A DNA stretch of 52,068 bases from Dehalococcoidales bacterium (lineage in GTDB: Bacteria > Chloroflexota > Dehalococcoidia > Dehalococcoidales > CSSed11-197). The position numbers and the translations under genes are program-made. The stretch spans positions 67,465-119,532 of the forward strand of contig JAQUNW010000002.1 of assembly GCA_028717385.1 (NCBI GenBank), read 5' to 3'. Below are positions 1 to 52,068 of this stretch, piece by piece. The notes beneath the pieces were generated by a model that searched no databases, was not told where the DNA came from, and saw only the letters and a list, made by a program, of their open reading frames with translations. The stretch's first letter is position 1. Each line of letters opens with the position of its first letter.

Positions 1-42
1 AGGGTGGTAGTTGTCCTCGCAAGCTAAAAAGCTGTTATTTAG

Positions 43-71
43 TTGCCCGCAGATACCCGTTGTGCTATTAT
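43..71 (+). promoter_or_regulatory. Putative sigma70-type promoter of pycB
   Basis: A TTGCCC hexamer at 43-48 is separated by 17 nt from TATTAT at 66-71, which carries a TG extension (TGC at 63-65). Transcription would begin near position 78 and give a leader of about 95 nt before pycB. The leader holds a short CCGCT/AGCGG inverted repeat. This suggests pycB has its own promoter. Nothing else is recognisable in bases 1-171. Confidence 0.45.
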
Positions 72-171
72 GACCGCTACAGCACTCATCAGCGGGTGTA
101 TCCCCACTCATTGTTCAGTAACCATTTGTTATATTATTTATTGGTTAATTAATTATAGAGAGGTTTCCGGG

Positions 172-2049
172 ATGGAAAGAAAAGGTATAAAAATCACCGA
201 CCTGACATTACGTGATGGGCATCAGTCACTTCTGGCAACCCGAATGCGCACTGATGATATTCTGGAAATGGCTCCTGGTATGGACAAAGCCGGCTTTTAC
301 TCCCTGGAAGTATGGGGTGGGGCCACCTTTGATGTTCCTACCCGGTTTTTGAACGAAGATCCATGGGAGCGACTGGCTAAAATAAAAAAGGCTGCTCCCA
401 ATACCCCCCTGCAGATGCTTCTTCGCGGCCAGAACCTGGTAGGCTATCGCCATTACCCAGATGATGTAGTGGTTGAATTTGTAAAACATGCAGCCAAAAC
501 CGGTGTAGACATTTTCCGTGTGTTTGATGCTTTAAACGATGAGCGCAATTTTGAACCGGCGCTTTCTACCATTAAGGAATGCGGCAAACACGCCCAGCTC
601 GCTATCAGTTATTCCCTGACTGAACGCAAGATGGGCGGACCGGTTTATAACCTCGACTACTATATTGAAAAAGCAGTCAAATTTGAGAAAATGGGCGCTG
701 ACTCCCTGTGTATCAAGGATATGGCTGGAATAATAAGCCCGGATGATGCCTATACCCTGGTAAAAGCGCTGAAAGAGAACATCAAGATACCGGTTAATAT
801 CCACAGTCATTATACGTCAGGCATGGCGTCCATGGCGTTTATGAAAGCCATTGAAGCCGGTGTTGATATGATTGACTGTTGTATAGCACCGTTCGCTCTT
901 CGTACCTCACATCCGGCAGCCGAGCCCTTTGTAGCGGCTCTGGCCGGGACCGAATATGATACCGGCATTGACCTCAATCTACTTTTCGAGCTCGGCCAGA
1001 AACTGGAAGGAATCGTGCCAAAATATCGGGATTTTATGGACAATACAAAGATGTCCTCTATCGATACTGCAGTACTGATGCACCAGGTTCCCGGCGGCAT
1101 GATTTCGAACCTCGTGTCCCAGTTGCGTGAAGCCAATGCACTGGATAGGATCAATGAGGTATATGAGGAACTGCCGAAGGTTCGAAAAGAACTCGGATAC
1201 CCGCCACTGGTTACTCCTACCAGCCAGATTGTAGGAATCCAGGCGGTGCAAAACGTTCTCTTCGGTCGTTATAAAGTGGTTTCCGCCCAGGTTAAAGACT
1301 ATGTTTATGGATTGTACGGGAGGCCACCGAGGCCAATTGATCCTGATGTTCAGAAACAGGTGCTGAAAGGTTACGAGAGGGGAGAAAAACCTATCACCTG
1401 CCGCCCGGCCGATGTGCTTGATCCTGAATTGGAATTAGCAAAGGCAGCTGTTGGAGAACTGACTGAAGATATTGGAGATGTTTTAGTATACGCACTCTAT
1501 CCAACCACTGGTTTGCGTTTCCTCAAATGGAAGTATGGCAAGGAAGTGCCGCCGCTGGAAACGGAAGGGAAGAGCCTGGAAGATATTAAAAGAGAAGATG
1601 ACCTTGTGGCCAAGGCTAAGAGCGGCAAGCTGGTGGAGGCGGGTAGTGCACAGGCGGCTGGAACATCTGGATTCAGGCATTATAATGTCTATGTTGGCGA
1701 CAATGTTTTGACCATCGGCGTCGAGGAGGTTGAGGAGGGCGCTGAGCCGCGCCAGCATATTGTAGCCATGCCTTCCCCGGTAAAGAAAGCTTCTGTTGCA
1801 GCTGATGTAGTTACTGAGCCTGAGCCAGCAGGCGACGAAACCGGTGTGCTTGCTCCAATGCCGGGAATTATTATCCGCTATGAAGTAAAAGAAGGTGATA
1901 AAGTAAAAACGGGTGACAACGTCGTAGTCCTTGAAGCTATGAAGATGGCTATCGACTTGCCTTCTCCCTGTGATGGTACTATTAAAAAATTAAACTTCAA
2001 AGGCGGCGATTATGTCGCTCGCGATGATGTTTTGGCTGTCATAGGGTAA
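172..2049 (+). CDS. pycB: Pyruvate carboxylase subunit B / oxaloacetate decarboxylase alpha-type carboxyltransferase
   Basis: 625 aa. Transfers the carboxyl group of carboxybiotin to pyruvate, giving oxaloacetate for the incomplete TCA route encoded nearby. An HMGL-like TIM barrel fills roughly residues 1-270, starting with TDLTLRDGHQS; metal-site segments DVFRVFDALND and HSHYTSGMASM are visible. A conserved carboxylase domain follows, and a C-terminal biotinyl domain carries the biotinylation motif EAMKM. The in-frame reading can be extended upstream to 43, but ATG 172 is chosen because AGAGAGG (157-163) precedes it and homology begins there. The biotin carboxylase partner (PycA) is not in the window. 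A sodium-pumping decarboxylase alpha subunit has the same architecture, but no beta or gamma subunit genes are adjacent, so pyruvate carboxylase is the better call. Confidence 0.9.
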   Translation: MERKGIKITDLTLRDGHQSLLATRMRTDDILEMAPGMDKAGFYSLEVWGGATFDVPTRFLNEDPWERLAKIKKAAPNTPLQMLLRGQNLVGYRHYPDDVVVEFVKHAAKTGVDIFRVFDALNDERNFEPALSTIKECGKHAQLAISYSLTERKMGGPVYNLDYYIEKAVKFEKMGADSLCIKDMAGIISPDDAYTLVKALKENIKIPVNIHSHYTSGMASMAFMKAIEAGVDMIDCCIAPFALRTSHPAAEPFVAALAGTEYDTGIDLNLLFELGQKLEGIVPKYRDFMDNTKMSSIDTAVLMHQVPGGMISNLVSQLREANALDRINEVYEELPKVRKELGYPPLVTPTSQIVGIQAVQNVLFGRYKVVSAQVKDYVYGLYGRPPRPIDPDVQKQVLKGYERGEKPITCRPADVLDPELELAKAAVGELTEDIGDVLVYALYPTTGLRFLKWKYGKEVPPLETEGKSLEDIKREDDLVAKAKSGKLVEAGSAQAAGTSGFRHYNVYVGDNVLTIGVEEVEEGAEPRQHIVAMPSPVKKASVAADVVTEPEPAGDETGVLAPMPGIIIRYEVKEGDKVKTGDNVVVLEAMKMAIDLPSPCDGTIKKLNFKGGDYVARDDVLAVIG

Positions 2050-2097
2050 TTAATTTATCTGATTTTGTTAATTAATATATGAGGATGGAAACTACGA

Positions 2098-3351
2098 TTG
2101 GGTAAAACTCTTGCAGAGAAAATACTTTCAGAAAAATCCGGCGGTTCGCGCAAGGCTGGTGATATAGCTATCTCGCGTGTTGATTTGGCTTTCGTCCAAG
2201 ATACCACTGGTCCGCTGACGATACGGGCTTTCAGAGAAGCCGGCTTTTGCGAGCTTGCCAACCACGAAAAGACCGTGTTGTTTTTAGACCATGCTGCTCC
2301 CAGCCCAAACTGGCAGCTTTCAAATGACCATGTGTTTATGCGCTCATTCGCCAGGGAGACAGGATGTATTCTTTCTGATGTTGGAGAAGGAGTCTGCCAC
2401 CAGATAGTGGCAGAAAAGCTGGCTAAACCTGGTGATGTGATAGTAGGAGCTGATTCTCACACAGTTACTGCTGGTGGACTTGGTGCTTTTGCTACCGGAA
2501 TGGGTTCTTCGGACGTTGCTGTTGCATTTGCTCTTGGTAAAACCTGGTTCAGGGTTCCGGATACCCTCTTTATTGAGCTTGCCGGTAAATTATTCCCCGG
2601 AGTGTACGCCAAGGACCTGATCTTGCATCTTATAGGTAAGATAGGAGCTGACGGAGCGACCTACAAGGCGCTCGAGTTTGGCGGAGGCGGCATAAGCAAA
2701 ATGCCGGTTACCGATCGTCTTACTATTGCAAACATGGCGGTAGAAGCTGGCGCTAAGGTTGGCCTGTTTCCCTCGGATGAAATGACCTACGAATATCTTA
2801 AAAGTCTGGGGCGAGAAAAGGACTATAAGCCTCTTTCTCCAGACTCTGATGCTGAATACGTAGAAAGAAAAAAGATAGATCTGGCTAGTCTTGAGCCGAC
2901 AGTATCCCAACCTCATACTGTAGATAATACTGCTCTTGCCAAAGATCTCAACAATATAATTATAGATCAGGTTGTAATCGGCACCTGCACTAATGGTCGC
3001 TTGGAAGATTTGGAAATTGCAGCGTCTATATTGAAAGGCCGGCGCCGTCACTCCCGTACAAGGCTAATTATCGGGCCAGCGTCACCCAAGGTGCTTAGAG
3101 AAGGCGTAAAAAAGGGCTATATTGATACATTGCTTGCTGCCGGAGCGATTATACTGCCTCCTGGTTGTGGACCTTGTCTTGGTCTTCACCAGGGTGCTCT
3201 TGGGGATGGGGAAGTATGTCTTTCCACGGCCAACCGCAATTTTAAGGGACGAATGGGTAATCCCAAAGGGAACATTTACCTTGCCAGCACTGCTACTGCA
3301 GCAGCCTCGGCTATAACCGGTAAAATTACTGATCCGAGGGAGATGCTGTAA
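2098..3351 (+). CDS. Aconitase / 3-isopropylmalate dehydratase family, large subunit
   Basis: 417 aa. Member of the two-subunit LeuC/homoaconitase family, which isomerises hydroxy-di/tricarboxylic acids with a [4Fe-4S] cluster. The three cluster ligands are seen as Cys297 (GTCTNGR) and Cys357/Cys360 (PGCGPCLG). ADSHTVTAGGLGAFATG is the family substrate/Fe-S motif. The start is TTG; a nearby ATG at 2080 is in another frame and stops at once, and GAGG at 2081-2084 is a somewhat distant Shine-Dalgarno. The stop overlaps the small-subunit start by 1 nt (TAATG). The neighbouring isocitrate dehydrogenase and the Re-citrate synthase in the window argue for citrate-to-isocitrate isomerisation, i.e. 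aconitase. Leucine-pathway isopropylmalate isomerase is the alternative; no other leu genes are nearby. Confidence 0.88.
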   Translation: MGKTLAEKILSEKSGGSRKAGDIAISRVDLAFVQDTTGPLTIRAFREAGFCELANHEKTVLFLDHAAPSPNWQLSNDHVFMRSFARETGCILSDVGEGVCHQIVAEKLAKPGDVIVGADSHTVTAGGLGAFATGMGSSDVAVAFALGKTWFRVPDTLFIELAGKLFPGVYAKDLILHLIGKIGADGATYKALEFGGGGISKMPVTDRLTIANMAVEAGAKVGLFPSDEMTYEYLKSLGREKDYKPLSPDSDAEYVERKKIDLASLEPTVSQPHTVDNTALAKDLNNIIIDQVVIGTCTNGRLEDLEIAASILKGRRRHSRTRLIIGPASPKVLREGVKKGYIDTLLAAGAIILPPGCGPCLGLHQGALGDGEVCLSTANRNFKGRMGNPKGNIYLASTATAAASAITGKITDPREML

Positions 3352-3845
3352 TGTTAAAAGGAAAAGCCTTTAAATTTGGCGATAATATTTCAACTGATCA
3401 CATCGTACCCGGTCGACTTGCCCATTTGCGCTCCAACCTGCCGGAATTGGCAAAGCATGTACTTGAAGACGCTGACCCCAATTTTGCCACGAATGTTAAA
3501 CCGGGAGATTTTGTAGTGGGTGGTTCCAATTTTGGGCTCGGTTCCAGCCGGGAACATGCCCCCCTGGTTATTAAAATGGCAGGGGTGAGTGCAGTCCTGG
3601 CCAAATCGGTGGCACGTATTTTCTTCCGGAATGCTATTAACCGTGGCCTTCCAGTGTTGATTTGTGATACAGATAATATATCAGATGGTGATGAACTTGA
3701 AGTTGATATGGAGGCGGGGAGGATAAAGAACCTTACCAGCGGTAAAGTCATTGCTTTCAAGCCAATACCCGCTTTTATGCTGAGCATTCTAAACGAGGGT
3801 GGTTTGGTGCCCTATATCACCAAACATGGCGATTTTAAAGCCTAG
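3351..3845 (+). CDS. Aconitase / 3-isopropylmalate dehydratase family, small subunit
   Basis: 164 aa. Swivelling small subunit that closes the active site of the large subunit encoded just upstream (1-nt overlap, GAGGGAG at 3336-3342 as Shine-Dalgarno). Typical features are STDHIVPG near residues 14-21, the serine motif NFGLGSSREHAP, and ARIFFRNAINRGLP. The substrate-recognition loop, YLRM in isopropylmalate isomerases and YLRT in methanogen homoaconitase as I recall, reads LAHLRSN here (residues 23-29), so it departs from both. That fits a different substrate such as citrate/isocitrate, but this is inference from loop sequence plus context. Confidence 0.87.
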   Translation: MLKGKAFKFGDNISTDHIVPGRLAHLRSNLPELAKHVLEDADPNFATNVKPGDFVVGGSNFGLGSSREHAPLVIKMAGVSAVLAKSVARIFFRNAINRGLPVLICDTDNISDGDELEVDMEAGRIKNLTSGKVIAFKPIPAFMLSILNEGGLVPYITKHGDFKA

Positions 3846-3873
3846 TTTAACGAATTCAGGAGGAATTTTTCCT

Positions 3874-4953
3874 ATGACGTATAATATTACCCTGATTCCC
3901 GGAGATGGTATTGGGCCGGAGCTGACCGAAGCTACTATACGAGTGTTGGAGGCTACCGGGATTAAATTTAAATGGGATATAGTCAATGCCGGAGTTGATG
4001 TAATAGGAGAATATGGGACCCCGCTTCCTGAACATGTTATCGAATCAATCCGGAAAAATCGGGTTGCACTCAAGGGGCCTATTACCACACCAGTGGGGTA
4101 TGGGTTCAGGAGTGTAAATGTATCACTCAGAAAAATCCTTGATCTGTACACCTGTCTGCGTCCCTGTAAAAGCTATGCCGGTACACCCACATATTTTAAT
4201 AATGTAGATATTGTAATTGTACGGGAAAACACTGAAGACCTTTATGCTGGCATTGAGTTTGAGCAGGGCAAGAGTGAAACTGCTGAGATAATTCAGATGG
4301 TGGAAAAACTTACCGGTAATCAGCTGCGTAAAGACTCGGGTATTTCCATTAAGCCTATTTCTGTAACTGGAACCGAACGGATCGCCCGGTTTGCATTTGA
4401 ATATGCTCGTAAGAACAATCGGAAAAAAGTCACCGCGTTGCACAAAGCTAATATCATGAAATACTCTGACGGGCTATTTCTGGCCGTTGCCAGGGAAGTA
4501 GCGCAGAAGTATCCCGATATCGAGTTTGAAGATCGTATCATCGATAATATGACCATGCAGATGGTAAAAAATCCTGCCCAGTTTGATGTCCTTCTTTGCC
4601 CCAATCTTTACGGGGATATCATCTCTGATCTTGGTGCAGGCTTGATTGGCGGTCTGGGGCTAGCCCCGGGAGCTAACATTGGTGATGAGGCGGCTTTATT
4701 CGAGCCGACTCATGGTAGTGCCCCCAAATATAAAGGGATGAACAAGGTAAATCCGATGGCCCAAATGCTTTCCGGAGTTATGATGCTCAAGCATTTAAAG
4801 GAAAACGAAGCCGCAGAAAGAATAGAAAAAGCAATTGCCGCGGTTGTCAGGGAGGGCAAAAGTATCACTTACGACCTTCTTCCGGAAGAACGGCGCAATC
4901 AGGCGGTCGGGACCTCCCAGGTTGCTGATGCCATTATAGAGAAACTGGGGTAG
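3874..4953 (+). CDS. icd: Isocitrate dehydrogenase (probably NADP-dependent)
   Basis: 359 aa. Oxidative decarboxylation of isocitrate to 2-oxoglutarate, the glutamate precursor. The substrate motif SVNVSLRKILDLYTCLRP has the IDH-type serine. The catalytic lysine lies in HKANIMKYSDG. The cofactor loop HGSAPKYKGMNKVNP carries Lys-Tyr and Val at the positions of E. coli Lys344/Tyr345/Val351, the NADP determinants; NAD enzymes usually have Asp-Ile and Ala there. The start is ATG 3874 because of a perfect AGGAGG at 3858-3863; the reading frame is open upstream to 3799, inside the preceding gene, but that extension has no family match. Same operon as the aconitase subunits and mdh (4-nt gap to mdh). 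Confidence 0.92.
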   Translation: MTYNITLIPGDGIGPELTEATIRVLEATGIKFKWDIVNAGVDVIGEYGTPLPEHVIESIRKNRVALKGPITTPVGYGFRSVNVSLRKILDLYTCLRPCKSYAGTPTYFNNVDIVIVRENTEDLYAGIEFEQGKSETAEIIQMVEKLTGNQLRKDSGISIKPISVTGTERIARFAFEYARKNNRKKVTALHKANIMKYSDGLFLAVAREVAQKYPDIEFEDRIIDNMTMQMVKNPAQFDVLLCPNLYGDIISDLGAGLIGGLGLAPGANIGDEAALFEPTHGSAPKYKGMNKVNPMAQMLSGVMMLKHLKENEAAERIEKAIAAVVREGKSITYDLLPEERRNQAVGTSQVADAIIEKLG

Positions 4954-4957
4954 AAGA

Positions 4958-5884
4958 ATGCCAAAAGTAAGTATTATTGGTGCTGGAAATGTCGGCGCTA
5001 CAGCTGCACAGAGACTTTTAGAAAAGAACCTCTGTGATGTAGTTCTACTGGATATCGTGGAAGGCCTGCCGCAGGGCAAAGCCCTGGATATGGCTCATTC
5101 AGCTCATATCCTGGGATTAACTCACCATATTTCCGGGACTAACGATTACCTGGATACTGCCGGCTCGGATATTGTCATTATCACGTCCGGTGCGGCACGC
5201 AAGCCTGGCATGACACGTGACCAGCTAGTAGGAATTAATGTAAAAATTGTCGGTGAAGTGGTGGAAAAGGCGGCAGCGGTATCTCCGCAGGCAATATTAC
5301 TGGTGGTGACCAATCCAGTAGATGTTATGACCTACCTGGCAATTAAGAAGAGCGGATTTGGGCCCAGACGCGTGATTGGGCTTTCTGGGGTTTTAGATAG
5401 TTCTCGTTTGGCTTACCTCATTTCCCGCGAGCTCAACGTACCTGTTACCGATGTTACCGCATATGTCTGGGGTGAACATGGCCAGCAAATGGTGGTTATC
5501 CCCCGATTGAATACTGTTAGAGGGATTCCGATTACTAAAATGCTTCCGAACAATATTATTTCCAATTTGGTACAACGCACAGTCGGTTCGGGTGCTGAAG
5601 TAGTTGAACTGCTCAAGAGTTCCAGCGCTTACTATGCGCCCTCTGCAGCTGTGATACGTATGGCTGAAGCTATTCTGAAAGATTCACACGAAGTATTGCC
5701 CTGTGCAGCTTACCTGGATGGGGAGTATGGTCTGAGCGATGTAGTTTGCGGAGTACCGGTTAAGTTGGGTAGAAACGGTCTGGAGAGTATAATCGAAATT
5801 GATTTGACTCCTGAAGAACGCAGGCAATTGGCTCAATCTGCCAGTACTATCAGAAAGATGGTTATCGACTCCGGTTTAGCATAA
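4958..5884 (+). CDS. mdh: Malate dehydrogenase (LDH-like family)
   Basis: 308 aa. NAD-dependent interconversion of malate and oxaloacetate. The Rossmann motif GAGNVG is at the N-terminus and the Asp of LLDIVEG favours NAD. The substrate loop AARKPGMTRDQL has Arg where lactate dehydrogenases have Gln, which identifies malate specificity. The NPVD motif and the catalytic GEHG are present. It follows icd with a 4-nt gap, so it is the last gene of the pyruvate-carboxylase-to-malate cluster. No clear terminator follows within 5885-5990. Confidence 0.93.
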   Translation: MPKVSIIGAGNVGATAAQRLLEKNLCDVVLLDIVEGLPQGKALDMAHSAHILGLTHHISGTNDYLDTAGSDIVIITSGAARKPGMTRDQLVGINVKIVGEVVEKAAAVSPQAILLVVTNPVDVMTYLAIKKSGFGPRRVIGLSGVLDSSRLAYLISRELNVPVTDVTAYVWGEHGQQMVVIPRLNTVRGIPITKMLPNNIISNLVQRTVGSGAEVVELLKSSSAYYAPSAAVIRMAEAILKDSHEVLPCAAYLDGEYGLSDVVCGVPVKLGRNGLESIIEIDLTPEERRQLAQSASTIRKMVIDSGLA

Positions 5885-5995
5885 TCCCCTTGCCGTTGGC
5901 TTTCGGTTAATAAAAAAGCTGGCAATAACTCCTATTAATTCTATCTATCTTGAATGGGACAAGCGCATCAAGCGATCTTTGCCTGTCTGGTTATC

Positions 5996-6004
5996 TGGTA
6001 TAAT
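5996..6004 (+). promoter_or_regulatory. Extended -10 promoter of polA, near-leaderless
   Basis: TGG immediately followed by a perfect TATAAT (5999-6004). Only 6 nt separate the box from the polA ATG at 6011, so the transcript would begin at or next to the start codon. No Shine-Dalgarno is visible. TTGCCT at 5979-5984 is at a short 14-nt spacing and may be a weak -35. Confidence 0.6.
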
Positions 6005-6010
6005 AAGTTT

Positions 6011-8761
6011 ATGTCGAATAATAAACTGGTTCTTTTTGATGGCAATGCTCTGATTCATCGCGCTTATCATGCCCTTCCCCCTCTCACTGACAGAAGTGGA
6101 GAGATAGTAAACGCAGTGTATGGTTTCACCTCTATGCTGCTTAAGGTGTTAGAGGAAATAGATCCCGAATATGCCGCGGTTGCTTTTGATAAAAAAGCCC
6201 CTACCTTTCGTCATAAGATCTCTGACGTATACAAAGCTAATCGACCGGAGACTCCCGAGGATTTAGCCCCCCAATTTGATAAAGTTCGTCATTTGGTAAA
6301 GGCTTTTAACCTACCCCTTTTTGAGATGGACGGATTCGAAGCCGATGATATTCTTGGAACTCTCAGTAATCAGGCAAAAAATACCGGGGTTGAAGTAATC
6401 ATAGTCACCGGAGACGCTGATGTCATGCAATTAGTGAGTCCGGGTGTAAGGATTTTATACCCAAAAACAGGCCGTCAATTTAGTGACACTATTCTTTATG
6501 GAGAAGAAGAAGTTGAAGCAAAATTCGGGGTAAAGCCTGAACTGGTAGCGGATTATAAAGCCCTGGTGGGGGATGCATCTGATAATATTCGTGGCGTGCC
6601 GGGTATTGGTCCAAAAACAGCGGTAAAACTCCTCAATGATTATGGTGGAATTGAGGAAATTTACCGCAACATTACGAAAATTGAACCGCAAAGAATCAGG
6701 CAATTGCTAACCGAAAACGAGAGAGCTGCGCGCGAGAGCAGAGTTCTTGCGACAATCGTCATCGACATGCCCCTGGTTTTGGATTTAAAACAATGCCGCC
6801 TTCGCCAATATGACCGAAGTCAGGTGATTGAACTCTTTCAGCGCCTTGCCTTTTCCAGCCTTATTGGCAAGCTGCCTGAGCAGGAACAGGAGCAAGAGTA
6901 CGGCGGAGGCTTGAATAGCACCCAAGCTATGGTCGAAAGCAATAAACCTGATAAATGTGAATATACTGTAGTAAACACCCCCGACCTACTGGAAAAACTG
7001 GTTGGCGATCTGGCAAAGTCAGGCAGCTTTGCCTTTGATACCGAAACTACAGGGCTTGATTTGGCTAACTCCCCTGTTGTTGGCGTTTCATTTTCATGTA
7101 TGCCGGGAAAAGCCTGTTATATTCCGGTTGGACATGTTGGTTGGGAACAAATCAGTCAGCTGGATACCCGAGAAGTGTCCAGGGTTTTAAAACCGGTTAT
7201 GGAAGATCAATCAGTAAAAAAAATTGCCCATAACGCCAAGTTTGATATTGAAGCACTCGCCGGTCTGGGCATTGAAGTGAGCGGCTTGTCTTTCGATACC
7301 ATGGTTGCTGCACATCTCCTGGGGGAAAAAGCTCTTGGCCTGAAAGAACTGGCCTTTAATCGGCTTGGCGTAGAAATGACTCATCTGAAAGAGATCATTG
7401 GTACCGGCTCAAAGCAGATCAACATGAGTCAGGTGGAGGTTTCGGCTGCTTCTGAATATGCCTGTGCGGATGCTGATATCACCCTTCGTCTTGCTGAAAT
7501 ATTTACCAGAGAACTTAAAGAACAACAGCTTTATACACTATTTACGGATGTTGAAATGCCCTTGCTTCCGGTGCTTATCAGTATGGAGCAAGCCGGGATT
7601 TTATTGGATACCCGTCTTTTAGATGATCTTTCGCATCGATTGGCAAAGCGACTCATTGAACTTGAAGCTAGTATCTATAACGATACCGGTCATCGTTTTA
7701 ATATAAACTCTCCCCGCCAGTTGGGACAGGTGTTGTTTGATGACTTGAAGCTGCTAGGTGGAAGAAAAACAAAGAGTGGTTATTCTACTGATGCCGCTGT
7801 ACTGGAATCCCTCAAGGGTGCTCATCCGGTTGTAGATAAAGTAATTGAATTTCGTACACTTGCCAAATTGAAGACAACCTATATCGACGCTCTTCCTGGT
7901 ATGGTAAATCCTTCCACCAGCCGGCTGCATACCAGTTTTAATCAGACTCGCACTGCCACCGGCAGGCTGTCGTCATCCGATCCGAATCTGCAAAATATTC
8001 CGGTACGTGGAGAGCTCGGCCGCGAGATTCGACAGGCATTTATTGCACCGGAAGGTTCGGTTTTACTATCGGGCGATTATTCCCAGATTGATCTTAGGGC
8101 ACTGGCACATCTGTCTGGTGATCCGGTTTTGGTAGACACCTTTAAACGCAATGAAGACGTTCACACTGCTACTGCAATGCAGCTGTTTGGAGTTGGAGGC
8201 GTTGAAGTGACTCCGGATATGAGGCGTCTTGCCAAGACGGTCAATTTTGGTGTCATATATGGTATGAGTGGTTATGGTCTTGAACAGGCCACTGAGTTGA
8301 GCCGCCAGGAAGCAGAACAATTTATCGCTACATATTTTGAAAAATATCCCGGGATCAAAAAGTACCTGGAAGAGACCAAAGAACTTGCACGTAGTCAGGG
8401 TTATGTACAGACAGTTCTTGGCCGCAGGCGCATGATTCCGGAGATTAACTCACCCAATCGTAATATCCGGGAAGCGGCTGAGCGTATGGCAATTAACATG
8501 CCAGTTCAGGGCACATCTGCAGATATAGTCAAGGTTGCGATGATCAACCTTGATCGTGAAATTCACAATCGTGGTTTGAGCACCCGGATGCTTCTCCAGG
8601 TTCATGACGAGCTGATTTTTGAGGTGCCTGAAGGAGAAATCGGATCAGTATCAAAGATGGTTCAGGGTTGTATGGCCAGTGCCATCAAGCTGGACGTTCC
8701 CGTAAAGGTGGATCTCAAGGCTGGCAAAAACTGGGGAGATATGGAGTCATTGGGTGCCTGA
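6011..8761 (+). CDS. polA: DNA polymerase I
   Basis: 916 aa. Repair and Okazaki-fragment-processing polymerase. Domain order: 5'-3' exonuclease/FEN domain (about 1-290; DGNALIHRAYHA, ADDILGTL, GDASDNIRGVPGIGPKTA), 3'-5' exonuclease domain (DTETTGLD, AHNAKFDIEAL, YACADADITLRL), polymerase palm and fingers (DYSQIDLRALAH motif A, RLAKTVNFGVIYGMSGYGL, VHDELIFEVP motif C). The 3'-5' proofreading Asp/Glu residues are intact, so proofreading is likely active. ATG 6011 is chosen over upstream in-frame codons because homology begins at MSNNKLVLFDG and the promoter box ends 6 nt before. The stop overlaps mutM by 8 nt, linking polymerase and base-excision glycosylase in one operon. Confidence 0.96.
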   Translation: MSNNKLVLFDGNALIHRAYHALPPLTDRSGEIVNAVYGFTSMLLKVLEEIDPEYAAVAFDKKAPTFRHKISDVYKANRPETPEDLAPQFDKVRHLVKAFNLPLFEMDGFEADDILGTLSNQAKNTGVEVIIVTGDADVMQLVSPGVRILYPKTGRQFSDTILYGEEEVEAKFGVKPELVADYKALVGDASDNIRGVPGIGPKTAVKLLNDYGGIEEIYRNITKIEPQRIRQLLTENERAARESRVLATIVIDMPLVLDLKQCRLRQYDRSQVIELFQRLAFSSLIGKLPEQEQEQEYGGGLNSTQAMVESNKPDKCEYTVVNTPDLLEKLVGDLAKSGSFAFDTETTGLDLANSPVVGVSFSCMPGKACYIPVGHVGWEQISQLDTREVSRVLKPVMEDQSVKKIAHNAKFDIEALAGLGIEVSGLSFDTMVAAHLLGEKALGLKELAFNRLGVEMTHLKEIIGTGSKQINMSQVEVSAASEYACADADITLRLAEIFTRELKEQQLYTLFTDVEMPLLPVLISMEQAGILLDTRLLDDLSHRLAKRLIELEASIYNDTGHRFNINSPRQLGQVLFDDLKLLGGRKTKSGYSTDAAVLESLKGAHPVVDKVIEFRTLAKLKTTYIDALPGMVNPSTSRLHTSFNQTRTATGRLSSSDPNLQNIPVRGELGREIRQAFIAPEGSVLLSGDYSQIDLRALAHLSGDPVLVDTFKRNEDVHTATAMQLFGVGGVEVTPDMRRLAKTVNFGVIYGMSGYGLEQATELSRQEAEQFIATYFEKYPGIKKYLEETKELARSQGYVQTVLGRRRMIPEINSPNRNIREAAERMAINMPVQGTSADIVKVAMINLDREIHNRGLSTRMLLQVHDELIFEVPEGEIGSVSKMVQGCMASAIKLDVPVKVDLKAGKNWGDMESLGA

Positions 8762-9572
8762 GCTTCCGGAAGTTGAAACTATTCGCCGGGAGTTATTGCC
8801 GTTAGTTATTGGACGGCGGATTGTCGGAGTAGAACCGTTTTGGGATAAAACACTCAAGGGTGCAAACGCTGCCGATTTTAATAAACTTTTTGCCGGCCGC
8901 GTTATTAATAGTCTTGAAAGACGAGGAAAATATCTCATTTTTAAGTTGGAAGACGACAAATGTTTTTCAATTCACTTCAGGATGACCGGCTCAATAATCA
9001 CTGGTGCTGGTGATGGAAACCTGCCTCGTTATTGCCGGGCGATAATCAGGCTGGATGGGAAACTCTCCCTGTTTTTTATCGATCCCCGCAAATTTGGCTG
9101 CATTGAAGTCCTTGATAGCTGTGATAGCGCTCTTTCCAGATTGGGCCCCGAACCGCTGGATGACTCATTTAGTCCGGAAATGCTTGAAAAAATACTATCA
9201 GGCCGCAAGACCCCGATCAAATCGGCGCTTTTAAACCAGCATAATATTGCCGGTATAGGTAACATGTACGCTGATGAAGCCCTTTTTCAGGCGCGTATTC
9301 ATCCTCTCAGGCCTGCTGACAAAATCAGCAGTGAAGAAGTCCAATTGCTTTATGATGCAATCAGATCTGTGTTAACGCAAGCTATAGAGCGCAAGGGGGC
9401 GACAGTATCCGATTATACTCGCCCGGGAGGAGAAGCTGGCAGGGCACAGGACGACTTTTGCGTTGCCCATCGGCGTGGTTGTAATTGTCCTCTTTGCAAT
9501 AATCCGATTGAAAGAACGGTAGTTGGCCAGCGTGGGACTTATTTTTGTCCGGTGTGTCAGCCCCGGGGCTGA
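8754..9572 (+). CDS. mutM: Formamidopyrimidine-DNA glycosylase
   Basis: 272 aa. Removes 8-oxoguanine and formamidopyrimidines and nicks the abasic site. The N-terminus MPELPEVE gives the catalytic Pro (after Met removal) and Glu. The H2TH region contains NQHNIAGIGNMYADEAL. The C-terminal zinc finger shows CPLC and CPVC pairs with the DNA-binding Arg between. Start is GTG inside the polA end, with GGAG at 8743-8746 (7-nt spacing). The last codons and stop lie in a 26-bp perfect palindrome. Confidence 0.95.
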   Translation: MPELPEVETIRRELLPLVIGRRIVGVEPFWDKTLKGANAADFNKLFAGRVINSLERRGKYLIFKLEDDKCFSIHFRMTGSIITGAGDGNLPRYCRAIIRLDGKLSLFFIDPRKFGCIEVLDSCDSALSRLGPEPLDDSFSPEMLEKILSGRKTPIKSALLNQHNIAGIGNMYADEALFQARIHPLRPADKISSEEVQLLYDAIRSVLTQAIERKGATVSDYTRPGGEAGRAQDDFCVAHRRGCNCPLCNNPIERTVVGQRGTYFCPVCQPRG

Positions 9573-9577
9573 CACAC
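9552..9577. terminator. 26-bp perfect palindrome over the mutM stop; probable terminator
   Basis: Every base from 9552 to 9577 pairs about the centre 9564/9565 with no spacer (CCCCGGGG core), and it spans the mutM TGA (9570-9572). As RNA it would form a stem of about 11 bp with a 4-nt loop. No T-run follows on the + strand, so a role as intrinsic terminator or mRNA 3' stabiliser is likely but not certain. The rest of 9578-9761 shows no gene; it is AT-rich and has TATAAT at 9723-9728, a possible -10 for the next gene. Confidence 0.5.
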
Positions 9578-9761
9578 AAACATAACTGTCAAATATTCTC
9601 TTTGCCCGGTCAATACAAGCACATTTACAGTCCATTTATTACAGTCCGTGTCCTGGTGTGCTGCTTAATAGTTGTAAAGATGCAGTCGGTGGAGAATATA
9701 ATGCTATATAAAAATATTTCGGTATAATGAAAAAATTTAATCTGCTACAAGGGGGACGGAT

Positions 9762-10136
9762 TTGAGTTCAAGAGATATTATCAAACCGGTGGTTATGGTT
9801 ATCGGTCTTGTAATATGTGGGCTTGCAGCCGGTTTCTTGGCTGCGTTCATTGCTTCACGCGTTTTCGAAGGAGATGCTGGCGGATGGGGCGGTCTTGTCG
9901 GGGCTATAGTTGGAATGGCGGCAGGTTACCCCCTTGGGGTAGTACTGGGTATGGTGGCAACCAGGTGGATAATCAAGTATCCCGGTTCGCTCTTATTGGG
10001 AATACCAGGTGTACTGATTGTGCCGGTACTTTGTTTTGCTCTTGCCGAGTTGATCGGTAATCCGGACTTTATTTTTGGATCTATGTTTATTGTATCTCCT
10101 CTAGTGGGTACAATAGCATATCACCTTAGAAGATAG
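9762..10136 (+). CDS. Small four-TM membrane protein, unknown function
   Basis: 124 aa, start TTG with a strong AAGGGGG Shine-Dalgarno at 9749-9755 (6-nt spacing). Four hydrophobic segments lie at about residues 8-30, 40-65, 70-90 and 100-120, rich in Gly and Ala and with few charges. TATAAT at 9723-9728 could be its -10. Its 3' end abuts the convergent tRNA cluster. I recognise no family; Gly-rich packing of the helices suggests a tightly packed bundle, but no function can be assigned. Confidence 0.65.
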   Translation: MSSRDIIKPVVMVIGLVICGLAAGFLAAFIASRVFEGDAGGWGGLVGAIVGMAAGYPLGVVLGMVATRWIIKYPGSLLLGIPGVLIVPVLCFALAELIGNPDFIFGSMFIVSPLVGTIAYHLRR

Positions 10137-10140
10137 AAGT

Positions 10141-10215
<75 letters not shown>

Positions 10216-10231
10216 TGTTAAATCCGCAAAA

Positions 10232-10252
10232 CGGGGCAGAATATCTGCCCCG
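10232..10252. other. Hairpin in the tRNA-Gly/tRNA-Cys spacer
   Basis: Nine-base arms (10232-10240 and 10244-10252) around a 3-nt loop, GC-rich. It could guide processing of the polycistronic tRNA transcript or attenuate tRNA-Cys. There is no T-run. Confidence 0.35.
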
Positions 10253-10261
10253 GCAAACTGC

Positions 10262-10336
10262 TGGAGCGGAAGACGAGATTCGAACTCGCGACCTCCTCCT
10301 TGGCAAGGAGGCATTCTACCGCTGAACTACTTCCGC
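10262..10336 (-). tRNA. tRNA-Gly (GCC)
   Basis: Acceptor stem GCGGAAG/CTTCCGC, anticodon loop TTGCCAA giving GCC, T-arm GAGTTCGAATCTC, encoded 3' CCA. Third in the operon on the minus strand. Confidence 0.95.
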
Positions 10337-10350
10337 TTATACATTGTTAA

Positions 10351-10437
10351 TGGTGCCGAGAGTGGGATTTGAACCCACACGAGCTAAACGCTCACTAGCC
10401 CCTCAAGCTAGCGTGTCTGCCATTCCACCACCTCGGC
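10351..10437 (-). tRNA. tRNA-Leu (GAG)
   Basis: 87-nt class II tRNA with a long variable arm (TAGTGAGCGTTTAGCTCGT region). The anticodon loop TTGAGGG gives GAG. Acceptor GCCGAGG pairs with TCTCGGC, with discriminator A and encoded CCA. Confidence 0.94.
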
Positions 10438-10446
10438 AGAAAAATC

Positions 10447-10522
10447 TGGCAGGAGCGGAAGGACTCGAACCCTCGACCGGCGGTTTTGGAGACCGCTGCT
10501 CTACCAACTGAGCTACACTCCT
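10447..10522 (-). tRNA. tRNA-Trp (CCA anticodon)
   Basis: Acceptor AGGAGTG pairs with CGCTCCT (one G-T), D-arm AGCTCAGTTGGTAGAGC, anticodon loop CTCCAAA giving CCA, T-arm GAGGGTTCGAGTCCTTC, discriminator G, encoded 3' CCA. First gene of the minus-strand tRNA operon, 13 nt downstream of the promoter box. Confidence 0.95.
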
Positions 10523-10535
10523 AAGCCAAGGACAT

Positions 10536-10564
10536 ATAATACCATAAAACGGCTTGATTTGTAA
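10536..10564 (-). promoter_or_regulatory. Promoter of the four-tRNA operon
   Basis: On the minus strand TTACAA (10564-10559), a 17-nt spacer, then TATTAT (10541-10536), with a TGG extension. It lies directly upstream of tRNA-Trp. Positions 10565-10662 hold nothing else recognisable. Confidence 0.65.
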
Positions 10565-10662
10565 CCCTGGCTGCCGGACAGTAGCGGTCATGCTCCAATC
10601 ACAGAGTACCATTATATTTTATTATGCCTGTCTTCGTCCAGAGCGATTGCCAGCTACGCTTG

Positions 10663-11316
10663 TTAGAGGTCAATGCCCAGCATGCCAAAGATTCCCTTGA
10701 AACCAAAATACCCGGTATATGCGATTAGTGTACATTTAATAAGCTTGCCGGCGAAGGTTATTGCCGCATACCGCTTGATGCCGAAACGCGATGCTCCCAT
10801 CATCAGCGAAGCTGGGTAAAAAAATGGATTCATTATGGCTGAGAGCAGGAAAAGGGTGATACGGCCCCTTTTTTCTATCAGGGAGGATATTTTATCGCTC
10901 AGGCGCTTCCACCAGCCTGATTTGGGTGCAGAAAAGGGAGCGCTCCCGCCCACTCCGGTTACGTAAATACTCAATGCCCCCAGGGTTTCTCCCAGGGAAC
11001 ATATTCCTCCAACAAAAATAGGGCCGAGAACATCCGGTCCTATTAGAGGTTTTACTACGCCGCCCAGCGCAAACTGCACTGCCAGCATGGGCACCGGAAC
11101 AAGAACCGTAGCACTGCCTAATGCACTGATAACAAATCCGCCGGCATATCCATAACCAGCTATGCGGTATATGGCGTCCCAGTTTAAAGCCAGCGCGGCT
11201 CCTAGTCCGAGAGTGAATATTATGGTCAAGATGGCAATCGCATATTGCCATCTGTTTCTGTTCCGGGTGCCAGAGTTCTCAATTTCCGGTTTTGGATTTT
11301 GTATATGTTCCGGCAT
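10663..11316 (-). CDS. VTT-domain (DedA/TVP38-like) membrane protein
   Basis: 217 aa. A soluble N-tail of about 20 residues, then a helix (about 24-44), a pair of membrane segments around the conserved region VPVPMLAVQFALGG, and a C-terminal helix pair. The Gly-rich stretch GGICSLGETLGALSIYVTG followed by a polar loop and PFFYPASLMMGASRFG matches the VTT layout. Family members act in membrane lipid scrambling or undecaprenyl/phospholipid recycling in other bacteria; the substrate here is unknown. It lies 49 nt downstream of hspR on the same strand and may be co-transcribed. A second family member is at 30144-30770. Confidence 0.75.
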   Translation of the reverse strand: MPEHIQNPKPEIENSGTRNRNRWQYAIAILTIIFTLGLGAALALNWDAIYRIAGYGYAGGFVISALGSATVLVPVPMLAVQFALGGVVKPLIGPDVLGPIFVGGICSLGETLGALSIYVTGVGGSAPFSAPKSGWWKRLSDKISSLIEKRGRITLFLLSAIMNPFFYPASLMMGASRFGIKRYAAITFAGKLIKCTLIAYTGYFGFKGIFGMLGIDL

Positions 11317-11365
11317 TAATAAACATTGTTCCTTTCTGGAGTTAGAGTTTCTTAACAGGTGGTAA

Positions 11366-11695
11366 TTAATGTCCCTGTTTATTAATAGAAGACTGCAGGT
11401 TGTCCAGTCTCTTTTCTAATTCTTCTTTATCTTTCTGCAGCTCGGCAAGCTGTCGGCTCATTCTCAAGATAATCTCAACTCCGGCCAGGTTGACTCCAAG
11501 CTCGTCCATCAGGGTTTTAACCTTGCGTATAAGCATCAAGTCATAGTCTGAATAAAGCCTGATGTTACCAGGAGAACGTGCCGGTTTTACTATACCAATC
11601 TTTTCATAATATCGCAGGGTATACGTTTGAGTTCCAAGCATTTCGGCTGCAATGCTAATTACGTAACGAGGTCTATTTTCTTTTTCCATACTCAT
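11366..11695 (-). CDS. hspR: HspR-type MerR-family heat-shock repressor
   Basis: 109 aa. The N-terminal winged helix-turn-helix reads YVISIAAEMLGTQTYTLRYYEKIG, then GNIRLYSDYDLMLIRKVKTL, then the HspR hallmark LGVNLAGVEIIL, and a C-terminal coiled coil rich in Lys and Glu. HspR represses chaperone operons by binding HAIR repeats, often with DnaK as co-repressor. It lies 15 nt downstream of dnaJ, the usual pairing. No dnaK or grpE is in the window. Start is ATG 11695; ATG 11689 is two codons later and equally possible. Confidence 0.88.
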   Translation of the reverse strand: MSMEKENRPRYVISIAAEMLGTQTYTLRYYEKIGIVKPARSPGNIRLYSDYDLMLIRKVKTLMDELGVNLAGVEIILRMSRQLAELQKDKEELEKRLDNLQSSINKQGH

Positions 11696-11710
11696 TATTC
11701 TTCAAGCCGG

Positions 11711-12703
11711 TTATGCCGGTCTCAATTCCTTAAGATTTTCGAATAACCGCTTTTCTTCTGGCGTTAACCTGGTTGGCAAAACGACTTTTACGTGAGCAAT
11801 TAAATCACCGCTGCCTGGTTTACCAAGATGTGGCATTCCTCGACCTGCCAATTTGAAGCTGCGGTTGTTCTGTGTTTCTGCCGGGATTTTCAACGCCAAT
11901 ACTTTTCCGTCGGGAGTAGGAATATTCACTTCACCGCCCAGGATGGCTGTAAGTAGAGGTACATCGACTGTGACATGCAAATCATCATCAATACGCTCAA
12001 ACTTAGGGTGAGGTTTAACCTTTACAGAAATGAAAAGGTCTCCAGGTAGCCCGCCAGCAAAACCCACACCACCTTTACCGGCAAGACGGACCCTTGAGCC
12101 AGTTCGTACTCCAGCCGGAACCTTGACTTCGAGCCTTTTAACTTGCCGGGTAGTCCCGGAGCCATGGCAGCGGGAACAGGCTGTATTGTTGGTAACGCCG
12201 GTCCCATTGCAGGCAGGACAAGCCCCCTCGGCTTCCAGGCTAAGCAGACGGTTGGTTCCGGTAAAAGCCTCTTGCAGGGTGATCTCTACAGGGTATTCTA
12301 TATCCTGGCCTTTTTGGGGGCGGGTACGGCGCTTGTGACGGCCAAAAAGTTCTTCAAAGATACTCCCAAGGTCGCCGGTTTCTGTTCTGAAATGAGCACT
12401 GCCGGTGCCGCTAGATCCGCTGAAATCGAATCCTTCGAATGGGTTTCCCCCTGTTCGGGTTTTTGAAAATTGGTCGGCATATTGCCATTGCTCACCGAAC
12501 TGATCGTACTTTTTACGCTTTTGGGCATCATGAAGTACTTCATAGGCCTTGCTTATTTCTTTAAACTTGTCCTCAGCTTCCTTGTTGTTGGGATTTACAT
12601 CCGGATGATATTTGCGGGCAAGTTTGCGGAAAGCTTGCTTTATTTCCTTTTCTGAAGCTTCGCGGTTAATTCCCAGGATTTTATAATAGTCTTTTTCTGC
12701 CAC
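11711..12703 (-). CDS. dnaJ: DnaJ/CbpA-type co-chaperone with half a zinc domain
   Basis: 330 aa. The J domain (1-70) has the HPD motif at 33-35 that stimulates DnaK ATPase. A Gly/Phe linker (about 80-120) follows, then substrate-binding domains with [11 protein letters not shown] and a C-terminal [18 protein letters not shown] region. Canonical DnaJ has four CxxCxGxG repeats; here there are only two, CPACNGTG (162-169) and CSRCHGSG (176-183), so a single zinc site. GTG 12703 is chosen over TTG 12709 because AAGGGTG lies 7 nt upstream of it. First gene of dnaJ-hspR, with a consensus promoter 22 nt upstream. Confidence 0.9.
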
Positions 12704-12724
12704 GATCAATCACCCTTGGTAACA

Positions 12725-12753
12725 ATTATAAATGGCAGATATTAACCTGTCAA
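12725..12753 (-). promoter_or_regulatory. Consensus promoter of dnaJ-hspR
   Basis: On the minus strand a perfect TTGACA (12753-12748), 17-nt spacer, perfect TATAAT (12730-12725). This is the strongest match to the housekeeping consensus in the window, as expected for a promoter that needs a repressor. Confidence 0.8.
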
Positions 12754-12792
12754 AACAAGTTTAGTATTATTAATAAACGTTTGTTAAACATT

Positions 12793-12826
12793 ATTCAACG
12801 AGAGGTTTGAATAAATATGATCCAAG
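12793..12826. promoter_or_regulatory. Putative HspR operator (HAIR-like repeats)
   Basis: TTTGAAT (12806-12812), exactly 7 nt, ATCCAAG (12820-12826) resembles the HAIR consensus CTTGAGT-N7-ACTCAAG with 4 of 14 mismatches. A third half-site, ATTCAA (12793-12798), forms a second inverted repeat with TTGAAT. It lies between the dnaJ and pyrG promoters, about 40-70 bp upstream of the dnaJ -35, which is further than usual for a repressor site. Confidence 0.35.
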
Positions 12827-12855
12827 TACAATAAAGAAAAAATAAATAAAAATAC

Positions 12856-12885
12856 TTGACACATACTTCGTGCGATACCTATAAT
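12856..12885 (+). promoter_or_regulatory. Consensus promoter upstream of pyrG
   Basis: TTGACA (12856-12861), 18-nt spacer, TATAAT (12880-12885). Start near 12892 would give a leader of about 105 nt before pyrG. The leader contains a 10-codon reading frame (ATG 12894 to TAA 12926) and a small CGCTA/TAGCG repeat. A second box, TATAGA (12984-12989), lies 8 nt before the pyrG ATG. Confidence 0.7.
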
Positions 12886-12997
12886 TAACCAACATGTTCC
12901 CCCGCTATTTAGCGCTCTCAATCTAAATTTATGTTGTGCTTCGTGGCAAAATTCTTATCCAAAGATTCCGGGTAAATATTGCGTATAGATTGATATT

Positions 12998-14632
12998 ATG
13001 ACCAAATATATTTTTGTAACTGGCGGTGTTGTAAGTTCTGTAGGCAAGGGTATCACAGTTGCCTCGATTGGCAATATCCTTAAAAGCCGGGGGATAGAAG
13101 TTTCGGTACAAAAACTCGACCCCTATTTAAATGTCGATCCTGGTACCATGTCTCCTTATCAGCATGGCGAAGTCTTTGTAACCAAAGATGGGGCTGAGAC
13201 CGATCTCGATCTTGGTAATTATGAGCGTTTTATAGATATTGAGCTAACGGCTATATCCAATACGACCTCTGGCCAGATTTATTCTTCGGTTATCACCAAA
13301 GAAAGGCGTGGAGACTATCTTGGCGGAACGATACAGGTTGTCCCTCATGTAGTAGGTGAAATTAAACAGTATTTTTTGCGCCTGGCTGATATTTCCCAGG
13401 CTGACGTTATACTGGTTGAAGTGGGCGGTACAGTTGGGGACATTGAAGGCCAGCCTTTCCTTGAAGCGATCCGGCAGATGCGCAAAGATGTCGGGCGGGA
13501 TAACGTACTGTATGTACATGTTACTCTGTTGCCCTATATCTCCACCACCAAGGAGCTTAAGACCAAACCTACCCAGCACAGTGTGAATGAATTGCGCCGC
13601 ATAGGTATCCAGCCGGATATCATCGTTTGCAGGAGTGACTATCCAATTTCTGACAGTATCAGGGACAAGCTTTCCCTGTTTTGTGATGTTGAACGGGAGG
13701 CGGTGATTCCTCTCCCCAACGTTGAGACAATTTACGAAGTTCCGCTAGTGCTTGAGGCGGAACACGCCGGGGACCTGATTGTTAAAAGGCTGGGGCTCAA
13801 TGCCCGCCCTTCAGACTTGAATGATTGGCGGCATATGGTATCCCTGCTTAAAAAACCGGCTACTTCGGTTAATATTGCCCTGGTTGGCAAGTATATTGAA
13901 TTGGAAGATGCTTATTATTCAGTAAGAGAAGCTCTCTGCCACGCAGGACTACACAACTCTTGCTGTATTAATATTGAATGGATTCATTCGGAAGACCTAG
14001 AAAAGAACGGTGTTGAGCATTACCTGCGGGATGTACAAGGTATCCTGATTCCGGGCGGGTTTGGTATCAGGGGTATTGAAGGTATGATTAAAGCAGCTGC
14101 ATATGCCCGGGAGAATCGTATTCCTTATTTTGGTTTATGTCTTGGAATGCAGGTGATGGTGATTGAATATGGCCGGTTTGTGCTGAAAGATCCAAAGGCC
14201 AATTCATCAGAATTCGATCCTGAAACAGCTAATCCTGTAATCGACCTGATGCCGAAACAGAAAAATCTCCCGGACAAAGGTGGAACGATGAGGCTGGGCA
14301 ATTATTCCTGTTCGATACTTCCCGGAACGCTGGCTGCTCAGGCCTATGGTAAATCGATGGTAGTTGAGCGCCATCGGCATCGTTATGAGTTTAACAACGA
14401 TTACAGGGAGCTATTCCAGAAGGAAGGGATGATCTACAGTGGGCTTTCTCCGGATGAGACACTGGTTGAGATATGTGAGTTGAAAGACCATCCATGGATG
14501 CTGGGAACTCAATTCCACCCAGAATTCCTTTCACGCCCGCAACGACCCCATCCATTATTCTGCGGGTTTGTTGAAGCTGCTAAACAGGTTCTCAGGGAAG
14601 GCGCTCAACCGACCCTGCCTTTAAACCAGTAG
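12998..14632 (+). CDS. pyrG: CTP synthase
   Basis: 544 aa. ATP-dependent amination of UTP to CTP using glutamine. The N-terminal synthase domain shows [30 protein letters not shown] and [18 protein letters not shown]. The C-terminal glutamine amidotransferase has the nucleophile Cys in FGLCLGMQ and the His/Glu of QFHPEF. Full length. No Shine-Dalgarno precedes the ATG, so it either uses the long leader from the upstream promoter or a leaderless transcript from the TATAGA box. First gene of pyrG-tal-rho. Confidence 0.96.
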
Positions 14633-14654
14633 AACACTGCGGAGGTAAAAATAC

Positions 14655-15311
14655 GTGCGCATTTTTCTGGATACAGCCAACGTCGAAGAGATTGCCCATG
14701 GGGTAAAAATCGGCGTGGTTAGTGGAGTTACTACCAATCCTTCCCTGGTATCAAAAGAAGGTTGCCGGAGCTATCAGGAGCTGGTGCAAAAGATTTGCAC
14801 TGTAACCTCTGGTGATGTTTCCGTTGAAGTTACAGAAGAAAACGTGGAGGGTATGCTTGCCCAGGCACGGCAGATTTCGAAATGGGCTCCCAATGTCGTG
14901 GTAAAAATTCCGGCTACTGAACCGGGGCTTGAAGCCACTTCGATATTGACCAGGGAAGGTATCAGGATTAATATGACCCTTTGTTTTTCATTGAATCAGG
15001 CTTTGCTGGCTGCGCTGGCAGGAGCCAGTTATATTAGCCCATTTGTCGGAAGGTTAGATGATATTGGGGAAGACGGTATGGCGCTTATAGCTGATATTGT
15101 TAATCTTTATAATCGGCATGCTTATGAAACAAAAGTGCTTGCAGCAAGTATTCGTCATCCCTATCACGTATTGCATGCTGCCAGGGTTGGTGCTCATGTA
15201 ATTACTATGCCATACAATGTACTAAAACAAATGATTAAACACCCCCTGACCGATATAGGTATTGAGCGCTTTCTTTCAGATTGGCGTCAATCGGGTTCGG
15301 CCTTCAGCTAG
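14655..15311 (+). CDS. tal: Transaldolase (small TalC/MipB type)
   Basis: 218 aa. Transfers dihydroxyacetone units between sugar phosphates in the non-oxidative pentose phosphate pathway. The short class I aldolase barrel shows FLDTANVEEI, GVTTNPSLVSKEG, the Schiff-base lysine in VVVKIPATEPGLEA, and YISPFVGRLDDIGEDG. Fructose-6-phosphate aldolase is the close relative; the FVGRLDD sequence fits the transaldolase subgroup better. GTG start with GGAGG at 14641-14645. It sits between pyrG and rho (10 nt to rho). Confidence 0.88.
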   Translation: MRIFLDTANVEEIAHGVKIGVVSGVTTNPSLVSKEGCRSYQELVQKICTVTSGDVSVEVTEENVEGMLAQARQISKWAPNVVVKIPATEPGLEATSILTREGIRINMTLCFSLNQALLAALAGASYISPFVGRLDDIGEDGMALIADIVNLYNRHAYETKVLAASIRHPYHVLHAARVGAHVITMPYNVLKQMIKHPLTDIGIERFLSDWRQSGSAFS

Positions 15312-15321
15312 AGAGGTAAAT

Positions 15322-16587
15322 ATGGAAATCAGTCAATTGGAAAATAAAACTCGCGAAGAGTTACTTGAAATTGCTAAAGAAAGCGGACTTTCGAATTATA
15401 CCAGTTTGAAGAAGCAGGATATTGTTCTGCGTCTTCTTAAGGCTAGTGCCGAACAGCAAGGCAACTTGTTCTGCAATGGCATCCTGGATATTATGGCCGA
15501 CGGTTATGGATTTTTAAGGCAGGAGAGTTTGCTTCCCGGTAATTCCGATATATATGTCTCGCAATCTCAGATTCGACGTTTTGGATTACGCACTGGTGAC
15601 ATGGTAATAGGCCAGGGCAGACCAGCCAAGGCTGGAGAGAAATATTTTAGCCTGCTAAGGGTAGAGGCGATAAACGGACTTGATCCGGAACAAGCCAAGG
15701 GCAGGCCGCATTTTGGATCTCTGACTCCGACTTATCCGGATGAACTCGTTGATCTTGAAACCTCACCGGCCAATCTCTCGACTCGTCTGATAAATCTGAT
15801 TGCCCCGATCGGCAGAGGGCAGCGCGGGCTTATCGTGTCCCCTCCTAAAGCTGGAAAAACGATGTTGTTAAAAGCCATCGCTAATGCGGTTACTGCTAAA
15901 TATAACGACATTCATCTGATGGTATGTCTTATCGGGGAGAGACCTGAAGAAGTTACCGACATGAAACGTTCTGTTAGGGGCGAGGTAATTAGTGCCACCT
16001 TTGATGAAGCAGTTGAAAACCAGACCAGAGTGAGCGAGCTTGCACTGGAAAGAGCTAAACGACTAGTTGAGGGCGGTAAAGACGTTTTCATTTTGCTTGA
16101 CGGTATTACCCGTCTTACCAGGGCATACAACTTGGCAATGCCTTCTAGCGGCCGCACCTTGTCTGGCGGACTTGATCCAGCAGCTTTGCATCCGGCCAAA
16201 CGCTTTTTTGGAGCCGCTCGCAATGTTGATGAAGGAGGAAGTCTGACTATTATTGCCACCTGCTTGATAGATACCGGCTCTCGAATGGATGATCTTATCT
16301 ATGAAGAGTTCAAGGGTACGGGCAACATGGAATTGCACCTTGATCGCAAACTGGCCGAGCGGCACACATTCCCAGCAATTGACATCCTTCGTAGTGGTAC
16401 ACGGCGTGACGATTTGCTTATTGACGAATCAGTGCAGAAGCAAATCTGGTTACTTAAACGCATGATATCTATGATGTCATCTGACTCGGTGAATTCAACT
16501 GAAACCACTGAGCGCATTCTTGAGCGAATGGCTAGAACCAGCAGCAACGCTGAATTTTTAACCAAACTGGGCAAGGATTCGGCTTAA
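15322..16587 (+). CDS. rho: Transcription termination factor Rho
   Basis: 421 aa. Hexameric RNA-dependent ATPase that ends transcription. The N-terminal Rho_N helices are followed by the OSB RNA-binding domain (GILDIMADGYGFLR), then the ATPase core: Walker A PPKAGKTM, Walker B VFILLDGITRLTRAYN, GSLTIIATCLIDTGSRMDD and the C-terminal DLLIDESVQKQIW. The Walker B run has Gly where most Rho proteins have Ser. ATG 15322 is preferred to upstream in-frame codons because GAGAGG precedes it and Rho_N starts there. A strong terminator follows. Confidence 0.95.
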   Translation: MEISQLENKTREELLEIAKESGLSNYTSLKKQDIVLRLLKASAEQQGNLFCNGILDIMADGYGFLRQESLLPGNSDIYVSQSQIRRFGLRTGDMVIGQGRPAKAGEKYFSLLRVEAINGLDPEQAKGRPHFGSLTPTYPDELVDLETSPANLSTRLINLIAPIGRGQRGLIVSPPKAGKTMLLKAIANAVTAKYNDIHLMVCLIGERPEEVTDMKRSVRGEVISATFDEAVENQTRVSELALERAKRLVEGGKDVFILLDGITRLTRAYNLAMPSSGRTLSGGLDPAALHPAKRFFGAARNVDEGGSLTIIATCLIDTGSRMDDLIYEEFKGTGNMELHLDRKLAERHTFPAIDILRSGTRRDDLLIDESVQKQIWLLKRMISMMSSDSVNSTETTERILERMARTSSNAEFLTKLGKDSA

Positions 16588-16597
16588 AAACAAGTAA

Positions 16598-16633
16598 GGG
16601 CGGTTTCCAATCCGGAGCCGCCCATTTTTGTTT
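16598..16633 (+). terminator. Intrinsic terminator after rho
   Basis: GGGCGG (16598-16603) pairs with CCGCCC (16618-16623), with further TCC/GGA pairing inside, followed by ATTTTTGTTT. Confidence 0.85.
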
Positions 16634-16664
16634 ACTATCATGCCTTGGGAAGTAAAAGCTTTAA

Positions 16665-16694
16665 TTGAGTATTTCCCGGGAATTCTGTTATACT
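16665..16694 (+). promoter_or_regulatory. Promoter of tRNA-Glu
   Basis: TTGAGT (16665-16670), 18-nt spacer, TATACT (16689-16694), with TGT extension at 16686-16688. Ten nt before the tRNA. Confidence 0.7.
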
Positions 16695-16704
16695 CTTAAG
16701 TCGC

Positions 16705-16777
16705 GCCCCCATCGTCTAGAGGACTAGGACAGCGGCCTTTCAAGCCGTCAACAGGGATTCGAATTCCCTTGGGGGCA
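16705..16777 (+). tRNA. tRNA-Glu (TTC)
   Basis: Acceptor GCCCCCA/TGGGGGC, D-arm with GGACTAGGACA, anticodon loop CTTTCAA giving TTC, T-arm AGGGATTCGAATTCCCT. Discriminator A is followed by TTT, so CCA is not encoded, unlike the four tRNAs at 10141-10522. Confidence 0.95.
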
Positions 16778-16828
16778 TTTACTTTAATCCTTTTGTTTTT
16801 ATTCCCAAACACCAGAGCCATTAGTAAT

Positions 16829-17077
16829 TTATATTTGCGGTTTTTTATCTCTCAAGGGTTTGAGTAGATATTCCAGACCGTTTACTTTAATCTCATAGAT
16901 ACTTGATAGCAAAAATCCCAGCTTCCCCGATGGAAAACCATTACGACTAAACCAAACCAGATATGGTTCCGGCAGATCGCACAGTAAACACCCTTTATAC
17001 TTTCCATACGGCATATGTGTGTTTGCCAGCTCCAGAAGCACCCGTGAATTACTCGTGTTGTATTTATCCTGCTCCAT
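16829..17077 (-). CDS. DUF3820 family small protein
   Basis: 82 aa. The sequence MPYGKYKGCLLCDLP, then EPYLVWFSRNGFPSGKLG and YEIKVNGLEYLLKPL, is the hallmark of the DUF3820 family, a small domain that elsewhere occurs alone or with exonuclease domains. The function is unknown. It starts 4 nt downstream of tex on the same strand, so the two are co-transcribed. Confidence 0.8.
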   Translation of the reverse strand: MEQDKYNTSNSRVLLELANTHMPYGKYKGCLLCDLPEPYLVWFSRNGFPSGKLGFLLSSIYEIKVNGLEYLLKPLRDKKPQI

Positions 17078-17081
17078 TCAG

Positions 17082-19229
17082 TTATCCGGCAGGAATTGTG
17101 TCTGTCTTCATAGAAAGCGCAATCCTTTTAAGTTTTGCATCTATATCTAATACTGTTACCGTTACTGCCTGGTTGACACTTACTATATCAGCAGGGTTTC
17201 TTACAAAGCTATCTGCAAGCTGGGAAATATGCACCAGGCCGTCCTGGTGGACGCCTATATCAACAAACGCTCCAAAATTGGTGACATTGGTGACAATTCC
17301 GGCTAGTTTCATGCCGGGCTTGAGGTCTGCGATCGTGCGGATAGAACTGTCGAAACAGATGCTCTCGAATTTTTGACGTGGATCTCGTCCAGGCCTGGCG
17401 AGCTCGGTCAGGATGTCATTTATTGTCGGCAGTCCGTGTTTATCGCTGATGTATTTCTCTGACTGTATCAAGCTGCGTTTGTCTTCGTGGTGTATCAGGC
17501 TGATTACACTACAGCCAGAATCTGCAGCCATACGATCTACGATGGCATAGCTTTCCGGGTGGACTCCACTTGCATCTAAAGGATTTTCACTTTCGTCTAT
17601 CCGTAAAAATCCGGCAGCAAGCTCAAAGGCTTTCGCACCCAGCCGCGGTACTTTTTTAAGCTCTTCCCGGCTGCGGAAAGGGCCATTTTCTCGGCGATAT
17701 CTGATAATATTGGCGGCAAGGGCTGGGCCGAGTCCGGAAACATAGGTGAGTAGCTGCTGGCTGGCGTTGTTGACCTTGACGCCTACTTCATTAACACAAC
17801 TCATAACGGTTTCGTCCAGCTTGTCTTTTAACTTAACCTGATCAACATCATGCTGGTATTGGCCTATACCTATAGCTTTTGGATCGATCTTGACGAGTTC
17901 TGCCAGCGGGTCCTGGAGACGCCTGCCAATCGATACTGCTCCGCGAACAGTTATGTCGTGATGGGGAAATTCTTCGCGGGCAATGGCAGAAGCAGAGTAC
18001 ACCGACGCACCCCCCTCATTTACTATTACTACCGGAATGTTTGCCGGTATTTGTAGCGAGTGGATAAAATCAGCCGTTTCCCTGCTTGCGGTGCCGTTAC
18101 CAATAGCGATAGCCTCTATATCGTAGTGTTCGATCATCTCCTGTACAATATGCGAGGCTTGTCTGGAGATTTCTTCTGATCTACCAATATATATCACAGC
18201 ATCTGCCATCAATCCTCCCTGCCGGTCAATAGCTGCCAACTTACAACCGGTGCGGTAGCCGGGATCAATAGCCAGCACTGAACGTTGTCCAAGGGGAGGA
18301 GACATCAGAGTGTTTCGCAGATTACGGGCAAAAACTTTCAGCGCTTCTTCGTCTGCGCGTTCCTTTATTTGTTTACGAATATCATTTTCAATCGAGGGGG
18401 ACAACAGCCGGGAGTAAGAGTCTTTTATGGCATTATCTACCTGTTCACAGGATAACCCGCTGCCCCTTATGAATAGGCTTCGAAGCAGGGACAGAGCCTT
18501 AAATTCGGGAGGCTGGATTTTGATTTTTAAAAAACCTTCGCTTTCGCCTCTCAACATGGCAAGCACACGATGCGAAGGGGCTTTTTTTATTGGCTCCTGC
18601 CAATCGAAATAGTTACTGTATTTAAGGCCTTCTTCTTCCTTGCCTTTGGCTACTTTGGATTCGATAATTCCTTCCTGGAAAAACAGGCGCCGTATAAGCC
18701 TGCGAGCATTGGCATCTTCGCTTATCCATTCGGCGATAATATCGCGTGCGCCGGCAACGGCCGCTTCGGCGGTTTCAATACCTTTCCCAGGGTCAATATA
18801 AGCAAGCGCTTCCTGGCATGGGTTTACGGCCTTCAAGCTGAATATTCTTTCGGCAAGCGGTTCAAGGCCTTTTTCCCTGGCGATTGTTGCCTTGGTCCGT
18901 CGTTTGGGGCGGTAAGGCAGATAGATATCCTCAAGCTCGGGCAGAGAGGAGCAGGCATTGACAGTTTCATTCAAACTCTCTGTGAGTACGCCCTGTTCTT
19001 CAAGCGATTTTAATACTGCTTCGCGCCGTTTTTCGAGAGCAGCTATACGGATGAGCTCATCCCTGATAGTTGCGATTTTTACTTCATCGAGAGAGCCGGT
19101 TTTTTCTTTACGATATCGGGCAATGAAAGGTATGGTTGCCCCTTGTTCCAACAAAGATCCAACCGATTCAACCTGTCGCGAATCAACTCCGGTTGCCCTG
19201 GCAATCTGTTCAATAAGGTCACTGCGCAC
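17082..19229 (-). CDS. tex: Tex-family S1 RNA-binding protein
   Basis: 715 aa. Nucleic-acid-binding transcription accessory factor. The N-terminal helical region has ATIPFIARYRKEKTGSLDE and LEDIYLPYRPKRRTKATIA. The YqgF-like RNase H fold has LAIDPGYRTGCKLAAID. A helix-hairpin-helix region (VSGLGPALAANII, KKVPRLGAKAFE) follows. The C-terminal S1 domain has GIVTNVTNFGAFVDIGVHQDG. Length and domain order are normal. GTG start with GAGGTG upstream. The regulator role is inferred from the family. Confidence 0.94.
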   Translation of the reverse strand: MRSDLIEQIARATGVDSRQVESVGSLLEQGATIPFIARYRKEKTGSLDEVKIATIRDELIRIAALEKRREAVLKSLEEQGVLTESLNETVNACSSLPELEDIYLPYRPKRRTKATIAREKGLEPLAERIFSLKAVNPCQEALAYIDPGKGIETAEAAVAGARDIIAEWISEDANARRLIRRLFFQEGIIESKVAKGKEEEGLKYSNYFDWQEPIKKAPSHRVLAMLRGESEGFLKIKIQPPEFKALSLLRSLFIRGSGLSCEQVDNAIKDSYSRLLSPSIENDIRKQIKERADEEALKVFARNLRNTLMSPPLGQRSVLAIDPGYRTGCKLAAIDRQGGLMADAVIYIGRSEEISRQASHIVQEMIEHYDIEAIAIGNGTASRETADFIHSLQIPANIPVVIVNEGGASVYSASAIAREEFPHHDITVRGAVSIGRRLQDPLAELVKIDPKAIGIGQYQHDVDQVKLKDKLDETVMSCVNEVGVKVNNASQQLLTYVSGLGPALAANIIRYRRENGPFRSREELKKVPRLGAKAFELAAGFLRIDESENPLDASGVHPESYAIVDRMAADSGCSVISLIHHEDKRSLIQSEKYISDKHGLPTINDILTELARPGRDPRQKFESICFDSSIRTIADLKPGMKLAGIVTNVTNFGAFVDIGVHQDGLVHISQLADSFVRNPADIVSVNQAVTVTVLDIDAKLKRIALSMKTDTIPAG

Positions 19230-19392
19230 TGAAAAAACACCTCAGAATGTATATATGTCAGGCTAATTCTACTACAGTGCACTGATGTCCACCAAAGCAA
19301 GCATTTGTTACCCTAACGCCAGATGGTTTCCGGTACTTCAACAGCAATCGGGCTGACCTCCCCAGACAGGGAGGATATCTCGAAGGCATGTG

Positions 19393-19644
19393 ATGGAGAA
19401 ATTTGCTGAGTAGCTTGAGGTAAATCATCCTGAGTTGGGAATTGATGAAAACACCGAATGGTCCGGCATCACGGTTAAGCCGGAATGGCTGGCTGTATCC
19501 CATTACCTGTTCTTTTCCGATGAGCGGGAAGCGCACATTTCCTGGCATGTAATGATAGCTCCGCATGACTTGGGCAAGTTGGCTGATTATGATTATCCCG
19601 AAGAAAAGGTAAAAGAGGCGCTTAATTCTCTGCCGAAGGTGTGA
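19393..19644 (+). pseudogene. Amber-interrupted remnant of a small conserved gene
   Basis: In one frame from ATG 19393 the reading is MEKFAE, then TAG (19411-19413), then LEVNHPELGIDENTEWSG and a well-behaved protein-like sequence ending LNSLPKV at 19644. The sequence continues smoothly across the stop. A single substitution such as CAG or AAG to TAG would explain it. The frame is open upstream only to a TGA at 19354. A 69-codon product from TTG 19435 is possible but lacks a well-placed Shine-Dalgarno. I do not recognise a function. A terminator follows. Confidence 0.5.
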
Positions 19645-19668
19645 ATACTCTTTGACTTTGTGTTAGTA

Positions 19669-19713
19669 AACAGGGAGAGGCAAGCGAAGCATCGGCCTCT
19701 CCCTGTTATTTTA
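19669..19713 (+). terminator. Strong intrinsic terminator
   Basis: A 13-bp perfect stem (19669-19681 with 19695-19707), 13-nt loop, then ATTTT. It closes the transcript of the pseudogene region and insulates the next promoter. Confidence 0.8.
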
Positions 19714-19854
19714 ATCAACCGAGTTTTTTGAAAAATCAATACCAGCCAAGAATAAATTTGCGCATTTGTTATCAGTGATATTGTATAAACGCTCTAACAA
19801 GACCAATTTCTTTCGATTGCAGAAGTTGTTAAGGCTGTTGTTGCCACACGCTTG

Positions 19855-19863
19855 TGTTAGAAT
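19855..19863 (+). promoter_or_regulatory. Extended -10 promoter for the 19913 gene
   Basis: TGT followed by TAGAAT (19858-19863). Start near 19870 leaves a leader of about 43 nt with a GTGGAGG Shine-Dalgarno before ATG 19913. A possible -35 TTGTTG lies 14 nt upstream of the TG. Confidence 0.5.
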
Positions 19864-19912
19864 TATGCCTGGTAAGCGGGAATACCCGAATTCTAATCCT
19901 GTGGAGGCAATT

Positions 19913-20575
19913 ATGTGTTTTTCGGCTCCAGCCAGTTTTGTTGGCAGTGTGGTGATAGGTGGAATCGGCGCCGTCGCTCAAAAGAAGGTCATCCGACCTA
20001 ACCAGCGGCTTTTTGCTCTTATCCCAGTTCTATTTGCAGTTCAGCAGTTAGCTGAAGGCACTCTCTGGATTACACTGGCATCTGATTCTTACCAGACGCT
20101 GGAAAATATTGCCGTCTATATTTTTATGATTCCAGCACTGGTGCTCTGGCCGTTTGTTGTGCCTTTGTCTGTATATTTGATGGAGGAAGAAAAACTTCGC
20201 AAAAAAATATTGGCTATAATACTGGCAGCCGGGGGGATGGTATCTTGCTTTTATGTATATTGCCTGATTATTTATAACGTAACGCCGCAAATACATGGTC
20301 TGCATATCATGTATGCCGAGAATTTTCCCAGGGTGTGGATGAATATGTTTTACCCACTATACGTTATTGCGACCATTGCTCCTTTGTTTATTTCATCCAT
20401 CAGGCGCATGTGGGTGTTCGGGGTGCTCATTGGTATTTCCTACCTGGTGGCTTCTATCTTCTTTTCTCAGTATCTCATATCTGTCTGGTGCTTTTTCGCC
20501 GCAATAATAAGCGGAGTTATATATTGGATTTTAGCCTGTGCCGGTAAAACTAAAACAGGTGGAATTACAGCGTGA
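19913..20575 (+). CDS. DUF6629-like polytopic membrane protein
   Basis: 220 aa. The N-terminus MCFSAPASFVGSVV is the signature of an uncharacterised membrane family (DUF6629, from memory), together with FAVQQLAEGTLW at the second helix. About seven hydrophobic helices fill the whole length. ATG 19913 is chosen because GTGGAGG lies 6 nt upstream and the family signature begins there; an in-frame ATG at 19865 lies too close to the -10 box. Its stop overlaps the GTG start of the DUF2779 gene (GTGA), so the two are translationally coupled. No function is known. Confidence 0.75.
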   Translation: MCFSAPASFVGSVVIGGIGAVAQKKVIRPNQRLFALIPVLFAVQQLAEGTLWITLASDSYQTLENIAVYIFMIPALVLWPFVVPLSVYLMEEEKLRKKILAIILAAGGMVSCFYVYCLIIYNVTPQIHGLHIMYAENFPRVWMNMFYPLYVIATIAPLFISSIRRMWVFGVLIGISYLVASIFFSQYLISVWCFFAAIISGVIYWILACAGKTKTGGITA

Positions 20576-22554
20576 AGTCAAGAATGCTTACCAAGTCCCG
20601 TTTCAAACTAGCCCTGGAATGTCCAGCCAAGCTATTTTATGAGGGCAAGCCAGAATATGCTAACCAGAAGCTGGATGACCCGTTCCTGCAGGCATTGGCT
20701 GATGGAGGTTTTCAGGTGGGAGCGTTGGCAAAATGCTACTATGGAGGAGGTAGCGAAGTACTGGCTTGGGAACATGGTTCGGCATTGGAGGAGACCAGGA
20801 ATTTACTGGAGCAGGAAAGCGTTATCATCTATGAAGCAGCCGTTTGCTTTGAAACTCTCTTTACCAGGATAGATATACTGGTAAAGAGGGGTAATGAAAT
20901 TGACCTTATAGAAGTAAAAGCCAAATCCATTGATAGGGAAGAAGACGACTTCCTGACCAAGGGCGGAAATATTTCTGCCACCTGGTATCCGTATCTGGCC
21001 GATGCTGCTTTCCAGAAATATGTTCTAATGTACGCTTTGCCGGATTATTCTATTTCTGCTTACTTGATGCTGGCTGATAAGGCTTCAAGGTGCAGTGTAG
21101 ATGGGCTGAATCAGAAATTTAAGCTCACCAGAGATAATCTGGGTAGAACTCGTGTTATTGTACCGGCTAATTTAACTAGTGAAGATCTGGGCTCGCCTAT
21201 TCTTACCCCGGTAAACGTGGATGAGTATTGCGATTTTATATATAGCCAGAAATTTGAACTTCTATCTGGAATATATGATTTTCCCGGGTATCTGGATCTA
21301 CTGGCCAGTAGCTATGCCAATGATAATAAAATTTGTGTGGCCCCTTCTGCAGAATGCAAGAAGTGCCAGTTTATAACGACCGAAGCAGATGATAAGGCTG
21401 GGCTGAAAAGTGGCTTTAGAGAATGCTTCAGTCAGTTTTACAACTGGGGCGAAGTAGATTTCAAAGAGCCGACCGTGCTGGAAATATGGAACTACCGGAA
21501 AACTGGCAAGCTGCTTGGAGAAGGAAGGGTAAAAATTGCACAAGTAGAAGAAAGTGATATTAATCCTAAAGATGATGGCAAACCCGGCCTTTCATCCAGC
21601 CAGAGACAATGGTTGCAGATCTCAAAAGCTCAGAATCGGGACACCGATTACTGGATAGATATTGATAACATGGTCAGGGAAATACAGAGATGGAAATACC
21701 CTCTGCATTTTATAGATTTTGAGACTTCTTCGGTTGCTATACCTTTCAATAAAGGGAGGCACCCCTATGAGGGAATTGCTTTCCAGTACTCTCATCATAT
21801 TGTTAATAAGGATGGCAGCATCGAGCACCGTGGTCAATACTTAAATACTGAAGCCGGTTTGTTCCCCAATTATAAGTTCGTGCGCGCCCTCAAGAGGGAA
21901 CTTGAACAGGACGGAGGCACAATATTCCGATACGCTGCGCATGAGAATACATTTTTAATCACAATTTACCGGCAATTAATTGAAGAAACACAAGTCGAAG
22001 ATGGGGATGCACTTTGCGAATTTATCCGCCGGATTACCAAATGTGGCAGCCGTAATGGCGATAACTGGGAAGGTGAGCGCAATATGATTGACATGTGCGA
22101 ACTAGTGAAGCGTTATTATTATGATCCGGCAACAAAGGGGTCCAATTCAATCAAACGGGTGCTTCCGGCAATTATGAACTCGTCAAAATTTCTACAGGAC
22201 AAATACTCCGCGCCAGTCTACGGTTCCAGCAGGGGTATCCCGAGTCTCAATTTTCGGGACTGGCGCTGGATTACATATGAAGATAATCGGATTGTTGATC
22301 CATATAAACTGTTACCCAAGTTGTTTCAGGAAGACGAAAGTCAAGAACTTTCTTTACTAAGTACCAATGATGAAATAAAAGAAGGGGGCGCAGCGACCAC
22401 GGCTTATGCTCTGATGCAATTTACCGAGATGAGCGATTATGAGCGTGCTCAAATTACAAGTGCCCTCTACAAGTACTGTGAGCTGGACACATTTGCAATG
22501 GTAATGATTTATGAAGCCTGGAAGGACATGGTTTCATCTGAGCTTATATTTTAG
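20572..22554 (+). CDS. DUF2779 protein: Cas4/AddB-like Fe-S nuclease fused to a DEDD exonuclease-like domain
   Basis: 660 aa. N-terminal half: PD-(D/E)XK nuclease signs RID (Asp101) and IDLIEVKAK (Glu114, Lys116), with four cysteines placed as in Cas4/AddB Fe-S nucleases: Cys17, then Cys262, Cys265 and Cys285. C-terminal half (DUF2779): an RNase H-like exonuclease pattern with IDFET (Asp382, Glu384), MIDMCEL (Asp507) and YKYCELD (Tyr635, Asp639). All catalytic acidic residues are present. GTG 20572 overlaps the previous stop; ATG 20584 four codons later is where family members usually begin and is a fair alternative. The role (repair or defence) is unknown; it is not next to cas genes. Confidence 0.8.
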   Translation: MKSRMLTKSRFKLALECPAKLFYEGKPEYANQKLDDPFLQALADGGFQVGALAKCYYGGGSEVLAWEHGSALEETRNLLEQESVIIYEAAVCFETLFTRIDILVKRGNEIDLIEVKAKSIDREEDDFLTKGGNISATWYPYLADAAFQKYVLMYALPDYSISAYLMLADKASRCSVDGLNQKFKLTRDNLGRTRVIVPANLTSEDLGSPILTPVNVDEYCDFIYSQKFELLSGIYDFPGYLDLLASSYANDNKICVAPSAECKKCQFITTEADDKAGLKSGFRECFSQFYNWGEVDFKEPTVLEIWNYRKTGKLLGEGRVKIAQVEESDINPKDDGKPGLSSSQRQWLQISKAQNRDTDYWIDIDNMVREIQRWKYPLHFIDFETSSVAIPFNKGRHPYEGIAFQYSHHIVNKDGSIEHRGQYLNTEAGLFPNYKFVRALKRELEQDGGTIFRYAAHENTFLITIYRQLIEETQVEDGDALCEFIRRITKCGSRNGDNWEGERNMIDMCELVKRYYYDPATKGSNSIKRVLPAIMNSSKFLQDKYSAPVYGSSRGIPSLNFRDWRWITYEDNRIVDPYKLLPKLFQEDESQELSLLSTNDEIKEGGAATTAYALMQFTEMSDYERAQITSALYKYCELDTFAMVMIYEAWKDMVSSELIF

Positions 22555-22632
22555 CGGTTGATCTGTAATTAACGGAAACCCTTAGCGACAGGTTAATTGA
22601 TGATAATCCATGTAAATCTTGAGCTATAACTC

Positions 22633-22638
22633 TATAAT
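22633..22638 (+). promoter_or_regulatory. Possible -10 box of the C11 protease gene
   Basis: TATAAT 85 nt before the C11 ATG, followed by an ATAACA/TGTTAT inverted repeat (about 22638-22655) in the leader. No convincing -35 or TG extension. The stretch 22555-22722 contains no gene. Confidence 0.3.
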
Positions 22639-22722
22639 AACAGATATTGTTATCGTTCTGAGATAGTGCCATAATTACTGCTGGAAGTTCGGTTTATTAA
22701 TAATACCAGGGAGGCACTAAAT

Positions 22723-25140
22723 ATGGCCGATGATTCTGGAGGACGCAGGGTTACAGGCAGCAGGAGGCGGCCGACATCTGCTTCTTCTGGCTCTCGTCCG
22801 CGCGCAACTGCCACGCGTAGATGGTCTGATTCATCTGGGGGCACATCCGGTTCTGGTACAAACTCGGGAGGCGGTTCATTTAGCGGCGTCAATCTTCTCG
22901 CCGCATTAATGGCTTTGATTGGTTTAGGTTCTGGTGGGGGAAAAGGGTGTCTTCCCCGCTCAAAAGGCTGTAGCCTGATAGGTATAGTTGCATTGGTTGT
23001 AATCGTAGTTATTGTTGTGATTAGCCTGCAGCAATGCGGTGGGTGTAATTTATTCACAAAAAATCCCGGTACCAACCCTACTACAACTCACGGTACCACC
23101 TCAACATCACCGACTTCTACAAATGCTTCAACAACCTATGTTCCATCTGGTGAAACCCATCGTTGGCTGGTAATGCTCTACCAGGGTGCGGATGATAATG
23201 TGCTGGAAAAAGACATTTATGTAGATTTAAACGAAGCGGAAATGGTTGGTTCGTCAGACGATGTTATGATTGTCGCCCAAATAGACCGATACAGTGGAGG
23301 CTTTAGCGGCGATGGAAACTGGACGGAAACCCGGCGATTTATTGTTCAGCGAGACCAAAATCTCGAGAAACTGGCTTCCCGGCAGGTGGGGAATCTTGGA
23401 GAACTCAATATGGCAACCGGTCAGACCTTGACGGATTTTGCTGTATGGGCAATTAATACCTATCCTTCTGACAGATATGCCTTGATAATGAGTGATCACG
23501 GAATGGGCTGGCCTGGCGGTTGGACGGATGCAACTGCTACAGGGAGCCGTAATTCCAGTATCCCGATTGCATCTGCAATTGGTGAGATGATATATCTCCA
23601 CGAACTTGAAGATGCTCTGTTTCAGATCCGATCTCAAACGGGAATCGATAAACTGGATATCATTGGTCTGGATGCCTGCCTGATGGCGCAGCTGGAAGTG
23701 TTTTCTGCTCTCGCTCCGCATGCCCATTATGCCATAGCTTCCGAAGAGGTTGAACCGGCACTGGGTTGGGCATACGCAGGTTTTTTGGGAAAACTTACCG
23801 AAAATCCTGATATGGATGGAGCCGGTCTCGGACGCTCTATTGTTGACAGTTATATAGATGATGATCACCTCATATCAAGCTCTTATCAACGAACCCAGCT
23901 CAGTCGTGATATAACTCTCACCGCAGTAGATCTTGCTGTTATGGCCAATTTGAATAACCACCTGAATGAGCTTTTGTACACATTTCAAAACGCTTCCCAA
24001 AAGGAAATAGCCGCAGGGCGCACCTATGCTCGAAGTTATACCAGCGTATTCGGATCCTCTGAACCACCGTCATACATTGACCTGGCAAACTTTTTGCAAA
24101 TCGTTAAGCAGAATAATAATCGGGTTGATGTGAATGACAGAATCAATGGAGTACTGTCTGCAATAAACCAGGCGGTTGTAGCTGAAAAGCATGGAGTACA
24201 GATGGAAGGCTCAAGTGGCATTTCCATCTATTTCCCCAACTCGGCTCTCTATAAAAGTCACATTTCCGGAGCCGAGTCCTACACCGCAGTAGCAAAACGC
24301 TTCGCCGCTGAATCATTATGGGATGATTTCCTCGCTTTTCATTACACCGGCAGAAATTTTGAACTGGGTGATGCAGAGGTAGTAGTTCCTGATAGCAGCT
24401 CGATAGCCTCGCCCGCCAGCGGTGATTTTTCCATAAACTCTCTGGCTTCGAGTAGCAGCACGGCTAGCCGGAACAGGCCGATCACGCTTACGGCTGATAT
24501 CAGTGGCCAAAACATCGGGTATATTTATCTGTTTGCCGGTTATCTGGATGAACAGGCCAACTCTCTGTTTATCGCCGACCGGGATTATATCGAAAGCCCG
24601 GATCTTCGTCTGGTTGACGGGGTGTATTACCCGGATTGGGGGGAAGGAGACTTTACTCTCGAGTTTATCTGGGAGCCGATAGTGTTTGCTATAAACGATG
24701 GAGTTTCTTCTGTTACAGCATTATTTAACCCGGAGAGTTACGGCTTGACTGCCGAAGAAGCGGTTTATTCTGTTGATGGAATATATCATTTTACAGGTGA
24801 AAACACTGAGTGTTATGCCAGGATGTATTTTACCAACGGAATAATGCAGAAAGTGGTAGGCTTTACCGGCTCGAGCGGCTCAGGAGCTCCTCGAGAGATT
24901 ACTCCAGCTCAGGGAGACCGTTTCACCGTCTTGGAAAACTGGCTTGATCTAGATGCTTATGGCAATGCTATCAACACAGCAACCAAAAAGGGAGGGGCTC
25001 TCACCTTCGCAAGCGATACTTTTACCTGGGAGGTGCTGGATGCGGCAACCGGCACATACAAGGTCGGATTCATAATTGAGGATCTGGATGGACACCGTCA
25101 GGAATCTTTATTGAACATAGAGGTGGTAGATGAAGGTTAA
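22723..25140 (+). CDS. Membrane-anchored clostripain-family (C11) cysteine protease
   Basis: 805 aa. An Arg/Ser/Gly-rich low-complexity N-tail (1-80) is followed by one membrane helix (about 83-101). A Thr/Ser/Pro-rich stalk (about 113-143) leads to the C11 catalytic domain from about 146. Catalytic His259 is in SDHGMGW and Cys319 in GLDACLMAQLE. C11 enzymes cleave after Arg or Lys. The basic N-tail implies an inside N-terminus and an exported protease. A beta-rich C-terminal region (about 560-800) with an Ig/PKD-like feel follows. ATG 22723 has GGGAGG upstream. The last 11 nt overlap the serpin gene. The stalk is a plausible O-mannosylation target. Confidence 0.87.
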   Translation: MADDSGGRRVTGSRRRPTSASSGSRPRATATRRWSDSSGGTSGSGTNSGGGSFSGVNLLAALMALIGLGSGGGKGCLPRSKGCSLIGIVALVVIVVIVVISLQQCGGCNLFTKNPGTNPTTTHGTTSTSPTSTNASTTYVPSGETHRWLVMLYQGADDNVLEKDIYVDLNEAEMVGSSDDVMIVAQIDRYSGGFSGDGNWTETRRFIVQRDQNLEKLASRQVGNLGELNMATGQTLTDFAVWAINTYPSDRYALIMSDHGMGWPGGWTDATATGSRNSSIPIASAIGEMIYLHELEDALFQIRSQTGIDKLDIIGLDACLMAQLEVFSALAPHAHYAIASEEVEPALGWAYAGFLGKLTENPDMDGAGLGRSIVDSYIDDDHLISSSYQRTQLSRDITLTAVDLAVMANLNNHLNELLYTFQNASQKEIAAGRTYARSYTSVFGSSEPPSYIDLANFLQIVKQNNNRVDVNDRINGVLSAINQAVVAEKHGVQMEGSSGISIYFPNSALYKSHISGAESYTAVAKRFAAESLWDDFLAFHYTGRNFELGDAEVVVPDSSSIASPASGDFSINSLASSSSTASRNRPITLTADISGQNIGYIYLFAGYLDEQANSLFIADRDYIESPDLRLVDGVYYPDWGEGDFTLEFIWEPIVFAINDGVSSVTALFNPESYGLTAEEAVYSVDGIYHFTGENTECYARMYFTNGIMQKVVGFTGSSGSGAPREITPAQGDRFTVLENWLDLDAYGNAINTATKKGGALTFASDTFTWEVLDAATGTYKVGFIIEDLDGHRQESLLNIEVVDEG

Positions 25141-26338
25141 GGTTCTCCGATCTGATCATAAAGAACGATGTCCAGATACGCCCGTAGCAGAGGAAGATGT
25201 TTCGGCACTGGTTTCTGGTAATAGCGCTTTTGCTCTGAATCTATATCGCCAGATAAGAAAACAGGACGTCAATTTGATATTTTCCCCCTACTCTATATCT
25301 ACGGCGCTGGCTATGACTTGGGCTGGAGCTCGGGGAGAAACCGAAACTGAAATGTCTGCAGTCATGAATTTCGATCTTGAACAACCGCAGCTGCATCCTG
25401 CATTCAGATCCCTTGATGCCGAGCTGAATAAAAAGATTGGAAGCGAAGGCAGTGAGGATACAGCCGGCTTTAAGTTACGAATAGTAAATTCTGTATGGGG
25501 GCAAAAAGGTTACAGGTTTCTTCCGGAATACCTCGATATACTGGCTAAAAACTACCGATCCGGACTTAACCTGGTGGACTTCAGGGGCAAGAGTGAAGAA
25601 TCCCGCCGTACTATTAATGACTGGGTGCTTGAACAGACTCAAGGGATAATCGATGAGCTGGTCGGCCGGGGAGCAATAGATTCATCGACTCGGTTGGTGC
25701 TTACTAATGCGATATATTTCAAAGGCGCATGGAAGTATCCATTTGAAGCTTTCAGAACCGCTGAAGGCCTTTTCCGGCTGCAAAATGGGGAGGAAATATT
25801 CGTGCCCATGATGAACCGGACCATGCTTGTTCCATACGCCCAAATTGGCAACTGTCAGGCAGTTGAACTGCCTTACAAAACAGAGGATATCTCAATGGTT
25901 ATACTTCTGCCTGATTTTGGCGAGTGTGAAGACTTTGTTAATGCGCTTGATCGCGAAAAGCTTTTCACCATTATCGAGGCGTTAAAGTTGGCTGATGTGA
26001 ACCTCACTATGCCAAGGTTTAAGTTTAAATATAATCTGGCATTAAAACAGGCTCTTGTTGAAATGGGCATGAAAAGTGCCTTCACCAGTAATGCTGACTT
26101 CTCTGGAATCAGCCGGGAAGGAAGTTTATACCTGCAGGATGTGCTTCACAAGGCATTTGTAGCTGTTGATGAAGAAGGCACCGAAGCTGCAGCGGCAACG
26201 GCAGCCATTGTAGGAATCAAGCTGTTTACTCCTCTGGCAGTTCAGCTTAAACTTGACCGGTCATTTGTTTTCTTTATACGTAACAGGAGCACCGGTACAG
26301 TACTGTTTATGGGGCAGGTGCAAAATCCTTTGGCTTGA
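25130..26338 (+). CDS. Serpin (inhibitory-type protease inhibitor)
   Basis: 402 aa. Full serpin fold: NLIFSPYSISTALAMTWAGA, LTNAIYFKGAWKYPF, MVILLPD, and the C-terminal FVFFIRNRSTGTVLFMGQV. The hinge EEGTEAAAATAA (348-359) has the small-residue pattern of inhibitory serpins, so loop insertion should be possible. Counting from the hinge, P1 falls at Lys364 (IKLF), with an uncertainty of about three residues because the loop is longer than in antitrypsin. No signal peptide is visible, so it is predicted cytoplasmic. The start overlaps the C11 protease gene by 11 nt, with AGAGGTGG (25119-25126) as Shine-Dalgarno. Confidence 0.92.
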   Translation: MKVKVLRSDHKERCPDTPVAEEDVSALVSGNSAFALNLYRQIRKQDVNLIFSPYSISTALAMTWAGARGETETEMSAVMNFDLEQPQLHPAFRSLDAELNKKIGSEGSEDTAGFKLRIVNSVWGQKGYRFLPEYLDILAKNYRSGLNLVDFRGKSEESRRTINDWVLEQTQGIIDELVGRGAIDSSTRLVLTNAIYFKGAWKYPFEAFRTAEGLFRLQNGEEIFVPMMNRTMLVPYAQIGNCQAVELPYKTEDISMVILLPDFGECEDFVNALDREKLFTIIEALKLADVNLTMPRFKFKYNLALKQALVEMGMKSAFTSNADFSGISREGSLYLQDVLHKAFVAVDEEGTEAAAATAAIVGIKLFTPLAVQLKLDRSFVFFIRNRSTGTVLFMGQVQNPLA

Positions 26339-26418
26339 AATAATCAAACTTAAGGCATCATAAGTCTTGACGCACTGATACGACAAGGTTGATGATGCTT
26401 GGTGTGATCGAGGCGGAG

Positions 26419-26589
26419 CTATGAACGGTTTACAAATAAAGCTGCTATTACCACCCCCAGTATCCCTCCGATTATAGCCCCGGTCCAGGGGCTCGATGTC
26501 AATCCTCAGGCGCTATTAGAACATTTGCCGATATAGCCGATGATAGCTCCAAGGGCTGCCCCTGAAAGTAATCCGATCAAGTAGTGCAT
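26419..26589 (-). CDS. Candidate selenoprotein: two-TM DUF6132-like small membrane protein with in-frame UGA
   Basis: 57 codons including stop; codon 28 is TGA (26506-26508), read here as selenocysteine. Helix 1 covers about residues 3-21, and helix 2 about 35-53. The loop between reads KCSNSAUGLTSSPW. Relatives I recall (DUF6132) have C-x4-C-P-x-T-S-x-P in this loop; the UGA falls exactly on the second Cys. Coding character continues unbroken after the UGA: hydrophobic helix, then TAG. A GAGAGG Shine-Dalgarno precedes ATG 26589, and an extended -10 promoter lies upstream. A hairpin follows the UGA at SECIS distance. The alternative is a nonsense mutation. Not found by standard gene calling because of the UGA. 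Confidence 0.7.
26476..26493 (-). promoter_or_regulatory. Candidate bacterial SECIS hairpin
   Basis: On the minus strand AGCCCC (26493-26488), loop TGGACC, GGGGCT (26481-26476): a 6-bp perfect stem with 6-nt loop. Its loop starts 18 nt after the UGA (26508-26506). Bacterial SECIS elements have the apical loop about 16-37 nt after the UGA and a G in the first two loop positions; here the second is G. This fits the E. coli fdhF geometry. Confidence 0.65.
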
Positions 26590-26617
26590 TTCCGCCTCTC
26601 AATATTCGTATAAGAAC

Positions 26618-26646
26618 ATTATAGCACTGCGGAAAAAAACCTCCAA
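26618..26646 (-). promoter_or_regulatory. Promoter of the candidate selenoprotein gene
   Basis: On the minus strand TTGGAG (26646-26641), 17-nt spacer ending TGC, then perfect TATAAT (26623-26618). Start near 26611 leaves a leader of about 22 nt with the GAGAGG Shine-Dalgarno. Confidence 0.65.
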
Positions 26647-26661
26647 ACTGGGGCAGCAATA

Positions 26662-27213
26662 CTAAGGCTTGGCAGTAATAATGTAATGATACAGTCCGTT
26701 TTCGTCTACGTTTTCAATAGTAAATCCGGCAGAGCGGATGATCTCGGACGCTTGCCTGGCATCAAAACGCTTCTCAAAAGAAGGACCGTATAACATCCGT
26801 TCTTTTTTCCAATCCAGATTTACTAGCCTGCCGCCATCTTTAAGCATTTTTTGCGCGTTGGCAAGTGCTTTTAAAGGCTCAGTAAAGTCATGGAGAACGA
26901 CTCCATAAAAGACGATATCGGCACATTTTTGACAGACGACAAGTTCTTCCGCTCTGCCAACTGCCAATTCCAGGTTATTCAAGCCTTCAGTGGTTGCTCT
27001 TCGGCTTAAAGACAGGATTGCCTCGGGATTACTGTCAAAACCCCAGACCCAACCAGTCGGCCCGGTTAATCTCGCAGCCGGTAATGCAAAATAACCTCTT
27101 CCGCAGCCGGCATCAATGAATTTAGTGCCAGGCTTAACACCAATTTCCGGCAGGATAATATCTGGATTTTGCCATTTTTTTCTTTCTGCATCATCTGGTT
27201 TATGCTTGCACAT
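26662..27213 (-). CDS. Class I SAM-dependent methyltransferase
   Basis: 183 aa. SAM-binding motif I FIDAGCGRGYFALPAA, acidic end of strand 2 in GFDSNPEA, motif around IVFYGVVLHDF, and post-motif LKDGGRLVNLDWKKE, in the UbiE/Methyltransf_25 style. The substrate is unknown. Four cysteines (two in VVCQKCAD) might bind metal. The gene starts 8 nt after the lipoprotein gene on the same strand without a clear Shine-Dalgarno, so translation is probably coupled. Confidence 0.82.
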   Translation of the reverse strand: MCKHKPDDAERKKWQNPDIILPEIGVKPGTKFIDAGCGRGYFALPAARLTGPTGWVWGFDSNPEAILSLSRRATTEGLNNLELAVGRAEELVVCQKCADIVFYGVVLHDFTEPLKALANAQKMLKDGGRLVNLDWKKERMLYGPSFEKRFDARQASEIIRSAGFTIENVDENGLYHYIITAKP

Positions 27214-27221
27214 CAGAGTAT

Positions 27222-28016
27222 TTATCTCTTTTTCAGCGTAGATGCACCACTAACATTTATGTTTCTGAGAGAGGGCTCTCCCATATATTCAAGCCTGGAT
27301 GCTCCAGATAACGTTGCATCCAGAATACCATTGGAATTAATGATGGCATTTGATGCTCCATCGATAATAATTGTCGTATCTCCGGTGAGGAAGGTTGCTG
27401 CATCCAGTGTACTGGCATCACTTACTTGGGCATCCAGATCACTGCATTCGCCCTCAAGCTCAATCCGGCTGACTCCACTGACATCGAAATCAGCATCCTC
27501 GGCAGTAAGAGAGCCGGTAACTCGGCTGGCTCCGGACACAGTAAACTGGCAGGAATGAGTAACAATTTCATCCAATATTACCTCGGAAGCCCCGGAAACT
27601 TCCAGTACAATGATTTCATCAGAACTGAATCCGGAAATGGTTCCGCCGGTTGCTCCGGATACATTAAGGCGTGCAAGTTGTGGTAGCTGTATTGATGCCT
27701 CGAGAGTTATATTTCCTTGAATGCTGACTGGCTTCAATTTGATGATCAGCTTTTTTTGTTTCCGATAAATATCGACATACTCGAAAAGGTTATCATCAAC
27801 TGTTATTGATACAGAATGTGAGTCGGAATATGAAATTTGGTAACCGAACGCTCCGCCAATTTGCACTTCTTCAAAATCGGAAAGATCGTATGTTTCGGTT
27901 TTAAGAATGCCTGAACCATGTACTATATGCTCTGTATAGCCTATACACCCGCATCCTGGCAACAACAGGGGTATCATCAAAATAGCAGCAAGTAAAAGCC
28001 ATAGATACTGTCTCAT
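27222..28016 (-). CDS. DUF2807 (head GIN domain) lipoprotein
   Basis: 264 aa. Signal peptide with lipobox LLPGC, so lipidation at Cys22. The mature part begins with a FEEVQIGGAFGYQIS segment typical of DUF2807, and then has repeated VSGAS/SGASRV turns (around residues 118-260) that would build a right-handed beta-helix. An exported envelope protein of unknown role. GAGGAG lies 7 nt before the ATG. Divergent from the ABC exporter, sharing a 15-bp inverted repeat in the promoter region. Confidence 0.87.
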   Translation of the reverse strand: MRQYLWLLLAAILMIPLLLPGCGCIGYTEHIVHGSGILKTETYDLSDFEEVQIGGAFGYQISYSDSHSVSITVDDNLFEYVDIYRKQKKLIIKLKPVSIQGNITLEASIQLPQLARLNVSGATGGTISGFSSDEIIVLEVSGASEVILDEIVTHSCQFTVSGASRVTGSLTAEDADFDVSGVSRIELEGECSDLDAQVSDASTLDAATFLTGDTTIIIDGASNAIINSNGILDATLSGASRLEYMGEPSLRNINVSGASTLKKR

Positions 28017-28066
28017 GACAATTCTCCTCAGCCCGGTCTTTCACTAATAGTAAAAGGCACCGGATG

Positions 28067-28105
28067 CTAGCCTGTCAATAAGTAGATCTTTTATTGACAG
28101 GCTAG
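28067..28105. promoter_or_regulatory. 15-bp perfect inverted repeat between divergent promoters (putative operator)
   Basis: CTAGCCTGTCAATAA (28067-28081) and TTATTGACAGGCTAG (28091-28105), exact reverse complements with a 9-nt spacer. Each arm contains a TTGACA: one pointing to the ABC gene, one to the lipoprotein gene. A dimeric regulator bound here would cover both -35 regions. Confidence 0.6.
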
Positions 28106-28108
28106 GCA

Positions 28109-28117
28109 TGTTATAAT
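28109..28117 (+). promoter_or_regulatory. Extended -10 promoter of the ABC exporter genes
   Basis: TGT then perfect TATAAT (28112-28117), 12 nt after TTGACA of the inverted repeat. The ATG at 28132 is 14 nt downstream of the box, so the leader is about 8 nt and lacks a Shine-Dalgarno. Confidence 0.6.
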
Positions 28118-28131
28118 TGGCTTCGACGATT

Positions 28132-28848
28132 ATGAAAGCATTAGTTGTTGAAGGCATTACCAAGCATATATCCGGGAAAAAAATTCTCAATAATATTTCC
28201 TTTGAGGTAAAAGCCGGGGAAATCTTTGGTTTAATTGGCCCTAACGGAGCGGGTAAAACTACCAGTCTTCGTACAGTGGCAACCCTCCTTCAGATAGAAA
28301 CCGGCAGCGTTAGTGTTTTTGGTCACAAATTACCCGGGGAAGCGGGCGAAATTCGCAAGATTATAAGCTATCTTCCAGAAGATGCCGGTGCATATAAAAA
28401 TCTGAAAGGGAGAGAATATCTGGAGTTTATCGCCAGTTTTTTTGCTTCTGGCAATCACAGCAAGGAACTGGTTAAACGCGGAATAGAAATTGCCGCGCTG
28501 GGAGATCGGATTGATGATCGTGTCGATACCTATTCCAAGGGCATGATGCGCCGTTTACTGGTAGGCAGAGCTCTCATGACCCGTCCACGTCTGGCTATTC
28601 TGGATGAACCCAGTTCCGGCTTGGACGTAGTAAACGCACAGCAGATTCGCCGTATCATCAAGCAGGCAGCAAATGAAGGTTTGAGTGTCCTTCTCTCGTC
28701 CCACAATATGTTGGAAGTTGAATTGATGTGTGAAAGAATTGCCCTGGTTAACCAGGGCAGAATTGTAGCCCAGGGTACTCCTGCTGAGCTTAAAGAAAGC
28801 TACCAGGCGGAAAATATTGAAGAAGTGTTTACCAGGCTAGTCCAATGA
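28132..28848 (+). CDS. ABC exporter ATP-binding subunit (NatA type)
   Basis: 238 aa. Walker A GPNGAGKT, Q-loop region ISYLPEDAGAYKNL, signature YSKGMMRRLLVGRAL (a variant of LSGGQ common in ABC-2 exporters), Walker B LAILDEPSSGLD, and switch His in LLSSHNM. ATG 28132 is chosen; an in-frame TTG at 28117 overlaps the -10 box. The stop overlaps the permease start (ATGA). Substrate unknown; Na+ or drug export is the family's usual role. Confidence 0.92.
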   Translation: MKALVVEGITKHISGKKILNNISFEVKAGEIFGLIGPNGAGKTTSLRTVATLLQIETGSVSVFGHKLPGEAGEIRKIISYLPEDAGAYKNLKGREYLEFIASFFASGNHSKELVKRGIEIAALGDRIDDRVDTYSKGMMRRLLVGRALMTRPRLAILDEPSSGLDVVNAQQIRRIIKQAANEGLSVLLSSHNMLEVELMCERIALVNQGRIVAQGTPAELKESYQAENIEEVFTRLVQ

Positions 28849-30101
28849 TGTACACACTGATAAAAAAAGAAGTCAAAGAATTGCTTTCCAAGTCTTCGCT
28901 AGCCTTTTTTGCAGCGATGGCCCTGATTTTTGTATTTATGGGTAATATGCTTTCCTCATCGTTCGAAGAATCGACGGCTACTCCTATGGTTGCCATTATT
29001 AATGAGGACGCTTCCCCTCTTTCGATGATAATGACCTCAGTACTGGAAGCGGGGTCAGAGGTGGTATATTCCGGTTCTGATCCTGAAACCGGTCGCAGCC
29101 GGCTTGAGGAAGCTGGGGGAGCTGCTCTAATAAATATACCGGAGAATTTTGGTTCTTTAATTGACTCCGGTGAGGCAGCGCAAATAAAAGTGCTGTGGTT
29201 AATGCAGGGAGCGGGAATTGTAGATTCTATCCCGGTGGGTTCTGTTGAAGGGTTGATCCAAGCTGGGGCAGATGCAGTTTCGGCAACACTGGTAGCTGAA
29301 CACAGCACTCTTGACCCTGAAATTATTCTGTCTCCAGTCTCATACAGCTACGATACTGTGTTCAAGGGAAAGATGATAGAAGGGGCTTCTCCCAGCATGG
29401 TCAGCGGTGTTTTGAGCATGAGAACCATGTTTATACCGGTGGTAATTATGATGCTGATTGTTATGGGTTCGAGTTCGGTGATTTCCTCCATGGGGCTTGA
29501 AAAAGAAAACCGCACTCTGGAGACCCTTTTAACCCTTCCAGTTGGCAGGAGCCAGATAATTATCTCCAAGATCGTGGGCAGTGCCATCGCGGGTATAGTC
29601 ATGGGCGCTATTTACATGGTTGGTTTTGCCAGCTATTTTAATTCAATCACAGGCCCCGCCGGAGGCCTGGGCGACATGGGCTTTACGCTTAACGTGCTGG
29701 ACTATCTTCTCATCGCCCTTTCGCTGTTTGCTGCTTTACTAGCGGCTTTGTGTGCCAGCATTATACTGGGGACTTTTGCCTCCAGCTATCGTTCCGCTCA
29801 GACTCTTACCTATCCGATGATTGGCCTGGCAATGCTGGCAATGCTTGTTACCATGATGCTGGACTTTTCATCCCTTTCCTTTCCATTACAGACGATGGTT
29901 TTCCTGATTCCTTTCTCCCACCCGATGATCGCCATGAAGGAACTCATGGTGGGAAACTACCTGCTCGTTTTGGCAGGTATTGGCTACCTGGTTGTGATCA
30001 CTGCCATCCTGGTAGTAATCGCTACTCGCATTTTTACCACTGACAGGGTGGTGTTGGGGATGTCGATAAAAAGCAGAAAGAACAACCGGGTTACAGCTTA
30101 A
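28845..30101 (+). CDS. ABC-2 type exporter permease (NatB-like)
   Basis: 418 aa. One helix near the N-terminus (about 16-33), a large soluble domain (about 40-180), then five or six membrane helices to about residue 400. LEKENRTLETLLTLPVGRSQIIISKIV is the hallmark ABC-2 coupling segment. It starts inside the ATPase stop. It forms a two-gene exporter with the upstream ATPase. Confidence 0.88.
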   Translation: MMYTLIKKEVKELLSKSSLAFFAAMALIFVFMGNMLSSSFEESTATPMVAIINEDASPLSMIMTSVLEAGSEVVYSGSDPETGRSRLEEAGGAALINIPENFGSLIDSGEAAQIKVLWLMQGAGIVDSIPVGSVEGLIQAGADAVSATLVAEHSTLDPEIILSPVSYSYDTVFKGKMIEGASPSMVSGVLSMRTMFIPVVIMMLIVMGSSSVISSMGLEKENRTLETLLTLPVGRSQIIISKIVGSAIAGIVMGAIYMVGFASYFNSITGPAGGLGDMGFTLNVLDYLLIALSLFAALLAALCASIILGTFASSYRSAQTLTYPMIGLAMLAMLVTMMLDFSSLSFPLQTMVFLIPFSHPMIAMKELMVGNYLLVLAGIGYLVVITAILVVIATRIFTTDRVVLGMSIKSRKNNRVTA

Positions 30102-30124
30102 AATTCTCATGGCCTGGCCGATTG

Positions 30125-30133
30125 TGCTAGAAT
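30125..30133 (+). promoter_or_regulatory. Extended -10 promoter, near-leaderless
   Basis: TGC then TAGAAT (30128-30133), 10 nt before ATG 30144. No Shine-Dalgarno is present. Confidence 0.5.
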
Positions 30134-30143
30134 ACATCCTGGC

Positions 30144-30770
30144 ATGACAGACAATAATTTCGTACCTGAAGAAACCTGCCGTAAACCCGGTGCTCGTAAT
30201 TTTAACTCTCTGAAGCTTTGGTTCTTAAGGCGCTGGATTCCAATATTTGGCCTGCTTCTCATCATCGCCCTTGTAATAGGGCTTTTCCTTCTCTACCGGA
30301 ATAACCCGGAGATCATAGATGGGCTTGAAAGATTCGGTTACCTGGGAGCTTTTCTGATAAGCATAGTACTCAATGCCACGCTGGTGTTACCTGCTGGTAA
30401 TTTTCTTGTACTTGCTGCACTAGGGGCAACACTGCCATCTGCTACTCTGGTCGGCCTGGCGGGGGGCCTGGGTGCCGCTATTGGTGAGAGTACGGGGTAC
30501 TTGGCCGGGTATTCCGGAAGAGCGATAATCGATAATCGGAATATGTACAATCGTACGGAAGGTTGGATGAAGCGCTGGGGTTTTTGGGCGCTGTTCGGTC
30601 TCAGCGCTGCTCCGCTCTTTTTTGACCTGGCTGGTATCGCAGCTGGTGCCTGCCGTTACAGGTTCTGGAAGTTTTTCCTGGCCTGCTGGTTGGGAAGAAG
30701 TATCCTCTATGTTGCCATCGCCTGGGCCGGCCTGAAGGGCTGGGAATGGTTGCTAAACATTGTTGGCTGA
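30144..30770 (+). CDS. VTT-domain (DedA/TVP38-like) membrane protein
   Basis: 208 aa. Soluble N-tail, a helix at about 32-51, the conserved FLISIVLNATLVLPAGNFL region, the Gly-rich GLAGGLGAAIGESTGYLAG motif of VTT proteins, a polar loop, and two C-terminal helices with GLSAAPLFFDLAGIAAG. Paralogue of the protein at 10663-11316. Likely acts on lipid transbilayer movement by family; substrate unknown. The start fits a leaderless transcript. Confidence 0.77.
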   Translation: MTDNNFVPEETCRKPGARNFNSLKLWFLRRWIPIFGLLLIIALVIGLFLLYRNNPEIIDGLERFGYLGAFLISIVLNATLVLPAGNFLVLAALGATLPSATLVGLAGGLGAAIGESTGYLAGYSGRAIIDNRNMYNRTEGWMKRWGFWALFGLSAAPLFFDLAGIAAGACRYRFWKFFLACWLGRSILYVAIAWAGLKGWEWLLNIVG

Positions 30771-30850
30771 AAAACTCACCCAACACCGAATAGCTGGTTA
30801 AACATCTTTTCAGTGCGATCGGGTGTAACCGGTTAGAGCAAGCACCGTAT

Positions 30851-32122
30851 TTATACTTTCAATCTTGAGTTTGGTTTTACCTTGATTAACAGAAGCGCTC
30901 CTGCGACGAAATATACTATACAAACGAGAAGCATTACAGTATAGCCAAGGTTCAAACCGACCCCGTTGAAAAAATCGATAACCGGGCCGATAAGCCTGGC
31001 CAGTGCACCTCCGCCTGCAGTTGCCATATTGGCAATACCTAAAAACTTGGCTTCCTCCCCCTTATTTACCAGGTCGGTAGCCAGTGCCCAGTTGGAACTG
31101 TTAAAGGCGCCCAGGGCAAGACCTATCACTGAGGCTCCTACCGTAAGCATTGCATTGGATGAGCTTATAAGTATGACCACTATTCCAAATGCGCCGGATA
31201 AAGCAGCAGCTATACAGATTTTTTTCCTGCCAATGGAATCCGAGAAATAGCCTGCAGGCAGCACTGCAATCAGCATAAATACGATTGCAACGGCTAAAAA
31301 ACGGGTTGTAGCAGAAGCCGGATCGCTTACTCCAACAACATCCCGAAAATAATACAGGGCAAATTGCTGTATGGTGGTAAGCCCCATAAAAACTGCCAGT
31401 CGGGATGCCAGAAACCATAGAAAAGCCTTGTTGTCCTTAACATTGATGCTGAAACTCTTTACCCAGGCTGGAATCATGTGCTGTCTGAGCGGCCTTTGCG
31501 GCCGGGGTTCTTTAATTGCCAAAACCGTATAAAGAAGGAGGAGGAAGATTATCCCGCCCAGGAGCGCTAGTGAGAACCACAACCACTTGTCCTCGCTTGT
31601 CAGAGAATAACTGTCCATAAGTCTGGATACAGGGAAAAGCAGGACAGCCCCTCCCAGTATTTCCATAAAACTCTTTATTCCGGAAGCTTTACCCCTTTGG
31701 CTTGCGGGCACCATTTCCGGGATAAAAGCCTGGTATGGTCCCTGTGCGGCGTTGGAAAATAATTGAAGGGCACAGTAGCCGATAAAAAGCATGGTAAAAG
31801 AAGTAGCCACACCTATCACCGGCATTGTTGCAAGTGCTCCGATCATGCCGGCCAGTATAAAGGGTTTCCGACGCCCCCAGTTGAGAGTAGAGCGGTCTGA
31901 GATAGTCCCGGCAATAGGCTGAGCAAGCATTGCGATAATCAGGCCGCTGAATGTCATCAGTCCCAGGTAGGTATTTTTTTGCGCTTCGGAGGCAAAATCC
32001 AGGACTACCAGTGGGAGAATAAGGCTGTGCATACATTGCCAGAGTCCGGAAATCCCGAATACAAGCAGGGTTATTTTAAGATAGTGCCATATATTGGTTT
32101 TATTAAGAGCGGTACTTTTCAT
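30851..32122 (-). CDS. MFS transporter (SLC45/GPH-like)
   Basis: 423 aa, about 12 membrane helices. The loop 2-3 motif DRSTLNWGRRKPFILAG resembles the GRRRP motif of SLC45/sucrose-type and GPH-like carriers, and the C-half repeats it as SDSIGRKKI. The substrate is unknown. ATG 32122 is preferred: it lies 4 nt after the argC stop; an upstream in-frame TTG (32176) would lie inside argC. No good Shine-Dalgarno, so translation may depend on argC coupling. Confidence 0.85.
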   Translation of the reverse strand: MKSTALNKTNIWHYLKITLLVFGISGLWQCMHSLILPLVVLDFASEAQKNTYLGLMTFSGLIIAMLAQPIAGTISDRSTLNWGRRKPFILAGMIGALATMPVIGVATSFTMLFIGYCALQLFSNAAQGPYQAFIPEMVPASQRGKASGIKSFMEILGGAVLLFPVSRLMDSYSLTSEDKWLWFSLALLGGIIFLLLLYTVLAIKEPRPQRPLRQHMIPAWVKSFSINVKDNKAFLWFLASRLAVFMGLTTIQQFALYYFRDVVGVSDPASATTRFLAVAIVFMLIAVLPAGYFSDSIGRKKICIAAALSGAFGIVVILISSSNAMLTVGASVIGLALGAFNSSNWALATDLVNKGEEAKFLGIANMATAGGGALARLIGPVIDFFNGVGLNLGYTVMLLVCIVYFVAGALLLIKVKPNSRLKV

Positions 32123-32126
32123 CAGG

Positions 32127-33149
32127 TTACGGATAGATAGCCGGTATAGATATTCCGGTTGTTTCTTCCAGCCCAAACATAATGTTCATATTCTGTATCG
32201 CCTGGCCGGCAGCTCCTTTTACCAGGTTGTCTATGGCGCTGATTACTATCAGGCGATTGGTACGCTTATCAATTTGAGGATAAATTGCACAGTAGTTGGA
32301 GCCTCTCACCTGGTTAATGTGAGGAGGCGTATCTGCCAGCCGTATGAATGGCTCATTGGCGTAAAAATCTTTATAGAGTTGTTCAAGCTGTGTTTGCGAC
32401 ACCTCCTTGCATAACTCGGCGTAACAGGATGAAAGTATACCGCGGGTAACCGGGATCAGGTGGGGTACAAAGGTAATTCGCATTGTTTGCTTCTTACCTG
32501 CAATCTTTAATTCCTGGTCTATCTCGGGTAGATGCCTGTGGCCTTCTAAAGCATAAGCTGAAGCATTTTCATTAGCCTCACAAAATTGGCTTTTTAAATG
32601 CAGTGTTCTGCCTGCGCCGGAAACGCCGGACTTGGCATCGATAATAATGCTTCCATCTATTATGCCTTCGTCTAAAGCTGGCGCCAGGGCAAGAATGGCT
32701 GCCGTTGGGTAGCAACCAGGGTTGGCTACCAGTCGTGCAGACTTGATCTGGCTGCGGTAAAGCTCGGGTAGCCCATAAGCAGCTTCTTTTATCAGATCTG
32801 GAGCAGGATGGTTGAATCCGTACCATTCAAGATAGAGGCGCGGATCCTTAAGCCTGAAATCAGCGCTGATATCAATTACCTTAGCGCCTCTCTCCAGGAG
32901 CTGTACAGCCTGGAGGGCACTTTCCCGGTGGGGAAGAGCTAGAAAAGCAACTTCAGCTTCCCCGGCTTCTTCTGTAATTGTAATATCCAGATTGGGCAAG
33001 TGGGGCAGGAATTTTATCAGCTGCTGCCCGGCAGATGAGCGCCCGGTGGCATATGCAATTTCGACTTCTGGATGGTTATAAAGAAGGCGTGCGAGTTCCA
33101 TTCCAGCGTAGCCGGTGACATTTACAATTCCGATTTTAATCTTTGACAA
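32127..33149 (-). CDS. argC: N-acetyl-gamma-glutamyl-phosphate reductase
   Basis: 340 aa. NADPH-dependent third step of arginine synthesis. The Rossmann segment is IKIGIVNVTGYAGMELARLL, the catalytic Cys lies in VANPGCYPTAA, and the C-half has KSGVSGAGR and PHLIPVTRGI. TTG 33149 is chosen because AAGGAGG lies 6-7 nt upstream and homology begins there; a longer reading frame to 33197 has no support. Upstream of the MFS gene on the same strand. No other arg genes are adjacent. Confidence 0.93.
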   Translation of the reverse strand: MSKIKIGIVNVTGYAGMELARLLYNHPEVEIAYATGRSSAGQQLIKFLPHLPNLDITITEEAGEAEVAFLALPHRESALQAVQLLERGAKVIDISADFRLKDPRLYLEWYGFNHPAPDLIKEAAYGLPELYRSQIKSARLVANPGCYPTAAILALAPALDEGIIDGSIIIDAKSGVSGAGRTLHLKSQFCEANENASAYALEGHRHLPEIDQELKIAGKKQTMRITFVPHLIPVTRGILSSCYAELCKEVSQTQLEQLYKDFYANEPFIRLADTPPHINQVRGSNYCAIYPQIDKRTNRLIVISAIDNLVKGAAGQAIQNMNIMFGLEETTGISIPAIYP

Positions 33150-33266
33150 TTGAATCCTCCTTGAGACACCGGCAGAAAAGAACCTTAATCTAGTCAAGTG
33201 CTAGTTTGCAGATAGCTGACTGGTGCCTGTTTTGTGCTCCCTATAATTTACTACAAATCGGCTTTA

Positions 33267-33275
33267 TGATAAAAT
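33267..33275 (+). promoter_or_regulatory. Extended -10 promoter of the Re-citrate synthase gene
   Basis: TGA then TAAAAT (33270-33275). Start near 33282 leaves a leader of about 40 nt with AAAGGAGAA before ATG 33322. Confidence 0.45.
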
Positions 33276-33321
33276 CTTCTATTAACCTTCGTTTATGATC
33301 CCCATTAAAAGGAGAATAACT

Positions 33322-34575
33322 ATGCCAAAAATATTTATTGTAGATGTAACTAACCGTGACGGAGTGCAGACTGCCAAACTGGGGTTATCCAAGCTGGAAA
33401 AAACTATGATCAATCTGTTTTTAAACCAGATGGGTGTTTTTCAGTCCGAGTTTGGTTTTCCTACCACACGTCATGAAGCAAACTACTTAAATGCTAACTT
33501 GGAATTGGTAGAAAGAGGAATTATCAGCCCCCTGAGACTGGAGGGGTGGATACGTGCTATCGAGGCTGATGTGGAGCTGGCATTTGCCAGAATTCCCAAA
33601 ATCAAACATCTTAACCTTTCTATTTCTACTTCCGACCAGATGATAAATGGCAAATTCCAGGGGCGCAAGAACCGCAAGGATATTATTAATGATATGACCA
33701 AAGCGGTCGACGCCGCTTGGGCGAAAGGTGCCGAAAGTATTGGGGTAAATGCAGAAGATGCTTCTCGGACTGATATTGATTATTTAATTGAATTTGGCCA
33801 GGCGGCTAGAGAGCACGGAGCTACCCGAATTCGTTATTGTGATACCCTTGGATACGATAATCCCTTCTCGATCTACGACACTGCCTATAAAATGTCGAAG
33901 GAAATCAGTTTGCCGATCGAACTGCATTGCCATGGTGACCTTGGCATGGCTGTAGCTAATTCCCTGGCCGGGGCAAAAGGGGTAATTGATGGAGGGCAGG
34001 ATGCCTATATCAATACTACTGTCAACGGTATCGGCGAGCGCGCAGGCAATGCTGATTTGGTGGCCACCATACTAGCTATCACCAAATCCAAGGGTTTTGG
34101 CAGCAAATACAAACTGGGTGGGAATATAGATCTTACGATGGCTTACAAGATATGCAAGTTCGCAAGTTATGCCTTCGGGGTACCAATTCCGATTAATCAA
34201 CCAGGTGTGGGGGCAAATGCCTTTGCCCACGAATCTGGCATTCACGCCGATGGCGTTCTGAAAGATCCCGAAAACTATGAACTGTACGGATTTGAAGAAC
34301 TTGGCCGCCGTCAATGGGAAATTGTTGAGACTGGCCGGGAAATATGTGCCGGGGAATATAGCGGAGTATCGGGATTTACCTATGTGATGAGTAAAGTGGC
34401 AGTTGGCAAGACCTTTGAGAGCCGAGATGAAGCTAACCGGATTCTTGAACTCGTACGTTACGCCAACGTTTTATCCCACAAGCCGCTTACCGAGGAAGAA
34501 TTGCGGTTTATTGCTGATTATCCTGATATTGCCAGGCAGTTGTTGACTACTATTCCTCTCCCTGAAGAGAATTAA
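33322..34575 (+). CDS. Re-citrate synthase (homocitrate/isopropylmalate synthase superfamily)
   Basis: 417 aa. Condenses acetyl-CoA and oxaloacetate to citrate with Re stereochemistry. HMGL-like barrel: DVTNRDGVQTAKLGLSK, SEFGFPTTRHEANYLN, IELHCHGDLGMAVANS with the metal His pair, and TVNGIGERAGNADLVA. The segment GVGANAFAHESGIHADGVL is typical of the superfamily. The call rests on similarity, as I recall it, to the Dehalococcoides enzyme shown to be a Re-citrate synthase, and on the aconitase and IDH genes elsewhere in the window with no Si-citrate synthase. Homocitrate synthase is the main alternative. ATG 33322 has GGAG at 7-nt spacing. Confidence 0.85.
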   Translation: MPKIFIVDVTNRDGVQTAKLGLSKLEKTMINLFLNQMGVFQSEFGFPTTRHEANYLNANLELVERGIISPLRLEGWIRAIEADVELAFARIPKIKHLNLSISTSDQMINGKFQGRKNRKDIINDMTKAVDAAWAKGAESIGVNAEDASRTDIDYLIEFGQAAREHGATRIRYCDTLGYDNPFSIYDTAYKMSKEISLPIELHCHGDLGMAVANSLAGAKGVIDGGQDAYINTTVNGIGERAGNADLVATILAITKSKGFGSKYKLGGNIDLTMAYKICKFASYAFGVPIPINQPGVGANAFAHESGIHADGVLKDPENYELYGFEELGRRQWEIVETGREICAGEYSGVSGFTYVMSKVAVGKTFESRDEANRILELVRYANVLSHKPLTEEELRFIADYPDIARQLLTTIPLPEEN

Positions 34576-34599
34576 ACCAGGTCAATGAATCGCTAAAAA

Positions 34600-34635
34600 G
34601 ATTGAGTTGGCGATGATTGCCCGGCCAACTCAATC
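34600..34635. terminator. 12-bp stem-loop after the Re-citrate synthase gene
   Basis: Perfect arms 34600-34611 and 34624-34635 around a 12-nt loop. On + the tail is GGTGTTATCATT, a poor T-run; on the minus strand CTTTTTAGCG follows, a good one. It ends the + transcript and could also block antisense transcription coming from the right. Confidence 0.65.
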
Positions 34636-34701
34636 GGTGTTATCATTAATCAGGGCGCCTGTCCTGGCTATTTGAGGGGCGGCCTGGTACAGGAGGAAAA
34701 C

Positions 34702-34902
34702 ATGTTTGGTTATTTTTCTATTCTTGCTGCAATTCCAGGCTTTTTTCTTAGTTCATGGTTCCTGATGCTTTTATGGGGAGTGTTTGGCCCAGATTTGGGA
34801 TGGCCAACCATTAGTTATGTAACCGCAATGCTTATTAACATTACCCTCTGGCTGGCAGTAGCACCTCTGGCAGCAGCCGGCAAAAGAGCAAAGCGCTGTT
34901 AG
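34702..34902 (+). CDS. Small two-TM membrane protein, unknown
   Basis: 66 aa, with a perfect AGGAGG (34691-34696) 5 nt before ATG 34702. Two hydrophobic helices (about 3-27 and 33-56) and a basic tail KRAKRC. The terminal Cys is noteworthy. It precedes purM by 27 nt on the same strand, so it may be the first gene of a purM-purH transcript. No family recognised. Confidence 0.7.
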   Translation: MFGYFSILAAIPGFFLSSWFLMLLWGVFGPDLGWPTISYVTAMLINITLWLAVAPLAAAGKRAKRC

Positions 34903-34929
34903 TAGCATTTTTTAAAAGGAGAATTCGAA

Positions 34930-35937
34930 ATTAAAGAAAGTTATGCTGGGTCAGGCGTTGACATTAACGTCGCCGATAAAGCCAAGAGACAAATTGCTGA
35001 ATATGCCGCTGCAACCCTTGGGCCTGAGGTGCTTAAAGGCCCCGGTTTTTTTGGCGGCCTTTATGAATTCAAAGGTTATAAACAACCTGTACTGGTATCC
35101 AGCGCCGATGGGGTTGGCACCAAGCTGAAGCTCGCTGTTGCTCTTGGCCGTCATGAAGGGGTCGGTCATGATATTGTTAATCACTGCGTAAACGATATTC
35201 TGACTTCCGGAGCCAGCCCTATATTCTTTCTTGACTATATTGCCAGTGGAAAGCTTGACCCCGATCAGATACAGGGAGTGGTAAAGGGGATGAGTGATGC
35301 ATGCCGGGAAGTGGGATGTGCGCTTATCGGCGGAGAAACTGCTGAAATGCCAGGAATGTATTCTGAAAAAGAATATGACCTTGTTGGTTTTATAGTTGGG
35401 GTCGTGGAAAAGCCAGCTATTATAACCGGAGAAAAAATCAGTATCGGGGATATCATACTCGGTATTCCATCAAATGGTCTTCATACTAATGGCTATTCAC
35501 TTGCCCGAAAGGTAATTGGAGAGACTCCGACAAAGTTGAACGAATTTACCCAGGAGCTGGGGAGGTCTTTGGGTGAAGCCCTTCTTCAGCCTCATCGATG
35601 TTACCACAATGTTCTTAAGCCACACCTTTCGTTGATTAATGGGATGGCTCATATCACCGGGGGTGGTTTGCCGGGGAATGTTCCCCGTGTGCTCCTGCCC
35701 GGAAAATGCGCCAAAATTAACACATCTGCGTGGGAAATACCTCCACTGTTCGAAATCATCCGTTGCAGGGGAAATGTCGATCGAGATGAAATGTACCGGG
35801 TTTTTAATATGGGTATCGGAATGGTTGTATTCTGCGACGCCGGCAAGGTATCCGAATTCCAGAAAGCGGTGCCTGAATCCGTATGCATAGGCGAAGTAAT
35901 TAAATCTGCAAATGACAAACAGGTGATATTAGACTAA
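34930..35937 (+). CDS. purM: Phosphoribosylformylglycinamidine cyclo-ligase, apparent AUU start
   Basis: 335 aa. Fifth step of purine synthesis (FGAM to AIR). The reading KESYAGSGVDINVADKAK at the N-terminus is the conserved SYxxAGVDI region; later VSSADGVGTKLKLA, GASPIFFLDYIASGKL, GGETAEMPGMY, GLHTNGYSLAR and HITGGGLPGNVPR complete the family. No ATG, GTG or TTG exists in frame between the stop at 34903 and the conserved N-terminus; the only start candidate is ATT 34930, preceded by AAAGGAGA at ideal spacing (8 nt). A GTG at 35029 would delete 33 conserved residues. Followed by purH after 17 nt. Confidence 0.9.
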   Translation: MKESYAGSGVDINVADKAKRQIAEYAAATLGPEVLKGPGFFGGLYEFKGYKQPVLVSSADGVGTKLKLAVALGRHEGVGHDIVNHCVNDILTSGASPIFFLDYIASGKLDPDQIQGVVKGMSDACREVGCALIGGETAEMPGMYSEKEYDLVGFIVGVVEKPAIITGEKISIGDIILGIPSNGLHTNGYSLARKVIGETPTKLNEFTQELGRSLGEALLQPHRCYHNVLKPHLSLINGMAHITGGGLPGNVPRVLLPGKCAKINTSAWEIPPLFEIIRCRGNVDRDEMYRVFNMGIGMVVFCDAGKVSEFQKAVPESVCIGEVIKSANDKQVILD

Positions 35938-35954
35938 TTTCAGGGAGGAAATTC

Positions 35955-37499
35955 ATGAGGGCTATAATCAGTGTTTCGGATAAAACAGGAGTAACCGAAT
36001 TTGCACGGGGATTAGCTGAATTGGGGTATGAGCTTTATTCAACCGGAGGTACCAAGAAAATCATTGCCGGTTCTGGGATTAAGGTTAAAAGTATTACCGA
36101 AATAACCGGCTTTGACGAAATATTGGATGGCAGGGTAAAAACCTTGCATCCGATGGTTCACGGGGGATTGCTGGCTAGACGGGATAAGCCGGAACATATG
36201 GATGAAATCAAAGAATACGGTATTGCCCCAATCGATCTTGTAGCCGTAAACCTCTACCCTTTTCGACGGACCGTAGCAAAAGAAGGGGCTACTATTGAGC
36301 AGGCTCTGGAAAATATTGATATAGGCGGGCCGACTATGATTCGGGCTTCTGCAAAAAACTACCCCGGTGTCATTGTGGTGGTCGATCCTGCAGACTACAC
36401 TCTGGTACTGGAAAAGCTTCAAAACCATTCTCTGGAGTTGGACGAAAGAAAAAAATTAGCACAGAAAGCCTTTCAGCACGTAGCCTTATACGATACTGCA
36501 ATAGCCCAATACCTGCGATCGGACGAGGATGCGTTTCCTGAGGAGATGACAATAGGTCTTGAAAAGCGCCAGGAGCTGCGTTACGGAGAAAATCCGCACC
36601 AGCGTGCCGCATTTTACTCTGAGGCAACTACTCGGAATGCGTATAACAGCGGAGTGACCTTTGCTGAGCAGTTATGGGGTAAGGAAATGTCTTTCAACAA
36701 TATTCTTGATGCTGATGCGGCATGGTCTACTGTTATCGACTTCACAGATACCACAGTGTGTGTGGTAAAACATACCAATCCATGTGGTCTGGCTTCCAAT
36801 CCGGACATAGTTGAAGCTTACCGCCGTGCGTTTTCGGGGGATCCAGTGAGTGCATTTGGCGGAATTGTTGCCATGAATAGGCGACTGACTGTCGGCGTCG
36901 CTGAGGAGATGGCTTCCACCTTCTATGAAATAGTAATTGCACCTGAATATGATAAAGAAGCGCTTGATATCCTGATGAAAAAGAAGAACCTGCGGATATT
37001 GAGAGTACCCCTGCCACCCGATTATAACTCCAAACCGATTCCAGCTTTCGACTTCCGCCGGGTCAAGGGAGGTTTGCTTGTTCAGGAAGCTGATAATCTA
37101 CCCGAAGATAGTATTGAAATGAAAGTTGCTACCAATCGAAAACCCACATCAGCAGAATTGCAGGATCTCAAATTTGCCTGGAGAGCGGTAAAACACATCA
37201 AGTCTAATGCTATTGTAATGGCTAAGAATAATACTTTACTTGGGATGGGGGCAGGTCAACCCAATCGCGTAGTAAGTGTGTTTTTAGCTAAGAATAAGGC
37301 GGGGGATGGGGCAAAAGGCAGCGTAATGGCATCAGACGCCATGTTTCCTTTTCCTGATTCTGTTGAACAAGCCGCGGAAGCGGGGATTACTGCCATTATT
37401 CAGCCTGGCGGTTCGGTAAGAGACCAGGAATCGATAGATATGGCGAACAAGTATAATATTGCCATGGTATTTACCGGGATACGACACTTCCTGCACTAG
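35955..37499 (+). CDS. purH: Bifunctional AICAR formyltransferase / IMP cyclohydrolase
   Basis: 514 aa. Last two steps of IMP synthesis. N-terminal IMP cyclohydrolase: ISVSDKTGVTEFARGL, ELYSTGGTKK, GRVKTLHPMVHGG. C-terminal transformylase: RYGENPHQRAAFY, VVKHTNPCGLA with the catalytic KH pair, IVMAKNNTLLGMGAGQ, and SDAMFPFPDSVE. Full length. GGGAGGAAA precedes the ATG. Co-transcribed with purM and followed by an intrinsic terminator. Confidence 0.96.
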   Translation: MRAIISVSDKTGVTEFARGLAELGYELYSTGGTKKIIAGSGIKVKSITEITGFDEILDGRVKTLHPMVHGGLLARRDKPEHMDEIKEYGIAPIDLVAVNLYPFRRTVAKEGATIEQALENIDIGGPTMIRASAKNYPGVIVVVDPADYTLVLEKLQNHSLELDERKKLAQKAFQHVALYDTAIAQYLRSDEDAFPEEMTIGLEKRQELRYGENPHQRAAFYSEATTRNAYNSGVTFAEQLWGKEMSFNNILDADAAWSTVIDFTDTTVCVVKHTNPCGLASNPDIVEAYRRAFSGDPVSAFGGIVAMNRRLTVGVAEEMASTFYEIVIAPEYDKEALDILMKKKNLRILRVPLPPDYNSKPIPAFDFRRVKGGLLVQEADNLPEDSIEMKVATNRKPTSAELQDLKFAWRAVKHIKSNAIVMAKNNTLLGMGAGQPNRVVSVFLAKNKAGDGAKGSVMASDAMFPFPDSVEQAAEAGITAIIQPGGSVRDQESIDMANKYNIAMVFTGIRHFLH

Positions 37500-37519
37500 A
37501 AGAGAACAAAGCTGCAAAC

Positions 37520-37556
37520 AAGGGGAGGATATAACAATCCTCCCCTTTTATTATTT
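37520..37556 (+). terminator. Intrinsic terminator after purH
   Basis: An 11-bp stem (37520-37530 with 37537-37547) with 6-nt loop, followed by TTATTATTT. Confidence 0.85.
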
Positions 37557-37590
37557 GACCAAAGCCTTCAACGGGGCTTTTTATGGTCAG

Positions 37591-37619
37591 TTGACTTGTT
37601 AATGCCACGTCATTATGTT
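37591..37619 (+). promoter_or_regulatory. Promoter of recA
   Basis: TTGACT (37591-37596), 17-nt spacer, TATGTT (37614-37619). Start near 37626 leaves a 14-nt leader with AGGCGAG. I see neither a CGAAC-N4-GTTCG-type nor a CTGT-N8-ACAG-type LexA box over it. Confidence 0.6.
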
Positions 37620-37639
37620 ATTCTGTTGCTAGGCGAGAA

Positions 37640-38659
37640 ATGACCACAGAGAAGCAAAAGGCTCTGGAATTGGCCGTAGGCCTGATAGAGAAGCAGTTCG
37701 GCAAAGGTGCCATAATGAAACTTGGCGCTGATGCTGTCCGTACCCATGTAGAGGCAATCCCTACCGGGGCGTTGTCTCTTGATTTAGCCTTGGGGATTGG
37801 TGGCATTCCCCGTGGCAGGATAACAGAAATATATGGCCCCGAAGGTTCGGGAAAGACAACGCTGGCGTTACATATTATAGCCGAGGCCCAAAGACGGGGA
37901 GGCAATACGGCTTGTATTGACGTAGAGCATGCTCTTGATCCGGTTTATGCCTCCAATATCGGGGTAAATATTGAGGAACTGCTTATATCTCAGCCAGATA
38001 ACGGCGAGGAAGCTCTCGAAATAACAGAGCGGCTGGTACAAAGCGGAGCTATAGATGTGGTGGTAGTAGATAGTGTTGCTGCGCTGGTACCAAGAGCAGA
38101 GCTTGAAGGAGATATGGGTGATGCCCATGTTGGCCTGCAGGCAAGGCTCATGTCGCAAGCACTTCGAAAGCTTACTGCCGCTATTGGGCGTTCTGGTACG
38201 GCGGTAGTTTTTATCAACCAGCTCAGGGAAAAAGTGGGGATCGTTTTTGGAAATCCGGAGGTTACCCCGGGAGGCAGGGCGCTTAAGTTTTATAGCTCGG
38301 TACGTTTGGATTTAAGACGCACCGAAACTCTGAAACAAGGCACCAATGCCATCGGCACTCGAGTTCGAGCCAGGGTAGTCAAGAACAAAGTAGCTCCACC
38401 TTTCAGGACTGCTGAGTTCGATATTATGTTTGCTTCCGGTATCAGCCGTGAAGGCAGCATATTAGATTTGGGTGTTGAGCTGGGTATTGTAAAAAAGGCA
38501 GGGGCCTTCTTCTCTTATGGTGACATTCGCCTGGGGCAGGGCAGGGAAAACTCAAAGGAATTCCTTGTTGCTCATCCTGAAATTACACAGGAAATTGAAC
38601 AAGGAATCAGGGCCTCAGCAGTCACCAGTTTTGGAGAAGTGGATAGCGAAACAGATTAG
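37640..38659 (+). CDS. recA: Recombinase A
   Basis: 339 aa. Strand-exchange and SOS co-protease ATPase. Walker [10 protein letters not shown], the [18 protein letters not shown] region, L1/L2 loops including [16 protein letters not shown], and [26 protein letters not shown] 37640. Followed by a 28-bp palindrome and recX. Confidence 0.97.
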
Positions 38660-38709
38660 CCAGAATAGCTAGTCAAGCTAACACAACAAAATATTAACTG
38701 GAAAACATG

Positions 38710-38737
38710 AAGGCTGAGGCACGCGTGCCTCAGCCTT
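38710..38737. terminator. 28-bp perfect palindrome between recA and recX
   Basis: Fourteen-base arms meet at 38723/38724 with no spacer (CACGCGTG core). GTCTATTTG follows, a weak T-run. Probably a leaky terminator that lowers recX expression relative to recA, as known between recA and recX in other bacteria. Confidence 0.6.
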
Positions 38738-38756
38738 GTCTATTTGTGGTGTTATT

Positions 38757-39407
38757 ATGGTATTAATCACCGGTCTGGAAATGAATACAAAAAAGAACAG
38801 GGCGCGGTTATATATCGACGGGGCTTATGTGTTCAGTATTTCTGTTGAAGTAGCCCTCAAAAAGAAGCTCAGGATCGGAATGGAAATAAGCGAAAACCAG
38901 ATAGAAACACTAAGAGAAGATGATGAAATCTGCCGTTGTAAAGAATCAGCCTTTAGGCTTTTGGATTTCAGGGCGAGAAGCGAAAAAGAACTCAGGGATC
39001 GCCTTGCCCGAAAAGGATTTGGGTTAGAGGTTATAGGAAAGACGATGGAAGGTTTAAAAGCCTCCGGATTGATAGATGATGTTGAATTTGGGCGACAATG
39101 GGCAGAGAGCCGGCAAAATTTTAGGCCGCAGAGCGCTTTTCTCACCCGTCGTGAGTTAAAAGACAAGGGCTTAAGCGAAGAAGCAATTGCGCAGGCAGTT
39201 GAAAATTATGATGATTATGAAAATGCTCTGTCGGCAGCGCGGCCAAGGGCAATGAAATATACCGGGATCGAGTACCCCATATTCCAGCGCCGCATTGGCA
39301 GCTTTCTTCAGCGTCGGGGTTTTGGTTATGGGGTTATTAAACCGATTATTAACAAGCTGTGGAAAGAAGTAATACAGTATCAAAATAGCGGGGAGAACCT
39401 GCAATAA
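38757..39407 (+). CDS. recX: RecA regulator RecX
   Basis: 216 aa. Binds RecA filaments and limits them. Tandem three-helix repeats: AFRLLDFRARSEKELRDRLA, then GLIDDVEFGRQWAES, then TRRELKDKGLSEEAIAQA, typical of RecX. An N-terminal extension of about 60 residues resembles that of firmicute-type RecX. ATG 38757 is chosen since upstream in-frame codons lie in or next to the palindrome; the Shine-Dalgarno is weak. Confidence 0.88.
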   Translation: MVLITGLEMNTKKNRARLYIDGAYVFSISVEVALKKKLRIGMEISENQIETLREDDEICRCKESAFRLLDFRARSEKELRDRLARKGFGLEVIGKTMEGLKASGLIDDVEFGRQWAESRQNFRPQSAFLTRRELKDKGLSEEAIAQAVENYDDYENALSAARPRAMKYTGIEYPIFQRRIGSFLQRRGFGYGVIKPIINKLWKEVIQYQNSGENLQ

Positions 39408-39447
39408 ATCATCTGCAGTTCATATACAGCAGAGAAAAGGAGAATAA

Positions 39448-40980
39448 ATGGATACGGTTCTAGTCATAGTATTCAGTTTTATCATTGGCGTTGTATTTGG
39501 CGCTATGGCTATGTTTCTTACCAAGGGTATGATGGCGGCTCGTCAGGCTACATTAGCCAAAAAGGAGGCAGCCCAGATTATTGCTGAGGCGAAAGCGGAA
39601 GCCAAGGAATATCTGCGCGAGGCCAAAAAGGAAGCAGATAGAGAAAAGACCTTAACGGAAGGTGAAATTCGGGAAAGACGCAGTGAAATTCAACGGCAGG
39701 AAAATCGTCTTGCGCAGAAGGAAGCCACACTTGAACGCAAGCTTGAGGAAGCAGAGCGGAGAGAGCAAAGCCTGGAGGACAAGAATCGTCAGTCAGAGGA
39801 AATAAAGACAGAAATAGAAAAAATAAAGCAGGATCAGTTGACACATCTGGAACAGGTCTCCCAAATGTCATCGGCCGAGGCTAAAGCCGAGTTGTTTGAT
39901 CGAATGGAAAGGGAAATGCAAGCCGAGACTGCCCGGCGTTTACACCAGTGGGAGACCAAGATAAAGCTGGAAGCAGATGAAAAAGCGCGTAATATACTTT
40001 CCCAGGTGATTCAGCGCTCGGCAGCGGAGGTTGTTAGCGAGACTACTGCAACCGCGGTTCCGTTGCCTAATGATGATATGAAGGGAAGGCTTATTGGCAG
40101 GGAAGGCCGCAATATCAAGGCGCTGGAACAAGCAACCGGTGTTGATCTTATCATTGATGATACGCCTGGCGCAGTCACTCTTTCTTCTTTTGACCCGGTG
40201 AGGCGTGAAATCGCCCGCCAGGCGGTTGAAAAACTCATAATGGATGGCAGAATTCACCCGGCACGCATCGAAGAAGTGGTTAATAAAGCAAAAGAAGATG
40301 TTGAAGCCTCAATTCTGCAGGCTGGCGAGCAGGCAACCCTGCATGTAGGTGTTCAGGGGCTGCATATTGAGTTGATAAAGCTTCTTGGCAGGTTGAAATA
40401 TCGAACCAGCTATGGCCAGAATGTACTCGCCCATAGTATTGAAGTAGCTCAGCTTTCCGGATTGATAGCAGCCGAGCTTGGAGTAAAGGTTCATACTGCC
40501 AAAAAAGCAGGGCTACTGCATGATATCGGCAAAGCGGTTGACCGGGAAATTGAGGGTTCGCACGCACAAATTGGCGCAGATCTGGTTAAACAATGGGATC
40601 GCAACCAGGATGTAATCAAAGGGGTCGCCGAACACCATCTTGAAGCTGGGGATACCAGTATCTGGGGTTTTATAGTATCGGCGGCGGATGCGATTTCCAG
40701 TGCAAGACCAGGAGCCCGGCGTGAGTCCCTGGAATCCTATCTCAAGCGATTGACAGCGCTGGAAGACATTGCCGGCAGCTTCAAGGGGGTTGAGAAATCC
40801 TATGCCATACAAGCTGGTCGGGAAGTGCGTATTCTGGTTAAGCCTGAAGAAGTTGATGATCTGTCGGCCATGCGTATGGCGAGAGACATTGTTAAGAAAA
40901 TAGAAGAGACTCTTGAGTATCCTGGTCAGATAAGGATCACAGTAATTCGTGAGACTCGTGCTGTGGATATTGCCAAATAG
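39448..40980 (+). CDS. rny: Ribonuclease Y
   Basis: 510 aa. Membrane-bound endoribonuclease starting mRNA decay. N-terminal membrane helix (about 3-24), a long Glu/Lys/Ala coiled coil (about 35-190), a KH domain with [19 protein letters not shown], and an HD domain with [12 protein letters not shown] and [12 protein letters not shown], where the His-Asp pair binds metal. AAAGGAG precedes the ATG. First gene of rny-ymdB-PHP. Confidence 0.96.
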
Positions 40981-40982
40981 AA

Positions 40983-41747
40983 ATGAAAATACTGGTTATT
41001 GGAGATGTTATCGGAAAACCCGGGCGGCAGGCTTTACAACAGTTGCTGCCAGGGTTGAGAAACGAATTAAATCTGGATTTGGTTATTGCGAATGCGGAGA
41101 ATCTGGCCGGAGGCATCGGAGTTACCCCAGAAACCGCCCGTGAGCTGCTCCAGACTGGTGTTGACGTGCTTACTTCGGGTAACCACATCTGGGCGCACAA
41201 GGATATAATTCCCGAGATAGATTCATTACCGCTGGTGCGCCCATTGAACTATCCGCCTGGTGTTCCTGGTAAAGGTTACATAATTGAGCGCAACGTTATG
41301 ATAGTTAACTTGATAGGGCGAGTATTCATTGGCAATTTTGATTGTCCTTTCCGTGCTATGGATACACTGCTTTCAAGTGTCGAGCCGCTTCCAAAGGTTA
41401 TCATTGTAGATTTCCATGCAGAAGCAACTGCGGAAAAAATTGCGCTGGGCAGATATCTGGATGGCAGAGTAAGCGCTGTGCTGGGAACTCATACTCATGT
41501 AGGCACTATCGACCACCAGGTGCTCCCTGGGGGGACGGCATTTGTAAGTGATATCGGCATGACGGGACCGGTTGAATCCATCATTGGAGATGAAATCGAT
41601 GCCGTGCTGAAAAGGGTGCTTACTATGATGCCAGGCAGGCTTTCCGCCGCTAAAGGTCCAGTAAAGTTTACTGCTATGCTGCTCGATATCGATCAAGAAA
41701 ATGGAAAGGCAATTTCGATTGAACGCATTACAAAGGATGTCGGTTAA
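40983..41747 (+). CDS. YmdB-type metallophosphoesterase (TIGR00282)
   Basis: 254 aa. Metal ligands in ILVIGDVIGKPGRQAL, ANAENLAGG, TSGNHIW, VDFHAEAT and LGTHTHVGT. Members hydrolyse cyclic nucleotides (2',3'-cNMP or cAMP) and in Bacillus affect RNase Y activity. Two nt after rny, the common rny-ymdB pair. Confidence 0.92.
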   Translation: MKILVIGDVIGKPGRQALQQLLPGLRNELNLDLVIANAENLAGGIGVTPETARELLQTGVDVLTSGNHIWAHKDIIPEIDSLPLVRPLNYPPGVPGKGYIIERNVMIVNLIGRVFIGNFDCPFRAMDTLLSSVEPLPKVIIVDFHAEATAEKIALGRYLDGRVSAVLGTHTHVGTIDHQVLPGGTAFVSDIGMTGPVESIIGDEIDAVLKRVLTMMPGRLSAAKGPVKFTAMLLDIDQENGKAISIERITKDVG

Positions 41748-42587
41748 TTGAGCATAGATCTGCATCTTCATACCACTGCATCCGATGGTCGTATAGATCC
41801 GGCAGATCTAGTTGATCTTGGAGCTGAAAGAGGGCTATCAGTGATGGCTATTACCGACCACGATACTGTTGATGGCATCGATTCCGCCCTTAACCAGGCT
41901 GCCAAACATTCTGGTTTAAAGGTTATCCCTGGCATCGAGTTGAGCACCCATGCCCCTGGAAGCGAACTGCATCTTCTCGGTTATTTCATTGACCATCGCA
42001 GTCCTGAATTGCTTTCTGTTTGTCGCAGTATGCGTTCAGATCGGGCCGAGCGCGCACAGGCAATGGTTGACAAATTAAACAAACTGGGCATTCCGGTGAC
42101 GTGGGAAAGGGTTTGCCAACTAGCAGGGGATTCCAATATAGGCCGTCCTCATATTGCCAGAGCGCTTTTGGAAGGTGGTTATATTAGCAGTTTTGAAGAA
42201 GCTTTTGATCTTTATCTGGCTCAGGGGAAGCCGGCATATGCAGAGCGTTTTAAAATCACTCCTGCAGAAGCTGTCCAGCTGGTTACCAGGTGCGGAGGGC
42301 TGCCGGTGATGGCTCACCCGCTTACCGTTGATAATTATATTTCGATAATAACTGAGTTAACTGCAGCCGGGCTTGTTGGAATCGAGGTACATTACAAGGA
42401 TTATAATGGCGAAGAACGGCGTAGGCTTCTCGAAATTGCGTCAAAATTAAACCTGATTGCTACTGGTGGAAGTGATTATCATGGAATAGATGATACCGTT
42501 GAGGTTCTTCCGGGTAAAGCAGGAGTGCCCAGGGGTGTGGCAGCCGAATTGTATCGAAAGGCCAGACAAAAAGGGATTGCGGTATAA
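41748..42587 (+). CDS. PHP-domain phosphoesterase (RNase AM / YciV-like)
   Basis: 279 aa. PHP motifs: DLHLHTTASDG, AITDHDTVDG, GIELST, and late GGSDYHG. The insert with NIGRPHIARALLEGGY and VMAHPLTV matches the RNase AM/nucleoside 3',5'-bisphosphate phosphatase subgroup, which degrades pAp or trims RNA 5' ends. TTG start immediately after the ymdB-like stop, so coupled. The RNA-decay neighbourhood fits. Confidence 0.87.
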   Translation: MSIDLHLHTTASDGRIDPADLVDLGAERGLSVMAITDHDTVDGIDSALNQAAKHSGLKVIPGIELSTHAPGSELHLLGYFIDHRSPELLSVCRSMRSDRAERAQAMVDKLNKLGIPVTWERVCQLAGDSNIGRPHIARALLEGGYISSFEEAFDLYLAQGKPAYAERFKITPAEAVQLVTRCGGLPVMAHPLTVDNYISIITELTAAGLVGIEVHYKDYNGEERRRLLEIASKLNLIATGGSDYHGIDDTVEVLPGKAGVPRGVAAELYRKARQKGIAV

Positions 42588-42605
42588 AGGGATGAGGGTC
42601 TCGCT

Positions 42606-43280
42606 ATGTTAAGCTGGCAGTTTGTGCTGTTAGGCTTGTTTGCCTATCTGCTCGGCTCAGTTCCGGCAGCATATATAGCTGCGCGTTTGAGCAAGGGTAT
42701 TGATTTGAGGGAAACCGGCAGCGGGAATGTTGGAACCTCTAATGTTGCCAGAATGACTTCAAAGATACTTGCTGTGCCAGTATTTATGTTTGATATAGGT
42801 AAAGGTTATCTGGTGGTTTGGCTGGCAAGTATCGCCGGAATGGAACTTTTTTACCAGATTGTTATCGGATTATTGGCAGTGATAGGCCACAATTGGCCAG
42901 TGTTTCTTGGTTTTAAGGGAGGGCGAGGAATTGCTACCAGTCTTGGAATGGTTTTGGCGGTATCTCCCTGGCTTGGGGTAATAATGATTGTCTTGGCTTT
43001 TAGCTTATTCCCATTTAAACATCTTGCTCTGGGAGTATTGATTGCATTAACCGCTCTTCCGCTCCTGGCCTGGTTTGTCGCTTCTCCGCTGGGAATAAGC
43101 GATAGAACTGGAGCCTTCTTCGGATTCCTGTTACTTTTTATAATTGTTGTTATCAGAAGATTAACTCCGCCCAGATCTGAGATTAGTCTTCACACGCCAA
43201 TTGGAGAATTACTGGTAAATCGGCTGCTGTTCGACCGAGATATACGCAGTCGGGAAGCCTGGGTAAATCGCAACAGCTAA
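42606..43280 (+). CDS. plsY: Acyl-phosphate glycerol-3-phosphate acyltransferase
   Basis: 224 aa. First acylation in phospholipid synthesis, from acyl-phosphate. Motifs GSVPAAYIAARL, RETGSGNVGTSNVAR, DIGKGYLVV, GHNWPVFLGFKGGRGIATS. Seven membrane helices with the glycine-rich phosphate loops facing the cytoplasm. A C-terminal tail of about 35 residues follows the last helix. Confidence 0.95.
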   Translation: MLSWQFVLLGLFAYLLGSVPAAYIAARLSKGIDLRETGSGNVGTSNVARMTSKILAVPVFMFDIGKGYLVVWLASIAGMELFYQIVIGLLAVIGHNWPVFLGFKGGRGIATSLGMVLAVSPWLGVIMIVLAFSLFPFKHLALGVLIALTALPLLAWFVASPLGISDRTGAFFGFLLLFIIVVIRRLTPPRSEISLHTPIGELLVNRLLFDRDIRSREAWVNRNS

Positions 43281-43282
43281 CT

Positions 43283-44053
43283 TCATGCAGGATTAGCTGA
43301 AATATATTCTACAATTGAAGGCAACACTTTGCCTGCTTTGGTGTAAATCGCTAAATCTGCTTTTTCATCCAGCGGGGTGGGTGAAAGGTTGATTATTACC
43401 AGTTTAGCTCCATTGGATAATGCGTATTCCGGCATTAGTGCTGCTGGATAGACGGTCAGCGTCGAGCCAATTACGAAAAACAGATCGCATAAACTCGATT
43501 CTTTCTGTGCTTGCTCGAGAGCTTTTGCTGGTAAGGATTCTCCAAAGAAAACGACATCCGGCTTGATTATACCATTGCATTCGGGGCATACCGGTACTGG
43601 GGATTTCTGCGCCATGTCCAGTACTATATCCAGTGTGAACCTGTGCCTGCATCCCAAGCAGGTAAAAGTATTCATACTGCCATGCAGTTCGTGTACCAAA
43701 TCCGTTGGTGCCCCTCCGAGCTGGTGGAGGCCGTCGATATTTTGGGTGATCACTGCTTTAACGTAACCTTGCTTGCATAATTCACCTATAGCAAAATGGG
43801 CGGGATTGGGAAAGACGCCGGTTATTAGTGAGCGGAATAGCTCCCAATGCATGATTCTCGACTCCTCTTGTTGAATAAACGAGGAATAGTCAAATGCCTT
43901 CTGGTCAAACCTGTCCCAGATACCACCGGGGCTGCGAAAGTCCGGTATGCCGGATTCAGTGCTTACCCCTGCTCCGGTGAACACTACCGCGTGTCGAGAA
44001 TCAAGAATCATCTGAGCGGCTTTATGAAATATTCTGTCATTATTTATGTTCAT
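43283..44053 (-). CDS. Sir2-family NAD-dependent protein deacylase
   Basis: 256 aa. NAD pocket GAGVSTESGIPDFRS, TQNIDGLHQLGG, catalytic His in ELHGSM, and a zinc site of two Cys pairs, CLGC and CPEC. Tight two-nt convergent spacing to plsY. ATG 44053 is preferred, 4 nt after the glycosylase stop; an upstream in-frame ATG at 44095 would overlap that gene. No clear Shine-Dalgarno. Confidence 0.91.
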   Translation of the reverse strand: MNINNDRIFHKAAQMILDSRHAVVFTGAGVSTESGIPDFRSPGGIWDRFDQKAFDYSSFIQQEESRIMHWELFRSLITGVFPNPAHFAIGELCKQGYVKAVITQNIDGLHQLGGAPTDLVHELHGSMNTFTCLGCRHRFTLDIVLDMAQKSPVPVCPECNGIIKPDVVFFGESLPAKALEQAQKESSLCDLFFVIGSTLTVYPAALMPEYALSNGAKLVIINLSPTPLDEKADLAIYTKAGKVLPSIVEYISANPA

Positions 44054-44057
44054 TACT

Positions 44058-44762
44058 TTATATCCGGCTGTTGTAACTAATGCAAATACTGGCAATGCAG
44101 CAAAAATTGCATAATGGCTGCTTCTTGCAGGATGTCTTGCCGTGTTTTACCAGCAAGGCATGGTATTCATTATATATGGCTGTGTCCGGCTCCAGATTTG
44201 TCGTAAAAAGCCTCTGGTAATTGTCATAACTGATGCCTCCTTCTGGTACAACGCCGATTCTTGAAAGTATGCGGCAGGTATAAGCGTCTATTACGAAAAC
44301 CGGACGTTTCAAGGCATATAACAGTATGGAATCAGCTGTTTCCGGCCCTATACCATGTACCGAAAGAAGGCTTTGACGAATATCAGCCGTATTAAAATCA
44401 TTCAGTAAACTCAAATTATAGTTACAACTGACGCGCAACCATTCAACAAGTGATTTGAGCTTGCGCGCCTTGTCATTGTAATAACCGGACGGTTTGATGA
44501 GCGCTGCAAGATCCTTTTCCGGCAGCCTTTGCAGAGAGTGCGGATTAAGATTCCCGGTTTCTCTGAGGTTTTCTATCGCCCTGGCAGCGCTCTCCCACGA
44601 TGTGGACTGGGTTAACACAGCCCCTACCATGACTTCAAAAGGTGTTTCGCCCGGCCACCAGTGCTGATGGCTATAGCGCTCAAACAGTTTGTTATAGATG
44701 TATTCCAGCTTATTCGGTGCAAAGTTGTCTTTCGTCGGTTTGAAAATAATTCCTGCGTGCAT
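44058..44762 (-). CDS. Endonuclease III-related DNA glycosylase (MagIII-like)
   Basis: 234 aa. HhH-GPD fold: WWPGETPFEVMVGAVLTQSTSW, the hairpin LSVHGIGPETADSILLYAL, and the catalytic Asp in VFVIDAYTCRI. The C-terminal [4Fe-4S] cluster is C-x5-C-x2-C-x5-C. The catalytic Lys of bifunctional endonuclease III is Glu here (GPETAD instead of GxKTA), which points to a monofunctional glycosylase such as the 3-methyladenine type. Upstream of the sirtuin in the same transcript. Confidence 0.87.
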   Translation of the reverse strand: MHAGIIFKPTKDNFAPNKLEYIYNKLFERYSHQHWWPGETPFEVMVGAVLTQSTSWESAARAIENLRETGNLNPHSLQRLPEKDLAALIKPSGYYNDKARKLKSLVEWLRVSCNYNLSLLNDFNTADIRQSLLSVHGIGPETADSILLYALKRPVFVIDAYTCRILSRIGVVPEGGISYDNYQRLFTTNLEPDTAIYNEYHALLVKHGKTSCKKQPLCNFCCIASICISYNSRI

Positions 44763-44782
44763 ATTCAGACTCGGCTACAATT

Positions 44783-44791
44783 ATTATAACA
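44783..44791 (-). promoter_or_regulatory. Extended -10 promoter of the glycosylase-sirtuin pair
   Basis: On the minus strand TGT then TATAAT (44788-44783), 20 nt before ATG 44762, giving a leader of about 14 nt. Confidence 0.5.
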
Positions 44792-44838
44792 ACTACTATC
44801 AGCTGATCATAACATAAGGTTACCAATCTTTAATTTTA

Positions 44839-44847
44839 TGGTAAAAT
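44839..44847 (+). promoter_or_regulatory. Extended -10 promoter of the glycosyltransferase-PMT pair
   Basis: TGG then TAAAAT (44842-44847), start near 44854, AGGA shortly before ATG 44875. Confidence 0.5.
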
Positions 44848-44874
44848 AGCTCAAAACCTCCGGCATAGGACAAT

Positions 44875-45966
44875 ATGAAAGACAATGTAACAATAATAGT
44901 GCCAACTTATAATGAGAGTGATAATATTGTCCCACTTGTAGAACAAATCGCAAAAAGACTTTCCAGGTATAACTACGAAATTCTTTTTATCGATGATAAC
45001 AGTACAGATGGCACCGCTATGGTTATTGATTCTTTAAAGAGCAGCTATCCGGTTAGAGTAATAGTGCGCTACGATGAAAAAGGTCTGGCTTCTGCAGTGG
45101 TGAAGGGTTTTGAAAACGCCAAACATGATTTGATTGTGGTGATGGATGCCGACCTTCAGCATCCGCCTGAGATGATTCCACGGTTACTGGACAAGTTAGA
45201 TGATGGTGCTGACCTTGCTGTTGGCAGTCGTTATGTTCTCGGAGGTGGCTGCAGCGAATGGAGCGGGTTCAGAAAATTGATCAGCCGTGGTGCGATTATT
45301 TTTGCTGCTTTAGCGTTGCATCAATCCAGGAAAGTCAAAGATCCAATGAGTGGTTTTTTTGCATTGAAGCGAAAAGTGATTGATGGTATAAAGCTGGACC
45401 CCATTGGTTATAAAATCCTGCTCGAAGTGCTGGTATTGGGAAAATACAATCGGGTGGTAGAAGTCCCGTTTCAATTTCAGTTGCGTGAACAGGGTAAAAG
45501 CAAGCTCGATCTGAACCAGCAATATGAATACCTGCATCATCTGCTGCGGTTGTCTGTAAGAAGCGGGGAATTTGCGCGCTTCGTTAAATTCTGCCTGGTT
45601 GGCGGCAGTGGCGTACTGGTTAATATGGGCTTGTTATGGTTACTGACTGAAAAAGCAGGCCTTTTTTATGTACTTTCTTCTGTTTTTGCTATAGAAACGT
45701 CAATTATTACTAACTATTTACTCAATTATTTCGTTACATTTAAAGACCGGCAGGTCCCGGGGGCAAAATCTTTTCTTGTCAGATTGGTCAAATTCAATCT
45801 GGTTAGCCTTGGGGGGCTGGTAATCAATCTTGGAATCCTATCCTTTTTCACCGAGATTGTTGGTTTTCACTATATGTTATCCAACCTGATTGGTATTGCA
45901 GGCGCTACTCTATGGAACTATTTTGTAAATAACTGGTGGACGTGGAAAGACTCAAATCCTGTATAA
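44875..45966 (+). CDS. Polyprenol-phosphate mannose synthase-like GT2 fused to GtrA domain
   Basis: 363 aa. GT2 domain (1-225): TIIVPTYNESDNI, FIDDNSTDGTA, metal site VMDADLQHPPE, VGSRYV, DPMSGFFALKR and LREQGKSKL, the DPM1-type pattern. The GtrA domain (about 235-358) has four helices starting FVKFCLVGGSGVLVNMG. The product would be a polyprenyl-phosphate-linked sugar, most likely mannose given the PMT gene overlapping it. Sugar identity is inferred from context. Confidence 0.9.
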   Translation: MKDNVTIIVPTYNESDNIVPLVEQIAKRLSRYNYEILFIDDNSTDGTAMVIDSLKSSYPVRVIVRYDEKGLASAVVKGFENAKHDLIVVMDADLQHPPEMIPRLLDKLDDGADLAVGSRYVLGGGCSEWSGFRKLISRGAIIFAALALHQSRKVKDPMSGFFALKRKVIDGIKLDPIGYKILLEVLVLGKYNRVVEVPFQFQLREQGKSKLDLNQQYEYLHHLLRLSVRSGEFARFVKFCLVGGSGVLVNMGLLWLLTEKAGLFYVLSSVFAIETSIITNYLLNYFVTFKDRQVPGAKSFLVRLVKFNLVSLGGLVINLGILSFFTEIVGFHYMLSNLIGIAGATLWNYFVNNWWTWKDSNPV

Positions 45967-47276
45967 ATTGGTTAAAGCAATGGCAGTATCTTGGAATTGC
46001 GGTGATTGTTATTGCCAGCCTTTTGCTCCACCTGGGTCTGATGATACGCCCGGACGAACCGCTTTTTGATGAAGTCCACTATGTAAATGACGCCAGGCAT
46101 GCTATTGGAACCGGCGGTACCGAGCGAACAGAGCATCCTCCCCTTGGAAAATTGCTGGTGGTTGGAGGCATGCTGATATTTGGGGATAATCCAGTCGGCT
46201 GGCGATTGATCGCTATTTTAATGGGCGCTGCATCGCTGGTGTTCTTTTATATGATTTGCCGGCGGTTGAACCTGAGTGAAAAGGTATGTTATCTGGCTGT
46301 CTTCCTCCTGGCTTTTGAGAATCTCACTTTTGTACAAAGCCAGATTGCCATGCTTGATGTGTATTGCCAGTTCTTCATGCTTTTAAGCCTCTGGATGTAT
46401 CTGAGAGGCAGCTACCCGTTATCGGCGATATCAATAGCCCTGGCTGCACTCGCCAAGTTGAACGGTGTACTGGTCGTACTGGTAATTGGTATGCACTGGC
46501 TTCTTGCCCGGTGCCCGAACTGGAAAAAATTTATTGCTTCCTATATTACTCTGGCTCCTCTAGCTTTTCTGGTATTTCTGCCAGTACTTGAGTATACATA
46601 CTTTGGCGAACTTCAAAATCCAATCAGCCGCGCGCTGGAGATGGTCAAGCTCACCGGCTCGATTACATTCGATGCCTATGAAGCCGGTAGCATTGCTTCG
46701 AGACCATGGGAGTGGGTATTAACCCCGGAAAACTTTGTTTACTGGTGGAATCCGCGCTTTATCGGTATGCTCAGTCCTACCCTTTGGATTCTTATAATCC
46801 CATCTATAGTTTATGTTACTTATCGTGCTCTGAAAGGTGATGACGCGCCATTATTCCCCTTTTCAATGTTTATCGGTTTATACCTGGTGTGGATTCCGGC
46901 CAGCCTTATCAGCAATCGGGCTAGTTTTATTTTTTACTTCTATCCGGCAATTCCTTCGGTTGCAATAGCCTTGGGAATTGTATTCGGCAAGCTGATAGAT
47001 GTTTCCCGCGAGCGCCTGAAAGGGAAACTGAGATTGCTGCTTAAAATTATAATTCCCCTCTATTTACTCGGTCATTTGATTGCTTTTAACATCATGGCGC
47101 CGCCTTCCCTGTGGTGGAAAATTCCCTTTAGTATCGGCATGTTTATATTCAGCTTCTGGTATTTGCGCCTGGGGCCGACCCCATATCCCGAACCGGCGCG
47201 GCTCGTTGAGGAAGGGGATGAAGAAGTACTGTTAGGGATGAATAGTAGTGTCGAACCGGATTTTCAGGCTTCCTGA
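45936..47276 (+). CDS. Protein O-mannosyltransferase (PMT, GT39)
   Basis: 446 aa. GT-C membrane enzyme. The first external loop has the catalytic LFDEVHYVNDARH (Asp-Glu) and TEHPPLGKLLVV. Later MLDVYCQFFMLLSLWMYLRG and a large C-half with several helices (about ten to eleven in all). PMT enzymes move mannose from polyprenyl-phosphate to Ser/Thr of exported proteins. The GTG 45936 start overlaps the previous gene by 31 nt; GTG 45942 is also possible; neither has a clear Shine-Dalgarno. Confidence 0.88.
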   Translation: MDVERLKSCINWLKQWQYLGIAVIVIASLLLHLGLMIRPDEPLFDEVHYVNDARHAIGTGGTERTEHPPLGKLLVVGGMLIFGDNPVGWRLIAILMGAASLVFFYMICRRLNLSEKVCYLAVFLLAFENLTFVQSQIAMLDVYCQFFMLLSLWMYLRGSYPLSAISIALAALAKLNGVLVVLVIGMHWLLARCPNWKKFIASYITLAPLAFLVFLPVLEYTYFGELQNPISRALEMVKLTGSITFDAYEAGSIASRPWEWVLTPENFVYWWNPRFIGMLSPTLWILIIPSIVYVTYRALKGDDAPLFPFSMFIGLYLVWIPASLISNRASFIFYFYPAIPSVAIALGIVFGKLIDVSRERLKGKLRLLLKIIIPLYLLGHLIAFNIMAPPSLWWKIPFSIGMFIFSFWYLRLGPTPYPEPARLVEEGDEEVLLGMNSSVEPDFQAS

Positions 47277-47363
47277 TTTCTCCTTAATAGCCAGATCGTA
47301 TTTTAGAGGAGTATCATTTTTCCAATTAGCAGTTTCCAATGCCAGAATGGGACGGGGTGAAAT

Positions 47364-47852
47364 ATGGAAGTTGATATTATAATTGACGATGAATACCAGG
47401 CTCAGATAGAGCCAGATTATTTAGAACAAGTAGCCGTGGCGACCCTGAGGCATATCCGCCCGGAAGGCAATCTCCAGCTCGGTATAGTGGTTACCGGAGA
47501 TGAAGATGTGCAGCGGCTCAATCGGGAGTACCGGGGGATTGATGCAACTACCGATGTATTATCTTTTGCTATGCAGGATGAGCTGATCGTAAGCGATGAA
47601 GATGATGAGGCAATTGAACAATTTCCATTGTATCCAGATGGTATTGAACAGCTGGGGGAAGTGATAATTTCGCTGCCTCAGGCAGCCAGGCAGGCAGAAT
47701 CCGGCGGGCATAAATTGATACAAGAGATTACGATCCTTATAATTCATGGAGTTCTTCACCTTCTGGGATTTGATCATGAAGCAGATGCAGAAGCAGAAAT
47801 TATGGAGAAACATGAAGTTGATATATTGGCAAAAGTTGGAGGCGCAGCCTGA
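47364..47852 (+). CDS. ybeY: Endoribonuclease YbeY
   Basis: 162 aa. Late 16S rRNA maturation and ribosome quality control. The UPF0054 zinc motif HGVLHLLGFDH is near the end, and RLNREYRGIDATTDVLSFAM in the middle. An acidic insert (SDEDDEAIEQ) lengthens the middle loop. GGGGTGAAAT precedes the ATG. Confidence 0.93.
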   Translation: MEVDIIIDDEYQAQIEPDYLEQVAVATLRHIRPEGNLQLGIVVTGDEDVQRLNREYRGIDATTDVLSFAMQDELIVSDEDDEAIEQFPLYPDGIEQLGEVIISLPQAARQAESGGHKLIQEITILIIHGVLHLLGFDHEADAEAEIMEKHEVDILAKVGGAA

Positions 47853-48449
47853 ATGAAGGTGCTAGGGCTGTCTGGCTCCCCGCGTCAGGGCAATACTGCC
47901 GCCTTGCTAACTCGCATGCTGGAAGGTGCAGCTAGCCAGGGAGCGCAGATAAAAAACTTCGATCTGTCCATACTGAATATTAAGCCCTGTACTCATTGTG
48001 ATGCGTGTTTGAAGGACGGGGAATGTAATATCAACGATGATATGCAAACTCTGTACCGGGAAATGGAAACCGCAGACGCCATCATACTGGCTTCCCCTCT
48101 CCACTTTATGACAGTGACGGCTAATGCCAAGCTTTTCATTGACCGCTGCCAGGCAATTTGGGCCAGGAAATACATACTTGGCAAGCCACCATTGGGTGAT
48201 AGCAAATACAGAAAGGGCGTCTTTGTCAGTGTTGCAGGCCGGAAGGGAAAGCATTTATTCGATGCCGCACGGATCACTGTCAAGGCATTATTCGCCAGCC
48301 TGGACGTCAGCTACAGGGGAGAGTTGTTAATTGCCGGGGTAGATGAAGCTGGTTCAATCAATTGCCAGCCGGGGGTTCTTGATGAAGCTTATCGAATGGG
48401 TGTCTGTCTCGCAGGGCAGATGGAAGAGTCCAACGACTCGACTTTATAA
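47853..48449 (+). CDS. Iron-sulfur flavoprotein (NADPH-dependent FMN reductase family)
   Basis: 198 aa. Flavodoxin-like FMN site LGLSGSPRQGNTAALL, then a compact cysteine motif CTHCDACLKDGEC (four Cys), as in Isf [4Fe-4S] flavoproteins of anaerobes, and ASPLHFMTVTANAKLFIDR. Likely an electron carrier or oxidative-stress reductase. Starts right after ybeY (GGAGG at 47838-47842). Confidence 0.86.
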   Translation: MKVLGLSGSPRQGNTAALLTRMLEGAASQGAQIKNFDLSILNIKPCTHCDACLKDGECNINDDMQTLYREMETADAIILASPLHFMTVTANAKLFIDRCQAIWARKYILGKPPLGDSKYRKGVFVSVAGRKGKHLFDAARITVKALFASLDVSYRGELLIAGVDEAGSINCQPGVLDEAYRMGVCLAGQMEESNDSTL

Positions 48450-48507
48450 TCTCCGGATGTCATAGTTGCAGACAATAGGCAAGATCCCTGAATTGTAGAG
48501 TATTCTC

Positions 48508-48530
48508 TTGACGGCTATATCGCATATAAT
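48508..48530 (+). promoter_or_regulatory. -10 promoter of tilS, near-leaderless
   Basis: Perfect TATAAT (48525-48530) ends 9 nt before ATG 48540; TTGACG (48508-48513) lies 11 nt upstream, too near for a standard -35. No Shine-Dalgarno. Confidence 0.5.
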
Positions 48531-48539
48531 AAATTGATT

Positions 48540-49970
48540 ATGACTGTGAGAAGACAAACTCTGCTTGAAGATCGGGTATACGATTTTATCAGGAAGTATC
48601 TCCTTGTTGTGCCTGGCAGCCGCATTGTTGTGGCTGTTTCGGGAGGGCCTGATTCAGTCGCTCTTTTGCAATTACTGTACAATTTGAGAAATGTATTAAA
48701 GATTTCCCTGGTGGTGGCGCACCTGGACCACAATTTGAGGGGGGATGAATCAACCGGAGACGCGTTATACGTAGCCGGATTAGCCCAGAGTCTCGGATTG
48801 CCGTTTGCAGTTGGTGGCAGAGATGTCAAAAAATACCGCCAAACCCACAAAATGACCCTCGAAGAAGCAGCTCGTGAGGTGCGTTATTCATACCTGGCTG
48901 AAGTCGCCGCTGAATGCGGTGCCGAACTGGTGGCGACTGGTCATACACAATCCGACAACGTTGAAACTATCCTGATGCATCTCATTCGGGGTACTGGCAC
49001 TCTAGGGCTCAAAGGGTTGTTGCCCTTAGCTGTCAGGCATTGCGGGGAACATAAAATTAACATTATCAGGCCTTTACTGGATATCACTCGCGATGAAATC
49101 GAGGCCTATTGTATGAATCGTGGTCTTGAAACACGTACTGATAGTACCAACCTTAGCCTTTCTCCATTCAGAAATCGGGTTCGTTTGGAGCTGTTGCCTC
49201 TTCTCCGGGAATACAACCCGGCAATAGAAAAGGCTGTTTTGCGACTGGCAAATATTGCCGCTGATGAATTGGACTACCTTGCCCTCAACCGGGATAAGGC
49301 GTGGAGTGAGTTTGTCACCAGGCATGATGAAATTATTGTGTTCGAGAGGCCCGGATTTGATTCACTTCACCCGGCACTACAGCGCTCGTTGCTACGTCGG
49401 GCAACCAATGAAATTGCCGGTACATTGAAAGATATTGAAGCTTCTCATATTGAAGATGTGTTAAATCACCTTGACCGGGGTGCGGGCAAGCAGATTGAAC
49501 TCAAGAGGGATATTGTTTTTACGATTGAGCATGAACACTATCTTTTAGCAAAAAAAGGGAAAAATTTGTGCCCGTATCCTCCAATCACCGGAGAGCACGA
49601 GTTGAAAATACCAGGCGAAAATGAACTTGGCAGGTGGAAGGTAAACACTAGTGTAATCCGCGGAAACCAGGTTGGGGGTGATATAGCGCCTTTAATTTGT
49701 TATCTTGATCTTGCCAAGATTACCACTGGACTGGTGATGCGTTCTCGCCAGCCGGGAGATCGATTCGTTCCTATGGGAATGAGGACGGAAAAAAAGATTA
49801 AAGACTATTTGATAGATGCCCGGGTTCCACGCTCCTGGAGGGATAATATACCAGTTATTGTATGTGATGATGAAGTTGTCTGGCTGGCTGGATATCGTAT
49901 TGATGATGGATTCAAAGTTACGGCAGATACGAAAAATATGTTGCGCATTGAGATGACTTGCATCTCCTGA
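48540..49970 (+). CDS. tilS: tRNA(Ile)-lysidine synthase
   Basis: 476 aa. Converts the CAU-anticodon C34 to lysidine so tRNA-Ile reads AUA. PP-loop SGGPDSVALLQLL, HLDHNLRGDES, GHTQSDNVETILMHLIRGTG, then the central NRVRLELLPLL region and a C-terminal TilS domain with SRQPGDRFVPMGM. ATG 48540 is preferred to an in-frame TTG at 48534. The tail of the window's forward strand; 49971-50124 has no convincing gene. Confidence 0.94.
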   Translation: MTVRRQTLLEDRVYDFIRKYLLVVPGSRIVVAVSGGPDSVALLQLLYNLRNVLKISLVVAHLDHNLRGDESTGDALYVAGLAQSLGLPFAVGGRDVKKYRQTHKMTLEEAAREVRYSYLAEVAAECGAELVATGHTQSDNVETILMHLIRGTGTLGLKGLLPLAVRHCGEHKINIIRPLLDITRDEIEAYCMNRGLETRTDSTNLSLSPFRNRVRLELLPLLREYNPAIEKAVLRLANIAADELDYLALNRDKAWSEFVTRHDEIIVFERPGFDSLHPALQRSLLRRATNEIAGTLKDIEASHIEDVLNHLDRGAGKQIELKRDIVFTIEHEHYLLAKKGKNLCPYPPITGEHELKIPGENELGRWKVNTSVIRGNQVGGDIAPLICYLDLAKITTGLVMRSRQPGDRFVPMGMRTEKKIKDYLIDARVPRSWRDNIPVIVCDDEVVWLAGYRIDDGFKVTADTKNMLRIEMTCIS

Positions 49971-50124
49971 AACTCGTTTAGTTTTTATTGCCCGGTTGCC
50001 GCAGCGGGTTTAAAAGGATGTAAAAGCTGATCTGCCATCGCTTATTATTGTAGCCTGGTAAAATCCCCGGTTAACGTGAGCTCGGATTATCAAGCCATAC
50101 TGCGCGTTGGTGATATCGGTGTTG

Positions 50125-50772
50125 TTAAAAGAGCCTGGGGAACATGGCTGACTTGCTATTTAGCCAATTAAGGGCTTTTTTGGTGTCTGAGGCAACTTTT
50201 TCCTTGTCGGAATTCTTTAAACGGTACTTGAACAACCAGTACACAAATTCGATATCATCCTGTGCCTGATAGCGAGAGCCGGTGTCAGCTGCGCCAGCAT
50301 AAAGGTTGCGGAGGCTATCCTCCTCTTTTTCATAAATAGCAATAAATGCGCGGCTTTTAGTGTCTTCGGGAGGAGTCAAGCCAAGGCTGGCAAATTCCTT
50401 TTCTATTTCAGCACAAACAGCTTTTAGCAGAGCAGCTTCTACTGTCACTCCATACAGGTAGTTCAGGTAGAGGTTATATTTACCATCTCCGATCATTTCC
50501 CTGGCTTCTCCAGGAGTAATTTTCAGAGGAGGTTTACCATGGTTAATAAATTGAGCGCTTTCCCGGTGGTTGACTATGTCGCCCCCGGTTTCCATGATCA
50601 GCATTTGGGCAAGTGATACCCAATCCAGAGCCTCTCCACCGACAAGATAATTCTCCTCGGGATAATCGCGTATGGCTTCAATCAATGCCAGGTACCAGTG
50701 CTTGCCAGCTTTAATAGAGGTTTTCATGCGGTGGACTATTACCTGGTGAGAACCGACAGGCAAGTCGCTCAT
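50125..50772 (-). CDS. Conserved-looking protein of unknown function, coupled to secA
   Basis: 215 aa, soluble, mixed alpha-helical, no signal peptide or membrane helix. It begins 15 nt after the secA stop on the same strand, so it is co-transcribed. Mid-region ALDWVSLAQMLIMETGGDIVNHRE and ITPGEAREMIGDGKYNLYLN, then a Lys/Asp-rich C-terminus with EFVYWLFKYRLK. I recognise no family and assign no function. Confidence 0.7.
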   Translation of the reverse strand: MSDLPVGSHQVIVHRMKTSIKAGKHWYLALIEAIRDYPEENYLVGGEALDWVSLAQMLIMETGGDIVNHRESAQFINHGKPPLKITPGEAREMIGDGKYNLYLNYLYGVTVEAALLKAVCAEIEKEFASLGLTPPEDTKSRAFIAIYEKEEDSLRNLYAGAADTGSRYQAQDDIEFVYWLFKYRLKNSDKEKVASDTKKALNWLNSKSAMFPRLF

Positions 50773-50787
50773 AAATGACGTCCCCGG

Positions 50788-52068
50788 CTATTGGCCGCAA
50801 CAGTGCTTGTATTTTTTCCCGCTGCCACACGGACAAGGATCGTTGCGTCCTACTTTTTTCCCCGTGGTTTTGGATGTCCTCGCAGCACTGGCTGCTCCGG
50901 CTGATATGGCAGCAGAATGAGATGGGGAAGGTATTCCTGGCCTTGACATACTGAGTCCGGATGGAGGAGATAGCGGCCGTTCACCCTTTCTTACAATGCT
51001 CATTCGGAAAATGGCATGGGCAACGTCGTGACGGATGGTTTGGAGCAGGACCTGGAATTGCTGGAACCCCTGATTTTTATAAGCATCGGCTGCGCGGGTT
51101 TGCTGAAGAGTTTGCCAACCAGCCTGCAGGCGCATGAATTCCATATTTGTCAGGTGCTCTACCCAGAGGGAGTCGATTGTTTTGAGCAGCAGGAACTTTT
51201 CCAGCAGACGCATCTTTTCTTCGCCAAATTCCTGCTCCCTTTTCTGGTACAGTTTATCAGCTTGATGTGCGAGTGCTTCCTGTATTTGCTCGGGCTTCAT
51301 TTGAGTCAGAGTTTCCGGATTCAATTCCGGAGGCACTGGCATAATGGTGCCTGCTTCGCTCAACAATCCTGAATAATCTGGCTCATAGGTATCAGCTGTG
51401 TGATTGGTTATGATATCTTCGATCTCATCGGCAACCATACCCAGGATATTGGTTTTAAGATCTGCTCCGGTAAGAACCTTTCGTCTCTCGGCATAGATTA
51501 TTTCGCGCTGCTTGTTAACAACGTCATCAAAATCTACCAATTGCTTGCGTATGTCGAAATGATAGCCTTCAACGCGTTTTTGCGCATCGGCAATTGAACG
51601 CGAAACCATTTTATTTTCTATCGGGTCGGACTCATCCATCCCTGCCCAATCCATAATAGCCTTGATGCGTTCAGAGCCAAAGCGGCGCATAAGATCGTCA
51701 TCGAGAGAAACATAAAAGCGGGATTTGCCAGGGTCTCCTTGACGCCCGGCACGCCCTCTAAGCTGGTTATCTATACGGCGGGCTTCGTGGCGCTCGGTGC
51801 CTATCACGTATAGGCCGCCAAGCTCAAGGACTTTCTTCTGCCGGGCTTCCCACTCTTTAATGGCCTTTTCATCGCCATCGTCCGGCTTCTTTCCACCCAG
51901 GAGTATGTCCACACCGCGTCCTGCCATATTAGTAGCCACTGTAACCGCGCCGGGTTCGCCAGCCCGTGCGATGAACTCTGCTTCTCTCTCATGCTGCCGA
52001 GCGTTTAATACATTATGCTTGATGCCCTTGCGTCTCAGAAGATCACTTACGTAATCCGGTTTTTCAAT
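50788..52068 (-). CDS. secA: SecA preprotein translocase ATPase, C-terminal part (runs off the window)
   Basis: 426 residues of the C-terminal portion; the N-terminus lies beyond 52068 and the frame is open to the edge. NBD2 is visible with NARQHEREAEFIARAG, VTVATNMAGRGVDILLGG, GTERHEARRIDNQLRGRAGRQG and the SRFYVSLDDDLMRRFG region. Then helical wing/scaffold (LWVEHLTNMEFMRLQAG), and a C-terminal zinc motif NDPCPCGSGKKYKHCCG for SecB/ribosome contact. An apparent internal start at 51939 is not real. Confidence 0.95.
   Translation of the reverse strand: MEKPDYVSDLLRRKGIKHNVLNARQHEREAEFIARAGEPGAVTVATNMAGRGVDILLGGKKPDDGDEKAIKEWEARQKKVLELGGLYVIGTERHEARRIDNQLRGRAGRQGDPGKSRFYVSLDDDLMRRFGSERIKAIMDWAGMDESDPIENKMVSRSIADAQKRVEGYHFDIRKQLVDFDDVVNKQREIIYAERRKVLTGADLKTNILGMVADEIEDIITNHTADTYEPDYSGLLSEAGTIMPVPPELNPETLTQMKPEQIQEALAHQADKLYQKREQEFGEEKMRLLEKFLLLKTIDSLWVEHLTNMEFMRLQAGWQTLQQTRAADAYKNQGFQQFQVLLQTIRHDVAHAIFRMSIVRKGERPLSPPSGLSMSRPGIPSPSHSAAISAGAASAARTSKTTGKKVGRNDPCPCGSGKKYKHCCGQ

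Follow-up and report, generated by a model that had tools for sequence, protein, structure and literature searches.

An in-frame UGA in a very small DUF6132 gene of a Dehalococcoidales bacterium very likely encodes selenocysteine

Is the TGA at codon 28 of a very small gene in a Dehalococcoidales bacterium a stop codon, or is it read as selenocysteine (Sec), and what might the product do? The gene lies in a stretch of 52,068 nucleotides analysed as a whole (the window), itself a segment of contig C2 in a genome of 1.37 Mb that is 96% complete. A preliminary description, made from sequence alone, had proposed a DUF6132-like selenoprotein with two membrane helices, a C-x4-C-P loop pattern with the UGA exactly on the second Cys, its own extended -10 promoter and Shine-Dalgarno sequence, and a CxxxxU redox loop at the membrane surface, and had regarded it as the mark of a Sec-using lineage. 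As checks it named homologues aligned through the UGA and the presence of selA, selB, selC and selD in the same genome, while relatives with other stops and no Cys in the column would refute it. On comparative genomic evidence, without peptide or 75Se data, we conclude that the gene very likely encodes a selenoprotein with UGA codon 28 read as Sec. The joint claim of selenoprotein identity and a broad role in membrane thiol redox is likely, with no protein, 75Se or activity data behind it.

The features of the gene and of the Sec decoding machinery are listed in Table 1. With UGA given as U, the 56-residue minus-strand frame, which includes one in-frame TGA, was translated as MHYLIGLLSGAALGAIIGYIGKCSNSAUGLTSSPWTGAIIGGILGVVIAALFVNRS, with U28. 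TGA as a codon terminates 10 of the 42 long ORFs in the window and is therefore not reassigned. The neighbours of the gene are a methyltransferase-like gene on the same strand (26662-27213) and, in convergent orientation, a gene resembling serpins (25130-26338), both named by eye. No promoter of the gene was listed by the consensus scanner and no -35 hexamer was present; TGnTATAAT was readable upstream of the gene in 5/5 genus members compared.

Table 1. Features of the DUF6132 gene (window positions) and of the Sec machinery (positions on contig C2)
Feature	Position	Strand	Basis or remark
DUF6132 gene, very likely a selenoprotein gene, 56 residues + TAG	26419..26589	-	frame, Pfam match, recurring TGA in Dehalococcoidia and Desulfuromonadia
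ATG start	26587-26589	-	frame
In-frame TGA, very likely Sec28	26506..26508	-	column of second Cys in Cys homologues
TAG stop	26419-26421	-	frame
Cys23 codon, presumed resolving/partner thiol (C-x4-U)	26521..26523	-	common, not invariant
Trp35 codon TGG	26485..26487	-	63/63 Sec forms; UGG is 5' side of SECIS apical loop
SECIS hairpin AGCCCCUGGACCGGGGCU, 6 bp stem	26476..26493	-	comparative; apical loop begins 18 nt past UGA
Shine-Dalgarno GAGAGG	26595..26600	-	visible in sequence
Extended -10 TGCTATAAT	26618..26626	-	visible in sequence
tRNA-Sec (selC)	C2:30016-30105
selD	G000 C2 about 30125-31198 (L021:8126-9199)		split by in-frame TGA
selA	C2:31243-32583		561 bits
selB	C2:32610-34472		369 bits

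Family membership was determined with the Pfam profile DUF6132 (PF19628), whose gathering cut-off is 23.2 bits. The product matched at 50.3 bits (E = 1.9e-13) with C at the UGA site and at 45.0 bits (E = 8.1e-12) with X, and the profile match spans the UGA; 30/30 members of alignment A3 also matched DUF6132. The Cys form of PF19628 and the Sec form share their length, two helices, Gly spacing and a C-x4-[C/U] loop ending x-P, and U falls in the column held by the second Cys in the C-x4-C-P-x-T-x-N-P of Cys forms. The Sec form differs in having Sec for this second loop Cys, Gly or Ala for the Pro that follows it, and an invariant P-W, the codons of which form the SECIS. Sec forms are mostly U-G or U-A while Cys forms are C-P; after U, Sec forms usually show Gly, Ala or Met-preceding Ala, and the gene in the window has no CP. 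The CP after the second loop Cys is a trait of the Cys forms compared and no Pfam criterion, and its absence marks a distinct Sec subgroup of DUF6132. Thus the proposed frame through the TGA to the TAG with its two membrane helices, the family and the placing of the UGA on the second Cys all held, the C-x4-C-P pattern held in part, for Cys forms only, and the extended -10 and GAGAGG held by reading.

DUF6132 was found in 10 of 61 genomes (the genome itself and its relatives), with a TGA inside each gene, and a class-wide sample of 393 genomes gave three further DUF6132 genomes, all with the TGA. In total, every full DUF6132 gene of the 13 genomes of Dehalococcoidia contained the in-frame TGA, never TAA or TAG. 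Within the genus, each member that carries the gene has the same TGA, a recurrence that, like the Pfam match, lies well outside chance. The Chloroflexota samples searched yielded no full Cys homologue, and the phylum-wide matches in G439, G475, G592, G618 and G651 were partial or marginal and were left uncounted. A DNA pattern of UGA plus hairpin was met at 41 places in named genomes, 37 of them clear family members, and the isolate Pelovirga terrestris M08fum (L068) was among the genomes so found. The matches L044 and L062 were rejected as chance; L045 is a doubtful, weak candidate in a genome without selA, and L066 is doubtful with a broken N-terminus.

Since the DNA pattern presupposes the hairpin, the class of Pelovirga was searched by protein profile alone. 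This search of Desulfuromonadia recovered the gene in 44 of 277 genomes, with exactly one TGA in 44/44 and never TAA or TAG; for Dehalococcoidia and Desulfuromonadia alike, that it is the same TGA column was verified in all fetched copies only. In Fibrobacterota, the phylum of the Chitinivibrionales locus, the profile gave 15 convincing Cys genes and 7 Sec genes, and both forms are also present in Planctomycetota. Homologues aligned through the UGA were therefore found, as the preliminary description had proposed, and among the relatives compared none carried another stop at the UGA position, nor another stop together with loss of the Cys. Neither the DNA-pattern scan nor the search with alignment A1 found anything in viral contigs, and tblastn against plasmids returned nothing.

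Selection was estimated on both sides of the UGA with the Nei-Gojobori method. The dN/dS was about 0.08-0.14 upstream of the UGA and 0.12-0.16 downstream, also without the SECIS codons, so that the protein is under selection on both sides; the ratios are rough because dS is near saturation. In a tree of 50 columns, Cys and Sec forms were split by one branch (100/99), while the inner order is unreliable because of so few columns. The Sec form is probably one subgroup that occurs across several phyla, and not the result of many recent point changes. The alternative that the TGA is an ordinary stop, the downstream frame being a pseudogene or a chance similarity, is supported by the fact that under table 11 the frame does end at this TGA. 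It is all but excluded by the retention of TGA across several phyla, never as TAA or TAG, by the low dN/dS past the TGA and by the profile match across it.

A hairpin CCCUGGNYNGGG at a fixed distance past the UGA was present in 61 of 63 distinct Sec genes, with at least 4 core pairs beside the loop, and in 0/15 Cys genes, even those also encoding Pro-Trp. Among 34 sequences found by profile only, compensatory double changes occurred in 18 cells, where shuffles gave 7.2 +/- 2.9, while 0/500 shuffles reached the covariation score and every slid control was lower; the shuffle control ignores relatedness, while the slid control does not. According to the bSECIS model (PMC13188914), the apical loop has 3-9 nt with G in the first two positions, the stem has 4-16 bp, the distance from the UGA is 16-37 nt and the MFE is at or below -7.5 kcal/mol. 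The hairpin in the window meets these criteria (6 bp, loop UGGACC with G second, 18 nt, -12.0 kcal/mol), and a few homologous hairpins miss the energy threshold. The SECIS evidence rests on comparison, because the single-sequence fold of the window copy alone was unremarkable against shuffles (z -0.87). A second helix past the SECIS was tested and was not supported, and Rfam gave no match at the DUF6132 locus. The RNA signal constrains the protein, since the P-W-x-G stretch of Sec forms encodes the SECIS. Because the UGA and the RNA signal recur together in dozens of bacteria of several phyla, we take this to be a real selenoprotein family.

The decoding genes named in the preliminary description were all found: selC, selD, selA and selB form one cluster on the same contig as the DUF6132 gene. 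The frame of SelD extends upstream through a TGA (...EYSGUAAKISPGDLEKAL..., the usual Sec position, SGUAAKI), for which reason SelD itself is likely a selenoprotein too, as inferred from sequence alone; table 11 annotation would therefore miss its N-terminus. A second match to the tRNA-Sec model (G000 C44:1037-1122, L004) scored 50.4 bits against a cut-off of 47 and could be either another selC or a tRNA of the Ser/Leu type. In the 61-genome set, selA or selB, whole or partial, was present in 9/10 DUF6132 genomes, the exception being 77% complete, and selB was present in 6/6 gene-bearing genomes versus 15/27 overall among 27 good-quality relatives. Full-length selA was present in 16 of the 17 genomes reached via the DNA pattern, the exception being the one that holds L045. 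In Fibrobacterota, selA was present in 6/7 genomes with the Sec form versus 3/14 with Cys forms only (Fisher one-sided p 0.009). Sec use itself thus held, but it is no new mark of the lineage, since the Sec machinery of Dehalogenimonas alkenigignens in Dehalococcoidia is already published (PMC4918011).

A further alternative is that the UGA is recoded as another residue by near-cognate read-through or a suppressor, or is read through rarely for regulation with the short peptide as main product. UGA in any context can leak, and protein data are absent. This explanation is very unlikely in view of the co-occurrence with selA, the hairpin that covaries, goes with the UGA and is missing from Cys forms, the Cys in the same column and the purifying selection downstream of the UGA.

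The Sec form of DUF6132 is apparently a new selenoprotein family as far as the sources covered can tell, papers beyond the open-access literature and GenBank annotations not being among them. PF19628 is absent from the 119-family selenoprotein table of a May 2026 review (PMC13188914), no meaningful NCBIfam 20.0 match, selenoprotein models included, was obtained among 30 family members, and the open-access literature searched contained one mention of DUF6132 only, an unrelated text match. The family would then be apparently uncatalogued, very small and present in at least four phyla, namely Chloroflexota, Desulfobacterota (Desulfuromonadia), Fibrobacterota and Planctomycetota, and standard annotation would cut each of its Sec genes short at the UGA.

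For the function, the structure model placed helices at residues 2-23 and 34-55 and U28 in the loop, with low confidence (pLDDT 64.6). Charge counts for 30 members were ends-inside in 13, the reverse in 6 and a tie in 11; the topology is uncertain, and the predicted ends-inside orientation is only a possibility towards which the counts lean. In three Planctomycetota genomes (L137, L138, L140), the Cys form is part of an in-frame fusion with a thioredoxin domain at the C-terminus (PF00085, E 7e-18 to 7e-27). All seven Fibrobacterota Sec genomes have a thioredoxin gene upstream of the Sec gene, and in two of them a CoA-disulfide reductase gene lies downstream. Neighbours of Cys forms include genes for ArsR, a thioredoxin-like exported protein, CcdA, rhodanese or ferredoxin; two Chloroflexota loci have ArsR, ferredoxin and DUF6132 together, YeeE-type sulphur transporter genes (PF04143) adjoin L106 and L138, and rhodanese and DUF1858 lie upstream of L139. 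The thioredoxin link comes from other phyla, because the gene stands alone in the genus of the window. Fusions and neighbours are the first functional lead for DUF6132 and point, by inference, to membrane thiol or sulfane-sulfur redox, with electron direction, substrate and membrane side not shown. The redox loop at the membrane surface is still an inference, now supported in its thiol-redox sense.

The cell's own SelC, SelD, SelA and SelB very likely decode UGA 28 as Sec, steered by the coding-region SECIS directly downstream. The product would be a two-helix membrane hairpin rich in Gly-zipper spacing, whose connecting loop holds Cys23 and Sec28. In the mechanism that we propose, the C-x4-U (or C-x4-C) pair would alternate between reduced thiol/selenol and disulfide/selenylsulfide. 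Acting as a small membrane thiol relay, it may exchange electrons at the membrane with partners of the thioredoxin type and hand them on to a substrate, be it a disulfide, a persulfide or sulfane sulfur; with Sec, attack and resolution would be faster and over-oxidation better resisted. This specific relay is the most likely mechanism that we can infer, and it could as well prove wrong as right. The first Cys is not invariant: L034 and L064 lack it, and in L019, L063 and L079 an adjacent CU pair stands in its place. The case for a strict C-x4-U disulfide is thereby weakened. A bolder reading, no more than possible, is that the two-helix Sec relay draws electrons from cytosolic thioredoxin and supplies them, either across the membrane or at it, to substrates with a disulfide or sulfane sulfur; if true, 56 residues would do the work of CcdA/DsbD with six or more helices.

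The transmembrane domain of CcdA/DsbD, the membrane thiol relay partner of thioredoxins, is proposed as a working analogue, and a CcdA gene lies near the Cys forms L117 and L121. It differs in having six or more helices versus two, DUF6132 carries its U/C in the loop, and DUF6132 showed no match to PF02683 or PF13386 (CcdA/DsbD). The YeeE/YedE thiosulfate transporter selenoprotein (PF04143, GUxSG) likewise has Sec in a membrane protein with a link to sulfur, but is far larger and belongs to another family with another motif. The MerT-type putative mercuric transport selenoprotein (PF02411, C/SxxU) resembles DUF6132 as a small membrane protein with Sec near Cys, but DUF6132 has no Pfam match to PF02411, and spacing and neighbours differ.

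It remains possible that the selenoprotein handles metals, metalloids or organometals (e.g. Hg, As or Se species) rather than acting in a thiol/sulfur relay. ArsR-type regulators adjoin several Cys and Sec forms, a permease gene lies downstream of L132, and other Sec proteins, such as the MerT-type and the Sao system, are metal-linked (PMC13188914). Against this, neither MerT nor any other Pfam family for metal transport was matched, thioredoxin, CcdA, rhodanese, CoA-disulfide reductase and YeeE make up the fusions and most recurrent neighbours, and ArsR-type regulators include sulfane-sulfur-responsive repressors (PMC10451225, and in part general background). The thiol-redox reading is thus preferred.

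Several minor observations were made on individual loci. In the subgroup of L019/L075, L063 and L079, C-x4-U has become an adjacent Cys-Sec (GPCUG), as in CU-type selenoproteins. The Chloroflexota genome G783 has two Sec DUF6132 genes (L048 and L064), of which L064 lacks the upstream Cys. Seven Desulfuromonadia loci (L042, L043, L047, L053, L065, L072 and L081) show conserved synteny, with a Na+/Ca2+-exchanger-like gene and a regulator of the Lrp type (both named by eye) downstream of the gene. The Fibrobacterota genome G1078 has one DUF6132 paralogue of the Cys form and one of the Sec form (L123 and L135), and this natural pair in a single genome is a system for testing the benefit of selenium to a membrane redox protein.
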